DNA of 64,000 nt, from the NCBI GenBank assembly GCA_019637355.1, contig JAHBVT010000001.1:992001-1056000 (forward strand), in the 5' to 3' direction. Position numbers and translations under genes: made by a program. Below the pieces are notes generated by a model that ran no database searches, was not told the origin of the DNA, and saw only the letters and a list, made by a program, of their open reading frames with translations. This stretch comes from Gemmatimonadaceae bacterium (GTDB lineage: Bacteria > Gemmatimonadota > Gemmatimonadetes > Gemmatimonadales > Gemmatimonadaceae). Positions 1 to 64,000 of the stretch are shown here, piece by piece (the first letter of the stretch is position 1; each line of letters begins with the position of its first letter).

Positions 1-1127
1 GCACGCTCGACGGTGCCGGTCGGGCCAGCGAACAGGCCCAACTGCTCGGCGTCGCGGGCAGGGCCGAGTCCGCCCAATGCGACGCCCACCAGTCGCGCCG
101 GATGGCGTCGCGCGGTGCGGAGCTTGGTCAAGAGCTGCACGGCGACGTCACCGATTGCGCGGTCGCTCTCCAGCGGCTCGGCAGTGCTGCGACTCGCCAA
201 CCGCGTGGTGAAGTCGGCGTCGCGGAGCTTGACCGTGACGCTGCGCGCGGCCAAGCGCTCGTCGCGCAGCTCGGCGGCCGCCTTGGCCACAAGGGCGCGG
301 AGGTGCGCCGCAAGTTGCACGTTGTCGGAGACATCGCGGGCGAAGGTGCTCTCGCGCGAGATCTGCTTGGCCGCGCCGCGCGCTTCCACCGGCGCGGTGT
401 GGATGCCGCGCACGCGGGCCCAGAGCCATTCGGCCGGACGGCGCCCGAGCCAACGCGCGAGCGTCGCGCGGTCGTGCGGGAGCACGTCGGTCACGCGCTC
501 CAAGCCGAGTCCCTTGAGCTTGACCTGCAGCTTGGGCCCGACGCCTGGAATCTCGGCCAGGGCGAGGCCCTTGAGGAAGTCCTGCTCGGCGCCTGCGGGC
601 ACCACGTACACGCCGGTAGCGGTGGTGCCCGGTCGCGGCTTTGCCCGCTCGGCGGCCAGCTTGGCGACGAGCTTGGAGCTGCCGCCGCCGAGCGAGATCC
701 ACATTCCCGTCTCGCGGTGGACGTCGTTGCGAATGCGCGCGGCGGTCTGCTCGAGCGTCTCGTGGCCGTGCAGGGCCTCGGTACCGGTGAGGTCGAGGTA
801 CCACTCGTCGATGCTGGCGCCTTCGACGACGGGCGTGAATCGGCCGAGCACGGCCGCAATCGCCTTGGACGCAGCGCTGCAGGCGCCGCGAGGCACGGGC
901 ACGCACATCGCATCGGGGCAGAGGCGCAGGGCCTGCGCGATGGGCATCGCGCTGCGCACGCCATAGGCGCGGGTCTCATACGATGCCGAGCAGACGACGC
1001 CGCGTCCGCCGGGCCGGCCACCGACGATGAGCAGTGGGGCGCGCCCGGCGCCGTCGGGATCCGCCATCCGCGCCACCGCGACGAAGAACGCGTCGGCGTC
1101 GGCGTGGAGAATGCGGCGGGCGGTCAT
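1..1127 (-). CDS. dinB: DNA polymerase IV (Y family), 3' end cut by window start
   Basis: Translesion DNA polymerase that copies past damaged template bases. The minus-strand frame opens with ATG at 1127 and runs off the window edge with about 375 codons visible. The N-terminus has HADADAFF at residues 8-15, with the palm aspartate and steric-gate region. A second catalytic block reads SIDEWYLDL, where most relatives have SIDEAYLDL. The little-finger domain follows. Near the cut end is QLGLF, a beta-clamp-binding peptide typical of the Pol IV C-terminus, so little is missing. It is divergent from the acetoacetyl-CoA synthetase gene across only 48 bp. The family is usually SOS-induced, but I see no clear LexA box here. 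Confidence 0.93.
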   Translation of the reverse strand, partial: MTARRILHADADAFFVAVARMADPDGAGRAPLLIVGGRPGGRGVVCSASYETRAYGVRSAMPIAQALRLCPDAMCVPVPRGACSAASKAIAAVLGRFTPVVEGASIDEWYLDLTGTEALHGHETLEQTAARIRNDVHRETGMWISLGGGSSKLVAKLAAERAKPRPGTTATGVYVVPAGAEQDFLKGLALAEIPGVGPKLQVKLKGLGLERVTDVLPHDRATLARWLGRRPAEWLWARVRGIHTAPVEARGAAKQISRESTFARDVSDNVQLAAHLRALVAKAAAELRDERLAARSVTVKLRDADFTTRLASRSTAEPLESDRAIGDVAVQLLTKLRTARRHPARLVGVALGGLGPARDAEQLGLFAGPTGTVER

Positions 1128-1160
1128 CACCAAAGCATAGAGCGTGCGGGGCCGCGTCGC

Positions 1161-1166
1161 TACATT
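1161..1166 (+). promoter_or_regulatory. candidate -10 box (TACATT) for the acetoacetyl-CoA synthetase gene
   Basis: TACATT lies nine bases before the ATG at 1176. There is no Shine-Dalgarno sequence between them. A transcript from this box would start about three bases before the ATG, so the message may be leaderless. No clear -35 box is visible. Confidence 0.4.
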
Positions 1167-1175
1167 CCCCCCACG

Positions 1176-3299
1176 ATGACCGCCCTTGACAGCCGTCCCT
1201 TGTGGACTCCGCGTCCCGAGGCCGCCGAGACCTCGCAGATGGCGCAGTTCTTCGCGCAGGTCGCCCGACGGATTCCCGGCGCGCCCGGTGCCAGGGACGA
1301 GTACGCGCGCTGGCACGAGTGGAGCGTGCGCGAGCCGGCGGCGTTCTGGTCGGCCTTCTGGCGCTGGGCGAGCGTCGCGGCCGGACGCGATGACGGACGC
1401 GGCGATGCGCAGACCCCGTGGCGCGAGGTGCTGGTGAACGGGGATCGGATGCAGCCACCCTCCGCGCCGGATGGCCCGCGCTGGTTCACGGATGCTCGGC
1501 TCTCATACACGGGGCATCTGCTCCAGCGCCGCGACGAGACCCCGGCCATCATTGCGCGCGATGAGCGCGGGCGCCGCGTCGAGCTGTCCTGGAAGGCGCT
1601 CAACGGCGAGGTCGCGCGCGTGGCCGAGGGGCTGCGCGCAGCCGGAGTGCGGCCGGGCGATCGCGCGGCTGGCTTCCTGCCCAACGTGCCGGCGGCGGTG
1701 ATCGCGGCGTTGGCGTCGAACGCCGTGGGCGCGGTGTGGTCGTCCTGTTCGCCCGACTTCGGTGCACAGGGCGTGCTCGACCGCTTCGGCCAGATCGAAC
1801 CGGTCGTGCTGTTCGTCGCCGACGGCTACACGTATGCAGGCAAGGGGCAGGATTGCCTGGACCGCGCGGAGCGCATCGTCGCGGCGATCCCGAGCATCCG
1901 CCAAGTGGTGGTGCTGCCGTTCCTGCACGACGAGGTCTCGGACGCCTCGCTGGCCCGCGTGCAGCCCCGCAGCGGTGCGGCTACGCGCTTCGCCGACTTC
2001 GGTCTCCGCAACTGGCGCAGCGAGGGTGGCGACAACGCCCTCGATGGCGGCGGCATTGCCGGGCCGACGCCAGAGGTCCCGCGGCTGGAGGCGCTGCCCT
2101 TCGATCATCCGCTGTTCGTGATGTACTCCTCGGGGACTACCGGGCTGCCCAAGTGTATGGTGCACGGGCAGGGCGGCACGCTGCTGCAGCACCTGAAGGA
2201 GCACCGCCTGCACTGTGACCTGCGGCCGGGCGACCGGATGTTCTACTTCACCACCTGTGGGTGGATGATGTGGAACTGGCTGCTGAGCGCGCTGGCCAGC
2301 GAGGTGACGATCGTGCTCTACGACGGAGCCCCGATGCCGAAGGGCCACGACGACGCCTGCTGGGACCTCGTGGCCGAGGAGCGCGTCACGCACTTCGGCA
2401 CCAGCGCGAAGTTCCTCGCGCTCTCCGAGAAGGCGGGCCACCGGCCGGGGCGTTCGCACGACCTCTCGGCCCTGCGAATGATCCTCAGCACGGGAAGCCC
2501 GCTGGCCGAGCACTCGTATGACTTCGTGTACCGTGAGGTGCATCCGCAGGTGCATCTGGCGAGCATCAGTGGCGGCACCGATCTCATCTCGTGCTTCGCG
2601 CTGGGCAATCCGTTGTTGCCGGTCTGGCGAGGCGAGCTGCAGTGCTTCGGGCTGGGGATGGCGGTGGACGTCTGGGGTGACGACGGCAAGCCGCTGCGAG
2701 GTGCGGCGGGGGAACTGGTGTGCACGCGACCGTTTCCGAGTATGCCGGTGGCGTTTTGGAACGATCCGGACGGCGCCAAGTATCGCGGGGCGTACTTCGA
2801 GCACTTCCCTGGCGTCTGGCGCCACGGCGATTGGGCGGAGATCACGCCACACGGCGGCCTCGTGATCCACGGCCGCAGCGACGCGACGTTGAACCCCGGC
2901 GGCGTGCGCATCGGCACCGCGGAGATCTACCGCGAGGTGGAACAGCTCCCCGAGGTGGTCGAGAGCGTGGTGATCGGACAGGAGATCGTGACCGATGGCG
3001 ACAAGGACGTGCGCATCGTGCTGTTCGTGCGGTTGCGCGACGGTCTCGCGCTGGACGGCGCGCTGCGCGAACGGATTCGGCAGGCGATCCGAGCGCGGAC
3101 GAGCCCGCATCACGTGCCGAAGGTCATCGTGCAGGTGACCGACATTCCGCGGACGATCAGCAACAAGATCAGCGAGATCGCGGTGCGGGAAGTGGTGCAC
3201 GGGCGGCCGGTGAAGAACACGGAGGCGTTGGCGAATCCGGGGGCGCTGTCGCTGTACCGCGATTTGGCCGAGTTGAGGGCCGGGACGGATGACGGATGA
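1176..3299 (+). CDS. acetoacetyl-CoA synthetase (acetoacetate--CoA ligase)
   Basis: Cytosolic ANL-superfamily enzyme that joins acetoacetate to CoA at the cost of ATP (to AMP and PPi). The 707-residue protein opens with the acetyl-CoA synthetase-like N-terminal domain. The nucleotide loop YSSGTTGLPK is at residues 317-326, and HGRSDATLNPGGVRIGTAEIY marks the hinge region. The family-typical C-terminus VVHGRPVKNTEALANPGAL follows. The usual SGK before the catalytic lysine is SNK here, with the lysine kept. A short Gly-rich insert lies near residue 290. The ATG at 1176 was chosen because family similarity begins there, although the frame stays open upstream. The last codons (ACG GAT GAC GGA TGA) are made by an intergenic heptamer repeat. 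Its place beside hpd-hmgA fits reuse of acetoacetate from tyrosine breakdown. Confidence 0.92.
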   Translation: MTALDSRPLWTPRPEAAETSQMAQFFAQVARRIPGAPGARDEYARWHEWSVREPAAFWSAFWRWASVAAGRDDGRGDAQTPWREVLVNGDRMQPPSAPDGPRWFTDARLSYTGHLLQRRDETPAIIARDERGRRVELSWKALNGEVARVAEGLRAAGVRPGDRAAGFLPNVPAAVIAALASNAVGAVWSSCSPDFGAQGVLDRFGQIEPVVLFVADGYTYAGKGQDCLDRAERIVAAIPSIRQVVVLPFLHDEVSDASLARVQPRSGAATRFADFGLRNWRSEGGDNALDGGGIAGPTPEVPRLEALPFDHPLFVMYSSGTTGLPKCMVHGQGGTLLQHLKEHRLHCDLRPGDRMFYFTTCGWMMWNWLLSALASEVTIVLYDGAPMPKGHDDACWDLVAEERVTHFGTSAKFLALSEKAGHRPGRSHDLSALRMILSTGSPLAEHSYDFVYREVHPQVHLASISGGTDLISCFALGNPLLPVWRGELQCFGLGMAVDVWGDDGKPLRGAAGELVCTRPFPSMPVAFWNDPDGAKYRGAYFEHFPGVWRHGDWAEITPHGGLVIHGRSDATLNPGGVRIGTAEIYREVEQLPEVVESVVIGQEIVTDGDKDVRIVLFVRLRDGLALDGALRERIRQAIRARTSPHHVPKVIVQVTDIPRTISNKISEIAVREVVHGRPVKNTEALANPGALSLYRDLAELRAGTDDG

Positions 3300-3332
3300 C
3301 GGATGCTTCCGTCATCCGTCGTCCGTCATCCG
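3284..3332. repeat. heptamer inverted-repeat element 1
   Basis: A left arm of tandem GGATGAC units (3284-3305) is followed by a short loop and a right arm of GTCATCC/GTCGTCC units (3309-3332). The arms are complementary. The element overlaps the stop codon of the acetoacetyl-CoA synthetase gene. It is the first of eight such clusters in the window. Confidence 0.9.
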
Positions 3333-3336
3333 ACGC

Positions 3337-3342
3337 TATATT
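3337..3342 (+). promoter_or_regulatory. candidate -10 box (TATATT) for the hpd-hmgA leader
   Basis: TATATT stands directly after repeat element 1. It is one of the few AT-rich hexamers in the region. It lies 28 bases before a mini-ORF that has its own ribosome site, and about 225 bases before hpd. The -35 position falls inside the repeat and does not resemble TTGACA. Confidence 0.4.
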
Positions 3343-3369
3343 GAAGTGGATTCGACAGCCGAGGCCAAG

Positions 3370-3450
3370 ATGTTCATCGCGACCTGGAATTCGTGCTCCG
3401 CGTGGGGGCGCTGGTGGACCAGCGCACGCACGGGTGCGCGCGGGGCCTGA
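3370..3450 (+). CDS. Trp-rich 26-residue leader mini-ORF, function unknown
   Basis: ATG at 3370 is preceded by GAGG (3361-3364) at good spacing and follows the TATATT box. The frame encodes 26 residues with four tryptophans (TWNS, then AWGRWW) and ends in TGA at 3448-3450. Downstream lie repeat arms that can pair in more than one way before hpd starts. Such an arrangement recalls attenuator leader peptides, but tryptophan is not the expected signal for a tyrosine-degradation operon. It could also be a chance ORF. No similarity is recognised. Confidence 0.3.
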   Translation: MFIATWNSCSAWGRWWTSARTGARGA

Positions 3451-3454
3451 CCGC

Positions 3455-3559
3455 GACGGATAACGGAGGACGGATGCCTGAGGTCGCGGTCCATTCCGTC
3501 ATCCCGTCGCACGACTGAAGGTTCCGCCGATCTCCGCATCCGTCATCCGTCATCCGTCC
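3455..3559. repeat. heptamer inverted-repeat element 2 (composite)
   Basis: A degenerate left arm of GGATAAC, GGAGGAC and GGATG units (3455-3476) pairs imperfectly with CCGTCATCCCGTCGC (3496-3510). Another right-type arm of three CATCCGT units (3537-3559) stands just before the hpd start. The two right arms could compete for the left arms of elements 1 and 2, giving alternative leader structures. Confidence 0.8.
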
Positions 3560-3568
3560 GAGTCACAC

Positions 3569-4693
3569 ATGGCCACCATCGCCCATCCCCAGCACGCCGC
3601 CGGCACCGACACCTTCCCGATCAACGGCACCGATTACATCGAGTTCTGGGTCGGGAACGCCAAGCAGTCGCAGCTCTTCTACCGCGCGGCCTTTGGCTTC
3701 AAGCTCATCGCCTACCGCGGCCCGGAGACGGGGGTGCGCGACCGCGCCTCGTACCTGCTGGAGCAGGGCAAGATTCGCCTCATCCTCACGACGCCGATGG
3801 GGCCGGAGGGCGAGATCGCCGCGCACATCGCCACGCACGGCGACGGCGTGCGGGATATGGCCTTCTGGGTGGACGACTGCCGCGACGCGCACAAGAAGGC
3901 GATCGAGCGCGGCGCCGTCAGCGTGCAGGAGCCCACGGTGCTCAAGGACGAGCACGGCGAGATCGTCATCGCCGGCATCCGCACCTACGGCGACACCATC
4001 CACAGCATCGTCGAGCGCAAGAACTACAAGGGCCTGTTCATGCCGGGCTTCGTCGCCGCGGACTCGCCCTTCCAGCCGGAGCCGGTCGGCCTCAAGTACG
4101 TGGACCACTGCGTCGGCAACGTCGAACTCGGCAAGATGAATCACTGGGTCGAGTTCTACTCCACGGTGCTCGGCTTCTTCAACCTGCTGTCCTTCGACGA
4201 CAAGACCATCAGCACCGAGTATTCGGCGCTGATGTCGAAGGTGATGTCCAACGGCAACGGGCGCATCAAGTTCCCGATCAACGAGCCGGCGCAGGGCAAG
4301 AAGAAGTCCCAGATCGAGGAGTACCTCGATTTCTACCGCGGTCCCGGCGTGCAGCACATCGCCGTGGCCACGGACGACATCATCACGACCGTGCGGGCGC
4401 TCAGGAGCCGCGGCGTGGAGTTCCTCTCGATCCCCCGCACGTACTACGAGACGGTGCTCGACCGCGTGGGCAAGATCGACGAGGACATCGCGCCGCTGGC
4501 CGAGCTGGGCATCCTGGTAGACCGCGACGACGAGGGCTATCTGCTGCAGATCTTCACCAAGCCGGTGCAGGACCGGCCGACGCTGTTCTTCGAGATCATC
4601 CAGCGCAAGGGCGCCAAGAGCTTCGGCGCCGGCAACTTCAAGGCGCTGTTCGAGAGCATCGAACGCGAGCAGGCGCGGCGAGGCAACCTGTAA
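3569..4693 (+). CDS. hpd: 4-hydroxyphenylpyruvate dioxygenase
   Basis: Non-haem Fe(II) dioxygenase that turns 4-hydroxyphenylpyruvate into homogentisate, the second step of tyrosine catabolism. The 374-residue length is normal. It has two vicinal-oxygen-chelate modules, starting at ADYIEF-like DYIEFWVGNA (near residue 18) and YVDHCVGNV (residue 177 on). The iron ligands are visible as His180 (YVDHC), His263 (VQHIA) and Glu342 (FFEII). The C-terminal helix ends in KALFESIEREQARRGNL. The stop codon overlaps the hmgA start as TAATG, so the two genes are translationally coupled. The leader contains repeat arms and a Trp-rich mini-ORF. Confidence 0.96.
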   Translation: MATIAHPQHAAGTDTFPINGTDYIEFWVGNAKQSQLFYRAAFGFKLIAYRGPETGVRDRASYLLEQGKIRLILTTPMGPEGEIAAHIATHGDGVRDMAFWVDDCRDAHKKAIERGAVSVQEPTVLKDEHGEIVIAGIRTYGDTIHSIVERKNYKGLFMPGFVAADSPFQPEPVGLKYVDHCVGNVELGKMNHWVEFYSTVLGFFNLLSFDDKTISTEYSALMSKVMSNGNGRIKFPINEPAQGKKKSQIEEYLDFYRGPGVQHIAVATDDIITTVRALRSRGVEFLSIPRTYYETVLDRVGKIDEDIAPLAELGILVDRDDEGYLLQIFTKPVQDRPTLFFEIIQRKGAKSFGAGNFKALFESIEREQARRGNL

Positions 4694-5874
4694 TGCCGTT
4701 CTATCACACGCTGGGGCAGATCCCGCGCAAGCGGCACATCGCCTTCCCCAAGCCGGGGGGCGGCATCTATAACGAGCAACTCGTGGGCATCGAGGGCTTC
4801 ACCGGTCCGGCGGCGCTGCTGTACCACATCCATCCACCGACAACGGTGAAGGCGGCGAAGCGGCTGCGCGAGACGCCCTACGAGGCCGATCCGGACAAGA
4901 CCCTCAAGCACCGGCACTTCAAGACGGCGCAGGTCGCGCGTGGGGGTTCGCCGACGCTGGACCGCGTACCGCTGCTGTTTAACAATGACATCGCGATGCT
5001 GTACGTGGCGCCGGACCGCGAGGACGAGCACTTCTATAGAAATGCCCAGGGCGACGAGGTGGTGTACGTGGCCGAGGGCGAGGGCACGCTGGAGACGCAG
5101 TACGGCGACCTGCCGATCGTCCCCGGGGACTACCTCGTCATCCACCGGCACATCCTGCACCGCTATCGCTTCACCAAGCCGGCCAAGCTGTTGGTGATGG
5201 AGTCGCGCGGCCACGTGCGCCCGCCCAAGCGCTACCTCAACAACGTCGGCCAGTTGGTGGAGGGCGCGCCGTACTCCGAGCGCGACGTCCGCGTGCCGCG
5301 CGAGCTCCGGACACACGACGAGAAGGGCGACTTCCCGATCGTCATCAAGCAGTACGACGGCCTCAACGAGATCGTGCTCGACCACCATCCGCTCGACGTC
5401 GTCGGCTGGGACGGGCAGTTCTATCCATGGGCCTTCAACATCCACGACTTCGAACCGATCGTGGGCCGGGTGCACCAACCGCCGCCGGTGCATCAGACCT
5501 TCCAAGGTGACGGGTTCGTCATCTGCTCGTTCTGCCCGCGGCCCTACGACTTCCACCCGCAGGCGATTCCCGCGCCGTACAACCACTCGAACGTCGACTC
5601 GGACGAAGTGTTGTTCTACGCGTCGAGCGAGTTTATGAGCCGCAAGGGCATCGAGTACGGCAGCATCACGCACCATCCCGACGGCATCCCGCACGGCCCG
5701 CATCCGGGACGCTACGAGGCGAGCATCGGACAGACGCACACCAACGAGCTCGCGGTGATGATGGACTCGTTCCGCCCGCTCAAGGTGGCGAAGGCGGTCC
5801 TGCCGTATGAGGACAAGAACTATATGTTCAGCTGGATCGAGGGCGGGCAGGGGTTTTCGCCGCCGACGAGTTAA
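4693..5874 (+). CDS. hmgA: homogentisate 1,2-dioxygenase
   Basis: Fe(II) enzyme that opens the ring of homogentisate to maleylacetoacetate. At 393 residues it is shorter than the roughly 430-residue proteobacterial and animal enzymes, as in many other bacterial forms. A cupin core is visible: EVVYVAEGEGTLETQYGDL and PGDYLVIHRHILHRYR near residues 117-160. The C-terminal half carries the likely metal ligands in NHSNVDSDEVLFY and THHPDGIPHGPHPG. It overlaps hpd by one base (TAATG). Maleylacetoacetate isomerase and fumarylacetoacetase are not in this window, so the pathway must be completed elsewhere. Confidence 0.95.
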   Translation: MPFYHTLGQIPRKRHIAFPKPGGGIYNEQLVGIEGFTGPAALLYHIHPPTTVKAAKRLRETPYEADPDKTLKHRHFKTAQVARGGSPTLDRVPLLFNNDIAMLYVAPDREDEHFYRNAQGDEVVYVAEGEGTLETQYGDLPIVPGDYLVIHRHILHRYRFTKPAKLLVMESRGHVRPPKRYLNNVGQLVEGAPYSERDVRVPRELRTHDEKGDFPIVIKQYDGLNEIVLDHHPLDVVGWDGQFYPWAFNIHDFEPIVGRVHQPPPVHQTFQGDGFVICSFCPRPYDFHPQAIPAPYNHSNVDSDEVLFYASSEFMSRKGIEYGSITHHPDGIPHGPHPGRYEASIGQTHTNELAVMMDSFRPLKVAKAVLPYEDKNYMFSWIEGGQGFSPPTS

Positions 5875-5881
5875 GAGCGCG

Positions 5882-5938
5882 GACGGATGACGGATGACGG
5901 ATGCTCACCGCACCGCGTCCGTCATCCGTCATCCGTCC
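5882..5938. repeat. heptamer inverted-repeat element 3
   Basis: Left arm of three GGATGAC-type units (5882-5903), a spacer of about 13 bases, and a right arm of GTCATCC units (5917-5938). The arms are perfect complements over about 20 bp. It fills the gap between hmgA and the flavin reductase gene, starting eight bases after the hmgA stop. Confidence 0.92.
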
Positions 5939-5951
5939 ACCAACTGCGCGC

Positions 5952-6569
5952 ATGGAAATCACGCTTGCATCCCTGAGCCCCCGGGATCGCCACGCCCTCC
6001 TCACCCCCCTCATCGCGCCGAGGCCGATCGCCTTCGTGAGCACGGTGAGCGCGGGCGGGGTCGGCAACCTCGCGCCCTTCTCGTTCTTCGCGATGGGCGG
6101 GCAGAACCCGCAGGGCGTGGCCTTTTGCCCGACGGCGGATCGCAACGGGGAGCCCAAGGACACGCTGCGCAACGTCCGCGAGACAGGGGAGTTCACGATC
6201 AACGTCGTCTCGCGGGCGATGGCCGAGCGCGTGAACCAGGCCTCGGCGCCGTACCCGTTCGAGGTGGATGAGTTCGACGTGACAGGGTACACGCGCGTCG
6301 CGAGCACGCTGGTGAAGCCGCCGTACGTTGCCGAGGCGCCGGCGGCGCTGGAGTGCCGCGTGTTCCAGCTCGTGCCGCAGGGCAGCGGGCCGATGCACGG
6401 CACCTGGGTGATCGGCGAGGTGCTTGTCGCGCACATCCGCGACGAGATGCTGGGCGCCGATGGCCTGCCCGATACCGCCAAGATCCAGCCGGCGGCGCGG
6501 CTCGGCCGCAACGAGTGGGCCTCCGTCACGGCCGACGTGATGTTCACGCAGGACCGACCGACCACCTGA
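5952..6569 (+). CDS. flavin reductase-like FMN-binding split-barrel protein
   Basis: A 205-residue protein of the flavin reductase-like family, which binds FMN and often supplies reduced flavin to oxygenases. The N-terminal motif RPIAFVSTVSAGGVGNLAPF, about residues 19-38, and the following SFFAMGGQNPQGVAF are typical. The C-terminal RNEWASVTADVMF closes the barrel. ATG at 5952 was preferred over an upstream in-frame start at 5901, because those extra codons would be read from a heptamer repeat. Its position after hpd-hmgA suggests a link with aromatic catabolism, but no partner oxygenase is present. Confidence 0.82.
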   Translation: MEITLASLSPRDRHALLTPLIAPRPIAFVSTVSAGGVGNLAPFSFFAMGGQNPQGVAFCPTADRNGEPKDTLRNVRETGEFTINVVSRAMAERVNQASAPYPFEVDEFDVTGYTRVASTLVKPPYVAEAPAALECRVFQLVPQGSGPMHGTWVIGEVLVAHIRDEMLGADGLPDTAKIQPAARLGRNEWASVTADVMFTQDRPTT

Positions 6570-6578
6570 GGAGGCACG

Positions 6579-6977
6579 ATGCAGGTCTCGACTGTCCGTC
6601 GCGGATTCACGCTGATCGAACTCTTGATCGTCGTGGTGATCATCGGCGTGCTGGCCGCCATCGCCATCCCTAAGTTCGCGGCGTCCAAGAACCGTGCGCA
6701 TCTGGCGGCGTTGCGCTCTGACCTGCGCAACCTGACCGGCGCGCAGATGATGTACCGCAGTGAGCAGTCGCCGCCGACCTACGCCGCGGACCTCGCGGAA
6801 CTCGGCGCGCGCTTCCAGGCTTCGTCCGGCGTCACCGTCACGATTGTGGCCGGCGATGCCAGCGGCTTCCGCGCCACCGCGACGCACGCGTCACTCGGCG
6901 GCCGCAAGTGTGCGATCTTCCGAGGCGCCACGCCCGAACCACCGGCCACGGTGGAAGGCGAAGTGGCCTGCGAGTGA
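6579..6977 (+). CDS. type IV pilin-like / GspG-like protein
   Basis: A 132-residue prepilin-like protein. Residues 8-10 (RRG) followed by FTLIELLIVVVIIGVLAAIA form a class III signal peptide: prepilin peptidase would cut after the glycine, and glutamate sits at +5. The hydrophobic helix leads into IPKFAASKNRAHLAALRSDLRNL, as in PilE/GspG proteins. The C-terminal head has one late cysteine pair (RKCAIF and EVACE) that could form the D-loop disulfide. A strong Shine-Dalgarno (GAGGAGG) precedes the ATG. No other pilus or type II secretion genes are nearby, so it is an orphan that probably joins an apparatus encoded elsewhere. Confidence 0.88.
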   Translation: MQVSTVRRGFTLIELLIVVVIIGVLAAIAIPKFAASKNRAHLAALRSDLRNLTGAQMMYRSEQSPPTYAADLAELGARFQASSGVTVTIVAGDASGFRATATHASLGGRKCAIFRGATPEPPATVEGEVACE

Positions 6978-7004
6978 GTTATTCGACCTTCTGAGGAGCC
7001 CCCG

Positions 7005-7388
7005 ATGTCCCGAGTCCGCTCGATTGCGACCGCCGCGGCGGTCCTGCTCGTCTCCGCTACCGTCGCCGTGGCGGCCGTTGCCCACGATCTCACCGGCCGT
7101 TGGCAGTTGGCGGTCGTCACTGACAATGGCACGGGCTACCCCATCCTTGAGCTCAAGCAGGACGGGGAGCGCGTCACCGGCAGCTACACGTCAAACGCGA
7201 TGGGCAGCCGCACGATTTCCGGCACCGTCCGCGGCGATACCGTATCCTTCGCGCTCTCGGCCAGCGGCGCGGGTGAGGGGATGGTCCTGACGTACACGGC
7301 GCGCATCGTCACGCCCGACAGCCTCAATGGCTTCGTGGACTTCGCGGGGCAGGGCGGCGCGTCGTTTACCGGGCGGCGCCAGCGCTAG
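7005..7388 (+). CDS. secreted small beta-rich protein, unknown function
   Basis: A 127-residue protein with a Sec-type signal peptide: Arg at residue 3, then a hydrophobic stretch to about residue 26 (VAVAAVA). The mature part starts HDLTGRWQLAVV and alternates short strands (LELKQDGERVTGSY, ISGTVRGDTVSFAL). This pattern is seen in small secreted proteins that assess drug- or lipid-like ligands with a lipocalin-like barrel. I cannot name a family with confidence. It follows the pilin gene in the same direction with its own Shine-Dalgarno (GAGGAG). Confidence 0.75.
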   Translation: MSRVRSIATAAAVLLVSATVAVAAVAHDLTGRWQLAVVTDNGTGYPILELKQDGERVTGSYTSNAMGSRTISGTVRGDTVSFALSASGAGEGMVLTYTARIVTPDSLNGFVDFAGQGGASFTGRRQR

Positions 7389-7456
7389 GCGACTCCCGCC
7401 GTCCGTTCCGTGAATTCCTGATTGACCCGTCCGCACGAACCCAGCTTCTTTCAGGG

Positions 7457-8923
7457 ATGCTCCGACCGCAGACCTTCGATCGCCTCCGTCACGCCGTGCT
7501 CCTCAGCGTGCTGGCGGCCGGCGCGGCGACGGCGGCTGAATCGCAGTCACTGCGGCCGGATTCGATTCCGCGGTTTCGCTACGAGTTGGAGCTGGCGCAG
7601 CAGTCCGGCGACTCCACCGCGATCGCCGATGCGCATTTCACGCTTGGGCTCGCCCACTGGCAGGACGATCGCTACGACAGCGCGCTCGTGCACCTGCTCC
7701 GCGTGCGCGCGTTGCGCACCGCGTTGCGCGACAGCGCGGGACTTGGCAGCGTCCTGAACAGCCTCGGGGCCACGCACTACCAAGCGGGAAACTACGAGCC
7801 GGCCCTTGAAGCCTACCTCGGCTCGCTCGCCCTGCGGCGCGCCATCGGAGACCTGCGCGGGATGGCGTTCAACTACGCCAACATCGGCAAGGCCTATCAG
7901 GATTGGGGCGACTATGATCGCGCGTCGGTGGCGCTCGACTCGGCCATCGCCATTGCCGAGCGTTCAGGCAACGGTCCGACGCTCGGCTACGCGCTGAACA
8001 CGATGGCCGCGGTGCACGTAGATCTGCGGCGCCACGCCTCGGCGCGCGACTTCGCCGAGCGGTCGTTGGCCGCGTACTACTCCGGCACGCCGCGCATCGG
8101 TGCGGTGGACTCCTCAAGTGCGTGGTCCATCAACAACCTGCTGCTGGGGCGCATCGACGTCGCCGAGGGTCGGCTTGAGGACGCCGAGCGTCGCTTTCGG
8201 CGCATCTACGACACGGCGATCCGCGGGCAGACGCGCCGGGGGCAGGCAGAGGCCCAGATTGGCCTCGGGAGCACCTACGAGGCCGGGCGGCAGTGGGGAC
8301 GAGCTGACGCGGCATACGCCGACGCCCTCACCGCGTCGCGCGCCATCGCCAACCGTGCGCTGTCACTGCGCGCGCTCGAGGGGCTCGCCCGCGTCGCCGA
8401 GGCGCGCGGCGATGCCCCTGCGGCACTCCGGCACCTGCGGACGCACGCGGCGTTGCGGGACTCGGTCTTCAGCCTGCGGACCTCGCAGCGCGTCTCGGCG
8501 ATGGAACTCGAGGCCGAGGCGGCGCGACAACTGGCGGCGACGGCCGAGCTTCGCGCGGCGCAGCGGCAGGCCGGTGAAGACCTCCGGCGGCAGCGCATCC
8601 TCACCAGTCTCGCGATCACGCTGTTGGCGCTGACGCTGGTGATGCTGGGTTCGCTGCTGCGGACCAACCGGCGACTGGAGGTCGCACGCGCCGAGGTCCG
8701 CGCGCTCTCGGGCTTCATCCCGATCTGCGCGCACTGCAAGAACGTCCGCGACGACGCCGGCTACTGGCAGTCCGTGGAGGCGTACGTGGCGTCGCGCTCC
8801 GAGGCGCAGTTTTCGCACGGCATCTGCAACAACTGCGGGCCGGCACTCTACGGTGAGGACTGGGTGCCGCATCCCGGCACCGACGCGGGTGCGGCGCCCG
8901 CAGCGCCCTCGTCCGCGGGCTGA
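7457..8923 (+). CDS. TPR-repeat membrane protein with C-terminal Cys-rich signalling module
   Basis: A 488-residue protein with a signal peptide (residues 1 to about 28). TPR-like helices run from about residue 60 to 330, including repeats such as NYEPALEAYLGSLALRRAIG and GDYDRASVALDSAIAIAERS. A charged coiled coil lies near 345-380 and one membrane helix near 382-402 (ILTSLAITLLALTLVMLGSLL is its core). The tail, from FIPICAHCKNVRDDAGYW to SHGICNNCG, has a CxxC...CxxC layout. It matches a short module often found at the ends of PAS or receiver-domain signalling proteins. No kinase or cyclase domain is present. The repeats would be periplasmic and the tail cytoplasmic. This looks like a receptor that passes a signal to an unknown partner. 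Confidence 0.85.
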   Translation: MLRPQTFDRLRHAVLLSVLAAGAATAAESQSLRPDSIPRFRYELELAQQSGDSTAIADAHFTLGLAHWQDDRYDSALVHLLRVRALRTALRDSAGLGSVLNSLGATHYQAGNYEPALEAYLGSLALRRAIGDLRGMAFNYANIGKAYQDWGDYDRASVALDSAIAIAERSGNGPTLGYALNTMAAVHVDLRRHASARDFAERSLAAYYSGTPRIGAVDSSSAWSINNLLLGRIDVAEGRLEDAERRFRRIYDTAIRGQTRRGQAEAQIGLGSTYEAGRQWGRADAAYADALTASRAIANRALSLRALEGLARVAEARGDAPAALRHLRTHAALRDSVFSLRTSQRVSAMELEAEAARQLAATAELRAAQRQAGEDLRRQRILTSLAITLLALTLVMLGSLLRTNRRLEVARAEVRALSGFIPICAHCKNVRDDAGYWQSVEAYVASRSEAQFSHGICNNCGPALYGEDWVPHPGTDAGAAPAAPSSAG

Positions 8924-8927
8924 GGCG

Positions 8928-9305
8928 CTAGGGCTCCACCAGCGTTACGCGGTCCGGCTTGTCGGGCACCACGCAGATGAACTCGAAGGGGCCCTCGACG
9001 ACCTCGTAGCTGTGCGGCACGCCCGCCGGAATGAACAGCGTGTCGTCGGCGCCGACCTCGTGCACCGCGTCGGCGATGCGGATCCGCGCGCGACCGCGCA
9101 GCACATACTGCTGGTGCTCGACGAGGTTCGTGTGGTAAGGCATCCCGCCGCCGGCGCCGAAGGTGAAGCGGCGCAGCACGAAGCCGGTCTCGCCCTGCTG
9201 CGGGCCGACGAGCACGCGGAAGGCGGCGTCGTGGCCGGCAGGGATGGAAGTGGGGGCGACGGCGTCGGCGGGGCGGACGGTCGCGGCGGGTTGGGAGGTG
9301 GCCAT
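8928..9305 (-). CDS. cupin-domain protein
   Basis: A 125-residue single-domain cupin. Metal-ligand motif 1 is GGMPYHTNLVEHQQYVLRG, and motif 2 is DDTLFIPAGVPHSYEV. The substrate is not evident; the family includes dioxygenases, isomerases and sensors. ATG at 9305 was chosen. An in-frame ATG at 9347 would add 14 residues and reach into the promoter region of the divergent gene at 9387. The stop lies five bases from the end of the convergent TPR gene. Confidence 0.8.
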   Translation of the reverse strand: MATSQPAATVRPADAVAPTSIPAGHDAAFRVLVGPQQGETGFVLRRFTFGAGGGMPYHTNLVEHQQYVLRGRARIRIADAVHEVGADDTLFIPAGVPHSYEVVEGPFEFICVVPDKPDRVTLVEP

Positions 9306-9386
9306 AGGCGGGACAACGGGTGAGGGATGCCGTACGTTATCTGACATTGCCCGATCGCGCAGGCTCCCTTCCTTCGGAGACCCACT

Positions 9387-12300
9387 GTGTCCCGCTCGCT
9401 GTCCGCCGTCCGTCGCGCCCTCGGCGCCGCGCTCGCCCTCAGCCTGGCCGCTCCGTTGGCCGCCCAGATTCCCGTCGCAGAGGAGCTGAACGCGCTCCAT
9501 CTCCGGAGCATCGGGCCGGCGACGATGTCGGGCCGCATCGCCGATGTCGCCGTGGTCGAGTCGAATCCGGCCATCTGGTACGTGGCCACCGCCCACGGCG
9601 GCGTGTGGAAGACGACCAACAGCGGCACGACCTGGGCGCCGATGCTGCAGGATCAGGGCTTGATGTCCTTCGGCGACGTGACGGTGTCGCAGCAGGATCC
9701 CAATCTCGTGTGGGCCGGCGGCGGCGAGAGCAACAACCGGCAGTCCACGAGTTGGGGCAGCGGCGTCTGGAAGTCCACCGATGCGGGCGAGACCTGGACG
9801 CATATGGGGCTCGCGGAGTCCAAGCACATCCATCGCATCGTGATCGACCCGACGAACAACGACGTGGTGTACGTCGCGGCGACGGGGCCGCTGTTCGGCA
9901 GCGGCGGTGAGCGCGGCGTGTACAAGACGACCGACGGGGGGCGCAGTTGGCGCCGCGTGCTGGCCGGCGATGCCGACACCGGCGCGAACGACATCGTGAT
10001 GCATCCGCGCGATCCCAAGGTGCTGTTCGTCTCGTTGTACCAGCGTCGGCGCAGTGAATGCTGTATGAACGGCGGCGGGCCCGGCAGCGGGCTGTTCCGC
10101 ACGGCCGATGGCGGCGAGACCTGGTCGCGCGTCGAGGGCGGGTATCCCAGCGGCGTGCTCGGGCGCATCGCGGTGGACATCTCACGCTCGCATCCCGACG
10201 TGGTGTACTCGTTGGTCGAGGCGCCGGCGCCGGCGCAGGGCCAGACGGCGCAGACCGGACTGTGGCGCTCCAACGACGGCGGCGCCAGTTGGGAGAAGGT
10301 GAACAACGCCAATCCGCGCCCGATGTACTTCTCGAAGGTCTTGGTGGACCCGACGACGCCCGAGACCCTGTACTTCGGTGGCGTTGGCCTGCATATGTCG
10401 CTCGACGGCGGTAAGTCCGTGGAGCCGGACGCGGCGCTGGCCACGCACGATGACATCCACGCGCTGTGGGTGAATCCGGCCAACCCGCTGCACATCGTCA
10501 TCGGGAACGACGGTGGGATGGCGGTCTCGCACGACCAGGCCAGGCGCTGGCATTTCGTGCCGAACTTGCCGGTGGGGCTGTTCTATCACGTGAGCTTCGA
10601 CAACAGCGTCCCGTTCAACATCTGCGGCGGGATGCAGGACAACTACAACTGGTGCGGCCCCAGCCGCTCGCGCTTCAGCCGCGGCATCCAGAACTACGAC
10701 TGGTTCCAGATCCTCGGCGGCGACGGCTTTCACGCGATTCCCGACCTGCGCGACCCGCAGATCGTGTATACCGAGTCGCAGAACGGCAATATGATCCGCC
10801 GCAACATCGTCACTGGGGAGTCCAAGAGCATCCGGCCGACGCCGCTGAACGTGTCGCCGGCACCGGCGCAGGGCGAGACATACCGCTACCAGTGGGATGC
10901 GCCGATGATGCTCTCGCCGCACGATCCGGGTGTGCTCTACGTGGCGGCCAACAAGGTCTTCCGCTCGACCGACCGCGGCGATTCGTGGACGGTGATTTCG
11001 CCGGACCTCACGACCCAGGCCAACCGGGACACGATCCTGACGATGGGCGTGGCGGGCCGCGACATCACGATCGCGCGCAACGACGGCATCTCGTTCTGGC
11101 CGGCGATCGTCTCGCTGGCAGAGTCGCCGGCGCAGCGCGGCGTGCTCTGGACCGGAACCGACGATGGCACCGTCAGCGTGACGCGCGACGGAGGTGCGAC
11201 GTGGACGAATGTGACGGCGAACATCCCCGGGTTCCCGCGCGGGGCCTACGTCGGTGAGGTGGTGCCGTCCAAGGCGGCCGCCGGCCGTGCCTACGTGGTG
11301 GTGCCGAACTACCGGCAGAACGACTACGCCGCCTACGTGTGGGTGACCGAGGACTTCGGTGCCAGCTTCACTCGCGTGGACGCCGGGCTGCGCGGCGAGA
11401 CGGTGCGCACCCTCACCGAGGATCCGCGCAACGCCGACGTGCTCTACGCCGGCACCGAGACGGGCCTCTTCGTCTCGCTCGACCGCGCCCGCAGCTGGCG
11501 CCGCTTCAAGTCGAACCTGCCGGACGTGCGCATCGACGAGATCACGATCCATCCGCGCGACAACGCGATGCTCGTCGCCACGCACGGGCGGGCGCTGTTC
11601 GTGCTTGATGACCTCGCGCCGGTGCAGGAGCTGGCCGCCGCGACGGCGTCCGCCCGCGCGGCGACGCTGTTCACGCCCGCGAACGCGCTGCAGTGGAAGC
11701 TGAAGGATGACCGCAACGAGGAGTTCTGGGGGCACCAGTGGTTCGCGGGAGAGAACCCGCCGGTGGAAGCGGTGCTGCACTTGCACGTGGCCAGGCCTCC
11801 AGCGGCGATGGAGCTTCGCGTGCGGAGTGCGCGCAACGAGCTCGTGCGCACGATTCCCGTGCCGGATGCGAAGCGCAGTGCCGGGTTGCAGGCGCTGTGC
11901 TGGGATATGCGCTACGCTCCGATTGCGACCGGTAGCGCGCCCGCCGGAGGTCCGGGTGGTGGTGGCGGCGGCTTCGGCGGGCAGGGCGCGCCGCGCCCGA
12001 TTCCCGACGTGCGCGCCCCGATTCCCGAACCTGGCTACAAGCCGAAGAACATCTGCGGCGGTGGCGGCGGTGGCGGCTTCGGCTTCGGCGGGGGCGCGGC
12101 CAATGCCGGTCCGTACGTCTCGCCGGGCCGTTACGACATCGAACTGGTCGCCGACGGCGCCGTGATCGACCGCAAGTCACTGACGGTGCTCGCGGATCCC
12201 GCCGTGCGATTCACGGCCCAGGAGCGCGCGGGCTACGACCGCCTCACGCGTGAGTTGCACGAGGAGCACCAGCGCGCGGCCACGGTCGTGTCGCGGCTCA

Positions 12301-12698
12301 CGACGCTGCGCAGTCAACTGACCACGGCGACGCAGCGGGCGGACTCGCTTCAGCTCAGTCCGGATGAACGCGCGCGCATCGAGGCGCTGTCCACGCGGCT
12401 CGAGGCGATCCGACCGACCTTCGGTCTCAGCATCACGCCGCCGCAGGGCGGCGGGGGTGGGGGCGGAGGCGGCTTCGGCGGCGGTGCCGCGCAGACTGGC
12501 AACGTCTACGCGCGCTTCACCGGACTCAAGGCCGGCGTCATCGGACTGTGGGAGACGCCGAGTGCCGGCGTGCAGCGGCAGCTCCGTGATGTGCGTGCGG
12601 CGCTGGCGCCGGCGCTTCGTCAGGCCGACGCGCTGCTGGCCGATGCGACGCGGCTCGGCCAGGCGCTGCAGGCGAAGGGGGTGACGCTCGCGCCGTGA
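9387..12698 (+). CDS. large secreted BNR/VPS10-type beta-propeller protein
   Basis: A 1103-residue exported protein. The signal peptide covers about residues 1-27 (ALALSLAAPLAAQ). Asp-box/BNR turns recur through residues 40-750, for example GGVWKTTNSGTTW, SGVWKSTDAGETW, RGVYKTTDGGRSW and GLFRTADGGETW, as in sortilin-like and sialidase-type propellers. The C-terminal third is not propeller. It has an immunoglobulin-like stretch and a helical region rich in Arg, broken by three glycine-rich loops (about residues 857-868, 890-902 and 1026-1038). Such proteins are often labelled glycosyl hydrolases, but catalytic residues are not evident. It is divergent from the cupin gene. Confidence 0.85.
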   Translation: MSRSLSAVRRALGAALALSLAAPLAAQIPVAEELNALHLRSIGPATMSGRIADVAVVESNPAIWYVATAHGGVWKTTNSGTTWAPMLQDQGLMSFGDVTVSQQDPNLVWAGGGESNNRQSTSWGSGVWKSTDAGETWTHMGLAESKHIHRIVIDPTNNDVVYVAATGPLFGSGGERGVYKTTDGGRSWRRVLAGDADTGANDIVMHPRDPKVLFVSLYQRRRSECCMNGGGPGSGLFRTADGGETWSRVEGGYPSGVLGRIAVDISRSHPDVVYSLVEAPAPAQGQTAQTGLWRSNDGGASWEKVNNANPRPMYFSKVLVDPTTPETLYFGGVGLHMSLDGGKSVEPDAALATHDDIHALWVNPANPLHIVIGNDGGMAVSHDQARRWHFVPNLPVGLFYHVSFDNSVPFNICGGMQDNYNWCGPSRSRFSRGIQNYDWFQILGGDGFHAIPDLRDPQIVYTESQNGNMIRRNIVTGESKSIRPTPLNVSPAPAQGETYRYQWDAPMMLSPHDPGVLYVAANKVFRSTDRGDSWTVISPDLTTQANRDTILTMGVAGRDITIARNDGISFWPAIVSLAESPAQRGVLWTGTDDGTVSVTRDGGATWTNVTANIPGFPRGAYVGEVVPSKAAAGRAYVVVPNYRQNDYAAYVWVTEDFGASFTRVDAGLRGETVRTLTEDPRNADVLYAGTETGLFVSLDRARSWRRFKSNLPDVRIDEITIHPRDNAMLVATHGRALFVLDDLAPVQELAAATASARAATLFTPANALQWKLKDDRNEEFWGHQWFAGENPPVEAVLHLHVARPPAAMELRVRSARNELVRTIPVPDAKRSAGLQALCWDMRYAPIATGSAPAGGPGGGGGGFGGQGAPRPIPDVRAPIPEPGYKPKNICGGGGGGGFGFGGGAANAGPYVSPGRYDIELVADGAVIDRKSLTVLADPAVRFTAQERAGYDRLTRELHEEHQRAATVVSRLTTLRSQLTTATQRADSLQLSPDERARIEALSTRLEAIRPTFGLSITPPQGGGGGGGGGFGGGAAQTGNVYARFTGLKAGVIGLWETPSAGVQRQLRDVRAALAPALRQADALLADATRLGQALQAKGVTLAP

Positions 12699-12708
12699 GG
12701 CGCGGGCG

Positions 12709-13071
12709 TCACTGCTCCGCTTTCCTGATCCAGAAGTTACGGAGCTGGTCGCCGCCGGAGAGGGCGAGTTGTACCGAAAGGGGATCGTAGCCGTCCCGCG
12801 AGACGATGAACAGCGCGGCCCACGCCTGGATGCCGTCGAGGTTGTAGTTCCCGTCGGCATCCGTGGTGGCGGAGACGGAGGCGGACTGGACCGTGACGGT
12901 CGCGCCGGCAACCGGCTGGTTGGTTGCCAAATCGAACACGCGTCCGCGCACCAACGTCGTCGGGTAGTTGGACGGCGGCTCTGGCCAGTCCACCCGGTTG
13001 GGTTCGCCGTAGATGGCATTGCAGCCGCTAAGCGCCAGGATCGAGAGGATGAGCAGGCGGCGAATCGGCAT
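12709..13071 (-). CDS. lipoprotein with carboxypeptidase-regulatory-like domain
   Basis: A 120-residue protein with a lipobox at LALSGC (Cys about residue 17), so probably lipid-anchored in the outer membrane or periplasm. The mature part contains RGRVFDLATNQPVAGATVTV and TTDADGNYNLDGI, the signature of carboxypeptidase-regulatory-like beta-sandwich domains. These act as structural or carbohydrate-binding modules rather than enzymes. ATG at 13071 was preferred over an upstream in-frame start because it begins a proper lipoprotein signal (MPIRRLLILSILALSGC). The gene is convergent with the BNR gene, 10 bases apart. Confidence 0.8.
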   Translation of the reverse strand: MPIRRLLILSILALSGCNAIYGEPNRVDWPEPPSNYPTTLVRGRVFDLATNQPVAGATVTVQSASVSATTDADGNYNLDGIQAWAALFIVSRDGYDPLSVQLALSGGDQLRNFWIRKAEQ

Positions 13072-13190
13072 CGGGCGGGACGGCGAGTGAAGAGTTCGCG
13101 GGCGGGTACTGCACCCGTCTAACTTTGTTCGATCCCGCCCCCTGACACAAGCACCTGGGCGACCATTCGCCGCCACTTCCAAATTCCGCC

Positions 13191-14363
13191 GTGAAGACCA
13201 CCGCCCGCTTCGACTCGCTGCCCGTCTACCTGCTCGCCACCATCCCGCAGAAGAAGCGGGACCTCCTCGCGCGCGGCGTGGACGTGATCGACCTCGGTGC
13301 CGGGGATGCCGACCTGCCGGCTCCGCTCGCCGCCGTCGAGGCCCTGGTGCAGGCGGTGCGGGATCCGGCGATGAGCCGCTACGGCTTCGGGCTCGGCCTG
13401 CCGCGCTATCGCGAGGCTGTCAGCGCGTGGATGCAGCGGCGTTTCGGCCAGCGCTTCGATCCCCTCAAGGAAATCGTACCGCTGATCGGCTCCAAGGAAG
13501 GCATCGCGCACTTCTGCCTCGCGACGCTGCAAAAGGGTGATGTCGCCATCATCCCGGACCCGGGCTACCTCGCGTACCTGGGCGGCACGCTATTGAGCGA
13601 AGCCGAGCCGTATCTCTATCCAATCACACCGCGCACGAACTTTCTTGTCGAGTTGGACGACATCCCGGCCGACGTCCTGTCGCGGGCCAAGGTGCTGTTC
13701 CTGAACTACCCGAACAACCCGACCGCCGCCATCGCGCCGATGGAGTACCTCGAGCGCGTGGTGCGTCGCTGCAAGGAGTTGGGCATCGTCCTGCTCTTCG
13801 ACAACGCGTACTCGGAGATGACCTTCGACGGCTACGTCGCGCCGAGCATCTTCGACGTGCCGGGGGCACGAGACGTGGCCATCGAGTTCCACTCGATGTC
13901 GAAGACCTACAATATGACCGGCTGGCGCTGCGGCTGGGCCTGCGGCAATGCGGAGCTGATCGGCGTACTGGCCAAGACGAAGAGCTTCCTCGACACCGGC
14001 CAGTTTATGGCGGTGCAGGCGGCGGCGGTGGCGGCGTTGGAGGCACACGCCGATTGGGTGCCGGGTAACATCGCCGTGTTCAAGGAGCGGCGCGACGCGG
14101 CCGTGGCTGCGTTTCGCGCCAATGGCTTCGAGGTCGAGGCACCGAAGGCTTCGATGTACCTCTGGGTGCCCTTGCCGACCGACGTGCCATCGCTGGCCTT
14201 TCACGAGCGACTGATGGAGGAGGAAGGCGTGATCGTGCTCGCGGGGTCCTCGCTGGGAGCGGGCGGGGAAGGCTTCTTCCGCATCTCCTTCATTACCGGC
14301 CCGGCGCGGATCGCCGAGGCGGCCGCGCGCGCGGGACGTGTGCTCGCGCGGATGCGGGGATGA
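13191..14363 (+). CDS. class I/II PLP aminotransferase, LL-diaminopimelate aminotransferase-like
   Basis: A 390-residue fold-type I aminotransferase with a GTG start. PLP contacts are visible: SKEGIAHF (phosphate loop, about residue 103), YPNNPTAAI (Asn), DNAYSEMTFDG (Asp) and the Schiff-base lysine K238 in SMSKTYNMTGWR. The N-terminus KKRDLLARGVDVIDLGAGDADLP resembles the DapL/alanine-aminotransferase subgroup. DapL makes LL-diaminopimelate for lysine and the cell wall, but other substrates are possible and no lysine-pathway genes are near. The stop overlaps the next start (ATGA). Confidence 0.85.
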   Translation: MKTTARFDSLPVYLLATIPQKKRDLLARGVDVIDLGAGDADLPAPLAAVEALVQAVRDPAMSRYGFGLGLPRYREAVSAWMQRRFGQRFDPLKEIVPLIGSKEGIAHFCLATLQKGDVAIIPDPGYLAYLGGTLLSEAEPYLYPITPRTNFLVELDDIPADVLSRAKVLFLNYPNNPTAAIAPMEYLERVVRRCKELGIVLLFDNAYSEMTFDGYVAPSIFDVPGARDVAIEFHSMSKTYNMTGWRCGWACGNAELIGVLAKTKSFLDTGQFMAVQAAAVAALEAHADWVPGNIAVFKERRDAAVAAFRANGFEVEAPKASMYLWVPLPTDVPSLAFHERLMEEEGVIVLAGSSLGAGGEGFFRISFITGPARIAEAAARAGRVLARMRG

Positions 14364-14959
14364 GGCGCGCGGCGGGGCTCGCGGGAATTGCGCTGCTGCT
14401 CCTCGTGGGCGCGGGCTGCAGTCGCGCCACGCGTACCGGCGCCGCGCCGCCGGTGCCGGTGGGCCCGACGGATCGCATCCGCCTCGACACGCTCCCCTAC
14501 GGCGCACGGTTCCGATGGGCGGACCCGCGTTCCGTCTTCGCGGGCGTTTCCGACCGCGACGTCGAACGCGCGATGAGCTTCGAGGCGCACGAGCAGCGCC
14601 GATTCTTCCTCGCCGTCCTCGACGCAAACGGCTGGCGCGCCGTCCCGGATAGTGCGGAGTACGCCCTCGTCGCGTTGAAGAGCACGCGTGCGATACGGAA
14701 TGTCACCTTCGTGCCGGACCCGAGGAACGAAGAGCGGCCTGATCCGTGCGCAGGGCAGTTACCGCAGAACTGCCGCCCGCCACGACAGATTCACTATCCG
14801 CCGCGGAGGGTTGTCGAGGACCAGACCGAGGTCCGGCAGCTGTATGCCGTCGTCCGGCTGCGCGACGGCGCCACACGCTGGTGGATCGTGCTCGGCGAGA
14901 ACCCCGGCGGTGTGCCGGTCGCACTTCTGCAGATGCTCCGGAACGGCCACGAACACTGA
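14360..14959 (+). CDS. lipoprotein of unknown function
   Basis: A 199-residue protein with a lipoprotein signal ending LVGAGC (Cys20). The body has no family I recognise. It holds one pair of cysteines in DPCAGQLPQNC and a C-terminal stretch with WWIVLGENPGG. It starts inside the stop of the aminotransferase gene (ATGA), so the two are co-translated, but the link in function is unclear. Confidence 0.7.
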   Translation: MRRAAGLAGIALLLLVGAGCSRATRTGAAPPVPVGPTDRIRLDTLPYGARFRWADPRSVFAGVSDRDVERAMSFEAHEQRRFFLAVLDANGWRAVPDSAEYALVALKSTRAIRNVTFVPDPRNEERPDPCAGQLPQNCRPPRQIHYPPRRVVEDQTEVRQLYAVVRLRDGATRWWIVLGENPGGVPVALLQMLRNGHEH

Positions 14960-15033
14960 GTCGCGCCGTTCAGCAGGCCACCGTCGACGCGCGTAGTCTT
15001 CCTGTGCGTCTTCACTCCAGCCTCGACCAACCG

Positions 15034-17154
15034 ATGCGTCTACTGCGAAACAGCCTCCTTGCCCTCCTGATCGTGCCCGGGGCGCTCGCCGCCCAGCGGG
15101 CGATGCAGCCCAACGACTGGCATCGCCTCACGAACGTGTCGCAACCCGCGATGTCGCCGGACGGCCGCAGCGTCGCCTTCACCGTGACGACCGTCAATGA
15201 GCGCGAAAACAAGCGGCACCAGGAAGTCTGGGTGGTGCCCACCGCCGGTGGCGATCCGCAGCGCTATACCGCGTCAGCCTTCGAGAGCAGTTCGCCGCGC
15301 TTCTCCCCCGACGGCAAGTACCTGTTGTTCTCGTCGCAGCGCCCGGGCGGCAGCGGCAACACCTGGGCCATCCGAATGGACGCACCGAGCGGAGAGGCGA
15401 CACAGTTGGAGAATTGGCCGAACGGGTCGTGGCCGCGCGACGGCAAGTTCGCCGTCTTCTCGGCGCCGGTCGCGACGGATTCTGCGCCGGCGGCCCCCGC
15501 AGGGCCGGACCCCTTCGCACGGATGCAGGCGATGGCGCGTCCGCCCTTCGGCGCCATCACCAAGCCGGTGGACCCGGCACGCTTCGACGGCCGACACATC
15601 GTGCACCAGCGCTACAAGGCCAACGGGCCGGGCTTCCTGCCCGGTGCGCGCACGGCGCCGCAGGTCCGTCCGCAGCAGCTCTTCACGCAAGCGCCGGGCG
15701 CGCGTCGCACGCAGCTGACGAGCACGGCGTACTCCCATCGGAGCCCGGTGGTCTCGCCGGACGGACGCTTCATCGCGTTCATCGCCGACGCCGAGCTGCG
15801 CCCGGATTCCCTCGTGCAGGCCATCGCCGATTCGCTGAGTCGGCTGCCCTACGACACCGCGCGCGATGAGGCGCCGCGCAACGACGCCGACATCTATATC
15901 ATCCCCGTCGCCGGCGGCACGCCGCGCAAGCTCGCGGCGCTGACGGGCACGGAGACGAACCTCACGTGGTCGCCGGATGGTCGGCAGCTGGCGTTCGTGC
16001 ACCGCGAAACGCGGGCGTCGAACGCGCGGCTGATGGTGATCCCGGTGGCCGGCGGCACGCCGACCAACCTCACGCCCACCTGGCAGTACGAGCCGGGCGG
16101 AATGGAGTGGCTGCCCAGTGGCGAGATCGCGATGTGGGCGGAGATCGGCGGCAGCTCCGCGCTGCACCTGGTGAACCCGCGCACCGGACAGATGCGGACC
16201 GTGCTGAGCGGACGTCGCAAGATGAATGGCTACAGCTTCGACGCTGCCGGGCGGCAGGTCGCCTACGTATCGACGAGCGTCACGCAGCCCACGGAGCTGT
16301 ATGTCGCCGGCGCCGACGGGCGGAACGAGCGCAAGCTCACGGGCTTCAACGACGCGCTGAACCGCGAAGTCGCCTGGAGCGACGCCGAGCGCATCACGTA
16401 CAAGTCGGTCGGCGACGTGGAGATCGAGGGCTGGCTGATGAAGCCCTTCGGCTACCAGGCGGGTCGGCGCTATCCGCTGGTGCTCTACATCCACGGCGGA
16501 CCGCACTCGCAGTACGGGGAGCAGTGGTTCGACGAGACGCAGAACCTCGCGGCCGCCGGCTTTATGGTGCTGTACACGAATCCGCGCGGGTCCAGCGGCT
16601 ACGGCGCCGACTTCACGTACAGCACGCGCGGCCGCTGGTTCGCCGAGGACTACGAGGACCTGATGAAGGCCGTCGACATCGTCGCCGCGCGGCCGGACGT
16701 GGATTCCACGCGGATGGGCGTCACCGGCGGCTCCTACGGCGGCGTGATGACGGCGTGGGTCACGGTGAAGACGAACCGCTTCAAGGCGGCGCAGGCGGAC
16801 CGAATGATCTCCAACTGGTGGTCGTGGTGGGGCACCTCCGATGCCCAGGGCCTCACCGAGTTCGAGTTCTTCGGCCGCCCCTGGGACAACCCGGCGATGT
16901 ACGACTCGCTCTCGCCGATCCGCTACGTGCGCCAGGTGCAGACGCCGACGTTCATCCTGCAATCCGAAGAAGACCACCGCACGCCGATGACCGACGCCGA
17001 GCAGTGGTTCGCGGCGCTGGTCCGCCAGGGGGTGCCGGTGGAGTTCGTGCGCTATCCGCGGTCCACCCACGACCTTTCGCGCACGGGCGAGCCCTGGCTG
17101 CTGGTGGACCGGCTCGGGCGGCTCCGCGACTGGTTCGGGCACTGGTTGCAGTAG
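15034..17154 (+). CDS. secreted S9-family serine peptidase
   Basis: A 706-residue prolyl-oligopeptidase-type peptidase. The signal peptide ends near residue 20 (VPGALAAQ). WD40-like/TolB-type propeller repeats span about residues 35-430 (SPDGRSVAFTV, SPDGKYLLFSS, SPDGRFIAFIA, SPDGRQLAFVH). The alpha/beta hydrolase domain fills the rest. The triad is visible: Ser567 in GGSYGG, Asp647 in SEEDHRTPM and His679 in STHDLS. It would degrade peptides outside the cytoplasm. ATG at 15034 was chosen because a clean signal peptide begins there; the frame stays open for 288 bases upstream. Confidence 0.92.
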   Translation: MRLLRNSLLALLIVPGALAAQRAMQPNDWHRLTNVSQPAMSPDGRSVAFTVTTVNERENKRHQEVWVVPTAGGDPQRYTASAFESSSPRFSPDGKYLLFSSQRPGGSGNTWAIRMDAPSGEATQLENWPNGSWPRDGKFAVFSAPVATDSAPAAPAGPDPFARMQAMARPPFGAITKPVDPARFDGRHIVHQRYKANGPGFLPGARTAPQVRPQQLFTQAPGARRTQLTSTAYSHRSPVVSPDGRFIAFIADAELRPDSLVQAIADSLSRLPYDTARDEAPRNDADIYIIPVAGGTPRKLAALTGTETNLTWSPDGRQLAFVHRETRASNARLMVIPVAGGTPTNLTPTWQYEPGGMEWLPSGEIAMWAEIGGSSALHLVNPRTGQMRTVLSGRRKMNGYSFDAAGRQVAYVSTSVTQPTELYVAGADGRNERKLTGFNDALNREVAWSDAERITYKSVGDVEIEGWLMKPFGYQAGRRYPLVLYIHGGPHSQYGEQWFDETQNLAAAGFMVLYTNPRGSSGYGADFTYSTRGRWFAEDYEDLMKAVDIVAARPDVDSTRMGVTGGSYGGVMTAWVTVKTNRFKAAQADRMISNWWSWWGTSDAQGLTEFEFFGRPWDNPAMYDSLSPIRYVRQVQTPTFILQSEEDHRTPMTDAEQWFAALVRQGVPVEFVRYPRSTHDLSRTGEPWLLVDRLGRLRDWFGHWLQ

Positions 17155-17184
17155 CCGCGTCGCGCATCCCGTCGCATCTTCTGC

Positions 17185-17220
17185 GGGGTCCCGCCGGCCA
17201 GTAGGCGCGGCGGGCTCCCC
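17185..17220 (+). terminator. candidate hairpin terminator after the S9 peptidase gene
   Basis: GGGG-T-CCCGCCG pairs with CGGCGGG-CT-CCCC around an 11-base loop and is followed by CTTTCC. The U-tract is weak. It lies 30 bases after the peptidase stop and just before the NSS transporter gene. Confidence 0.4.
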
Positions 17221-17243
17221 CTTTCCCCCCGAGCGCACCCCGT

Positions 17244-18839
17244 ATGTCTGAACAGAAGGAAGAGTGGGGCACCAAGTTCGGCGCCATCCTCGCCGTCGCC
17301 GGATGTGCCGTCGGACTGGGCAACTTCCTCCGCTTTCCCGGCCAGGCGGCCGCGAACGGCGGCGGCGCCTTCCTGATCCCGTACTTCTTCGCGCTCGTGT
17401 TGCTCGGCATTCCGATCGCCTGGGCCGAGTGGACGATGGGGCGCTACGGCGGCAAGAAGGGGCTGCACGGCGCACCGATGATTCTCGGTGCCGTCGGGCG
17501 CGGCCGGCTCGCGCGGTACCTCGGCGTGCTGGGCGTGCTCGTCCCGCTGGGTGTCTCGACGTACTACGTGTTCATCGAGACCTGGACCTTCGCCTACTTC
17601 CTCAAGTACGTGACCGGCGGCATCGGCATCGACGCCACGGCCAGCATCGCGGAGCAGACGGCACAGTCGGGCAGCTTCTATTCGCTGGTCACCGGTGCCG
17701 ACGGCGACGGCAATCTCTTCACTGGCGATTCGCGCTTCACCGTGATCAGCTGGGCGGTGGTGTTCGCGATCAATATGACGTTCGTATTCCGCGGGCTCGC
17801 CAAGGGCATCGAGCGCTTCATCACCTACGCGATGCCGGTGATGGCCGTGTGCGCCCTTGTCGTGCTCATCCGCGTGCTGACGCTCGGTACGCCGGACCCG
17901 GAGCGGCCGGACCAGAACGTGCTCAACGGGCTCGGCTATATGTGGAACCCGGACTTCACGGCGCTCACCAACTTCCGCACCTGGCTGGCGGCGGCGGGGC
18001 AGATCTTCTTCTCGCTCGGCGTGGGTTTCGGCGTGATCATCAACTTCGCGTCGTACCTCAAGCGCAAGGACGACATCGCGCTCTCGGGACTGACCGCCAA
18101 TGCCACCAACGAGCTGTTCGAAGTGGGCTTCGGCGGAATGATCACGCTCACGGCCGCCTTCGTGTTCCTCGGGCTCAGCGGCACGGCCGGTGCCGTGGCG
18201 ACCGGGTCGTTCGGCCTCGGGTTCAATACCTTGCCGGTGGTCTTCGCGCAAATGGGCGGTTTCCAGAACGTAATTGGTGCCGTGTGGTTCCTGATGCTCT
18301 TCCTCGCCGCCGTCACCAGCTCGCTGACGATGTACGCGCCGGCGGTGGCGCATCTGAAGGAAGCCACGGCCTGGTCGCACAAGAAGTCCACCACCGTCAT
18401 CGCGGTGATCGGCACGATGGGTGCGCTGCTCACGCTGTGGTTCACGGCCGGCGGCGCCTTCTGGAGCACGGTGGACTTCTGGGTCGGGACCTACCTGATC
18501 TTCGTGCTGGCAATGGTGCAGATCATCTACTTCGGCTGGGTCTTCGGCATCGACCGCGGCTGGGCCGAGCTGCACCAAGGCGCGGCCATCCAGGTGCCAT
18601 CCATCTTCAAGCTCGTGATGAAGTACGTCGCGCCGGCGTACCTCATCATCGTCTTCGTCGGCTTCTCGGTGCAGAGCCTGGCCGCCGAGCTGCGCAACTC
18701 CTGGGCGAGCACGGGCTCGCGGATGGGGCTGCTGACCATCGCGGCGCTGCTGCTCTACTTGGTCGTCGTGACCTGGTGGGGCGAGAAGCGCCTCCGCGCC
18801 GCCGGCGTGGACATCGACGACACTACTCCTGCTGACTGA
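17244..18839 (+). CDS. sodium-dependent transporter, NSS family
   Basis: A 531-residue membrane protein with about 11-12 helices. The TM1 motif is AVGLGNFLRFPGQAAANGGGAF (residues 18-39), holding the unwound Asn/Gly region that binds sodium and substrate. YYVFIETW and SLGVGFGVIINFASYL follow in later helices. Family members import amino acids with sodium. The 42-residue gene after it looks like a MetS-type partner, which in other bacteria goes with methionine/alanine carriers of this family, so an aliphatic amino acid is a reasonable guess. Confidence 0.92.
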   Translation: MSEQKEEWGTKFGAILAVAGCAVGLGNFLRFPGQAAANGGGAFLIPYFFALVLLGIPIAWAEWTMGRYGGKKGLHGAPMILGAVGRGRLARYLGVLGVLVPLGVSTYYVFIETWTFAYFLKYVTGGIGIDATASIAEQTAQSGSFYSLVTGADGDGNLFTGDSRFTVISWAVVFAINMTFVFRGLAKGIERFITYAMPVMAVCALVVLIRVLTLGTPDPERPDQNVLNGLGYMWNPDFTALTNFRTWLAAAGQIFFSLGVGFGVIINFASYLKRKDDIALSGLTANATNELFEVGFGGMITLTAAFVFLGLSGTAGAVATGSFGLGFNTLPVVFAQMGGFQNVIGAVWFLMLFLAAVTSSLTMYAPAVAHLKEATAWSHKKSTTVIAVIGTMGALLTLWFTAGGAFWSTVDFWVGTYLIFVLAMVQIIYFGWVFGIDRGWAELHQGAAIQVPSIFKLVMKYVAPAYLIIVFVGFSVQSLAAELRNSWASTGSRMGLLTIAALLLYLVVVTWWGEKRLRAAGVDIDDTTPAD

Positions 18840-18848
18840 GGCCCACCG

Positions 18849-18977
18849 ATGACCATCTGGGGTTGGATCTTCATGACGGTGTCGCTGGCCTGCGTGTGGG
18901 GCGGCGTCATCTGGTGCTTCCGCAAGGTCCTCAAGACGACGCAAGAGGAGAAGGTGCCGGTCGGCTTCGGCCCCTGA
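18849..18977 (+). CDS. MetS-type small subunit of the NSS transporter
   Basis: A 42-residue protein with one predicted membrane helix (residues 3-23, Trp-rich: WGWIF ... WGGVIW). A short basic cytoplasmic tail (CFRKVLKTTQEEKVPVGFGP) follows. It starts nine bases after the NSS stop. Size, helix position and context match the MetS family of small NSS partners, first described with MetP in Corynebacterium. Such partners are needed for function or stability of the large subunit in known cases. Its shortness makes it easy to miss in annotation. Confidence 0.8.
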   Translation: MTIWGWIFMTVSLACVWGGVIWCFRKVLKTTQEEKVPVGFGP

Positions 18978-19006
18978 CCTGCGCGGCGACGGCCGGTGAG
19001 CCCGCG

Positions 19007-19564
19007 CTACGCCTTGGGCGCGGGCACGCCGGTCACACCGCCGGACACGATGAACGCCAGCACGTCCGAGCTCGGCGCGCCGATTGGCGTCACCCGCGCC
19101 GCCGGCACCACCACCAACTGCCCCGCGAAGTTGTACGACTGCGGGAAGTACACCGCGACGTCGTCGGCGAGCCCGAGATCCGCCAGCGATTTCTGCGTGA
19201 TGAAGCCGAAGGTGCGCACCGCACCGTCCGCGCTCAGCGCCACCAGCACCGGCGAGTCGAAGCGCCGCTTCTCGCCCACGAACGCGTCGAGCAGGTCCTT
19301 GGTCGCGTTGTAGAGGATCCGCACGAAGGGCAGGCGGTCCAGCATCGCCTCCAGCGACTCCACGAGCGAGTTCCACAGCAGGTTGGAGCCGAGGAAGCCG
19401 ACGAGGGTGATGGCGGCCAACGTGATCAGCAGGCCCAGTCCGGGAATCGGGATGCCGAGCCAGCCGTCGATCGTCGTGAGCGTCACCCACACCACCGCGG
19501 CGGTCACGGCGAGCGGGATCGTGAGGACGAGGCCGCGGAGGAAGTACGAGCCGAGTCGTTTCAT
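19007..19564 (-). CDS. DUF502 family membrane protein
   Basis: A 185-residue protein with two N-terminal membrane helices (about 8-30 and 45-70: LVLTIPLAVTAAVVWVTL, LITLAAITLVGFLGSN). A soluble domain follows, with the family motif LPFVRILYNATKDLLDAF near residue 90 and YFPQSYNFAGQLVVVP towards the end. This matches DUF502, a widespread family of unknown role. ATG at 19564 gives MKRLGSYFLRG; a start four codons upstream is possible. It is convergent with the MetS-type gene and divergent from the next S9 peptidase. Confidence 0.88.
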   Translation of the reverse strand: MKRLGSYFLRGLVLTIPLAVTAAVVWVTLTTIDGWLGIPIPGLGLLITLAAITLVGFLGSNLLWNSLVESLEAMLDRLPFVRILYNATKDLLDAFVGEKRRFDSPVLVALSADGAVRTFGFITQKSLADLGLADDVAVYFPQSYNFAGQLVVVPAARVTPIGAPSSDVLAFIVSGGVTGVPAPKA

Positions 19565-19596
19565 TGGACGGGGCAACGGCAGAGGGAGACTGCGCG

Positions 19597-19602
19597 TACA
19601 TT
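19597..19602 (+). promoter_or_regulatory. candidate -10 box (TACATT) for the S9 peptidase at 19644
   Basis: TACATT sits in the 79-bp divergent gap, 41 bases before the ATG at 19644. The same hexamer is found before the acetoacetyl-CoA synthetase gene. No convincing -35 box is seen. Confidence 0.35.
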
Positions 19603-19643
19603 AGGCGTCGCTCGCTGAAGATAACCCCGACCCGACAGAACCG

Positions 19644-22517
19644 ATGCGCCCTCGCTCCCTGCGCCGCCTTGCCTGCGCCGCCGCACTGGCCCTCGTCCTC
19701 CCGACGCTCCTGCTCGCCCAAGGCGAGCGCAAGGTGCTCACGCAGGACAGCTACGATCTCTGGCGCACCATCCTGCAGCCGACGCTGTCGCCGGACGGTC
19801 GTTGGGCGGTCTACACGCTCACGCCGACGGTCGGAGACGGCCAGCTCATCGCTCGCGCGACCTCCGGGAGCACGGAGTACCGCGTCTCTCGCGGCAGCAC
19901 CGGGCGCCCGCTACAGTCGGTGACCGGCCAAGGGTTCACTGCGCAGGCTGCCCAGATCACGGGAGACTCGCGCTTCGTGGTCTTCCTGCAATACCCGACG
20001 CAGGGCGCGCTCGACTCGGCTCGCGCACGCCGCGCACGCCCCGCCGACCAGCCGCGGTCGGCGCTGGCCATCCTCTCGCTCACCGACGGCAACGTCGCGA
20101 CCGTCGAGAAGGTCCGCGGCTTCCAACTCGCGCGTGATGGCGGCCGTGTCGTCGTCTACCAGCTTGAGGCAGACACCGCCGCCGCTGGCGCGGGTGCCGG
20201 TGGCAACGCCCGCGGCGCGCGTCCGGACTCCGCGGCCCGTCCTGCGCGCCGCAAGGACAGCGGCAGCCCGCTCGTCATCCGCGACCTCGCCAGCGGCGCC
20301 GAGACACGCATCGAGGGCGTGACGAATTACGTGTTGCACGACAGCGAGCGCTGGATCGCCTACAGCCGCACCGGTGCCGACTCGCTGGGCGTGGACGGTG
20401 TCTACGTGCGTGACCTCGGCACGGGCGCCGAGACCGCGCTGATGCGGGCCACCGGCAACTACAGGTCGCTGGCCTTCGACGAGGCGGGCACGCAGCTCGC
20501 TTTCATCAGCGATGCTGACACGTGGGGTGCCGAGACGGCGCGCTACGCGCTGTACCACGCCGCGCTCAGCGGGCCGCGCAACCGGCCGGGGCCACAGGCC
20601 GCCACGCGCATCGCCACTGCCGCCGACGTCGCGACGGGGATGGAGATCGCCGAGCGTTCGCGCGTGCAGTTCGTGAAGGGCGGCGGCGTGCTCGGCTTCG
20701 GCATCTCGCGTGAGCTGCCCGACTCGATTCCCGCCGACTCGCTGGCCGACAAGGCGGTCGTTGACCTCTGGCACTGGCAGGATACGCGCACGCAGCCGAT
20801 GCAGCGCCAGCAGGCGGGGCAGGACCGCAACCGGCAGTACACCGCCGTCTGGCACGTCGCGTCGCGGCAGCTGCGCGTCCTCGGCTCGCCTGACCTCCCC
20901 AACGTCTCGCTCTCGGACGACGGTCGCACGGCCATTGCCGTGACGAACGTGCCCTACCAACTGGATGCCATTAGCGGGGAGGGCGGCAACGACGTTCACC
21001 TCATCAACACCGTCACCGGCGCATCGCGCCAGCTGGCCATCAAGATCCGCGGCGGTGCGCAGCTCTCGCCGGGCGCCAAGTACGTGACGTGGTGGGAGAA
21101 CGGGGCCTGGCGCGTGCACGACGTCGCGGCCAACCGCACGCGTGAGCTGACCGCGGGCATCAGCGGCGTCTCGTTCGCGCAGGAGACGCACGACACGCCG
21201 AGCGAGCCGGGCTCCTGGGGCCTCGGCGGTTGGACGCGCAATGACGCCGTCGTGCTCGTCAACGACCGCTTCGACATCTGGGAGGTGGATCCGACCGGCC
21301 GGAGCGCGCCGCGCAACCTCACGGATGGCGTCGGGCGCCGCGACAGCATCGTGTTCCGCATCGTGAACCTCGATCCGGACGCGGGCGCCATCGACCCCGC
21401 GCAGCCGCTGCTGCTGCGCGCCTTCGACCGCCGCACGAAGGATGCCGGCGTGTACCGCGAGCGCCTCGGCGTGGCCGCCCAGCCCGAGCGGCTGCTGATG
21501 GCGCCCAAGACCTGGCCGGTGCTGCAGCGCGCGCGTCGTGCCGAGCAGTACCTCGTGGCCCGCGCCGACTTCCGCGAGTATCCCGACCTGTGGACGGGCG
21601 CGCGCTTCGACGCCCTTACGCGCATTTCGGATGCGATGCCCGAGCAGCGAGAGTACCGCTGGGGCAATGCGCGACTGCATCGCTGGCTCAACAGCGACGG
21701 CGTGCCGATGGAAGGCATCCTCTACACGCCTGAAGGCTTCGACCCATCCAAGCAGTACGCGATGGTCGTGTACTTCTACGAGCAACTCTCCGACAACCTG
21801 CACCAGTACCATCGGCCGGCCGGGCGCAACATCGTGAACCCGTCGGTCTACACCTCGCTCGGCTATGTGGTGTTCTTCCCGAACATCCACTATACACCGG
21901 GTTATCCCGGGCCCAGCAGCCTCAAGAGCATCGTGCCTGGCGTGCAGTCGCTGATCCAGGCGGGCTTCGTGGATCCCAAGCGCGTCGGCATCGGCGGCCA
22001 GTCGTGGGGCGGCTACCAGACGGCGTACATCGTGACGCAGACCAACCTGTTCGCGGCGGCCGTGCCGAACGCGACCGTCTCGAATATGACCTCGGCCTAC
22101 GGCGGTATCCGCTGGGAGAGCGGCGTCGAGCGGGCGATCGTGAACTACGAGCGCGGGCAGAGCCGCATCGGCGGTTCGCTCTGGGAGTACCCCGAGCGCT
22201 ACATCGAGAACTCTCCGTTGTTCTTCCTCGACCGCGTGACGACGCCGATGCTCTTCATGGCCAACGACAACGACGGGGCGGTCCCGTGGTACCAGGGCAT
22301 CGAGCTGTTCGTCGGATTGCGCCGCCTGGGCAAGGAGGCGTATATGCTCAACTACAACGGCGACGCGCACAACCCGCGGAAGTATGCGAACCAGAAGGAC
22401 ATTGACCGGCGGATGCAGGAGTTCTTCGCGCACCACCTGCTCGGGCAGCCTGCGCCGGACTGGATGGTGCGGGGGATTCCGTTCTTGGAGCGGGGGAGAG
22501 ATCAGCTCAATAGGTGA
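19644..22517 (+). CDS. secreted S9-family serine peptidase (long form)
   Basis: A 957-residue exported peptidase. The signal peptide ends near residue 27 (LPTLLLAQ). A long propeller region carries an Ala/Gly/Arg-rich insert near residues 178-212. The C-terminal alpha/beta hydrolase has Ser787 in GGQSWGGY, a probable Asp in MANDNDGAVPW and His in NGDAHNPRK. It is larger than the other S9 enzyme here and has a different nucleophile elbow, so the two are not recent duplicates. Likely role: peptide degradation in the periplasm or outside. The last codon runs straight into heptamer repeat element 4, which supplies the TGA stop context. Confidence 0.9.
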   Translation: MRPRSLRRLACAAALALVLPTLLLAQGERKVLTQDSYDLWRTILQPTLSPDGRWAVYTLTPTVGDGQLIARATSGSTEYRVSRGSTGRPLQSVTGQGFTAQAAQITGDSRFVVFLQYPTQGALDSARARRARPADQPRSALAILSLTDGNVATVEKVRGFQLARDGGRVVVYQLEADTAAAGAGAGGNARGARPDSAARPARRKDSGSPLVIRDLASGAETRIEGVTNYVLHDSERWIAYSRTGADSLGVDGVYVRDLGTGAETALMRATGNYRSLAFDEAGTQLAFISDADTWGAETARYALYHAALSGPRNRPGPQAATRIATAADVATGMEIAERSRVQFVKGGGVLGFGISRELPDSIPADSLADKAVVDLWHWQDTRTQPMQRQQAGQDRNRQYTAVWHVASRQLRVLGSPDLPNVSLSDDGRTAIAVTNVPYQLDAISGEGGNDVHLINTVTGASRQLAIKIRGGAQLSPGAKYVTWWENGAWRVHDVAANRTRELTAGISGVSFAQETHDTPSEPGSWGLGGWTRNDAVVLVNDRFDIWEVDPTGRSAPRNLTDGVGRRDSIVFRIVNLDPDAGAIDPAQPLLLRAFDRRTKDAGVYRERLGVAAQPERLLMAPKTWPVLQRARRAEQYLVARADFREYPDLWTGARFDALTRISDAMPEQREYRWGNARLHRWLNSDGVPMEGILYTPEGFDPSKQYAMVVYFYEQLSDNLHQYHRPAGRNIVNPSVYTSLGYVVFFPNIHYTPGYPGPSSLKSIVPGVQSLIQAGFVDPKRVGIGGQSWGGYQTAYIVTQTNLFAAAVPNATVSNMTSAYGGIRWESGVERAIVNYERGQSRIGGSLWEYPERYIENSPLFFLDRVTTPMLFMANDNDGAVPWYQGIELFVGLRRLGKEAYMLNYNGDAHNPRKYANQKDIDRRMQEFFAHHLLGQPAPDWMVRGIPFLERGRDQLNR

Positions 22518-22590
22518 CGGATGACGGATGACGGAAGGGGTGCGCACCGAATGCTGCGGTGCGCACCCCGTCCGTCTTCAGTCTTCCGTC
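22516..22590. repeat. heptamer inverted-repeat element 4
   Basis: Left arm of GGATGAC units (22516-22536), a private perfect 13-bp stem GGGGTGCGCACCG / CGGTGCGCACCCC (22537-22549 and 22557-22569) and a right arm of GTCTTCC-type units (to 22590). It lies between the convergent S9 peptidase and cytochrome c genes. It could work as a terminator in both directions. Confidence 0.9.
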
Positions 22591-22598
22591 TTGTAGCG

Positions 22599-23501
22599 CT
22601 ACTTCGCGCCCGTCTCCGCCGGCGCCACCGTCTGCAGGTACTTCCAGATCGCCGTCATTTCCACCGGCGTCATCAGCTTGGTGGCCTGCACCGGCATCAC
22701 GGGATTGATGGCCGAACCGTCCGGGCGCGTACCGTCCGTGAGCGCCTTGACGAAGGCTGGATAGTCGTAGGCGGCCAGTCCGGTCGGCGTGAGGTTGGAT
22801 GCCTGCGGCCAGCCCGGCGGCGCACCGGAGATCGGGCCGCCGCTGTAGTTCGCGCCGTGGCAGCCAGAGCAGCCGCCTGCGGCCAAGTAGCGACCGTACT
22901 CGACGGTCGAGTCAGCGGGCACCGACGCCACCACATCCGTGGTGTGCGTGACCGCGTCGGCGGGGAACAGCGGCATCTTCCCGGCGGCGTAGAGGGCGCG
23001 CGCCACCGGACCGATGCGCATCGGGGGCGTCTCGCGGTCCACCGGGGCGACGGTGCGCAGGTAGGCGATGAGCGTGCCGACGTCCTCGTCCGAGAGCAGT
23101 TGGTACTCGTGCGAGGGCATAATGACGAGGCGGCGGCCGTCAGCCGCGACGCCGTGTCGGATGGCGCGTTCGAGGTCGGCATCGCTCATCTTGGCGAGCA
23201 GTCCGCCGCGTCCGGCGGTGATGTTGGGACCCGAGATGCGGCCGATGGGGAAGTTGTCGAGCAGCGTGAGGCCGCCGTAGTCCTCGCCGTGGCAATCGGC
23301 GCACTTGGCCAGCGCCTTCATCACGTGCTCGCCGCGGGCAACAGACGCGGAGTCGGTGGGTGCGACGAACGCGTGTGTGGCAGGCGGAACAGTCGCGTTC
23401 AGCTGCGCGTTGGACCACGTGTACAGACCGGTGACGCCAAGCAGGATCGCCACCGCGAAGATCGCCGCCGCGAGGCGTACGACCCGGAAAATCCGATTCA
23501 C
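22599..23501 (-). CDS. dihaem c-type cytochrome, membrane-anchored
   Basis: A 300-residue protein with one N-terminal membrane anchor (about residues 8-28) and two cytochrome c domains. Haem motifs are CADCH in the first domain and CSGCH in the second. Likely distal methionines lie in VIMPSHEY and PVMPVQATKLM. It would carry electrons on the periplasmic face, but its partner is unknown. The start is GTG at 23501 with AGGAG upstream. It is divergent from the Mrp operon over 145 bp, where an inverted repeat lies. Confidence 0.9.
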   Translation of the reverse strand: MNRIFRVVRLAAAIFAVAILLGVTGLYTWSNAQLNATVPPATHAFVAPTDSASVARGEHVMKALAKCADCHGEDYGGLTLLDNFPIGRISGPNITAGRGGLLAKMSDADLERAIRHGVAADGRRLVIMPSHEYQLLSDEDVGTLIAYLRTVAPVDRETPPMRIGPVARALYAAGKMPLFPADAVTHTTDVVASVPADSTVEYGRYLAAGGCSGCHGANYSGGPISGAPPGWPQASNLTPTGLAAYDYPAFVKALTDGTRPDGSAINPVMPVQATKLMTPVEMTAIWKYLQTVAPAETGAK

Positions 23502-23545
23502 ACAATACTCCTGTCAGGGGGTGCGGCAAACCTACGGCCGCCCCA

Positions 23546-23572
23546 CCGGACAGGTTACAAGCCTCTGTCCGG
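23546..23572. promoter_or_regulatory. inverted repeat in the cytochrome c / mrp divergent region
   Basis: CCGGACAG (23546-23553) is repeated in inverse as CTGTCCGG (23565-23572) around an 11-base spacer, 45 bases upstream of the cytochrome gene and 75 bases before mrpE. It could be an operator shared by both units or a hairpin in one leader. No regulator is suggested by the sequence. Confidence 0.45.
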
Positions 23573-23646
23573 GCACTAGGTTTGAGAAGCCATCGAACGC
23601 GGCCGCGTCCGCATCCGTCCCCCATCACGACCGTGGAGCTCGCTCG

Positions 23647-24132
23647 ATGACCCTCGGACAGCGGCTATACGCCAACGCGCTGTACGCCGCGGCCCTCCTG
23701 GCCGTCTGGTACATCCTTTCCGGTAAGGCTGACCTCGTGCACTTGGGCACCGGGGCCCTGGCCGTCATCGCCATCGCCGCGACCATCGTGCCGGTAGAGG
23801 ACGGTACGCGCATCCGCTGGTTGCGCGTGATGCTGTTCCTGCCCTGGCTACTCAAGGAAGTCATCGCCTCCAACCTGCACGTGGCGCGCGTCGTGCTCAC
23901 CTGGCGCTCGCGCGTCAGCCCGCGCCTGCTGCAGCTCGATCCCCCGCTGCGCTCGCCGCGGGCCCGCGCCGTGCTCGGGATCGCCGCCACGCTCACACCC
24001 GGCAGTCTCACGGTGGACGTGGACGAGCAGACGATGCAGGTGCACGCCCTCGACGACGTCTCCGCCCAGGATGCCACGGACGGCGAGATGATGCGGCGCG
24101 TCGCCGAGCTCTTCGAGGAGTCGGCCCCGTGA
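23647..24132 (+). CDS. mrpE: Na+/H+ antiporter subunit MrpE/MnhE
   Basis: A 161-residue subunit of the multi-subunit Mrp antiporter. N-terminal helices (ALYAAALLAVWYILSG, LGTGALAVIAIAATIVPV) are followed by the family motif LPWLLKEVIASNLHVARVVL and the cytoplasmic part ANTLTPGSLT-like AATLTPGSLTVDVDEQ. First gene of a nine-gene unit; its stop overlaps mrpF by GTGA. It is needed for assembly of Mrp in studied systems. Confidence 0.9.
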   Translation: MTLGQRLYANALYAAALLAVWYILSGKADLVHLGTGALAVIAIAATIVPVEDGTRIRWLRVMLFLPWLLKEVIASNLHVARVVLTWRSRVSPRLLQLDPPLRSPRARAVLGIAATLTPGSLTVDVDEQTMQVHALDDVSAQDATDGEMMRRVAELFEESAP

Positions 24133-24401
24133 GGCAGGTCTTCCTCGTCGCCCTGGTGCTGTTGCTCGCGCTGCTCCTGCCGTTCCTCGTGCGCGTGATC
24201 CGCGGGCCGTCGATCTTCGATCGCGTGGTGGCGCTCAACGGGCTCGGGACCGTGGTGCCGGTGATGCTCGTGCTCATCGGCCTGCTCTACGGCGCCGTCG
24301 AGCTCTACGTGGACATCGCGCTGGCCCTCTTCCTGCTCAACCTCTTCACGACGCTGCTCATCGCGCACTACGTGCGCCGCGGACGCGGGGCGGACGCGTG
24401 A
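24129..24401 (+). CDS. mrpF: Na+/H+ antiporter subunit MrpF/MnhF
   Basis: A 90-residue membrane protein with three helices. The motif VIRGPSIFDRVVALNGLGT (residues 25-43) is characteristic of MrpF. A further helix (VELYVDIALALFLLNLFTTL) follows. GTG start in a GTGA overlap with mrpE, and its end overlaps mrpG in the same way. Confidence 0.9.
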   Translation: MRQVFLVALVLLLALLLPFLVRVIRGPSIFDRVVALNGLGTVVPVMLVLIGLLYGAVELYVDIALALFLLNLFTTLLIAHYVRRGRGADA

Positions 24402-24700
24402 GCGTACTCGACATCCTCGCCACGGCCTCCATCGCCATCGGGCTGTTCTTCCTGCTCGTGGGCGCGATGGGCATCCTCCGCCTGCCGGACCTCTTCTCGC
24501 GCCTGCACGTGACCGGTGTGCTCGACACGCTGGCGGTCCCGATGATCTTGGTCGGCGTGGCGCTGCACCTGGGGCTGCGACTGGTCTCGGTGAAGCTCGT
24601 GCTGGCGACGATCTTCCTCGCGGTCACGAGTCCGCTCGTGGGCCACCTGCTCGCGCGCGCGGCGCTTGAGGCGGGCGAGAAGCCGGCCCGCCAGGACTGA
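24398..24700 (+). CDS. mrpG: Na+/H+ antiporter subunit MrpG/MnhG
   Basis: A 100-residue protein with three helices and the family core GAMGILRLPDLFSRLHVTGV (residues 22-41). GTG start overlapping mrpF. The last residues are charged (AGEKPARQD). It is separated by two bases from the next gene. Confidence 0.9.
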   Translation: MSVLDILATASIAIGLFFLLVGAMGILRLPDLFSRLHVTGVLDTLAVPMILVGVALHLGLRLVSVKLVLATIFLAVTSPLVGHLLARAALEAGEKPARQD

Positions 24701-24702
24701 CC

Positions 24703-25230
24703 GTGCTCATCTACGTCGCCGAAGTCCTCAGCCTGCTCGTCGCCGTGGTGGCCATCGCGCTCCTCGGCGTACGGCATCTGCTCACATCGGTGGTCCTGCT
24801 CTCGGTACTCAGCGCCGCGCTCGCGCTCACCTTCGCCATCCTCGGCGCCGTCAGCGTGGCCTTCTTGGAAGCCGTGGTCGGCACGAGCATCTCCACGATC
24901 TTCTTTATGGGCCTGATGCGCTGGGTGGATCCCTCGCAGCTCACGCGCAAGAGTCTTGGCGACCGCCTGCGCGCCGCGGTGCCGGCGCTCGGCCTGGGCG
25001 CGGTGCTGATGTACGGCATCAACGCCCTCCCGCGCTTCGGCAATCCGGCGGCGCCGGCGACGCAGCACGTCAGCCCCTACTACGCCGCCAATAGCGTCGC
25101 CGATATGGCCTCGCCGAACGTCGTCGGCGCGATCCTCGCGGACTACCGCGGCTTCGATACGATGATCGAGGCGGCGGTCGTCGTCACGGCCGTGCTCGCC
25201 TGCCTCCTCGTGCTCCGGCAGCGCGTATGA
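24703..25230 (+). CDS. MrpA C-terminal-like subunit (DUF4040/MbhD-MbhE type)
   Basis: A 175-residue membrane protein. The first part (residues 1-75: VVLLSVLSAALALTFAILGA, then AFLEAVVGTSISTIFFMGLM) matches the DUF4040 segment, which in classical Mrp is the C-terminal part of MrpA. The second part (helix near 85-105, loop, then helix 150-175) resembles MbhE. So the tail of MrpA is a stand-alone gene, as in archaeal Mrp/Mbh loci. GTG start at 24703; its end overlaps the next gene. Confidence 0.82.
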   Translation: MLIYVAEVLSLLVAVVAIALLGVRHLLTSVVLLSVLSAALALTFAILGAVSVAFLEAVVGTSISTIFFMGLMRWVDPSQLTRKSLGDRLRAAVPALGLGAVLMYGINALPRFGNPAAPATQHVSPYYAANSVADMASPNVVGAILADYRGFDTMIEAAVVVTAVLACLLVLRQRV

Positions 25231-25667
25231 TGCGGCCCTTCAATTCCCTGATGCTGCGCCTGCTGATGGCGCTGCTGCGCGGCGCCATCCAGCTCTTCGG
25301 TGTGTACGTGTTGCTGCACGGGCACTATGCGCCTGGCGGCGGCTTCGTGGCGGGGGCGCTGTTTGCCGCCGCGATGATCCTGCCGCGGCTCACGCGCGGC
25401 ACCGCCGATGACGCGCTGACGCTCTCGCCGCGCGGAGCGCTCGTGCTCTCGGCGACGGGTATCCTGCTCTTTGCACTGGTCGCGGCCGTGCCACTGGCCC
25501 TAGGCGGACCCTTGCTCGACTTCGGCACGCTGCCGCTCGCCGACACCCTCGCCGAGCGCCGCTCGCTTGCCGCGCTGCTCATCGAGACCGGCGTGGCGAT
25601 GGCGGTCGCCGGCGCGATGCTGTCGATCTTCCTCTCGCTCACCGCCGAGGAGGGCAAGACCGCGTGA
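25227..25667 (+). CDS. mrpB: Na+/H+ antiporter subunit MrpB/MnhB
   Basis: A 146-residue protein with four helices. The motif YVLLHGHYAPGGGFVAGALF (residues 27-46) is the hallmark of MnhB. The C-terminal helix (IETGVAMAVAGAMLSIFLSL) follows. ATG start overlapping the stop of the previous gene (ATGA) and a GTGATG junction into mrpC. Confidence 0.9.
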   Translation: MMRPFNSLMLRLLMALLRGAIQLFGVYVLLHGHYAPGGGFVAGALFAAAMILPRLTRGTADDALTLSPRGALVLSATGILLFALVAAVPLALGGPLLDFGTLPLADTLAERRSLAALLIETGVAMAVAGAMLSIFLSLTAEEGKTA

Positions 25668-26014
25668 TGGACTACCTCGTCGGCCGGGGGCCCCTGTTGC
25701 TCTTCGTGGTGCTCGCCTGCCTGGGCGTGTACCTGATGATGAGCGAGCGCAACCTCTTCAAGGCCGTTGTCGGGCTGTACCTCTTCCAGACCGGCGTCAT
25801 CGTGCTGTTCATCGCGATGGGCTTCCGCAGCGACGGCACGATCCCCTTCGCCGCCGAAGGCCGCGTGATGCACAACGCCTTGCCCCACGCAATGATGCTC
25901 ACGGCCATCGTCGTCGGCATCGCGACCATCGGCGTCGCCATCGCGATCCTCCGGCGCATCCAAGCGGAGTTCGGCAGCATCGAGGAAGGCGGGGCGGGGG
26001 ACGAGGGCGCGTGA
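25664..26014 (+). CDS. mrpC: Na+/H+ antiporter subunit MrpC/MnhC (NuoK-like)
   Basis: A 116-residue protein with three helices, homologous to NuoK of complex I. The family core is LACLGVYLMMSERNLFKAVVGL (residues 17-38), and the last helix ends ILRRIQAEFGSIEE. Start is GTG at 25664 or the ATG right after it. It overlaps its neighbours at both ends. Confidence 0.9.
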   Translation: MMDYLVGRGPLLLFVVLACLGVYLMMSERNLFKAVVGLYLFQTGVIVLFIAMGFRSDGTIPFAAEGRVMHNALPHAMMLTAIVVGIATIGVAIAILRRIQAEFGSIEEGGAGDEGA

Positions 26015-27486
26015 GCCAGTCGCTGCCGGCGCTGCTTTTCTTCATCCCCTTCGTCGCGGCGCTGGTGGTCACGGCGCTCGCGCCGTTCGCACCCCGCGCC
26101 GCCCGGCCGCTCGGTATCGTCGCCTTGCTGGGGAGCACGCTCGCCGCGGTCGTCGGTTGGCAGCGTGTGCTTTCGGACGGCACGCTGCGGACCAGCCTCG
26201 GAGGATGGGCGGCGCCGCTGGGCATCGAGCTGGCCCTCGATCCGCTCTCCGCGTTGATGGCCGTGCTCGTACTCGGCACCGCGTCCATCGTGCTCGCGGC
26301 CACCGGCGCCTGCCTGCGCGAGGAGTTTGCCGGCCGCGAACCGTTCTTCGTCGCGCTGGCGCTGTTGCTGGTGGCCGGCCTCACGGGCATCGTCGTCACC
26401 GGCGACCTCTTCAACCTGTTCGTGCATCTCGAGGTCGCGAGCCTCAGTGCCTACGCCTTGGTTGCCGCCGGCGATCGCGGTGCGCCGCGCGCTGGCTTGC
26501 GCTACCTGCTCATCGGCAGCTTCGGCGCCTCGCTGTTCCTAGCGGGCATCGGGTTCATCTACGGCGGCACCGGCACGCTGAATATGGCTGACGTCGCCGA
26601 GCGCATCGGCAGTGCGGACCCGCGCCTGGTGCGCGTCGGCGGCCTGCTGATGGTGACGGGCCTCGCCGTGAAGATGGGCCTGTACCCGCTGCATCTCTGG
26701 ATGCCGTCGGCGTACGCGCGCGGTCCCATCTCCTCGGCCGCCTTGATGGCGCCGCTGGTCACGAAGGTCTCCGCGTATGCGTTGCTGCGCGTGCTGTTCT
26801 GGACCTTCGGGCTGGGGTTGGCGGTCGGGGACTTGCCGCTGGCGGAAGCGACGGCCTGGCTCGGCGCCGCAGCGGTGGTCGCCGGCGGCGCGATGGCCTT
26901 CGTGCAGACCGACCTGCGCCGCCTGCTCGCGTACTCCAGCGTCGGGCAGATCGGCATCGTCGCACTGGGCATCGGGCTTGCCGATGTACCCGGCCTCACC
27001 GGTGCGGTCCTGCACATCACGAGCGATGCCATCGTGAAGGCGGCACTGTTCCTCGCCGCCGGGACGGTCGCGTTGCGCCTCGGCATCACCGAGGTGGCAG
27101 AGCTGCATCGTCTGCGCGGGCGAGCGCCGATTACCAGCGCGGTGCTCGCCATCGGTGGGCTCTCGCTCGTGGGCATTCCGCCGCTGGCCGGCTTCTTCGG
27201 CAAGTGGTACGTGCTGAACGCCGCGCTGGCCGAGGGCCGCTGGGCCTTCGTCGCGGCACTGGTCTTCGGGAGTCTCGCGAGCATCGGCTACGTGTTCCGG
27301 ATGATCGAGCGGCTGTACTTCGTGCCCTCGCCGCTGGTGGCGGACGATCCCTCGCACGAGGGCCGCGGCGGGCTGGTGCTGGCGAGTGCGCTGTTCATCG
27401 TCGCTACCATCGCGCTCGGGCTCGGCAACGCCTGGCTGGTGGAGTACGCCGTCGTGCCGGCATTGCCGATGGCGGTGCTGCCGTGA
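26011..27486 (+). CDS. mrpD: Na+/H+ antiporter subunit MrpD (NuoN/L-like), first copy
   Basis: A 491-residue proton-conducting subunit with about 14 helices. Key features are the glutamate in NLFVHLEVASLSAYAL (TM5), the lysine in KMGLYPLHLWMPSAYARGP (TM7) and the histidine region VLHITSDAIVKAALFLAAG. GTG start in a GTGA overlap with mrpC, and the same junction leads to the next gene. Among the three large subunits here, it is closest to canonical MrpD. Confidence 0.9.
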   Translation: MSQSLPALLFFIPFVAALVVTALAPFAPRAARPLGIVALLGSTLAAVVGWQRVLSDGTLRTSLGGWAAPLGIELALDPLSALMAVLVLGTASIVLAATGACLREEFAGREPFFVALALLLVAGLTGIVVTGDLFNLFVHLEVASLSAYALVAAGDRGAPRAGLRYLLIGSFGASLFLAGIGFIYGGTGTLNMADVAERIGSADPRLVRVGGLLMVTGLAVKMGLYPLHLWMPSAYARGPISSAALMAPLVTKVSAYALLRVLFWTFGLGLAVGDLPLAEATAWLGAAAVVAGGAMAFVQTDLRRLLAYSSVGQIGIVALGIGLADVPGLTGAVLHITSDAIVKAALFLAAGTVALRLGITEVAELHRLRGRAPITSAVLAIGGLSLVGIPPLAGFFGKWYVLNAALAEGRWAFVAALVFGSLASIGYVFRMIERLYFVPSPLVADDPSHEGRGGLVLASALFIVATIALGLGNAWLVEYAVVPALPMAVLP

Positions 27487-28961
27487 GCCCGGGCACGCTG
27501 AGCCTCGTCGCGCTGGCCGCGCCTGTCGCGGCCGGCGTGGCGGCGCTGGTGGTGCCGCGCAAGCTCGCCGGATGGGTGGCGTTCCCGGCCGCAGCGGTGG
27601 CGGTGTGGGCCGTGGCGGGCGTGCTTCGCGCGGTGCTGGGCGGCGTGGCGGTCGAGCAGCAGTTGCTTGGGCTCACGCCGACGCTGCCGTTGGCCTTCCG
27701 CGTGGACGCACTCGGCGTCACGTTCGCGATGCTGGCCGCGGGGTTGTGGTTGGTCGCGAGCGTCTATGCCGCTGGCTACGCCGAGGCGACCAAGCTCAAG
27801 CACCCGCGCCGCTTCTTTGCGGCCTTCGCGGTATCGATCGCCTGCGCGACGGGCGTCGCCTTTGCCGCCGACCTGCTGACGTTCTTCGTGTTCTATGAAC
27901 TGCTGACCGTCGCGACGTACCCGCTGGTGGTGCATCAGGAGACGGCTCGTGCCTACGCGGCAGGTCGGCGCTATCTGTTGTTTGCGCTCGGCGGCGGGCT
28001 CGCTTTGCTGGTCGCGGTGATCTGGACCTGGCAGGCGACCGGAGCGCTGGCGTTCCGCGCCGGCGGGATGCTCGCCGGCAGCGAGGTGGCGACCAGCGCG
28101 GCGTTGCTCGCGCTCTTCTTGCTCGGCGTGGCGGTGAAGGCGGCAGTGATGCCGCTGCACGCCTGGCTGCCGGGCGCGATGGTCGCGCCGACGCCGGTCT
28201 CGGCGTTGCTGCACGCCGTGGCGGTGGTGAAGGCCGGCGTGTTCGGCCTGTTGCGCGTCGTCGGCTTCGTGTTCGGGCCGGACGCGTTCATCGCGACGGG
28301 CGGGCGCACGGCGTTGATGGCGGCGGCGTTGCTCACCATCGTCGCCGGGTCGGTCATCGCGCTCCGGCAGGAGCATCTCAAGCGCCGGCTCGCGTATTCG
28401 ACCATCGTGCATCTCTCGTACATCGCGCTCGGGGCGGCACTGGCCACGCCGGCGGCCTTCGCGGGCGCGACCGTGCATCTCGTGAACCACGGCTTGGCCA
28501 AGATCACGCTGTTCTTCGCCGCCGGCTCCATCTACGCCGCCACCAAGGCCGAGGGCATCGGCGAACTCGCCGGCCTCGGCCGCCGGATGCCGTGGACCTT
28601 CGGCGCGTTCACGGTCGCCGCGATCGCGTTGATGGGCATCCCCGGCCTCGCGGGCTTCCCCGGCAAGCTGCTCCTCGCGCGCGGCGCGGTCGAGGCCGAC
28701 GCCGTGCTCGCGCTCTTCGTGTTGCTCGGCGCGTCCATCTTCACCGCGGCGTACCTGCTGCCGATCCTGCGCATCGCCTACTTCCCTGACGCCGAGCGCA
28801 TCGGGGCGCAGGCGCAGGTCGAGTCACGCTGGCCGCTGGTGCTGCCGTTGGTGCTGACCGCGGTGGCGACCGTGCTCTTCGGCTGGTGGGCACCGGCGTT
28901 GGCGGTGCAGTCGGCGCTGGCCGATGCGGCGGCGCAAGCCGTGTTCGGGGTGGGCCAATGA
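27483..28961 (+). CDS. second MrpD/NuoL-like proton-translocating subunit
   Basis: A 492-residue antiporter-like subunit. Conserved points are the glutamate in FFVFYELLTVATYPLVV, the lysine in VKAAVMPLHAWLPGAMVAPTP and the lysine/histidine segment ATVHLVNHGLAKITLFFAAG. It differs clearly from the first copy, so it is an old paralogue rather than a fresh duplicate. GTG start overlapping the previous stop; ATGA overlap with the next gene. Confidence 0.88.
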   Translation: MSPGTLSLVALAAPVAAGVAALVVPRKLAGWVAFPAAAVAVWAVAGVLRAVLGGVAVEQQLLGLTPTLPLAFRVDALGVTFAMLAAGLWLVASVYAAGYAEATKLKHPRRFFAAFAVSIACATGVAFAADLLTFFVFYELLTVATYPLVVHQETARAYAAGRRYLLFALGGGLALLVAVIWTWQATGALAFRAGGMLAGSEVATSAALLALFLLGVAVKAAVMPLHAWLPGAMVAPTPVSALLHAVAVVKAGVFGLLRVVGFVFGPDAFIATGGRTALMAAALLTIVAGSVIALRQEHLKRRLAYSTIVHLSYIALGAALATPAAFAGATVHLVNHGLAKITLFFAAGSIYAATKAEGIGELAGLGRRMPWTFGAFTVAAIALMGIPGLAGFPGKLLLARGAVEADAVLALFVLLGASIFTAAYLLPILRIAYFPDAERIGAQAQVESRWPLVLPLVLTAVATVLFGWWAPALAVQSALADAAAQAVFGVGQ

Positions 28962-30646
28962 CGTCGGTGGTGATGCATCCAGCGCTGCCGTTCGCCGCCG
29001 TGGCATTGGCCAGCCTCGTGCTGCCGCTGCGCGCACAGCGCATCGCGATGTTGCTGGCGTCGGCGCTCGCCCTCTGGATGCTCACGCTGCTGGCCGATGG
29101 CGCGGTCACCTCGGTGATGCTGCACGGACACGACTGGGTGCTGCTGTCGATGGACGGGCTCTCGCGCGCCTTCGCGATCGCCTTCGCCGCCTACGGCGGC
29201 ATCGCGGCGCTCTTTGCCTGGAGCGACGAGGAGCGCGGAGGTGTGCGTGCACAGGCGGCGCTGGTTGCGGGCGGGCTGCTCGTCGTGCTCGCGGGCGACT
29301 TGCTCACGGTGTTCGTCGGCTGGGAATGGCTGACCGTCGCGTCGCTGTTCTTGGTCTGGCAGGGCCGCACGCCGGACTCCTGGGATGCCGGCCTACGCTA
29401 CGTCGCCCTGCACTTCGTGGGCGCGACGCTGTTTCTCGCCGGCATCCTGCTGCGCGCGCCCGTGGCCGGAACGGGGCTCGAGGGCCTCGCCGACGGCAGC
29501 ACGGCCAGCACGTTGATCCTCCTCGGCGTGCTCGTGAACGCGGCGATGCCGCCGCTGCACGCCTGGCTGCCGGATGCGTACCCGCGGGCGAGTATCTTCG
29601 GGACGGTGTTCCTGGCGGCCTTCACGACCAAGGCGGCGGTGTATGTGCTGGCGCGTGGCTTCGCCGGCGCTGAGGTCCTCGTGTACGTCGGCACCGGGAT
29701 GACGCTCGTTGGCGTGACCTTCGCATTGTTGCAGGACGAGCTGCGCCGCCTGCTGGCCTACCATATCGTGAGCCAGGTGGGCTATATGGTGGCTGGCGTC
29801 GGCCTCGGGACGGCGCTGGCGCTCAACGGCACTACCTCGCACGCCGTGGCCCACATCTTCTATAAGGGGCTGCTGCTGATGGGAGCGGGGGCCGTGCTGC
29901 ACGCCACCGGACGCGAGCGGCTCTCGGAACTCGGCGCGCTCGGGCCCCGCCTACGACTCGTCGCGCTGCTGACCGTCATCGGCGCGGCGTCAATCTCCGG
30001 CGTGCCGCTGCTCAATGGCTTCGTGAGCAAGAGTATGATTGTCTCGGCGGCCGGCTACGCGGACCGCGGCGTCATCGCGGCGCTGCTGCATCTCGCCGCC
30101 GCGGGGACGTTCCTCAGCGTGGGCCTCAAGCTCCCGTGGTTCGCCTTTGCGGGAGAGGACCACGGAGCGGACGTGGAGCGCCCCGTGCCACGCTCGATGC
30201 TGCTCGCGATGGCCCTGGCGGCGGCGGTCTGCGTCGTCACTGGCGTGATGCCCGGATCCACGCTCTACGCCTTGCTGCCCTTTGCCGCGACGTACGCGCC
30301 GTTCACGCTCGGTCACTTCGTGGAATCGGCAGCCCTGCTCGGCGTGACGGCGGTGGTGTTCTGGGTCGCGCGGCGCTGGCTGGCGCCGTCGGCCAAGGAC
30401 ATCCCCGACGTGGATCTGCTCTACCGGAAGCCGCTCGGCGCGCTGGTGGACGGGCTGGGCCGGGTGGCCGAGGGGCTGGGGCGCCGCAGCGGCTGGTCCA
30501 GCGAGATCGGCCTCGCCCTGCTGTGGCGGCGGCTGGAGCGCTACGGCGAGGCGCACCGGAACCCGACCGTCGCCGTGCAGACCACGGCCATCGTCGCGGT
30601 GCTGGTGGCGCTGGCGGTGGTGGCCGGCATCAGCGCGCGCGGCTGA
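28958..30646 (+). CDS. third MrpD/NuoL-like proton-translocating subunit
   Basis: A 562-residue antiporter-like subunit. TM5 reads VFVGWEWLTVASLFLVWQG, where the channel glutamate is kept as WEW. The TM7-8 region is AAMPPLHAWLPDAYPRASI. Alternating His-Lys positions appear in SHAVAHIFYKGLLLMGAGAV. The C-terminal tail has DIPDVDLLYRKPLG and a final helix near residue 540, an extension seen in the larger MrpA-like or MrpD-like subunits of Mbh/Mrp relatives. It closes the operon, 40 bases before speA. Confidence 0.87.
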   Translation: MTSVVMHPALPFAAVALASLVLPLRAQRIAMLLASALALWMLTLLADGAVTSVMLHGHDWVLLSMDGLSRAFAIAFAAYGGIAALFAWSDEERGGVRAQAALVAGGLLVVLAGDLLTVFVGWEWLTVASLFLVWQGRTPDSWDAGLRYVALHFVGATLFLAGILLRAPVAGTGLEGLADGSTASTLILLGVLVNAAMPPLHAWLPDAYPRASIFGTVFLAAFTTKAAVYVLARGFAGAEVLVYVGTGMTLVGVTFALLQDELRRLLAYHIVSQVGYMVAGVGLGTALALNGTTSHAVAHIFYKGLLLMGAGAVLHATGRERLSELGALGPRLRLVALLTVIGAASISGVPLLNGFVSKSMIVSAAGYADRGVIAALLHLAAAGTFLSVGLKLPWFAFAGEDHGADVERPVPRSMLLAMALAAAVCVVTGVMPGSTLYALLPFAATYAPFTLGHFVESAALLGVTAVVFWVARRWLAPSAKDIPDVDLLYRKPLGALVDGLGRVAEGLGRRSGWSSEIGLALLWRRLERYGEAHRNPTVAVQTTAIVAVLVALAVVAGISARG

Positions 30647-30674
30647 GCGAGTACCGCCGCCGCCCGGCAGTCCG

Positions 30675-30680
30675 TAACTT
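30675..30680 (+). promoter_or_regulatory. candidate -10 box (TAACTT) for speA
   Basis: TAACTT ends six bases before the speA ATG at 30687 and no Shine-Dalgarno is present. A transcript from it would begin at or next to the start codon, so the message would be leaderless. It lies in the short gap after the mrp operon. Confidence 0.4.
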
Positions 30681-30686
30681 TTCCGG

Positions 30687-32669
<1,983 letters not shown>

Positions 32670-32674
32670 TCGAG

Positions 32675-32695
32675 GCGGGCGAACGATTCGCCCGC
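32675..32695 (+). terminator. hairpin after speA
   Basis: GCGGGCGAA (32675-32683) and TTCGCCCGC (32687-32695) form a perfect 9-bp stem with a CGA loop, six bases after the speA stop. It lacks a U-tract, so its role as a terminator is only likely. Confidence 0.55.
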
Positions 32696-32703
32696 GATGC
32701 ACG

Positions 32704-32709
32704 TAAGTT
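32704..32709 (+). promoter_or_regulatory. candidate -10 box (TAAGTT) for the CPA2 antiporter gene
   Basis: TAAGTT follows the speA hairpin. A transcript from it would start near 32716, which favours the GTG at 32770 over the earlier in-frame TTG at 32713 as start codon. Confidence 0.35.
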
Positions 32710-32769
32710 GGATTGTGCGGCGCGGCGTCTCGCCGTCGCCACCTGATCGATTCCTCTCCCTCGGCACCC

Positions 32770-34059
32770 GTGCTTCCTGAATTTCACGCCCTCCTGGCCA
32801 ACGTCGGCCACGACGCTGGATTCGAACACCTGCTGTTGGTCCTCGTCGCCGTCATCGCGGCGACCAAGGCGCTCGGCGCCCTCGCCCAATGGATTGGCCA
32901 GCCCGCCGTGCTCGGTGAACTCGTCGCCGGCGTGCTGCTCGGGGCCAGCGTGCTCGGGATCTTCGATCCCAACGATCCCGTGCTCCACGCGATGGCCGAG
33001 CTCGGCGTCCTCATCCTGCTCTTCCAGATCGGCCTGCACACCGACCTGAAGTCGCTGACCAAGGTCGGTCCGACGGCGCTGGTGGCGGGCCTCGTAGGTG
33101 TCATTCTGCCGTTTGCTGGCGCCCTGGCCGTCACGTCGGCGATGGGGATCGCGCCGCTGCCCAGCGTCGTGATCGGGGCCGCGCTGACCGCGACATCCAT
33201 CGGCATCTCGGCCCGTGTGCTGTCCGACCTCGGCCAGCTCAAGACGCCCGAGGGTCAGGTCGTCATCGGCGCCGCCGTGTTCGATGACGTCGTCGGCCTG
33301 ATTATCCTCTCCATCGTCGCCAGTATGGTCGCCGGCGCCGACCTCACGCTCGGCGGTGTCGGGCTCACCGCGGGTGTGGCCATCGGCTTCATCGTCGTCG
33401 CGCTCGCGCTTGGCACGCTCACGATCCCGCCGCTGTTCCGGCTGGTCGAGCGAGTGCGCGTGTCCGGCACGCTGAGCACGGTGGCGCTGGGCTTCGCGCT
33501 GCTGCTGGCGCTGATGGCCACGCACGCCGGCTCGGCGATGATCATCGGTGCGTTCGCGGCCGGGCTCATCCTGCACCCGACGCCGCAACGGCACGAGATC
33601 GAGGAGAGCGCGACGCAGCTCGGCTTCTTCTTCGTGCCGATGTTCTTCGCGTCGGTCGGCGCCTCGGTGGACCTCTCGGCCCTGGTGACGCGTGAGGCCC
33701 TGCTCGTGGGCAGCCTGCTGATCGTCGTCGGCGTCGCCGGCAAGGTGCTCGCGGGCTTCGCGCCTTGGTGGTTCAAGGGCAACAAGCTGCTGGTCGGCGT
33801 GGCGCTGGTGCCGCGCGGTGAAGTGGGCCTGATCTTCGCGAAGCTCGGTCTCGCCTCCGGTGTGCTCAGTGGGCCCCGCTTCGGTGCGCTGATGCTGATG
33901 GTCGTCGTCACGACCTTCCTGACGCCGCCGATGCTGAACCTGATCGCCTCGCGGCGTGCGCCGGACGACGAGATGGCGCCCGACCACGTCGGCATCGACG
34001 ACCTCGTGGTCGGCAGCAGCAGCCGCAAGTCGCGGAAGCTGAAGAAGCTGCACGAATGA
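32770..34059 (+). CDS. CPA2-family cation:proton antiporter
   Basis: A 429-residue inner-membrane antiporter (Na+ or K+ for H+). The first helices contain IGQPAVLGELVAGVLLGASVLG, typical of KefB/NapA-like proteins. The paired-aspartate region is VIGAAVFDDVVGLIIL (about residues 165-180). A later helix holds GAFAAGLILHPTPQRHEIEE. The C-terminus stops after a basic tail (SSRKSRKLKKLHE) without an NAD-binding TrkA domain. The TGA stop is the first repeat unit of element 5 (GAATGAC). Confidence 0.88.
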   Translation: MLPEFHALLANVGHDAGFEHLLLVLVAVIAATKALGALAQWIGQPAVLGELVAGVLLGASVLGIFDPNDPVLHAMAELGVLILLFQIGLHTDLKSLTKVGPTALVAGLVGVILPFAGALAVTSAMGIAPLPSVVIGAALTATSIGISARVLSDLGQLKTPEGQVVIGAAVFDDVVGLIILSIVASMVAGADLTLGGVGLTAGVAIGFIVVALALGTLTIPPLFRLVERVRVSGTLSTVALGFALLLALMATHAGSAMIIGAFAAGLILHPTPQRHEIEESATQLGFFFVPMFFASVGASVDLSALVTREALLVGSLLIVVGVAGKVLAGFAPWWFKGNKLLVGVALVPRGEVGLIFAKLGLASGVLSGPRFGALMLMVVVTTFLTPPMLNLIASRRAPDDEMAPDHVGIDDLVVGSSSRKSRKLKKLHE

Positions 34060-34170
34060 CGGATGACTAATGACGGATGACGGATGACGAATGACGAATG
34101 ACGGATGACGAATGCTTGAACGGCGCGAGAACCGAAGTCTTCGCGCCGTTCACGCTTCCGTCATCCGTCC
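34054..34170. repeat. heptamer inverted-repeat element 5 (longest tandem arm)
   Basis: Eight consecutive 7-bp units (34054-34109) of GGATGAC, GAATGAC or TAATGAC, then a private 11-bp stem GAACGGCGCGA / TCGCGCCGTTC (34118-34128, 34141-34151) and a short right arm of GTCATCC type (34158-34170). It fills the gap between the convergent antiporter and superoxide dismutase genes. Confidence 0.92.
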
Positions 34171-34175
34171 GGAAG

Positions 34176-34784
34176 TCAGCGCGCCCCGTACCGCTTCGCG
34201 ACCTCGGCCCAGTTCACCACGTTCCACCACGCGTCGATGTAATCGGGCCGGCGGTTCTGGTACTTGAGGTAGTAGGCGTGCTCCCAGACGTCGAGGCCGA
34301 CGAGGGCGTGGCGGCCTTCCATCAGCGGGTTGTCCTGGTTGGGTGTGGACTCGATGCTGACGCTGCCGTCCTTGGCGGCCACCAGCCAGGCCCAGCCGGA
34401 GCCGAAGCGGCCGACCGCAGCGGCCTTGAAGGCGTCGCGGAACTTGCCGAAATCACCGAAGGCTTTGGTGATGGCGGCGCCGAGCGCGTCGCCGGGCTCG
34501 CCGCCGGCCTTGGGGGCCATCGTGGCCCAGAACAGCGAATGGTTCCAGTGGCCGCCGCCGTTGTTGCGCACGGCGCCGCGCACCGCCTCGGGTACCTTGG
34601 CGATATTGGCGCACAGGTCATCCAGCGACCACGAGGCGAGCTCCGGCGCCTTCTCGATCGCGGCGTTGAGGTTCGTCACGTAGGCGTTGTGGTGCTTGCC
34701 GTGGTGGATCTCCATCGTCTGCGCGTCGATGTGCGGCTCGAGCGCGTTGCTGGCATAGGGCAGGGCAGGAAGCGAATGGGCCAT
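34176..34784 (-). CDS. superoxide dismutase, Mn/Fe family
   Basis: A 202-residue cytosolic superoxide dismutase without a signal peptide. Metal ligands are visible as His27 (MEIHHGKHH), His82 ([11 protein letters not shown]), and the Asp and His in [12 protein letters not shown]. Gly77-Gly78 before HWNH and the GSGWAWLV block point to the manganese or cambialistic subgroup. ATG at 34784 was chosen because it begins the conserved [18 protein letters not shown]; an upstream in-frame start has no family support. A GATATATC element about 50 bases upstream may hold the -10 box. Confidence 0.95.
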
Positions 34785-34881
34785 CGGGGGACTCCGGATG
34801 AAGTGCGAGGAGACTGGCGAACTGACTCGTGCAAGATATATCCGCACGCGCGGCGTTACGCTCCCGCGAGCGGCGCCCGCG

Positions 34882-35511
34882 TCACGCCGGTGCGGAGCGC
34901 CGCGCCTTCCACCAGCCGTAGATGCCCGGCGTGATGGAGAGCAGGATGATGCCGATGATCAACTTCTCGACGTGCTGGTCGAGGCCGGGCACCATCTTCA
35001 CCACATAGTAGCCGGTGAGCAGCATCGACCAGATCCAGAGCAGGCCGCCGATCACGTTGTAGAAGACGAAGGTCGGGTAGTGCATCCGGGCGGCGCCGGC
35101 GACGACCGGCGCGAAGGTGCGCGCGAACGGCATGAAGCGGGCGAGGATGATGGTCTTGCCGCCGTGCTTCTCGTAGAAGCGGTGCGCCGCCTGCAGGTGG
35201 CTTTGCTTGAACCAGCGCGAGTCTTCCTTCTTGAAGAGCGCCTCGCCGGAGCGGCGGCCGATGCCATAGGCGATCTGGTCACCGACGATCGCCGCGACCG
35301 AGCAGAGGACGCCGAGCGTCCAGACGTTGAGTGGCGAGTTCACTGCCGCGGCGGCGAGGCCGGCCGTCACCAGCAGCGAGTCGCCCGGTAGGAAGGGGAA
35401 CAGCAGCCCCGTCTCGATGAAGATGATCGCGGTGATGCCGACGTAGCCGGCCGTGGCGACGAGCGACTCGAGGTCGCGGAGCTGGTGGAACAGGTCGAGG
35501 AGGAAGTCCAT
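34882..35511 (-). CDS. DedA/SNARE-associated family membrane protein
   Basis: A 209-residue inner-membrane protein. The DedA core is present: [20 protein letters not shown] (residues 30-49) and [22 protein letters not shown] (about 128-149), with the conserved Arg residues of the F.R..P..R motif. Family members are lipid flippases for undecaprenyl phosphate or phosphatidylethanolamine. It is divergent from the methyltransferase gene over 63 bp. Confidence 0.92.
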
Positions 35512-35560
35512 ATCCGGAGAAAGCTAAGCGTGGCGCGCACCGCGGCGCATCGCGCGCCGC

Positions 35561-35566
35561 TAGTTT
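35561..35566 (+). promoter_or_regulatory. candidate -10 box (TAGTTT) for the methyltransferase gene
   Basis: TAGTTT ends eight bases before the ATG at 35575 and no Shine-Dalgarno lies between them. This again suggests a leaderless message. No -35 box is obvious. Confidence 0.38.
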
Positions 35567-35574
35567 TCGCCCCT

Positions 35575-36327
35575 ATGTCCGTCCTGCACCGCGTCGCCAT
35601 CGTCCTCAACCGTCCGCAGGACCCGGTCAACATTGCCGGCGTCGTGCGGGTGATGAAGAACTTCGGGTTCGTGGACCTGCGGCTCGTCGCACCCGTGCCC
35701 TACGACCCGTGGCGCATCGAGGGTGTCGCCCACGGCACCCGCGACCTGGTCGAGCGCATCAAGCATTTCGACACGCTCGAGCAGGCGCTGGCCGACTGCG
35801 TGTTCGTCGCGGCCTTCGGGGCCAAGCGCCGCGCGCACCGTTGGCCCGTGACCGAACCGCGCGCGCTCGCGCCGGTGGTGCTCGAAAAGGTGGCCGGCGG
35901 GACGGCGGCGCTGCTCTTTGGCCAAGAGGACCACGGCTTGCCGAACGAGGCCATCGACGTGGCCCAGGTGCTGGTGCGCATCCCGACCACCGAGCACGCC
36001 TCGCTCAACGTCGCGCAGGCGGTGCTGGTCGCCGCGTACGAACTGCACCTCGCGGCGGGTGACGCCACGCGTGAAGTCGCGCGGCACAAACATCACGCCG
36101 CGCTGCCGAAGCACGACGAATGGGAGCGTGCGCTCGGCGATATCGACCGCGCGCTGGCAGCCATCGCGTTCTACCGCACGCGCAACCCGGAGCACATTAT
36201 GCGGAGCGTGCGTTCGCTGCTCAATCGCGCCGGTCCCGACAGCCGGGAGCTCACCTTGGTCCGCGCGATGGGCATCGAAGTGCTGCGGACGATCGACCGC
36301 GTCAAGCGCGGGTTGGATGTGGAGTAA
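35575..36327 (+). CDS. TrmJ/SpoU-type tRNA or rRNA 2'-O-methyltransferase
   Basis: A 250-residue SAM-dependent RNA ribose methyltransferase of the knotted SPOUT fold. Motif 1 is LNRPQDPVNIAGVVRVMKNFG near residue 10, motif 2 is LLFGQEDHGLPNEAI near 118, and motif 3 is IPTTEHASLNVAQAVLVAAYEL near 138. This set fits the TrmJ/TrMet(Xm32) branch better than TrmH or RlmB. The C-terminal helices (GDIDRALAAIAFYRTRNPEHIMRSVR) match TrmJ, which modifies position 32 of several tRNAs. Confidence 0.9.
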   Translation: MSVLHRVAIVLNRPQDPVNIAGVVRVMKNFGFVDLRLVAPVPYDPWRIEGVAHGTRDLVERIKHFDTLEQALADCVFVAAFGAKRRAHRWPVTEPRALAPVVLEKVAGGTAALLFGQEDHGLPNEAIDVAQVLVRIPTTEHASLNVAQAVLVAAYELHLAAGDATREVARHKHHAALPKHDEWERALGDIDRALAAIAFYRTRNPEHIMRSVRSLLNRAGPDSRELTLVRAMGIEVLRTIDRVKRGLDVE

Positions 36328-36393
36328 GACGCCGCATCGCACGGGGTTGCGATAGGCGAGTAGGGCGGTCACATTTCCGTGTCGTCAAAACCC

Positions 36394-36411
36394 TTGTGAA
36401 TCATTTCACAA
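36394..36411. promoter_or_regulatory. CRP/FNR-type operator upstream of actA
   Basis: TTGTGAATCATTTCACAA is a near-perfect palindrome with the TGTGA-N6-TCACA layout of CRP-family sites. It lies 46 bases before the actA ATG in an unusually AT-rich patch. A CRP or FNR-like regulator is therefore a good candidate for control of alternative complex III. No such regulator gene is in the window. Confidence 0.65.
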
Positions 36412-36445
36412 GCCGAGTAGACCATTCGGGAATCCCTTTCTCCGA

Positions 36446-36461
36446 GTCATTTGCAAATGAC
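36446..36461. promoter_or_regulatory. perfect 16-bp palindrome overlapping the actA start codon
   Basis: GTCATTTGCAAATGAC is a perfect palindrome that contains the actA ATG (36457-36459). It may bind a dimeric regulator or fold so that the start codon is hidden. It is separate from the CRP-type site 35 bases upstream. Confidence 0.5.
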
Positions 36462-37179
36462 GGGTCGCAGCAAGTGGGTCCTTATCCCTGGTACCGTCGC
36501 GATTGCCATCGCGGCCACGATGCTCTCCGCCTACGCCGGCTCGCAGGCCGCGCAGGATGCCGCGCCCGCGGGCGCGCCGGAGACCGCCACCCAGGCCGCC
36601 AATCGCGAAGCCGCAGGCAAGGCCGTTCCGGGCCCTTGGGCCTATAGCGGCTCCTCCGGATACACCTTCTATGTTGGTGGCGGCATCGGACGCTCGCCGG
36701 AACAGCCGGTGAAGTTCCCGCATCCGGTGCACGTGAACTCGCTGCAGATGAACTGCGCGTTCTGCCATAGCGCTGCAGGGCAGTCGCCGGACCCGGGCCT
36801 GCCGGCCGTCGGCACCTGTATGGCCTGCCACACCATCGTCGGCGCCGACCGTCCCGAGATCCAGAAGCTCTCCGAGTACTGGGCCAAGCGGCAGCCGGTG
36901 CCGTGGGTGCGCGTGCACAAGGTGCCGGAGTACGTGCACTTCCCGCATATGCGCCACGTCAACGCCGGCGTCACCTGCCAGACCTGCCACGGGCAGGTCA
37001 ACAATATGCCGCAGGTGTTCCAGGCCCAGTCGCTGAATATGGGCTGGTGCGTCCAGTGCCACGTGAACGGCTATTCGCCCGCCGAAGGGATGCGCGCCGC
37101 CGGCTATGAGCCGGACTCGGCCACCCTCGCCCTGCCTCGCAAGCGCGCGTCGTACGACTGCGCCACCTGCCACTACTAG
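36457..37179 (+). CDS. actA: alternative complex III subunit ActA, pentahaem cytochrome c
   Basis: A 240-residue protein with an N-terminal membrane anchor (about residues 7-28). Five CxxCH haem motifs are present: CAFCH, CMACH, CQTCH, CVQCH and CATCH, the last at the extreme C-terminus. HPVHVNSLQMNC and FPHMRHVNAGVTC provide distal histidines. ActA passes electrons within the quinol-oxidising alternative complex III on the periplasmic side. ATG at 36457 was chosen; a TTG two codons earlier is possible. First gene of a six-gene operon. Confidence 0.95.
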   Translation: MTGRSKWVLIPGTVAIAIAATMLSAYAGSQAAQDAAPAGAPETATQAANREAAGKAVPGPWAYSGSSGYTFYVGGGIGRSPEQPVKFPHPVHVNSLQMNCAFCHSAAGQSPDPGLPAVGTCMACHTIVGADRPEIQKLSEYWAKRQPVPWVRVHKVPEYVHFPHMRHVNAGVTCQTCHGQVNNMPQVFQAQSLNMGWCVQCHVNGYSPAEGMRAAGYEPDSATLALPRKRASYDCATCHY

Positions 37180-37186
37180 GACCGCG

Positions 37187-40264
<3,078 letters not shown>

Positions 40265-40279
40265 GGAGGACGGCACCCA

Positions 40280-41683
40280 ATGGCTACGCTCGCGCAGCCC
40301 GTGGATGAACCCCGCCGCCCGAACATCGCGTCGGCGGACATCCAGCTCCCCGCGGTCACCAGCTACGAGCAGGTGGACCGTGAGATCCTCTCCATCCTCA
40401 AGCCCACCAAGGCCTGGTTCGGCGGCCTGCTGATCGCGCTGGCCTGCCTCGGGCTGGGCATCTTCTCCTGGGCCTACCAGATCCATCAGGGCCTGGGCGT
40501 GGCGGGCTACAACCCGCCGGTGATGTGGGGCGTCTACATCATCACCTTCGTGTTCTGGGTCGGTATCGGCCACGCGGGCACGCTGATCTCGGCGATCCTC
40601 TACCTCTTCCGCGCCGGCTTCCGCACGACGATCTACCGCGCCGCCGAGGCGATGACGGTCTTCGCCGTGATGACGGCGGGCCTGTTCCCGATCATCCACA
40701 TCGGGCGGCCCTGGAAGTTCTTCTGGCTGATCCCGTATCCGAACTGGCGCCTGCTGTGGCCGAACTTCAAGTCCCCGCTGGTCTGGGACGTGTTCGCCAT
40801 CACGACGTACCTGACGATCTCGACGACCTTCCTCTTCGTCGGCCTGATCCCGGACATCGCGGTGCTGCGTGACCGCGAGACCAACCCGATCCGCAAGCGC
40901 ATCCTCGCGCTGCTCAGCTTCGGCTGGCGCAACAGCGAGCGCGAGTGGCGCCACTTCGCCCGCGCCTACCTGTTCCTCGCCGCGTTCTCGACGCCGCTGG
41001 TGCTCTCCGTGCACTCGGTGGTGTCCTTCGACTTCGCGATGGGCATCGTCCCGGGCTGGCACACGACGATCTTCCCGCCCTACTTCGTGGCCGGCGCCAT
41101 CTTCTCCGGCTTCGCGATGGTCTGGACGATCATCATCCCGATGCGGAAGTGGTTCGGCCTCAAGCACTACGTCACGCTCAACCACCTCGACGCCTCGGCC
41201 AAGATGGTGCTCTTCACGAGCCTCGTCGTGGGCTTGGCGTATATGATCGAGTTCTTCATCGCCTGGTACGGCGGCATCCCCTACGAGCAGGACTATTTCT
41301 GGAACCGCGTGTTCGGCCAGTGGTGGTGGGCGGCCTGGATCATGCTCACCTGCAACATGATCCTGCCGCTGTCGCTGTTCTCGCAGAAGCTGCGCCGCAA
41401 TCCGACCTGGCTGTTCATTCTCTCGATCTTCATCAACATCGGGATGTGGTTTGAGCGCTTCGTCATCGTGGTGCCGTCGCTGTCACACGACGTTGAGCCG
41501 TGGCAGTGGAGCACGTATATGCCGACCTGGGTGGACTACGGCCTGCTAATCGGCTCGTTCGGCTGGTTCTTTATGTGGTTCCTCCTCTTCGTGAAGCAGC
41601 TGCCGATTATGGCCTTGGCCGAGATCAAGGAAATCGTGCCGCCGAAGCTGAAGAAGTCCCACGCGCACCACGGGGGGCACTGA
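40280..41683 (+). CDS. actC: alternative complex III subunit ActC, NrfD-like quinol-binding membrane protein
   Basis: A 467-residue protein with about ten membrane helices, homologous to NrfD/PsrC. Typical parts are VFWVGIGHAGTLISAILYLF (about residue 92), IHIGRPWKFFWLIPYPN, and SVHSVVSFDFAMGIVPGWHTTIFPPYF. The second holds His and Arg residues implicated in quinol and proton paths. It sits 15 bases after actB with AAGGAGG as ribosome site. This subunit holds the quinol site in solved complexes. Confidence 0.95.
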   Translation: MATLAQPVDEPRRPNIASADIQLPAVTSYEQVDREILSILKPTKAWFGGLLIALACLGLGIFSWAYQIHQGLGVAGYNPPVMWGVYIITFVFWVGIGHAGTLISAILYLFRAGFRTTIYRAAEAMTVFAVMTAGLFPIIHIGRPWKFFWLIPYPNWRLLWPNFKSPLVWDVFAITTYLTISTTFLFVGLIPDIAVLRDRETNPIRKRILALLSFGWRNSEREWRHFARAYLFLAAFSTPLVLSVHSVVSFDFAMGIVPGWHTTIFPPYFVAGAIFSGFAMVWTIIIPMRKWFGLKHYVTLNHLDASAKMVLFTSLVVGLAYMIEFFIAWYGGIPYEQDYFWNRVFGQWWWAAWIMLTCNMILPLSLFSQKLRRNPTWLFILSIFINIGMWFERFVIVVPSLSHDVEPWQWSTYMPTWVDYGLLIGSFGWFFMWFLLFVKQLPIMALAEIKEIVPPKLKKSHAHHGGH

Positions 41684-41684
41684 G

Positions 41685-42188
41685 ATGTTCCGTGGCATCG
41701 TAGGCGTCTTCCACGAGCTCGACTCGACGACCGACACGATCGAGGAGCTCAAGCACAAGAACATCGGCAAGCTCACGGCGTACTCGCCGACGCTGCGCCA
41801 CGAGCTGGAGCACGCGATTGACCCGCCGATGAGCGGCGTGCGCAAGTTCACGCTCTTCGGTGCGCTGGCCGGCGTGAGCTTCGGGTACTGGCTGTCCATC
41901 TGGGGCTCGATGTACTGGCCGCTGGTCGTCGGCGGCAAGGCCATCGCCACCTGGCTGCCCTACACGGTGTTCGGCTTCGAAGTGATGGTGATGGTCGGGG
42001 CGCTCTCGACCGTCTTCGGGATGTTCTACCTGGCGGGGATTCCGCGGCTGGTCGACACCGTCGGCTACGACCCCCGCTTCAGCGCTGCCCACTTCGGCGT
42101 CTGGTGCGAGTGCGCACCGGAGCAGCAGGCCGAGGTGGAAGCCATTATGCGCCGCCACGGGGCGGTGGAGGTGCGCGGTGAGCGCTAA
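41685..42188 (+). CDS. actD: alternative complex III subunit ActD (DUF3341)
   Basis: A 167-residue protein with a short N-terminal cytoplasmic domain (GVFHELDSTTDTIEELKHK) and two membrane helices (about 65-85 and 95-118). AALSTVFGMFY-like GALSTVFGMFYLAGIPRL and SAAHFGVWCEC match DUF3341. It overlaps actE by 11 bases. Confidence 0.93.
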   Translation: MFRGIVGVFHELDSTTDTIEELKHKNIGKLTAYSPTLRHELEHAIDPPMSGVRKFTLFGALAGVSFGYWLSIWGSMYWPLVVGGKAIATWLPYTVFGFEVMVMVGALSTVFGMFYLAGIPRLVDTVGYDPRFSAAHFGVWCECAPEQQAEVEAIMRRHGAVEVRGER

Positions 42189-42906
42189 GGTCTCGATGCG
42201 CGTCCTCGCGGCGCTCGTCCTCCCGCTGGCCCTCGCGGCCTGCGACCCCAAGGACTGGATCACCGATATGCAGCAGCAGCCCTCGGTGAACACCTGGCAG
42301 AAGTTCTCGATGGACGCCGCCGCCGGCGACACCATCGCCTTCCGCGGCCAGCCGCAGGGCTCGGTGCCCGTCACCGGCGTCACGGTGGCCGAGTGGGAAG
42401 TGTCCTACACGCCGTCGATGCAGGCGGTGGACTCGCTCTCGCGTGTGCCGAACCCGGTGGCCGTCGACGCCCGTTCCATCGCCAACGGCTATCGGCTTTA
42501 TCAGGTCAACTGCGCCGTCTGCCACGGCGACGCCGGCGACGGACGCGGCACGCTGGCCACGGTCTCCGGCATCGCCTTCGTGCCTGCCATCAACGGCGCC
42601 GCGACGCAGGCGCGCAGCGACGGCTACATCTGGGGAATGCTGCGCAACGGGCGCGGCCTGATGGGCAACTTCAACCGCATCCCGGAGCGCGAGCGCTGGG
42701 ACGTGGTCAACTACGTGCGCGGCCTCCAGGGCCGGTACCCAGTCCCGACGGGCATCACCCTCAAGCCGGGCGAGGCGGCCGCCTTCAGCGGCGTCTCCGC
42801 GGTCGCTCCGAACGTGCCACACGCCTACGTCCGTCCTTCCACCGCCGGCATCGTCCCCAAGGCTCCCAAGGCCGCGGACGAGCACGACGATCACGAGGGG
42901 CACTGA
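42178..42906 (+). CDS. actE: alternative complex III subunit ActE, monohaem cytochrome c lipoprotein
   Basis: A 242-residue lipoprotein with a lipobox at LALAAC (Cys about residue 22). One haem motif is CAVCHGDAGDGRG, and the likely distal Met is in MGNFNRIPERERWDVVNYVRGL. The C-terminus is His/Asp-rich (DEHDDHEGH). GTG start at 42178 inside the end of actD. It is the mobile-like haem subunit on the periplasmic face. Confidence 0.93.
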   Translation: MSAKVSMRVLAALVLPLALAACDPKDWITDMQQQPSVNTWQKFSMDAAAGDTIAFRGQPQGSVPVTGVTVAEWEVSYTPSMQAVDSLSRVPNPVAVDARSIANGYRLYQVNCAVCHGDAGDGRGTLATVSGIAFVPAINGAATQARSDGYIWGMLRNGRGLMGNFNRIPERERWDVVNYVRGLQGRYPVPTGITLKPGEAAAFSGVSAVAPNVPHAYVRPSTAGIVPKAPKAADEHDDHEGH

Positions 42907-42909
42907 GCT

Positions 42910-44253
42910 ATGAGCCACCAGCACCATTACTCGCCGCCGCGCGACCAGTTCATCGACGTCCTCCGCACCAAGCAGATGCCGGATGGGCTCAAGAAGATCT
43001 CGCTCGGCTTGGCCGTCGCCGGCCTCGGCCTCTTCGCCTTCGGCGCCTTCACCGGCGAGTCGAGGGCCTGGCAGGCCTTCCTGATGAACTGGTTGTTCTT
43101 CACCGTGATCGCCTCGGCCGGCGTGATGTTCGTCGCCGTGCAGCGCATCGTCACGGCGCGCTGGTCGCGCGGAATCATCCGGTTCCTCGAAGGCTTCGTC
43201 GCCTTCCTGCCGTTCGCCGCCATCGGCCTCCTGCTGATCATCTTCTTCGGCAAGGGGCACATCTATCCGTGGTGGGACAAGGTCGGTACGGGCTATCTGA
43301 TCCCCGAGAAGGAGCTGTACTTCAACCACGGCTTCTTCTACCTGCGGTCCATCGGCATCTTCGGCGCGCTGCTCGCGCTGCAGCTGTGGTACATCTGGAC
43401 CTCGCTGCGCCTCGACGTCGGCGTGACGCCGGAGTACGGCGCCGCTTGGGCGGCCGGCCTGCGCGCCAAGATGCGCGCCGGCTTCGGCGAGGAGCGGCGC
43501 GAGCTGCACTCGACGCACTCGCTGCAGGGCAAGCTGGCCGTGACGATGGCGCTGGTGTTCGCCTTCGGCTGGTGCGTGCTCGCCTGGGACCACTCGATGT
43601 CCCTGGACTACCACTGGTTCAGCACGATGTACGGCTGGCAGTTCTTTATGGGCGGCTGGCTCGTGTCGCTGATGATCCTCGCCGTCCTCCTGCGCTGGTG
43701 GAAGGGCCAGTTCCCCGAACTGCCCGAGCTGATCACCGAGAAGCACTACCACGACGTCGGCAAGCTCTGCTTCGCCTTCACGGCGTTCTGGGGCTACCTG
43801 ACCTTCTCGCAGTTCATCATCATCTGGTACGGCAACCTGGCTGAGGAGACGCACTGGTTCACGCTGCGGCTCTCGGGCGTCTGGAGCACCACCACGATGC
43901 TCGCGGCCGTGCTGACCTTCATCGTGCCCTTCGCCGGCCTGATGAGCGTCAAGGCCAAGCTTTGGAGCCCGACGATGATCCTCTTCGCGGTCTCGTCGTT
44001 CACCGGCCTCTGGCTCTCGCGCTTCATCGAGATCTATCCGTCCATCTACGGCAGCGGCGCCACGACCCTGCCGTTCGGCATCTGGGAGATCGGCATCTTC
44101 CTCGGGATGCTCGGGCTGTTCGCCTGGAGCTACGCGCAGTTTATGGACGCCTTCCCCAAGGCTCGCGTGTTCCTGATGACCTCGCCGTACCGCGACGAGG
44201 TGCAGGTCCCGGTCGATCCGGAGACGATGGAGCCGCTGCCGGCGCACGAGTAG
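42910..44253 (+). CDS. actF: alternative complex III subunit ActF, NrfD-like membrane protein
   Basis: A 447-residue membrane protein with about ten helices, distantly related to ActC. Typical segments are AIGLLLIIFFGKGHIYPWW, SLDYHWFSTMYGWQFFMGGW and HDVGKLCFAFTAFWGYLTFSQF. It ends the operon. The sequence after it is repeat element 6 and a tRNA, with no cytochrome oxidase genes, which often follow act genes in other bacteria. Confidence 0.94.
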   Translation: MSHQHHYSPPRDQFIDVLRTKQMPDGLKKISLGLAVAGLGLFAFGAFTGESRAWQAFLMNWLFFTVIASAGVMFVAVQRIVTARWSRGIIRFLEGFVAFLPFAAIGLLLIIFFGKGHIYPWWDKVGTGYLIPEKELYFNHGFFYLRSIGIFGALLALQLWYIWTSLRLDVGVTPEYGAAWAAGLRAKMRAGFGEERRELHSTHSLQGKLAVTMALVFAFGWCVLAWDHSMSLDYHWFSTMYGWQFFMGGWLVSLMILAVLLRWWKGQFPELPELITEKHYHDVGKLCFAFTAFWGYLTFSQFIIIWYGNLAEETHWFTLRLSGVWSTTTMLAAVLTFIVPFAGLMSVKAKLWSPTMILFAVSSFTGLWLSRFIEIYPSIYGSGATTLPFGIWEIGIFLGMLGLFAWSYAQFMDAFPKARVFLMTSPYRDEVQVPVDPETMEPLPAHE

Positions 44254-44256
44254 CCG

Positions 44257-44396
44257 GACGGATGACGAATGACGAATGACGGAAGGGGTGCGAGCCAAGT
44301 CGCCCGCATCCCCTTTCCGCATCCGTCGTCCGTCGTCCGTGGTCCGTGGTCCGTCATCCGTCCCTAACCAAACCTTCCGTCTTCCGCCTTCCGTCT
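44257..44396. repeat. heptamer inverted-repeat element 6
   Basis: Left arm GGATGAC, GAATGAC, GAATGAC (44257-44280), then an imperfect stem GGAAGGGGTGCG / CGCATCCCCTTTCC. A long right arm mixes GTCGTCC, GTGGTCC and GTCATCC units (to 44363), with an extra CTTCCGTC run at 44384-44396. It lies between actF and tRNA-Ala, and is the most degenerate copy. Confidence 0.88.
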
Positions 44397-44412
44397 TAGT
44401 ATTATCCGGTAT

Positions 44413-44485
44413 GGGGCGTTAGCTCAGCTGGGAGAGCACCTGCTTTGCAAGCAGGGGGTCGCCGGTTCGATCCCGGCACGCTCCA
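44413..44485 (+). tRNA. tRNA-Ala (anticodon TGC)
   Basis: A 73-base cloverleaf: 7-bp acceptor stem GGGGCGT/ACGCTCC, D arm GCTC...GAGC, anticodon stem CCTGC/GCAGG with loop TTTGCAA (anticodon TGC), a 5-base variable loop, and T arm GCCGG-TTCGATC-CCGGC. The acceptor has the G3:U70 wobble pair that identifies alanine tRNAs. The discriminator is A. CCA is not encoded (the next bases are CTC) and must be added by a nucleotidyltransferase. Confidence 0.98.
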
Positions 44486-44564
44486 CTCCGTTTCGGCGTT
44501 CACTACAGGGTCGCGTCGGCAGTCGCCGATGCGACCCCGTGCCTTTCACCCGGAGTGCATTTCG

Positions 44565-45035
44565 ATGTCCTTGACCGTCCCGGCGGTTGGCGCACCCGCC
44601 CCCGACTTTACGCTCGATGCCACCGACGGCTCGCGCGTCTCGCTCGCGGCGTACCGTGGCCAGCGGAACGTGCTGCTGGCGTTCTTCCCGCTGGCCTTCA
44701 CGTCCACCTGCACGGCCGAGCTCTGCGCGTTCACCGACGACTTCGATGTCTTCGCCGAGCAGGACGTGGTCGTCATTCCCATCAGCGTCGACGCCGTGCC
44801 GTCGCTGAAGGCCTTCAAGGCGCAGTACGGGATGAAGGTCGAGCTGGCCTCGGACTTCAAGCGCGAGGCCTCGCGTGCCTACGGCACGTTGATGGAGCAT
44901 ACGTTCTTCTCCAACCGCGCGTACTTCCTCATCGACAAGCAGGGCATCCTGCGCTGGCGCTACGTCGAGGAGACGCCGGGCACGCGACGCGAGAACGCGG
45001 AAATCCTGGCGGAGATCGCGAAGCTGAAGGCGTAG
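44565..45035 (+). CDS. peroxiredoxin, AhpC/TSA (AhpE/Bcp-like)
   Basis: A 156-residue thioredoxin-fold peroxidase that reduces hydroperoxides. The active site is FFPLAFTSTCTAELCAF (about residues 39-55): the first Cys is the peroxidatic one and the second lies five residues on, as in some AhpE or Bcp proteins. A conserved Arg is in FSNRAYFLIDKQGILRW-like FFSNRAYFLIDK. ATG at 44565 was preferred over an earlier in-frame start lying in the tRNA. Element 7 follows directly. Confidence 0.92.
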   Translation: MSLTVPAVGAPAPDFTLDATDGSRVSLAAYRGQRNVLLAFFPLAFTSTCTAELCAFTDDFDVFAEQDVVVIPISVDAVPSLKAFKAQYGMKVELASDFKREASRAYGTLMEHTFFSNRAYFLIDKQGILRWRYVEETPGTRRENAEILAEIAKLKA

Positions 45036-45036
45036 T

Positions 45037-45110
45037 GACGGATGACGGATGACGGATGACGGAGGACGGAGGACGCAGGACAGGCAGCTTCCGTCCTCCG
45101 TCCTCCGTCC
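45037..45110. repeat. heptamer inverted-repeat element 7 (perfect 18-bp stem)
   Basis: Three GGATGAC units are followed by GGAGGAC variants. The inner left arm (45058-45075) pairs perfectly over 18 bp with a right arm of GTCCTCC units (45092-45109) around a 16-base loop. Here both arms carry the same variant unit. It fills the gap between the convergent peroxiredoxin and hsp20 genes. Confidence 0.92.
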
Positions 45111-45114
45111 GGTA

Positions 45115-45543
45115 TTACGCCTTCACCTCAATCCGCCGCGCCACCGGCACCTCGGCCTTCGGCACCGTCACCGTGAGCACGCCGTGCGCGAAGCGGGCCT
45201 CGATGCCGTCCTCGCGGACGTTGCTCGGCAGGCGGAAGCTGCGCTCGAAGCTCCCAGTCACGCGCTCCAAGCTGATCCAGCGGCCCTCCTGCTCGTCGCG
45301 GCGGGTGGCGGCCTTCTCGCCACGGATGCGCAGCACCTTCTGCTCCGCCGTGACCTCGACCTGCTCGGGGCTCACGCCCGGCAGCTCGAGCTCGAACTGC
45401 CACGCGTCCTTGGTCTCGTGGATGTCCACCGCCGGCGTCCAGCTGGCCGGGGCAGGGGCGGCGCGGAAGAACGCGTCGTCGAAGAGGCGGTCCATCTCGC
45501 GGCGCAGGGAACCGAGGGGGGCCAGAGTCGTGCGATACACCAT
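45115..45543 (-). CDS. Hsp20-family small heat shock protein
   Basis: A 142-residue ATP-independent chaperone that holds unfolding proteins. The alpha-crystallin domain runs from about residue 36 to 130: WTPAVDIHETKDAWQFELEL, GVSPEQVEVTAEQKVLRI, and FRLPSNVREDGIEARFAHGVLTVTVPK. The C-terminal extension is short and the I-x-I-like motif is IEVKA. A strong ribosome site (GGAGG) precedes the ATG. I saw no CIRCE or HrcA-type operator in the 225-bp gap upstream. Confidence 0.94.
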   Translation of the reverse strand: MVYRTTLAPLGSLRREMDRLFDDAFFRAAPAPASWTPAVDIHETKDAWQFELELPGVSPEQVEVTAEQKVLRIRGEKAATRRDEQEGRWISLERVTGSFERSFRLPSNVREDGIEARFAHGVLTVTVPKAEVPVARRIEVKA

Positions 45544-45768
45544 TGTGCAATCCTCCAGGATGGGGCTCAGTCAGGGCGCGGGCACGGTCGCCCGCTCGCC
45601 CGCTCGCCCCTCCACTCGCGCAACGGTCGTGCCGCGCCGCTGATGCCGACCTGACCGGCCGCCCTGCCGCACCGACACGCAAGGCTGTCAGCTCGACGCG
45701 CGCCACTGGGGATTTCCCTTGTTCGACCCTCGGCCGGGCCGTAGCTTCCGTCCAACCAAACCCCATCC
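45544..45768. other. divergent intergenic region, hsp20 / histidine kinase
   Basis: A 225-bp gap between two divergent genes. It holds a pyrimidine-rich run with repeated CGCCCGCTCG near 45593-45613. A possible -10 box, TAGCTT, lies at 45742-45747, 21 bases before the kinase start. I see no small ORF, RNA or clear operator. Confidence 0.4.
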
Positions 45769-47333
45769 GTGTCCACCCCTCCTGCCCCCGAGATTACCGG
45801 CGAAGGCCGGGCTGCCCGCGCCCTCTCGGCCCTGGCGGGCATCAGCGCCGAGCTGGCCTCGGCGCGCGCCTTGGAGAACACGGTGGACCGCGCGCTGGCC
45901 ACGTTACGCGGCTTTCTTGAGGGCGAGCAGGTGTCGCTGTGGCTGCACACGCCGCAGGGGCTGTCGATGTCCTGGTCCGCGGGCAAGGACACGACCAGTG
46001 AGGAGGACGTCCGCAAGGGCCTGCGCCTGGGCGACTCGCTGCAAGTGGTGCGCGATCTCGAGGTGGCCCCGATCATCCTCGGCGACCGCCGCGTGGGCGC
46101 GTTGGTCGTGCGGACCTCGCGTGCGCTCGGCGACGAGGAGCGGATGCTGCTGACGGCATTGGCGAATCTCTTCGCGCCGGAACTGGCGCACGCCGAACGC
46201 TCACGGCAGCTGGAAGTGGAGGTGGCGGCGCGGACGGCCGAGATCGAACGCGGGCGTCGCTTCACCGAAAAGATCATCGACTCGCTGCCGCTCGGGTTGT
46301 ACGTGATCGATCGCGAGTACCGCATTCAATCGTGGAACCGCAAGCGCGAGACCGGGATGCAGGGCGTCTCCCGCGAGGAGGCGCTCGGGCGCACGATCTT
46401 CGAGATCCTGCACCGCCAGCCGGCCGAAATGCTGCGGCGCGAGTTCGACGACGTGTTCTCCACTGGGCGGATGCAGGAGTACCAGATGGAGTCGGTGGCG
46501 TCGGGCGAGGCGCGCACCTACCGCATCACCAAGATTCCGATGCGCCTCGGCGACGGGCCGGTGAGCCACGTCATCACGATCGGCGAGGACGTCACGGACT
46601 GGAAGGAGGCGCAGGAGCGCTTCTCGCAGGCCGAGAAGCTGGCGGCCATCGGGCAGCTGGCGGCCGGTGTGATGCACGAGATCAACAACCCGCTGGCAAC
46701 GATCGCCGCCTGCGCCGAGTCGCTGGGGTACCGCATCGAGGACCTCGAGAAGAGCGGCGTGACGCTGGCGCCGGAGACGCACGACTTCCTCGGCATCATC
46801 GAGAACGAGGTGGTGCGCTGCAAGCAGATCGTGGACGGCCTGCTCGACTTCTCGCGGCCCAAGCAGGCGCGCAAGGAGCGGGTGAACCTCAACGACGTCG
46901 TCGAGCGCACGTTGTTCCTGCTCAAGCACCACGTGCGGTTCAAGAAGCTCACCGTGCAGACCGAATTGGATCCGACCATCGGCCGGGTGCCGCAGGCCAA
47001 CTCCGAGCAGCTCGTGCAGGTGCTGATGGCGCTGCTGATCAACGCGATGGATGCGATGGGCGAGAAGGGCACGGTGCGCATCGTGACGCAGGCCGGCTCC
47101 GATCCGAAGCGCGGCGCCATCCTCGAGGTCATCGACCAAGGGCACGGGATCGCCAAGGGAGAAGTCGCCAAGATCTTCGAGCCGTTCTACACGACCAAGG
47201 CGCCGGGGCAGGGGACGGGCCTCGGGCTCTCCATCTGCTATGGCATCGTGCAGGAGCACGGCGGCGTGATCGAGGTGGACAGCACGCTGGGCCAGGGCAG
47301 CACCTTCCGTGTGGTGTTGCCGGTGGTGGCGCT

Positions 47334-47337
<4 letters not shown>
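45769..47337 (+). CDS. soluble PAS/GAF sensor histidine kinase
   Basis: A 522-residue kinase without membrane helices. A GAF-like domain lies at about 25-140, a short coiled coil (RSRQLEVEVAARTAEIERGR) at 143-165 and a PAS domain at about 168-285 (IIDSLPLGLYVIDREYRIQSW). The DHp helix has His303 in GVMHEINNPLATIAA. The ATPase domain carries the N box LINAMDAMGEKG, G1 VIDQGHGIAKG and G2 GTGLGLSICYGIVQEHGG. The architecture recalls NtrB-type kinases, yet the partner gene is OmpR-type. GTG start; the stop overlaps the regulator (ATGA). Confidence 0.92.
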
Positions 47338-47998
<661 letters not shown>

Positions 47999-48002
<4 letters not shown>

Positions 48003-49489
48003 AGTCCATCCGCGGGCGGCTCACGATCAGCTATGTGGTGGCCCTCACGGCCACGCTCGTGATCTTCGCGGGCATTCTCTGGAGCGCCACGCAGACCGCT
48101 GCGACACGTTCGCTGCAGCGCCGCGCCGACCTCGTCGCCGACCTGGCGACCATCGTGCTGCAGCAGGGCGCCTCGGACATCGCCGTCGTCATCACCGAAG
48201 ACTCGCTCGTCGGCCAGAAGCTCGAGCCGCGCATCCGGCGTTCGCTGGACCTGCTGCCCGGCTACGTCATCATCGCGGACTCTGCGCGCGTGCTCTACAC
48301 CAGCCCGGCCGTGGAACGGCTCAGCTTCAACGACCGCAACCGCCTGGTCAGCTCGGTGTTCCGCCGCACGCCGGAGCAGCCGGCGGCCAACGTGCGGATG
48401 GACTCGACCGCCAACGTCTTCATCGTGGCGCATTTCGAGCGCCCGAGCCGCCGCATCCCCGTGGCGCGGGTCGTGGCGGGTGAATCGGTGGCCGAACTGG
48501 CGTGGAAGGACAGCGCGCTGTTCCTCCCGATCCTCGTGACCTTGCCGCTGATCCTGGCACTCTCGGCGCTGGTGAGTTGGTTGCTGGCGGGCAGCGCCTT
48601 GCGGCCGGTGGACCGACTCATCTACGACCTCGAGGCCATCCAGGACGGCCGCTCGCTCCATCGGCGGTTGCACGTGGACGTCGAGGGCAACGAGATCGAT
48701 CGCCTGGCAATGACGTTGAACGCGATGATGGCGCGCCTCGAGGGTTCGTTCGCCGCCCTCCGCCGCTTCACCGCCGACGCCAGCCACGAGCTCAAGACCC
48801 CGCTGACCGTGCTCCGGGCCGACATCGAGCGGGCGATGCAGTCCCCGCACGCCGCGGAGGACCAGTTGCCGGCGCTGGAGGAGGCCCTGGCCGAGACGCG
48901 CCGGATGGCGGACTTGGTCGATTCGCTGCTCACGCTCGCCCGGGCCGACGAGGGGCGCTACGACCTGCACCGCGAGCCGGTGGCCTTGGCCCCGCTCGTG
49001 GCCGATGTCGCCGAGACGGCCCAGATGCTCGGAGAAGCCAGCAACGTCAGCGTCGAGCTCGAGCGGGCGGATAACGTCACGGTGGAGGGCGACGTGGTGC
49101 GCCTGCGGCAACTCTTCCTGAACCTGGCCAGCAACGCCGTGAAGTACTCGGGGGCGCAGGGCAACGTCAGCATCGCGCTCGAGGACCGGGGTGACCACGT
49201 GGCGTACGTGGTGAAGGACAGCGGTATGGGCATCGCGGCCGCCGACCTGCCCTACATCTTTGACCGATTCTGGCGGGCCGACCGGGTGCGCTCGCGCACG
49301 GGGGAGCGCGGTGGGGTGGGCCTGGGGCTGGCTATCGCCCAGTGGATCGCCCACGCCCACGGGGGCTTCATCTCGGTGGGCTCTCGGTTGGGGCGCGGGA
49401 GCACCTTCACCGTGCAGTTGCCCCTGCGCCCGTCCGGGCGCCCCGGTCCCGGGCCAGCGAATCCTCACGGTCGGTTAAGCGAAACTTAA
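47999..49489 (+). CDS. membrane sensor histidine kinase (HAMP-HisKA-HATPase)
   Basis: A 496-residue kinase. TM1 is at about 10-30 and TM2 at 178-200, flanking a periplasmic sensor of about 145 residues of no known type. HAMP follows (LRPVDRLIYDLEAIQDGR, about 200-250), then His263 in DASHELKTPLTVLRADIE. ATPase boxes are NLASNAVKYSG, VKDSGMGIAAADLPYIFDRF and GGVGLGLAIAQWIAHAHGG. GTG start overlapping the regulator stop (GTGA), so it is the natural partner of the OmpR-type regulator. Confidence 0.93.
49475..49489. promoter_or_regulatory. AT-rich inverted repeat TTAAG-N5-CTTAA
   Basis: TTAAGCGAAACTTAA overlaps the last codons of the kinase gene and is followed by TCTTTTCCC. It may be a weak terminator for the kinase unit or an operator for the TonB/Exb operon that begins about 110 bases later. 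Confidence 0.35.
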
Positions 49490-49596
49490 TCTTTTCCCGA
49501 TTCCCTCCTCACCCGAGGCGGGTACGTTCATTCACGGTGGACGCCGGAGGTTCCGGACGTCTTCACGCGATTGTTCACGTCTTGCGGAGTTTGCGC

Positions 49597-50307
49597 GTGT
49601 TCAACAACCTGCTCGAGACAAAGGCGGTCAAGCAGCGCTCCATCGGCGCCTCGATCTTCTCGACGGTCTTCCACGTGGCCGTCATCGCGGGGTCGATCAT
49701 CGCCACGGCCAATGCCGGCAAGGTCGAGGAAGAGGAAGTCGTGCAGAAGGTGGACTTCGTCGAGGTGAAGAAGGACGAGCCGCCTCCGCCGGAGCCGGAT
49801 CGTCCGCCCCCGCCGCCGGACGTCGTCGCGGCGCCGCCGCCGCCGAAGGGCTTCCAAGTGCTCTCGGCCCCGGTCAACATTCCGGACGTCATCCCCGAGA
49901 TCGACCTGTCCAAGGCGATCACCAACGAAGATGACTTCTCCGGCCGCGGCGTGGCCGGTGGCGTCGCCTCGGGTGTCGTCGGGGGTACGCCCATTATGCA
50001 GGACCAGGCGTACTTCGACTTCCAAGTCGAGAAGCCGGCCGCCTCGGCGCCGGGTTCGCCGGGCCCGCGGTATCCCGACATCCTCCGCTCGGGCGGTGTC
50101 GAGGGCGAAGTCCTCGCCCAGTTCGAGGTGGACACCACGGGGCGCGTGAACGTCGCGTCGTTCCGCGTCCTCCGCTCGTCGCACGCGCTGTTCGAACAGG
50201 CCGTGCGCAGCTCGCTTCCGCAGATGCGCTTCCTGCCGGCGGAGATCGGCGGGCGGAAGGTGAAGCAGCTCGTCCAGCAGCCGTTCGTCTTCAATCTCGC
50301 TCGCTAG
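49597..50307 (+). CDS. TonB-family energy transducer
   Basis: A 236-residue protein. One N-terminal membrane helix (about 20-40, SIFSTVFHVAVIAGSIIATA) is followed by an acidic segment (KVEEEEVVQKVDFVEVKKDE), a proline-rich linker (PPPPEPDRPPPPPD) and a Gly/Val segment. The C-terminal TonB domain (about 150-236) includes PRYPDILRSGGVEGEVLAQF and SSLPQMRFLPAEIGGRKVKQLV. It passes proton-motive energy to outer-membrane transporters. GTG at 49597 has GGAG eight bases upstream. First gene of the exb unit. Confidence 0.9.
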   Translation: MFNNLLETKAVKQRSIGASIFSTVFHVAVIAGSIIATANAGKVEEEEVVQKVDFVEVKKDEPPPPEPDRPPPPPDVVAAPPPPKGFQVLSAPVNIPDVIPEIDLSKAITNEDDFSGRGVAGGVASGVVGGTPIMQDQAYFDFQVEKPAASAPGSPGPRYPDILRSGGVEGEVLAQFEVDTTGRVNVASFRVLRSSHALFEQAVRSSLPQMRFLPAEIGGRKVKQLVQQPFVFNLAR

Positions 50308-50346
50308 TCTCACCAGTGTTCGACCACTTCTAGGAGATTTCTCGCA

Positions 50347-51087
50347 ATGGATATGTCCATCGGCTACATCTGGGAGCACAGCCCGCCGTTCGCCAAGGGC
50401 ATCTGGCTCGTGCTCGCGGTGATGTCCCTGTGGTCCCTCTCGACCGCGTTCGGCAAGTGGTGGAACCTGCGCAAGGCCCAGAAGGAGACGCTCAAGTTCG
50501 CGCCCGAGTTCTCGCAGTTCCTCGAGGAGGACAACCTCACCGAGGCCATCAACCTGGCGCAGACGTACAAGAAGTCGCACGTCGCCCGCGTCCTCGGCGG
50601 CGCGCTTGACGAAGTCAAGCCGCTCATTATGGACGGCTCGGTCACGGTCAGCGACATCAACTCGGCCGAGCGCGCGGTGGAGCGCAATATGCTCGTCGAG
50701 ATCGTCGCGCTGAAGCGCGGCCTCGCCATCCTCGCGACGGTGGGTTCGACGGCGCCGTTCGTCGGCCTGCTCGGCACGGTGTTCGGCATCATCAACGCCT
50801 TCGCCGCGATGGGCAGCTCCGGCTCGACCGGCATCGCCGCCATCACGGTCGGCATCGCCGAGGCACTGATCGCCACGGGCTTCGGCCTCCTCGTCGCCAT
50901 CCCGGCGGTGTGGGCGTTCAACTACTTCCAGACCAAGATCGACAATCTCACGGCCGAGATGACGTACGTCTCCAAGGAGATGATCGACTACCTCATCAAG
51001 GGCGTCTCGGGCGAGTTCGGCCGCAGCCGCTTCACCCGCGAGTTCAACACGGCCGCCCAGAAGGGGTCGTCCCCGATCTCGCAGTAA
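50347..51087 (+). CDS. exbB: ExbB/TolQ-type proton channel protein
   Basis: A 246-residue MotA/TolQ/ExbB protein with three membrane helices (about 18-38, 135-158 and 180-202). The conserved core is ILATVGSTAPFVGLLGTVFGIINAFAAMG, starting near residue 135. The second core is AEALIATGFGLLVAIPAVWAFNYF. It has AGGAG before the ATG. Together with the two ExbD proteins it forms the motor that powers TonB. Confidence 0.95.
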   Translation: MDMSIGYIWEHSPPFAKGIWLVLAVMSLWSLSTAFGKWWNLRKAQKETLKFAPEFSQFLEEDNLTEAINLAQTYKKSHVARVLGGALDEVKPLIMDGSVTVSDINSAERAVERNMLVEIVALKRGLAILATVGSTAPFVGLLGTVFGIINAFAAMGSSGSTGIAAITVGIAEALIATGFGLLVAIPAVWAFNYFQTKIDNLTAEMTYVSKEMIDYLIKGVSGEFGRSRFTREFNTAAQKGSSPISQ

Positions 51088-51115
51088 GCCGCTGACCCCC
51101 TAGGAGGGCACGCGT

Positions 51116-51571
51116 ATGGGTATGTCCGTAAGCACGGGGAGCGGCGTCAAGGCAGAGCCGAACGTCGTCCCCATGATCGACGTGATGCTGGTGCTGCTCA
51201 TCATCTTCATGGTCGTGACGCCGGCGATTGCCGCCGGCTTCACGGCCGAGCCCCCGAGCGGCATCAACCTGAAGTCCCATCCGGAAGCGGATGAGGACCA
51301 GGTGCTCGGCATCGACAAGTACGGCAACTATTTCCTGAACAAGCAGCAGATCGCGAACGAGTCCCTGGCCCAGCAGCTCGAGGCCATCTACTCGGTGCGC
51401 ACGATCGACCAGATCCTGTACGTCAAGGCCGACAAGAATCTCGAGTACGGGCGCATCCTCGAAGCGATCGACATCGCCTCGAAGAACGGCGTCCGGATGG
51501 TCGGCGCCATCACTGATCAGGTCCCGGGCACGGAATCCACCGTGGCTGGCGACGAGATCAAGAAGCCCTAA
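51116..51571 (+). CDS. exbD: ExbD/TolR-type protein, first copy
   Basis: A 151-residue protein with one membrane helix (about 20-42) that carries the channel aspartate Asp22 in VPMIDVMLVLLIIFMVV. The periplasmic domain contains GNYFLNKQQIANESLAQQLEAI and ILYVKADKNLEYGRILEAIDIA. AGGAGGGC precedes the ATG. It is followed by a second exbD 12 bases later. Confidence 0.93.
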   Translation: MGMSVSTGSGVKAEPNVVPMIDVMLVLLIIFMVVTPAIAAGFTAEPPSGINLKSHPEADEDQVLGIDKYGNYFLNKQQIANESLAQQLEAIYSVRTIDQILYVKADKNLEYGRILEAIDIASKNGVRMVGAITDQVPGTESTVAGDEIKKP

Positions 51572-51583
51572 CCGGAGCGACCT

Positions 51584-52000
51584 ATGGGAATGAGCGTCGG
51601 CGGGGGCAGTTCCAACCTGAATAACGAGCCCAATGTCGTGCCGATGATCGACATTATGCTCGTGCTGCTGATCATCTTCATGATTATGCAGCCGATGATG
51701 CGGAAGGCCGTGGACCTGCAGCTACCGGACCCCACCCCCGCGGTGGTGACGGCGAACCAGGCGAGCGACCAGATCGTGCTGGAGATCCTGGCGGACGGTA
51801 GCTTCGCGATCAATCGTGAGCCGCTCACGCTCGATCGCCTCGGCGCGCGCCTGACCGAGGTCTACGAGAATCGCCCGGACAAGATCATCTTCGTCAAGGG
51901 TGACCCGACCGTGAAGTACCAGGATGTCATCCACGCGATGGACATCGCGCGTGGAGCCGGGGTGAAGGTCATCGGCATCCCGCCAAAGGACACGAAGTAA
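51584..52000 (+). CDS. exbD: ExbD/TolR-type protein, second copy
   Basis: A 138-residue paralogue of the preceding ExbD with Asp23 in VPMIDIMLVLLIIFMIM and a periplasmic domain ending IIFVKGDPTVKYQDVIHAMD. The two copies share the start (MGMSVG/MGMSVS) and membrane helix but differ in the periplasmic domain. This suggests they form a mixed ExbD dimer or serve different TonB proteins. Confidence 0.93.
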   Translation: MGMSVGGGSSNLNNEPNVVPMIDIMLVLLIIFMIMQPMMRKAVDLQLPDPTPAVVTANQASDQIVLEILADGSFAINREPLTLDRLGARLTEVYENRPDKIIFVKGDPTVKYQDVIHAMDIARGAGVKVIGIPPKDTK

Positions 52001-52020
52001 GCGTTTCTGGGGTATCATCA

Positions 52021-52052
52021 CGGCGGGCGAACCTTTCGGGGCTCGCCCGCCG
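52021..52052 (+). terminator. strong hairpin between exbD2 and the second tonB
   Basis: CGGCGGGCGA (52021-52030) pairs perfectly with TCGCCCGCCG (52043-52052) around a 12-base loop, then ATCCTTTCC. It lies 20 bases after the second exbD stop and 11 bases before the next GTG. It could reduce transcription into the last gene or stabilise the upstream mRNA. Confidence 0.6.
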
Positions 52053-52063
52053 TATCCTTTCCT

Positions 52064-52909
52064 GTGACCGTGGCCCATCGCTTGCCTGACTTCGATTCGC
52101 AGCCGCCGCCGGCCAAGCGCCCCCTCCGACCCCTGCACGGGATCCCGGAGCCGGAACGGCGTACGCGTACTGGATGGGTGGCCTCCAGCCTCTTCCACCT
52201 GTTGCTTCTTGTGGGCCTGCTGCTGCCTCCCTTCGTCGGCAAGCTGCTTGAGGATCCTGGCGCCGCTGGGGCGGGGGGGGCCGGCCCGGCCGGCGGCGGC
52301 GGCGGAGGCACCGGGGGTACGGGGGGCGAGATCACTCCCGAGCGCATCCGCTATATGCAGGTGCAGTCGGCCCCCAGCGCGCCCCCTCCGCCGGCCGTCA
52401 CGACTCCGACGCCCACTCCGGTGCCGCCCCCGCCGCCGGAACCCGAACCTGAAGTGGTCCCAAGCCCGGACGTGGCCGAAATTGCGGTGGCCGCGCCGGG
52501 CACGACCATTCCCACCCCGGGCACGGGCGGCGGCTCCGGCACCGACGGCTCGAGCGGTACCGGGCCGGGGAGCGGCGGCGGCGTCGGCAGCGGTGTCGGC
52601 ACGGGACGAGGGTCCGGACTGGGGCCTGGCACCGGTGGCGGCGGTGACCAGATCTTCCCCCCGACGGTCACGAACCTGGCCATCCTGCCCATTCCCGTCC
52701 CGGCCCGCGTGCGGCCGTATCGGCTAGTCGCCCACTTCGAGGTGGACGAGCGCGGCAACGCGCGCCTGCTGGGCTTCAATCCCTCGCGCGACCGCGCCTA
52801 CAACCAGAAGATCCGCGAGATGCTGAGCGAGGTGCGGTTCCGCCCCGCCACCCGCGCCGACGGCACGCCCGTCCGCGACACGGCCGTGATCACGGCCGAA
52901 GCGCCGTAG
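52064..52909 (+). CDS. TonB-like protein with Gly/Ser-rich linker
   Basis: A 281-residue protein. A basic N-terminus leads to one membrane helix (about 38-57, SSLFHLLLLVGLLLPPFVGK). A Gly-rich patch follows (near 68-90), then a Pro-rich segment (TPTPVPPPPPEPEPEVVP) and a long Gly/Ser/Thr linker (about 147-198). The C-terminal domain (about 205-281) has VRPYRLVAHFEVDERGNARL and LSEVRFRPATRADG, like the end of TonB. It is a second energy transducer in the same unit. GTG start at 52064 after the hairpin. Confidence 0.78.
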   Translation: MTVAHRLPDFDSQPPPAKRPLRPLHGIPEPERRTRTGWVASSLFHLLLLVGLLLPPFVGKLLEDPGAAGAGGAGPAGGGGGGTGGTGGEITPERIRYMQVQSAPSAPPPPAVTTPTPTPVPPPPPEPEPEVVPSPDVAEIAVAAPGTTIPTPGTGGGSGTDGSSGTGPGSGGGVGSGVGTGRGSGLGPGTGGGGDQIFPPTVTNLAILPIPVPARVRPYRLVAHFEVDERGNARLLGFNPSRDRAYNQKIREMLSEVRFRPATRADGTPVRDTAVITAEAP

Positions 52910-52986
52910 CGCACAGCGCTCGCGCGCCGAGCGCCGTAACCAGAAAGTCGCTGGCATCGCGACTGGTTCACCGCCCCGGCACGGGG

Positions 52987-52992
52987 TAGTTT
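52987..52992 (+). promoter_or_regulatory. candidate -10 box (TAGTTT) for the DAACS symporter gene
   Basis: TAGTTT lies 89 bases before the ATG at 53082, after a GCGCTCG/CGAGCGC hairpin at 52916-52934 that may end the exb unit. It resembles the boxes before speA and the TrmJ-like gene. Confidence 0.35.
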
Positions 52993-53081
52993 CCGCAGAG
53001 CCTTTTCCCCCTATCTGCGCGCACGCCGTCTGTGCCGCGCCCGGCCACCGGCCGCGCCCCTTCGAGGACTGAGACCCCCCA

Positions 53082-54410
53082 ATGGCTGAGTCGATCGGCA
53101 ATTACGGCAAGGGAATGAAGCTGCACACCAAGATCCTCCTGGCGCTGCTGGTCGGCGCCACGGCGGGCATCACGGCCAACCTCACCCTCGGCGGCGACGA
53201 CGGTCGCGTGGTCTGGGTGAACACCTACCTGGCCGGCCCGGTGGGGCAGGTATTCCTGCGGATGCTCTTCATGATCGTGATGCCGCTGGTCTTCTCGTCC
53301 ATCGCGCTCGGCGTGGCGGGCCTCGGCGATCTCGGCAAGGTGGGCAAGGTCGGCGGCAAGGCCATCGGGTACTTCTTCACCACCACCTTCCTGGCCGCCA
53401 CCTTCGGCCTGCTGGTCGTGAATTGGGTGAAGCCGGGGCAGGGACTGCCGGAGGAAGTGAAGACGGAGCTGATGGCCACCTACGCCGAGGACGCGGCGGG
53501 GAAGGTCGAGGCGCAGTCGACCGGCGGCTTCGGCATCAACACCTTCGTGAACATCGTCACGCGCAATCCGGTGAAGTCGGCCGCCGACACGGATATGCTC
53601 GGGATCATCTTCTTCGGCATCATCTTCGGTGCGGCGCTGACGCAGCTGCGCCCCGAACGTGCCCAGCCGATGATCAAGGTGCTGGAGGCGCTCAACGACG
53701 TCGTCATCGTCATCGTCGGGATGGCGATGCGGCTGGCCCCCTACGGCGTCGTGGGCCTGATCTTCGGGGTTACGAGCCGCTTCGGCTTTGCGCTGCTCAA
53801 GCCCCTGGGCGGCTACGTGTTCGTGGTGATGTTCGCCCTGCTGGCGCATATGTTCATCAACCTGTCGCTCATCCTGCGCTTCGTGATGGGCCTCAGCCCG
53901 CGCGTGTACTTCTCGCGCATCAAGGGCGCGCTGGTGACGGCGTTCTCCACCAGCTCCAGCTCAGCCACGCTGCCGGCCGCGCTGCGCGCCTCGCAGGAAG
54001 GCCTCGGGGTGCCGAAGCAGATCGCCGGCTTCGTCCTGCCGCTGGGCTCGACGATGTGTATGAACGGCACCAGCATCTTCGAAGGCATCACCGTCATCTT
54101 CCTCTGCCAGGTCTTCGGCGTGGACCTCTCGCTGGGCGGGATGGTGATCGTGATCATTATGTCGGTGATCACGGCCATCGGCGCCGCCGGCGTGCCGGGC
54201 GGCTCGATTCCGCTGCTGGTGGGCATCCTCGCGATGATGGGCGTCCCTGGCGAAGCCATCGCCATCGTGCTCGGCGTCGACCGCATCCTGGATATGACGC
54301 GCACCGTGGTGAACGTCGCGTCGGACATCTCGTCGACGACGTTCGTGGCCAAGAGCGAGGGGCTGTGGACCGCCGCCGACGTGCCGGCGGAGGCGCCGAC
54401 GGCGGCTTAG
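53082..54410 (+). CDS. dicarboxylate/amino acid:cation symporter (DAACS family)
   Basis: A 442-residue sodium- or proton-coupled importer of glutamate, aspartate or C4-dicarboxylates. The serine-rich hairpin AFSTSSSSATLPAAL (about residues 286-300) and the substrate region GSTMCMNGTSIFEGITVIFL (about 323-342) are diagnostic. GVPGGSIPLLVGIL and LGVDRILDMTRTVVNVASDI follow, with Asp/Arg residues that set substrate type. The stop overlaps the convergent kinase stop by four bases. Confidence 0.94.
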   Translation: MAESIGNYGKGMKLHTKILLALLVGATAGITANLTLGGDDGRVVWVNTYLAGPVGQVFLRMLFMIVMPLVFSSIALGVAGLGDLGKVGKVGGKAIGYFFTTTFLAATFGLLVVNWVKPGQGLPEEVKTELMATYAEDAAGKVEAQSTGGFGINTFVNIVTRNPVKSAADTDMLGIIFFGIIFGAALTQLRPERAQPMIKVLEALNDVVIVIVGMAMRLAPYGVVGLIFGVTSRFGFALLKPLGGYVFVVMFALLAHMFINLSLILRFVMGLSPRVYFSRIKGALVTAFSTSSSSATLPAALRASQEGLGVPKQIAGFVLPLGSTMCMNGTSIFEGITVIFLCQVFGVDLSLGGMVIVIIMSVITAIGAAGVPGGSIPLLVGILAMMGVPGEAIAIVLGVDRILDMTRTVVNVASDISSTTFVAKSEGLWTAADVPAEAPTAA

Positions 54411-55330
54411 GCCTTCAGCGCCGCCGTGGCCAGCTTCACCGCGCCACGGGCCGGCACCACGTCCTCGGCGTGCAGCGCCGCGCCGGGGACCGCCGACTTG
54501 AGGCGGTGCTCCACGAGACGCCGCAGGAAGCCCCCGCGCGCGAGCATTCCGCCCGCCAGCGCCACGGGCACGGCCGCGCGCTCGTCCACGAAGAGCTGAC
54601 GCGCCAGCGTCCGCACGTGCAGCACCAGCTCCTCCGCCGCCACCGTGCAGATGGAGTTCGCCCGAAGGTCGCGGTCCGCGGCCAGCGTCGTGACGTGCGT
54701 CGCCAGCGCGGCCAGATCCTTGGGCGTGGCCTTCGCGGCCCAGGGGATGATGTCGTCGATCGACTCGAGCTCCAGCGCCGTCATCAGCGCGCCGGTCAGC
54801 CGCGACTCCGGCTCGCGCTCGTCGGCGCTGGAGGTCACCACGCTGAGGGCCCGGCGCCCGATCCACGCGCCGCTGCCTTCGTCGCCGGCCACGGGGCCCC
54901 AGCCGCCGCAGCGCCGCAACGTGCCGGTGGGGCCGCGGCCGAAGGCCACCGATCCGGTGCCCGCAATGAGCAGGATGCCGGCCCCTTCAGGGCCGAAGGC
55001 ATCGGCCAGCGCCACCTCGGCGTCGGGCACGACGTCCACCTCCTCGGCCAGCGACTGGTTGCGCAGGGCCCGCAGCAGCGCCTTCTGCTCCTTCTCGCGA
55101 CCCGTGCCGGCCACGCCCGCAACGAGCTGCTGCGGACGCTCGGTGATCTCGGCCTGCGTCAGCGCCTCACGCACGAGATCGGCGATGACCTCCGCCGAGG
55201 CGATGGCGCCGCCCGGCGTCACCGCGCTCGCGTCGCCGGTGACGGACGCGAGTTCCTTGCCACGCTGCGTGGCGACGATCACGTGGGTCTTGCTACCACC
55301 ACCATCCACACCGACGACGTACTGGGCCAT
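54407..55330 (-). CDS. BadF/BadG-type sugar kinase, GlcNAc or MurNAc kinase candidate
   Basis: A 307-residue ASKHA-fold ATPase. Phosphate-1 motif is GVDGGGSKTHVIVA at residues 7-20. The second phosphate loop is LLIAGTGSVAFGRG, and GWGPVAGDEGSGAWIGRRAL is the sugar-site region. VPVALAGGMLARGGFLRRLV is the adenosine motif. This family includes N-acetylglucosamine kinases and the MurK amino-sugar kinase. Neighbours (SSS symporter, GH3/AmpC fusion, NamZ) favour phosphorylation of cell-wall amino sugars. It starts 28 bases after the symporter gene. Confidence 0.85.
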   Translation of the reverse strand: MAQYVVGVDGGGSKTHVIVATQRGKELASVTGDASAVTPGGAIASAEVIADLVREALTQAEITERPQQLVAGVAGTGREKEQKALLRALRNQSLAEEVDVVPDAEVALADAFGPEGAGILLIAGTGSVAFGRGPTGTLRRCGGWGPVAGDEGSGAWIGRRALSVVTSSADEREPESRLTGALMTALELESIDDIIPWAAKATPKDLAALATHVTTLAADRDLRANSICTVAAEELVLHVRTLARQLFVDERAAVPVALAGGMLARGGFLRRLVEHRLKSAVPGAALHAEDVVPARGAVKLATAALKA

Positions 55331-55358
55331 TGCGGGCGATTCGTTGCTGAAGGACGAG

Positions 55359-56828
55359 TCAGGGCGCGCGCGGCGCCGCCGCGTGCGTGAAGGACGATGC
55401 GATGCCCACGGCGAGCGTGACGCTGGTGCCGATGAGCACGAACCACGGCCAGGCGATGCCGGTCTTGCCGAACACCACGAGACCCATCGTAAAGATACCT
55501 ACGCCCATCCCCAGCAGGGCATCCCGCTGCACGGCGCGCGGCCAGAGCATCGCGAGAAAGAACCCGCCGAGCAGTCCGCCGTACGTGAAGCTGGCGATGG
55601 ACAGCGCGATCACCACCACCGGCGTGCCCTCGGCGCGGTAGAGCAGCGCGCCGCCCACGAGCACGACGGCCCACGCCAAGGTGAAGAGCCGCGAGAGGCG
55701 CAGGCTCCGCGCGCCGTCCGGCCATCCGCGCAGCGGCACGTAGAGATCGTGCAGCGTGGCCGCGGCCAACGCATTCAGCGAGCCCGAGACGGTGCTCATC
55801 GCCGCCGCGAGGATGGCGGCGATCACGATGCCCGTCATCACCGGCGGCATCTCGGCGATGATGAAGGCTGGGAAGATCCGGTCCGGGGCGGGGAAGGCCG
55901 CGCCGCCGTAGAACGACCACAGGCCGATGCCGATCATCAGGAACAGCGCGAACTGTGCGATGACTACCACGCCACTGCCGATCAGCGCGCGGCGCGCATC
56001 GCGCAGCGAACCAGCGGCCAGCAGCCGCTGCACGATGATCTGGTCCGCGCCGTGCGAGGCCATCGCCAGGAAGCCGCCGCCGAGCAGGCCGGCCAGCACC
56101 GTGTGGGGCCGGTCGAAGCCCAGGTCGAAGTCCACGAGCTTGAGCTTGCCGGCCGCCACCGCGTCCCCGAGGATGCGGGACCAGCCGCCCTCCACGCCCG
56201 CGCCCAGCAGCCAGAGCGCGCCGGCGCCACCCAGCAGATACACGCCCATCTGCACGACGTCGGTCCACACCACCGCGCGCATCCCGCCGTGGTAGGTGTA
56301 GATCAGCGTCGCCACGCCGAGCACGAGGATGGCGGCGGGCGCCGCGAACTGGCTCGGCAACACGCCGGCCAAGATCAGCGCCACGGGAATTGACGTCGCG
56401 AAGAGGCGCACCGAGTCTCCGAAGGCGCGCGTCACCATAAAGGTCACCGAGGCCAGCCGGCGCGTGCCGAGACCGAAGCGGCGCTCCAGCAGCGCGTAGG
56501 CCGTCACCAGCTCGCCGCCCACGTAGCGCGGGAGCAGGGTGTAGGCGATGACGATGCGGCCCAGCAGGTACCCCGTCGCCACCTGCAGGAACGAGAGGTC
56601 GCCGAGGTAGGCGAGGCCCGGGATGCTGATGAACGTGAGGGCGCTGGTCTCCGTGGCGACGACCGAGAAGAGCACGGCCCACCACGGGATGGCGCCGCCG
56701 GCCACGAAGTAGTCGCGGGAGTCCTTCTGACCGCGCCCCAGGCGCACGCCGAGGGCGGTCGTGCCCACGAGGTAGAGGACGAGGACCACCCAATCGAGGG
56801 CGGTGAACGCAGTGGCGACGTCTTGCAT
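55359..56828 (-). CDS. sodium:solute symporter (SSS family)
   Basis: A 489-residue carrier with about 13 helices. The N-terminal motif is RDYFVAGGAIPWWAVLFSVVATETSALTF (residues 39-67), where sodium-site residues sit. GATLIYTYHGGMRAVVWTDVVQ marks TM5-6, and IIAEMPPVMTGIVIAAILAAAMSTVSGSL holds the second sodium site. In the Bacteroidota member Tannerella an SSS-type carrier imports MurNAc. The cluster context suggests an amino-sugar substrate, but the sequence alone does not prove it. Confidence 0.9.
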   Translation of the reverse strand: MQDVATAFTALDWVVLVLYLVGTTALGVRLGRGQKDSRDYFVAGGAIPWWAVLFSVVATETSALTFISIPGLAYLGDLSFLQVATGYLLGRIVIAYTLLPRYVGGELVTAYALLERRFGLGTRRLASVTFMVTRAFGDSVRLFATSIPVALILAGVLPSQFAAPAAILVLGVATLIYTYHGGMRAVVWTDVVQMGVYLLGGAGALWLLGAGVEGGWSRILGDAVAAGKLKLVDFDLGFDRPHTVLAGLLGGGFLAMASHGADQIIVQRLLAAGSLRDARRALIGSGVVVIAQFALFLMIGIGLWSFYGGAAFPAPDRIFPAFIIAEMPPVMTGIVIAAILAAAMSTVSGSLNALAAATLHDLYVPLRGWPDGARSLRLSRLFTLAWAVVLVGGALLYRAEGTPVVVIALSIASFTYGGLLGGFFLAMLWPRAVQRDALLGMGVGIFTMGLVVFGKTGIAWPWFVLIGTSVTLAVGIASSFTHAAAPRAP

Positions 56829-56853
56829 CGCGGCAATATGGCGGGAAAACAGA

Positions 56854-56877
56854 ACGGGCGCCCCTCGGGGCGCCCGT
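56854..56877 (-). terminator. intrinsic terminator after the A-type Fe-S carrier gene
   Basis: ACGGGCGCCCC (56854-56864) and GGGGCGCCCGT (56867-56877) form an almost loopless perfect stem. On the minus strand it is followed by TCTGTTTTCCC, a U-rich tract. It lies 22 bases past the stop at 56900 and separates that gene from the symporter. Confidence 0.85.
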
Positions 56878-56899
56878 CACTGTGCTGCGTGATGCCGAA

Positions 56900-57256
56900 T
56901 CAGGCCGAGAAGCTGGACCCGCAGCCACAGCCGCCGGTGGCATTCGGGTTCTTGAACGTGAAGCCCGAGCCCTGCATCGAGGTCACGTAGTCGATCGTGA
57001 CGCCGCTCAGGTACTGCATCGAGAACGGGTCCACGAAGAGGTTGAAGCTCCCCTGCGGCAGGACCGTGTCGTCGTCTGCGGGCTTGTCCTCGATCAGGAG
57101 GCTGTACTTGAAGCCCGAGCACCCGCCCGGCTGCACAGCCACGCGCAGGCCGCCGACCTCGGGGGCCACGTTCTCGGCTTGCATAAACTTCTGCACTTCG
57201 GCGCCAGCGGCGGGCGTGATGGTAACAAGGACTTCCGGCGTGTTCATCGTGCTCAT
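56900..57256 (-). CDS. A-type Fe-S cluster carrier (IscA/ErpA family)
   Basis: A 118-residue protein that delivers Fe-S clusters to targets such as dehydrogenases. The three cluster cysteines are Cys46 (PGGCSGFKY), Cys110 and Cys112 (GGCGCGSSF). The core VTITPAAGAEVQKFMQ is at the N-terminus. ATG at 57256 has AGGAGG seven bases upstream. The gene has its own promoter and terminator and looks like an independent unit set among salvage genes. IscA, ErpA and SufA cannot be told apart by sequence alone here. Confidence 0.93.
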   Translation of the reverse strand: MSTMNTPEVLVTITPAAGAEVQKFMQAENVAPEVGGLRVAVQPGGCSGFKYSLLIEDKPADDDTVLPQGSFNLFVDPFSMQYLSGVTIDYVTSMQGSGFTFKNPNATGGCGCGSSFSA

Positions 57257-57316
57257 CGGGATCCCTCCTGGGGTTCCAGGTCCGGCGGCGACCGCCGCCG
57301 CGACTGACTAATCCTG

Positions 57317-57344
57317 AATATAGGGTTCGGGGTTCCGGTTACAA
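57317..57344 (-). promoter_or_regulatory. promoter of the A-type Fe-S carrier gene
   Basis: On the minus strand TTGTAA (57344-57339) and TATATT (57322-57317) are 16 bases apart. Both are close to the sigma-70 consensus and stand out in this GC-rich DNA. The -35 box touches the stop of the upstream GH3/AmpC gene. The leader would be about 55 bases. Confidence 0.65.
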
Positions 57345-57345
57345 G

Positions 57346-60300
57346 TCAGGGCGTTCCCCGCGAGGCGCTGCGGGCGGCGGCGGCCGCCCCGGTCGTGACG
57401 TCGGCGATGGTCGTGCGGACCGGCCCGATCCGGGAGTTGGCGCGGCTCGGATTCACCCGGTTCGTCAGGAGCAGCACGAAGATGTCGTTCGACGGGTCCA
57501 TCCAAAGCGAGGTCCCGGTGAAGCCGGTGTGGCCCACGGCCGGGCTGCGCATCCGCGTGCCGGCGGAGTTGGTCCCGTTGGGCGTCTCCCAGCCCAAGGC
57601 GCGGTGCGAGATGGTGGAATCGGCGACGCTCGAGAAGCTGCGCAGGGTCTGCGGCCGTGCGATGCGCACGCCGCCGAGCGTGCCACCGTTGAGCCACATC
57701 TGCGCGAAGCGCGTGAGGTCGTGGGCGGTGCTGAACAACCCGGCGTGCGCCGAGACGCCGCCGAGCCGGAAGGCGTTCTCGTCGTGCACCTCGCCGCGCA
57801 GGTGCCGGCCCCGCCAGGGGTCGCGCTCGGTGGGAGCGATGCGCGCGAGGTCCTCCGCGGGCGGGTGATAGCGGGTGTCGTTCATTCGCAGCGGGCCGAA
57901 CACCGCGCTGGCCAGGTAGGCGTCCAGCGACTGTTGCGCCACGCGCTCGATGACCCATCCGGCCAGCATCGCGCCGAGGTCAGAGTACACGTAGCGAGCG
58001 CCGGGCAGCGTATCGAGCGGCGTGGCCAGCACCAGGCGGCGCGCCTCCGTTTCCGTCTCACTCTCGAGCCACAGCGTGCGGTGCGCCGGCAGGCCGCTGG
58101 TGTGCGTGAGCAGGTGACGGACGGTGACGCGTTCCTTGTTGGCACCGGTCCACTCTGGCAGGTAGCGCTGTACCGGCGCGTCGAGCTGCACGAGGCCTTG
58201 CTCGACCATCTGCATCATCGCCGTGGTCATTCCCACGACCTTCGTCAGCGAGGCGATATCCCAGATCGTGTGCGCATCGGGTGCCGGGGCATCAGGCGTC
58301 CAGTCGAGCTTGCCGACCGCGACCTCGGCGACCACCTGCGTGCGCGTGCCGATGACGGCGATGGCGCCGGGGAAGACTGAATCACGGACCGCGCGGGTGA
58401 GGACGGTACGCACCGAGTCGGTCACGCGCGCGGCCCACGCCGGCAGCGGGCGCTCGTATGGCTGGCCGGCCGCGAAGTAGCCGGGCAGGGACGTCGGCGG
58501 CACGCCGCGGAAGGGGCTGCGCCCGGTGATGGCCCGTGCGGCGGCACGCTCCATCGCCTCACCGCGGCCGTAGGCCGCCACGAAGCCGGAGACGCGCGGA
58601 ATCTCGCGGAGCACGTACGGGCTCGAGAACGCGACCACGTTGACTGGACGGAGTGCCGCGATGGAGTCGATCCACTTGGCCACCGGCTCGGCGATGGCGA
58701 AGCGGCCTTCGCCCTCGATGGTCCGCACGAAGGTTGCGATGACGACGCGCTCGGCGCCGTTGGCGCCGTTGCCGGCACGGAGCAGCGAATCGAGCCGGGA
58801 GCGCGGCGTGGCCGGCGTGATGCGCGCGCTGCGCATCGTGAGCAACGCGCTGCGCAGCTCCGCCGTGAAGGTCCGTCCGGCGAGGACGTCGTTCTCGCCG
58901 GCGTAGGTCAGGACCAGCGTGGGCTCGGCGGTGGCGAGGGGCAGGGCCCGCGCCGTGTCGCGTAGCAGCGTGATGGCATCCTCGGCGATGCTGAGCGCCC
59001 GCTGCCGGTGGGCCCTCTGGCCGACGATGTCGCGCAGCGAATCCAGCGGGACGATGGGCCGTTGGATGGCGCCGGTGCGCAGCTTGAGCGCGAGGATGCG
59101 CCGCACGCTCTCGTCGATGCGCGCGGCGGGGATGTCACCGCGGTTGACCGCGGCGACGATGGCGTCGATCGCCACGGGCACGTCCGGCGGCATCAGCAGC
59201 ACGTCGGCGCCGGCCTGCACGGCGAGCACCGCGCTGCGGGCGTTGTCATAGCCTTGGCCCACGCCGCGCATATCCATCGCGTCGGTGACGACGAGGCCGC
59301 GGAAGCCGAGCGAGTCGCGCAGCAGGCCGGTCATAATCGCCGGGGCGAGCGTCGCCGGCGTGCGGTCGAGCGTCACGGCCGGCAGGGCGATGTGCGCGCT
59401 CATCACCGCCGCGACGCCGGCGTCGATGGCGGCGCGGAAGGGCACGAGCTCCAGCGCATAGAGCCGCTCGGGCGAGGCGTTGATCACCGGCAGCGCGTTG
59501 TGCGAATCGGTGTCGGTGTCGCCGTGGCCGGGAAAGTGCTTGAGCGTGGCCGCCACGCCGGCTTCCTGCACGCCCTCCACGAAAGCGGTGCCCATCGCCG
59601 CGACCAAGAGCGGGTCCTCGCCGAAGGACCGCACGTTGATGACGGGATTGGCCGGGTTGTTGTTTACGTCCACGGTCGGCGCGAAGGCGAGGTGGATGCC
59701 GACCGCGCGCGACTCCTCGCCGGTGATGCGGCCGGCCTCCCGTGCGTGCTCGATTCGCCGGGTGGCGCCGATGGCCATATTGCTCGGCAGCACCGTCGCG
59801 CTGCCGGCGGCCAATGTGCCGGGCGCGAATACGCCGCCCTCGAGGCGCCCCAGCCCGGGCTCCACGTCCGATGTCACGAGCAGGGGCAGGGACGACTGCC
59901 GCTGCAGCGCATTGACCTTCTCCGCGACTTCGATCGGCGAGCCCAGCGACATCACGACGCCGCCGACCCTGTCACGCCGGATGCGCTCGACGGCCAGGAT
60001 GAACGAGGAATCGCTCGAGCTGGTATAATCCCCGAGCACCCAGATGAAGACCATCTGCCCGACGCGTTCGCGCAGCGACATCGCGGCGATGGTCGTGTCG
60101 ATCCAGCGCTCGGCTTCGTCGGGCAGGGGCTCGGTCAACGACGGGCGCAGCGTGTGGATGGACCAGGGCACCGCCACCGGTTCCACATCCGGGACGGTGA
60201 CACGCTCGACGACGCCCGGCGGCGGGGCAGCCGGAGTGAACGGGACGCACGAAACCAGGGTGAGGCCCAGCAGGGTCGCACGGAGGAAGCGGTGACGCAT
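57346..60300 (-). CDS. GH3 beta-N-acetylglucosaminidase (NagZ-like) fused to an AmpC-type serine hydrolase
   Basis: A 984-residue lipoprotein (lipobox LVSC, Cys18). The GH3 domain runs from about 60 to 410. It has KHFPGHGDTDTDSH at 254-267, the His/Asp loop typical of NagZ, and the nucleophile Asp340 in VVTDAMDM. A Rossmann-like C-terminal GH3 part covers about 430-605. The beta-lactamase/transpeptidase-fold domain (about 625-984) has Ser684-x-x-Lys687 (SLTK), Tyr772-Ser-Asp and His924-Thr-Gly. The fusion would cut GlcNAc from muropeptides and act on the peptide or ester part. ATG at 60300 begins the signal peptide; the open frame upstream overlaps the divergent namZ gene and is rejected. Confidence 0.9.
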   Translation of the reverse strand: MRHRFLRATLLGLTLVSCVPFTPAAPPPGVVERVTVPDVEPVAVPWSIHTLRPSLTEPLPDEAERWIDTTIAAMSLRERVGQMVFIWVLGDYTSSSDSSFILAVERIRRDRVGGVVMSLGSPIEVAEKVNALQRQSSLPLLVTSDVEPGLGRLEGGVFAPGTLAAGSATVLPSNMAIGATRRIEHAREAGRITGEESRAVGIHLAFAPTVDVNNNPANPVINVRSFGEDPLLVAAMGTAFVEGVQEAGVAATLKHFPGHGDTDTDSHNALPVINASPERLYALELVPFRAAIDAGVAAVMSAHIALPAVTLDRTPATLAPAIMTGLLRDSLGFRGLVVTDAMDMRGVGQGYDNARSAVLAVQAGADVLLMPPDVPVAIDAIVAAVNRGDIPAARIDESVRRILALKLRTGAIQRPIVPLDSLRDIVGQRAHRQRALSIAEDAITLLRDTARALPLATAEPTLVLTYAGENDVLAGRTFTAELRSALLTMRSARITPATPRSRLDSLLRAGNGANGAERVVIATFVRTIEGEGRFAIAEPVAKWIDSIAALRPVNVVAFSSPYVLREIPRVSGFVAAYGRGEAMERAAARAITGRSPFRGVPPTSLPGYFAAGQPYERPLPAWAARVTDSVRTVLTRAVRDSVFPGAIAVIGTRTQVVAEVAVGKLDWTPDAPAPDAHTIWDIASLTKVVGMTTAMMQMVEQGLVQLDAPVQRYLPEWTGANKERVTVRHLLTHTSGLPAHRTLWLESETETEARRLVLATPLDTLPGARYVYSDLGAMLAGWVIERVAQQSLDAYLASAVFGPLRMNDTRYHPPAEDLARIAPTERDPWRGRHLRGEVHDENAFRLGGVSAHAGLFSTAHDLTRFAQMWLNGGTLGGVRIARPQTLRSFSSVADSTISHRALGWETPNGTNSAGTRMRSPAVGHTGFTGTSLWMDPSNDIFVLLLTNRVNPSRANSRIGPVRTTIADVTTGAAAAARSASRGTP

Positions 60301-60321
60301 CACAGGGCAGGGCAGGTGGGA

Positions 60322-61605
60322 GTGAGGGCGATGCTGGTGCTGCTGGGGCTGGCGGCCTGTGCGCCGGCGCCTCGGGCGCAGGACGCGAGGCCCTCGCGGG
60401 CGGCGGCGGAGCGCGTGCGCCCCGGCGTCACCGTGCTGATGGAAGACTCGCTGGCATTGCTCGCAGGCAAACGCGTGGCCGTGCTCACGAACCAGACCGG
60501 TGCGGACGCGGAGGGGCGTTCCGTCGTGGATCTGCTCCACGGCGATCCGCGGGGGAAGCGAGCGAACATCACGGTGGTGCGCTTGTTCTCGCCGGAGCAC
60601 GGCATCCGCGGGACGGCCGACCGGCCCGACCTGCCCGACGAGGTGGACGCACGCTCTGGCCTCACGGTGCACTCGCTGTACGCCCGCGAGACGATCCCGC
60701 CGCCGGACTCGCTGCTGCGGGACCTCGACGCGCTGGTCTTCGACCTGCAGGACATCGGCACGCGCACTTGGACGTATGTCGGCGTGATGGTCTATGCGAT
60801 GCGCGCCGCGGCGCGCGTGGGAATCCCGTTCGTCGTGCTCGACCGCCCCAATCCGATCACCGGGCGGGTGGAGGGGCCGTTGCTGGATGCGGCGCTCGCC
60901 AACCCGGAGGACCCGACGCCGGAGCGGCGCGGCAAGGCTTACGCATTATACCCCGCGCCCCTGCGGCACGGTATGACGATGGGGGAGCTGGCGCAGCTGT
61001 TCGCCGGTGAACTCGGCATTCCGGTGCAGCTGCACGTGATTCCGGTGGCCGGCTGGCGCCGCTCGATGTGGTGGGACGAGACCCGCTTGCCGTGGGTGGT
61101 GCCGTCGCCGGCGATGGTCTCGCCGCTGAGTGCGCTGCTGTATCCCGCGCTGGTGGCCTTCGAAGGCAGCAACCTGTCCGTGGGCCGAGGGACGGACGCG
61201 CCGTTCCAACGCGTCGGCGCCCCCTGGCTCGACGCGCCCGCCGTGGTGGAGTTGCTGCGCGACCGTGGCCTCATCGGTCTGCGCTTCGAGGCCGAGCGTT
61301 TCACGCCGCGCGAGCCCACGGACGGCAAGTTCGGCGGACGGACGATTCCCGGCGTGCGCATCTACGTGGACGACCGCGACCGCGCCCAGATGGCGCGGCT
61401 CGGCGCCTCGCTGTTCTGGGCCATCGCGGAGGTGCACCGCGATTCCCTGCGACTCACCGCCCGGAGCTTCGACGAGCGCTTCGGCACCGCCCGCGTTCGC
61501 GAGTCGCTGCTTGGCGGCGGCGATCCGGACGAGGTCATCGACGCCTCGTTGCCGTCCGTGGTAGGCTGGCAGCAGGGCACACGGCAATACCTGATCTACC
61601 GCTGA
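60322..61605 (+). CDS. namZ: exo-beta-N-acetylmuramidase NamZ (DUF1343, GH171)
   Basis: A 427-residue protein of the DUF1343 family, shown in other bacteria to release terminal MurNAc from glycan chains. Conserved blocks are AVLTNQTGADAEGRSVVDLL, RLFSPEHGIRGTADRPD, VFDLQDIGTRTWTYVGVM, DRPNPITGRVEGPLLD and FEGSNLSVGRGTDAPFQRVG. A short lipoprotein-like signal ends LGLAAC. GTG at 60322 gives this signal a basic residue; GTG 60316 and ATG 60331 are alternatives. It is divergent from the GH3/AmpC gene by about 21 bases. NamZ removes MurNAc and NagZ-type enzymes remove GlcNAc, so the pair can strip a glycan chain stepwise. Confidence 0.9.
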   Translation: MRAMLVLLGLAACAPAPRAQDARPSRAAAERVRPGVTVLMEDSLALLAGKRVAVLTNQTGADAEGRSVVDLLHGDPRGKRANITVVRLFSPEHGIRGTADRPDLPDEVDARSGLTVHSLYARETIPPPDSLLRDLDALVFDLQDIGTRTWTYVGVMVYAMRAAARVGIPFVVLDRPNPITGRVEGPLLDAALANPEDPTPERRGKAYALYPAPLRHGMTMGELAQLFAGELGIPVQLHVIPVAGWRRSMWWDETRLPWVVPSPAMVSPLSALLYPALVAFEGSNLSVGRGTDAPFQRVGAPWLDAPAVVELLRDRGLIGLRFEAERFTPREPTDGKFGGRTIPGVRIYVDDRDRAQMARLGASLFWAIAEVHRDSLRLTARSFDERFGTARVRESLLGGGDPDEVIDASLPSVVGWQQGTRQYLIYR

Positions 61606-61613
61606 GGCCGGCG

Positions 61614-62228
61614 ATGTTCCTGCGCGTCTGGCACGCCATCCGCGAGGGCTACCTGCGGTTGACCGAGCCGTTGGCGGCGTGGTGCGTGCGAGTCGGCATC
61701 TCCCCGAACGCGCTGACGGTCGCGGGGACGCTGTGCTGTGCGGCGACGGGCGTGCTGTTCGGTGCCGGGTGGATCCGCGCCGCCGGCTGGACGCTGGGGC
61801 TGACGGCGTTCTTCGACGTGATCGACGGCGCGGTGGCCCGGCGTTCGGGGGCGGCGAGCGTGTTCGGGGCGTTCTTCGACTCCACGCTCGATCGCGTGGC
61901 CGATGCCTTCCTCTTCGGCGGCCTGGCGTGGTTCTTTGCCGCGCCGGGCCCGCATCGCTCGCTGCCGATGGTCGGCGTCGCGCTGGTGGCGCTGAGCGCC
62001 GTGCAGATCACCTCGTACACACGGGCCAAGGCGGATGCCCTCGGCGTGGACCTGAAGGGCGTCGGCGCGCTCGAACGCCCCGAGCGCATCACCCTGCTGG
62101 CGGCGCCGCAGGCCTTCTTCGGCCTGATGTTCGCGGGGTGGGTGCTGCGCGGGGTGGTGATCCTGTTGGCCGCCACGGCGGTCTGGACGGTGATCCAACG
62201 GGTGCGGCACGTCGCCCAGCGCGCGTAA
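61614..62228 (+). CDS. CDP-alcohol phosphatidyltransferase
   Basis: A 204-residue membrane enzyme of phospholipid synthesis with about six helices. The signature D-x2-DG-x2-AR-x8-G-x3-D-x3-D is complete: FFDVIDGAVARRSG from about residue 67, then GAFFDSTLD. The acceptor alcohol cannot be read from the sequence; phosphatidylglycerophosphate and inositol-phosphate synthases share this motif. It follows namZ by eight bases, so the two may be co-transcribed. Confidence 0.88.
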   Translation: MFLRVWHAIREGYLRLTEPLAAWCVRVGISPNALTVAGTLCCAATGVLFGAGWIRAAGWTLGLTAFFDVIDGAVARRSGAASVFGAFFDSTLDRVADAFLFGGLAWFFAAPGPHRSLPMVGVALVALSAVQITSYTRAKADALGVDLKGVGALERPERITLLAAPQAFFGLMFAGWVLRGVVILLAATAVWTVIQRVRHVAQRA

Positions 62229-62280
62229 CCTCGCTATTTTGTTGGGGTTCGCGGTTTCCCCCGCCCTGAAGGAGCTCCGG

Positions 62281-62721
62281 ATGTCCCTCGCCCGTTTCCG
62301 CTGGACCCCGATCCTGGCCGTCGTCGCCGCGGTGGCGCTGCAGGCCTGCGCCGCCCCGCCGGACGACCGCGGCCTCGTGCGTCTCTGGACCGACGACTTC
62401 GAGGTCCGCCTCAAGCCCGACGTCGTCCCGCCGCGGGCCCTGGAGCGCATCACGTACACCATCACGGTGCACGACAAGAACACCCGCGAGCCCATCGTGA
62501 ACGGCGAGGGCCAGATCTTCGCCACCAACGCCGACCGCCACACGGTCTACAACGGTCTCGTCTACGGACCCGAGGCCGGCACCTATCGTGCCACCATCAC
62601 CTTCATCACCGCCGGCGACTGGGCGATGGGCTTCCGCTTCCGCCGCGATTCCACCAAGGCCCTGCAGCGCACCGAGGATTGGCGCCAGCAGGTGAGGAAC
62701 GAGGCGCCGCCGGGGCAGTGA
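62281..62721 (+). CDS. lipoprotein with FixH/YtkA-like domain
   Basis: A 146-residue lipoprotein (lipobox ALQAC, Cys23). The mature beta-sandwich includes ITYTITVHDKNTREPIVNGE and GTYRATITFITAGDWAMGF, the pattern of YtkA/FixH-like periplasmic domains, some of which act in copper handling for oxidases. No copper ligands stand out. AAGGAG lies before the ATG, and TATTTT at 62235-62240 may be the -10 box. Confidence 0.72.
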   Translation: MSLARFRWTPILAVVAAVALQACAAPPDDRGLVRLWTDDFEVRLKPDVVPPRALERITYTITVHDKNTREPIVNGEGQIFATNADRHTVYNGLVYGPEAGTYRATITFITAGDWAMGFRFRRDSTKALQRTEDWRQQVRNEAPPGQ

Positions 62722-62727
62722 GTTCTC

Positions 62728-62819
62728 GACGGATGACGGATGACGGATGCTACATCCGCGCCGGAGTCCACTTCGCAGTGCTTTCGAAAGCATCCCTCAT
62801 CCCTCATCCGTCCTCCGTC
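62728..62819. repeat. heptamer inverted-repeat element 8
   Basis: Left arm of three GGATGAC units (62728-62750), a spacer of about 40 bases containing an inner TGCTTTCGAAAGCA palindrome, and a right arm with GTCATCC relatives (CATCCCT, CATCCGT, CCTCCGT; 62791-62819). It lies between two genes of the same direction and ends five bases before the next ATG. Confidence 0.9.
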
Positions 62820-62824
62820 TTAAG

Positions 62825-63136
62825 ATGAAGCACTTCCACCGCACCTCCCTCCATCCCGACGTGATCCTCGCCACCGCTGACGCCTTCTTCCCGACCGTCG
62901 GGATGATGCCGGCCGCGCAGACGGCGCGTTCGCGGACCTTCAAGGGCTCGGTCGGCACGCCTGAGGTCCCGTCCACGCTCACGGTGAGCGTCCGGATGGA
63001 AGGCGGCCACTACGTGTTCGTCGAGGCCGAGACGGACCAGATGGGCGAGAGCCGCCTCGACCGCAACGTGAAGAAGTTCTTCGTGTCGTTGCACACCCAG
63101 GTGGACCCGACGCACACGTTCGCCCCGGCGTACTGA
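62825..63136 (+). CDS. small conserved-looking protein, unknown function
   Basis: A 103-residue protein, probably cytosolic, with no signal peptide. It has a His-rich start (MKHFHRTSLHPD), a middle strand pair (STLTVSVRMEGGHYVFVEAE) and a basic helix (SRLDRNVKKFF). I do not recognise a family. It abuts the E1-alpha gene with no gap (TGA then ATG), which suggests coupled translation. Its start is placed after repeat element 8; earlier in-frame codons would be read from the repeat. Confidence 0.65.
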   Translation: MKHFHRTSLHPDVILATADAFFPTVGMMPAAQTARSRTFKGSVGTPEVPSTLTVSVRMEGGHYVFVEAETDQMGESRLDRNVKKFFVSLHTQVDPTHTFAPAY

Positions 63137-64000
63137 ATGGCGCGCAAGGCGACCCGCCCGGCCAAGGGCGGGCCATCGGTGCATCTGGGGGAAGCGTTGC
63201 CGCTCAAGCGGAAGCTTGAGCTCTACTACTGGATGCGGCTCACGCGCACGCTCGAGGAGCGGCTCGTGGCGCTCTACCGCCAGACCAAGGTCGTGGGCGG
63301 GCTCTTCCGCTCGCTCGGGCAGGAGGCCGATGCCGTCGGGTCCTGCTACGCGCTCGAGCAGCGGGACGTGATGTCGCCGCTCATTCGCAACCTCGGCGCG
63401 ATGCTCGTCAAGGGCGCCACGCCGGTGGAAGTGCTCAAGCAGTATATGGCCAAGGGCGACTCGCCCACGCGCGGCCGCGAGCTCAACATCCACTTCGGCG
63501 ACATCGGCGAGGCCGGCACGACCCGTGGCTTCCTCGGCCAGATCTCGCCGCTCGGCGATATGGTCCCGGTGATGGCCGGCGTGACGATGACCTTCAAGAT
63601 GCGCGGCGAGGATCGCGTGGGGCTCGTGTACGTCGGCGATGGCGCCACGAGCACCGGCGCCTTCCACGAGGGCATCAACTTCGCCGCCGTGCAGCGCCTG
63701 CCGCTGGTGGTGGTCATCGAGAACAACGGCTACGCGTACTCCACGCCGACATCCAAGCAGACGGCCGCCGCGCAGTTCGTCGACAAAGCGATCGGGTACG
63801 GGGTCACCGGCGAACAGTGCGACGGCAACGATGTGCTCGCCGTGTACGACTGCACGAAGCGTGCGGTGGATCGCGCACGGGCCGGCGAAGGCGTGCAGCT
63901 GCTCGAGCTGATGACCTACCGCCGCAAGGGCCACGCCGAGCACGACAACCAGTCCTACGTGCCCGACGGCGAGATCGAGCGCTGGGCGGCCGAGAACGAC
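63137..64000 (+). CDS. 2-oxoacid dehydrogenase E1 alpha subunit, 3' end cut by window end
   Basis: Thiamine-diphosphate enzyme subunit of a pyruvate or branched-chain 2-oxoacid dehydrogenase complex. 288 codons are visible. The ThDP motif runs from GDGATSTGAFHEG to VVVIENNGYAYSTP. The phosphorylation-loop region is TYRRKGHAEHDNQSYVP. RSLGQEADAVGSCYAL and ELNIHFGDIGEAG are E1-alpha signatures. The N-terminal 22 residues are basic and poorly conserved. Beta subunit and E2 genes would be expected just beyond the window. Confidence 0.92.
   Translation, partial: MARKATRPAKGGPSVHLGEALPLKRKLELYYWMRLTRTLEERLVALYRQTKVVGGLFRSLGQEADAVGSCYALEQRDVMSPLIRNLGAMLVKGATPVEVLKQYMAKGDSPTRGRELNIHFGDIGEAGTTRGFLGQISPLGDMVPVMAGVTMTFKMRGEDRVGLVYVGDGATSTGAFHEGINFAAVQRLPLVVVIENNGYAYSTPTSKQTAAAQFVDKAIGYGVTGEQCDGNDVLAVYDCTKRAVDRARAGEGVQLLELMTYRRKGHAEHDNQSYVPDGEIERWAAEND

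Follow-up and report, generated by a model that had tools for sequence, protein, structure and literature searches.

Mrp-type antiporters of group 3 have no mrpA; their large subunits are of the MrpD type only, and sometimes there are several of them (PMC8415708). The stand-alone Mrp of Pyrococcus furiosus, mrpEFGBB'CD, is described there with a fused MbhD-MbhE-type gene, no MrpA and one large subunit (PMC8415708). Extra NuoM/NuoL-like genes after mrpD in group 3 Mrp are already published, in that 'Ca. Nitrospira alkalitolerans' carries two additional antiporter-like genes after mrpD, which were read as additional mrpA/mrpD-like genes (PMC7784846). In the rhizobial green complex I, as described in PMC9040806, two MrpD-like subunits replace NuoL and sit with NuoM and NuoN. 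The canonical Mrp operons of groups 1 and 2, represented by Bacillus, Anoxybacillus and Dietzia, have a fused MrpA, an A-first gene order and two large subunits.

The window analysed here is a stretch of 64,000 nucleotides from a Gemmatimonadaceae bacterium. Positions 23647-30646 of its forward strand hold nine overlapping or near-touching genes in the order E-F-G-(MbhD+MbhE)-B-C-D1-D2-D3, and all nine pass the Pfam gathering score in a profile scan. The parts are as follows.

23439-30686, no strand: outer limits of the inserted block, from blastn colinearity; the flanks are joined by ~170-410 bp in four congeners
23647-24132, forward strand: MrpE, 161 aa; MNHE (PF01899), 90 bits; T113/P114 equivalents present
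24129-24401, forward strand: MrpF, 90 aa; MrpF_PhaF (PF04066), 36 bits; D32/R33 equivalents present
24398-24700, forward strand: MrpG, 100 aa; PhaG_MnhG_YufB (PF03334), 82 bits; P81 equivalent present
24703-25230, forward strand: stand-alone MrpA-tail gene of the MbhD+MbhE type, 175 aa; PF13244 and PF20501 (MbhD 39, MbhE 35 bits)
25227-25667, forward strand: MrpB, 146 aa; MnhB (PF04039), 79 bits; P37/F41 equivalents present
25664-26014, forward strand: MrpC, 116 aa; Oxidored_q2 (PF00420), 57 bits; T75 present
26011-27486, forward strand: D1, MrpD/MbsH-like antiporter subunit, 491 aa; Proton_antipo_M (PF00361), 191 bits; D1 clade 99%
27483-28961, forward strand: D2, first of an MrpD-like pair, 492 aa; PF00361, 190 bits; D2 clade 100%
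28958-30646, forward strand: D3, second of the MrpD-like pair, 562 aa; PF00361, 129 bits; D3 clade 100%

The tail gene is the equivalent of TM17-21 of MrpA and aligns to MrpA residues 636-798 of 7QRU. D3 scores 554 bits against NCBIfam PRK12668, for which the cut-off is 564. The genome encodes six PF00361 proteins, namely D1, D2, D3 and one NuoL/M/N set ~0.4 Mb distant from the operon. A cytochrome c gene precedes the operon. A promoter scan found none, a result on which no weight is placed.

The residues marked in the list, together with R773/E780 of the tail gene, which is likewise conserved, are those at which mutation matters in the Bacillus Mrp, as described in PMC5703873. MrpC has a His at the Q70 position, as do 49 of 61 relatives. 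The tail gene has a Glu at the MbsD position and a Gly where Bacillus MrpA carries E687. Among relatives, Glu occupies the MbhD site in 23 of the 26 filled tail-gene rows; the other 32 of the 58 rows have no residue there, the best-scoring ORF spanning only the second half.

Pfam and NCBIfam models identify E, F, G, B, C and at least one MrpD, and none of the three large subunits falls in the MrpA clade. The tail is a separate gene and there is no fused MrpA; D3 is followed directly by an arginine decarboxylase gene (speA), not by NuoM/NuoN as expected of a green complex I; no ORF of 70-100 aa lies between D2 and D3, as a D2-small-D3 module would have; and a scan of the nine genes and seven flanking ORFs found no MBH/MBS hydrogenase-like subunit (MbhJ-N). 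On this evidence, the locus is very probably a group 3 Mrp (CPA3) operon, with predicted monovalent cation/proton antiporter activity, that the species gained as one block. The first seven positions match the order of the P. furiosus operon, whose single large subunit contrasts with three in the window. The Nitrospira locus is alike in its class and its two genes added after mrpD, a likeness of description rather than of sequence; unlike the window, it also has bicA, nhaB and motB (PMC7784846). With the canonical operons, the window shares the E, F, G, B, C and tail parts with their key residues kept, whereas the fused MrpA, the A-first order and the limit of two large subunits are not shared.

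The arrangement is no product of chance: 16 of 80 named loci have the same gene order, which is also seen in class-level relatives. A D2-(small)-D3-NuoM(-NuoN) arrangement, or a cut form of it, is present in 39 of the 80; in these counts locus L111 is misplaced as '12s3MN'. Among 20 loci from phylum-level relatives, 19 have the order of the window, some with ORF starts overextended by the simple ORF caller; the twentieth, L056, chosen on a weaker match, holds a cluster of another kind. The kind seen in the window is already known and little studied, ordinary as a kind and interesting in detail. The initial annotation had given the gene order, with the separate MrpA tail and three large subunits, correctly in every detail. 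Its suggestion of an archaeal, MBH-like flavour agrees with the Glu of the tail gene and with the best solved relative of D1, MbsH of Pyrococcus (230 bits, against 189 and 173 for bacterial MrpDs). The word "unusual" is weakened, since the arrangement is widespread and comparable loci have been published (PMC7784846, PMC8415708, PMC5703873); it stands for the clean insertion and for a missing small gene. To these can be added, as an unusual feature of the window, an Asn at TM7 of D3, which is a family-wide trait.

In the tree, D1, D2 and D3 form three separate deep clades, none of them within MrpA, and the MrpD clade likewise excludes D2 and D3. It is scarcely credible, then, that the locus is an ordinary bacterial Mrp in which MrpA was recently split into an N-terminal part, D2 or D3, and the tail gene. 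The tail does align to MrpA, D2 is weakly sister to MrpA+NuoL (86%), and the predicted model of D3 resembles both MrpA and NuoL. However, AU tests reject the placement with MrpA of the window's D3 (p 2e-9) and D2 (p 9.5e-12), refuting the split for both subunits under that model; moreover, the gene order differs, there is a third large subunit, and many phyla have these genes as separate ones too. The phylogeny proposed in the initial annotation could have revealed a split MrpA, and for D2 and D3 it did not; no N-terminal MrpA orthologue is present to split.

It is also quite improbable that the nine genes encode the membrane portion of a redox-driven complex of the MBH/MBS or complex I type, with an electron module that is elsewhere or lost. 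The closeness of D1 to MbsH, the place of D2-D3 in green complex I and the many D2-D3-NuoM-NuoN loci point that way, as does a Moritella locus in which, by eye from translations, NuoH/I/J-like ORFs precede and NuoC/D/E/F/G-like ORFs follow a D2/D3-type set. Against it, none of the nine operon genes is redox-active, the full Mrp E/F/G/B/tail set is present, and the cytochrome c gene at the flank is a native one that predates the insertion. Apart from that gene, a scan of the nine genes and of native flanking sequence showed no redox module of the kind once suggested to be anchored here.

The operon sits as a clean 7-kb insert with the cytochrome c gene on one side and speA on the other, and these flanks are joined and operon-free in all four congeners examined. 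D3 is found in one of the 288 genomes of the order, that of the window, and MrpE was absent from the 16 other congeners searched. The operon of the window falls with Acidobacteriota/Tectomicrobia loci, with 100% for a set of seven, in a tree from which 11 Gemmatimonadota-type near-duplicates and the loci missing D1, D2 or D3 were dropped and which includes L111 with an invalid D1. Since the window's subunits lie on long branches (0.89-1.29 singly, 1.22 concatenated), the placement of the donor is unsure. Base composition was rejected as a sign of transfer, as no foreign composition is seen (GC 67-72% in the operon, 67-69% in the flanks); the case for transfer therefore rests on the distribution, the empty site and the tree. 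Retention of an ancestral operon in this species, with loss from the rest of the order, is unlikely. Class-level relatives of families f5-f7 carry homologous operons (52 other genomes among 200 of the phylum, E ~2e-59 or better), but retention needs loss in 287 of 288 genomes together with clean repair of the site, and in the tree the window stands apart from most of the f5-f7 relatives. Gain as one block is preferred, and the clean empty site in congeners would make it a well-defined case of transfer for a membrane machine of nine subunits. A same-family relative (genome G347, locus L191) has E-F-G-tail-B-C-D1 as far as its contig end, which shows that the family is not entirely without this kind.

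The lysine of TM7 is thought essential for proton flow, and it is essential in MrpA and MrpD. In D3 of the window, this position is Asn194, while the TM5 Glu, TM8 Lys and TM12 Lys are retained. Asn here characterises the D3 family as a whole (84 of 100) and is also found in D3 of the rhizobial green complex I, whose MrpD-like pair belongs to the same two clades as D2 and D3. A literature search, with most subscription papers outside its coverage, did not find this Asn reported, nor did a word search of the main text of PMC9040806. The predicted model of D3 (pLDDT 88) has a fold like that of MrpA-N/NuoL, with TM-scores on the query mostly of 0.70-0.79. Given Asn194, the three proton-channel subunits of the initial annotation are not established, and D3 may have a different mode of conduction or serve as cap and brace.

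From gene content, order, residues, phylogeny and insertion site we infer an assembly, a layout, an ion, a direction and a stoichiometry. Homology with Mrp, MBH and complex I suggests a Na+ half made up of MrpE/F/G, MrpB and the MbhD/E-type tail. MrpC would link this half to a row D1-D2-D3, the gene order matching K-N-M-L of complex I. D3 would lie at the far end, its C-terminal helix bracing D2 and D1. In this scheme, Na+ export through the E/F/G/tail half would be powered by protons that run down the proton motive force in D1 and D2.

The C-terminus of D3 has an amphipathic (HL-like) stretch and a final TM helix, and this brace is of low confidence in the model (residues 513-545 below pLDDT 50). 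Beyond Tyr489, D3 has 74 residues in the window and a median of 74 (71-95) in 19 Gemmatimonadota-type loci, against 98 (95-103) in 33 green complex I loci; the figure is 97 (58-110) in 14 unassigned loci. In 34 other Mrp loci the median is 89.5, with a spread of 23-280. For these counts and those of the TM7 residue, a locus was binned as 'mrp' if it had any D1-like ORF; this misbins L111, which belongs to green complex I and has an unrelated ORF at 720. The idea that brace length cleanly measures subunit number was rejected; owing to the wide spread in other Mrp loci the ruler is only suggestive, and it does not separate Mrp from green complex I cleanly.

D2 and D3 of the window overlap by 4 bp, whereas in relatives the gap between them is at least 180 bp in 93 of 93 measured; it could not be measured in 7 of 100 D3 rows, and one value of 2517 bp belongs to the second D3 of locus L132. 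A small two-helix gene (70-100 aa) fits this gap in all 93 relatives, and the window alone is without it. A model of the small gene (A3) has no match anywhere in the window's genome and matches in 11 of 11 control genomes. We tentatively propose, with more doubt than confidence, that D3 (MrpD2) represents a separate class of antiporter-like subunits able to work with no lysine in TM7, a lysine-free end module common to Mrp and green complex I that normally has an undescribed small partner, the operon of the window being a stripped form without it. If so, the number of protons moved would fall short of the subunit count, or the ion would be a different one. For green complex I and its kin that have gained large subunits, extra protons per turn are reckoned from the subunit count (PMC9040806), and if the whole end-subunit family is without an essential residue, this bookkeeping should be tested. 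An operon that naturally lacks the small gene offers a ready control for the role of the small protein.

The operon is a known kind of antiporter that was gained horizontally and has lost one part. Nine genes, most of them separated by 4-base overlaps, match exactly the gene order and coordinates of the initial annotation, whose observation is confirmed and whose interpretation is borne out in part. The layout is as follows.

23647–30646, plus strand: MrpE, F, G, an MbhD+MbhE-type gene ("tail"), B, C and the large PF00361 proteins D1, D2 and D3, in this order
30687–34847: native flank, with arginine decarboxylase (speA), a PF00999 Na+/H+ exchanger and, on the minus strand, Fe/Mn superoxide dismutase

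The tail is the MrpA tail encoded as its own protein. In NCBIfam, the tail is best matched by PRK12504, MrpB by PRK12508, D1 by PRK12662 (an MrpD model), D2 by PRK08375.1-1 and D3 by PRK12668. The D3 score is 554 bits versus a cut-off of 564, and therefore even D3 lies almost within a curated family. The genome encodes six PF00361 proteins, D1–D3 and one NuoL/M/N set, with no further Mrp large subunit among them.

The kind of antiporter is known because matching systems are on record, as excerpts of four papers describe. Group 3 Mrp is defined as lacking mrpA and having one or more mrpD, and the Pyrococcus order mrpEFGBB'CD, in which the MbhD/MbhE gene is fused, is that of the first seven window genes (PMC8415708). 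Two NuoM/NuoL-like genes following mrpD have been reported in a group 3 Mrp (PMC7784846), and Mrp genes have been noted as enriched in one Gemmatimonadota order (PMC9426454). In the rhizobial "green" complex I, two MrpD-like subunits replace NuoL (PMC9040806). The D2 and D3 of that complex fall in the same clades as those of the window.

MrpA has not been split here, judging by tree tests of D2 and D3. These asked solely whether the window's D2 or D3 itself joins MrpA; in a 48-row subset, grouping with MrpA costs 143 log units for D3 (p 2e-9) and 110 for D2 (p 9.5e-12). D2 adjoins MrpA+NuoL weakly (86%). The closest solved relative of D1 by sequence is Pyrococcus MbsH (230 bits), followed by MrpD (189 and 173) and MbhH (182).

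Most likely, the proton motive force would drive Na+ (or K+) export, with MrpC, D1, D2 and D3 probably arranged in a row and D3 as the end piece. The D3 model (45-row alignment; pLDDT 88, pTM 0.87) has an antiporter fold, closest to MrpA, MrpD and NuoL chains, followed by a C-terminal helix and a final membrane helix, both of low confidence. Behind Tyr489, D3 has 74 residues versus a green complex I median of 98; the difference of ~24 is near the 26-residue insert reported, in the excerpt of PMC9040806, for a complex with one extra large subunit. Other Mrp loci span both lengths.

The TM5 Glu of D3 is conserved in 100/100 relatives, and the TM7 lysine position holds Asn in 84, Lys in 15 and Ser in one. 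All 15 with Lys are Gemmatimonadota-type. The TM7 Lys is kept in D1 (53/53) and in D2 (93/93). A mixed alignment shows it in every row of MrpA, MrpD, NuoL and NuoN and, for NuoM, in 11 rows out of 12; MbsH has Glu there. From the alignment and what is known of the family, we take MrpA K223 and MrpD K219 to be the TM7 lysines. Bacillus antiport is abolished by MrpA-K223A and by MrpD-K219A, according to the excerpt of PMC5703873. Because this lysine is thus essential in Bacillus and is mostly Asn in D3, D3 may, judging from sequence, lack the usual mode of proton conduction. In the operon subunits, the residues of the Na+ side are intact. The TM7 Lys is found in 15 of the 19 Gemmatimonadota-type D3s, from relatives in the class such as loci L040, L047 and L055, whereas nearly all D3s outside this group have Asn; this could be either a reversal or a separate retention.

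Across 288 genomes searched in the order, D3 was found only in that of the window. MrpE is present in 10 of 179 family genomes (window genome included) but in 0 of 16 other congeners. speA, directly behind the operon, occurs in 16 of 17 genus genomes. In all four congeners whose speA neighbourhoods were retrieved, the flanks are colinear (DNA identity 68–88%), and the cytochrome c gene that precedes the operon adjoins speA, with about 170–410 bp between aligned parts and none of the nine operon genes between them. Right behind the D3 stop codon, sequence like the congeners' speA upstream region starts again. In a D1+D2+D3 tree (48 rows), the window clusters with loci from Acidobacteriota and Tectomicrobia in a set of seven (100%), apart from other loci of its own class, though on a branch of 1.22. 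Base composition of the operon shows no foreign signature. Against gain as a block, a contig of the family member G347 carries the first seven of these genes and then ends. We read the operon as acquired from an unsampled, distant donor. The genes at 30687–34847 have whole or partial colinear matches in the four congeners.

One part is missing. The D2–D3 gap is at least 180 bp in 93/93 measurable relatives (median 244) and encodes a protein of 70–100 aa, probably two-helical, whose C-terminus carries an ExYY motif; four members scanned matched no Pfam or NCBIfam family above cut-off. The window has a 4-base overlap instead, and a model built from 24 members, which matches 11/11 control genomes, finds nothing in its genome. 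The window is therefore the sole case seen without this small gene.

A D3-alignment scan of named genomes gave at least 580 relatives, of which the best 80 were classified by locus. The complete order E-F-G-tail-B-C-D1-D2-(small)-D3 was found in 16, which according to record titles include Spirochaetia, Clostridia, Dehalococcoidia, Bacteroidota, Verrucomicrobiota and a methanosarcinal archaeon, among others; D1-D2-(small)-D3, the remainder being cut or reordered, in 14; D2-(small)-D3-NuoM(-NuoN) or a cut form, as in locus L111, in 39; and other or cut loci in 11. Among 200 phylum genomes sampled, 53 (window genome included) have D3 matches at E about 2e-59 or better, the remaining 52 all from other families of the class. 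At 1e-60, matches come from 30 of the 297 members of a set centred on an acidobacterial genome, and 14 of these were retrieved.

In nuo-like clusters (e.g., L107, L129, L123), the MrpD-like pair D2-(small)-D3 has NuoM and NuoN behind it; Mrp and complex I seem to exchange this pair as a cassette. Loci L069, L096, L106 and L132 have the alternative order E-B-F-G-tail-C-D1-D2-small-D3. A second small gene lies behind the first at L132:7809-9774 and L096:12122-12331, and L132 also has a second D3, possibly giving four large subunits in one Mrp. Relatives in genus g21 of the window's family have another operon, E-F-G-x-B-C-D1-D2-third (L192:5210-6997, minus strand; L193:8353-10251, plus strand), whose third large subunit has, by eye, TM5 Glu replaced by Ala and TM8 Lys by Asn, with the TM7 Lys kept.
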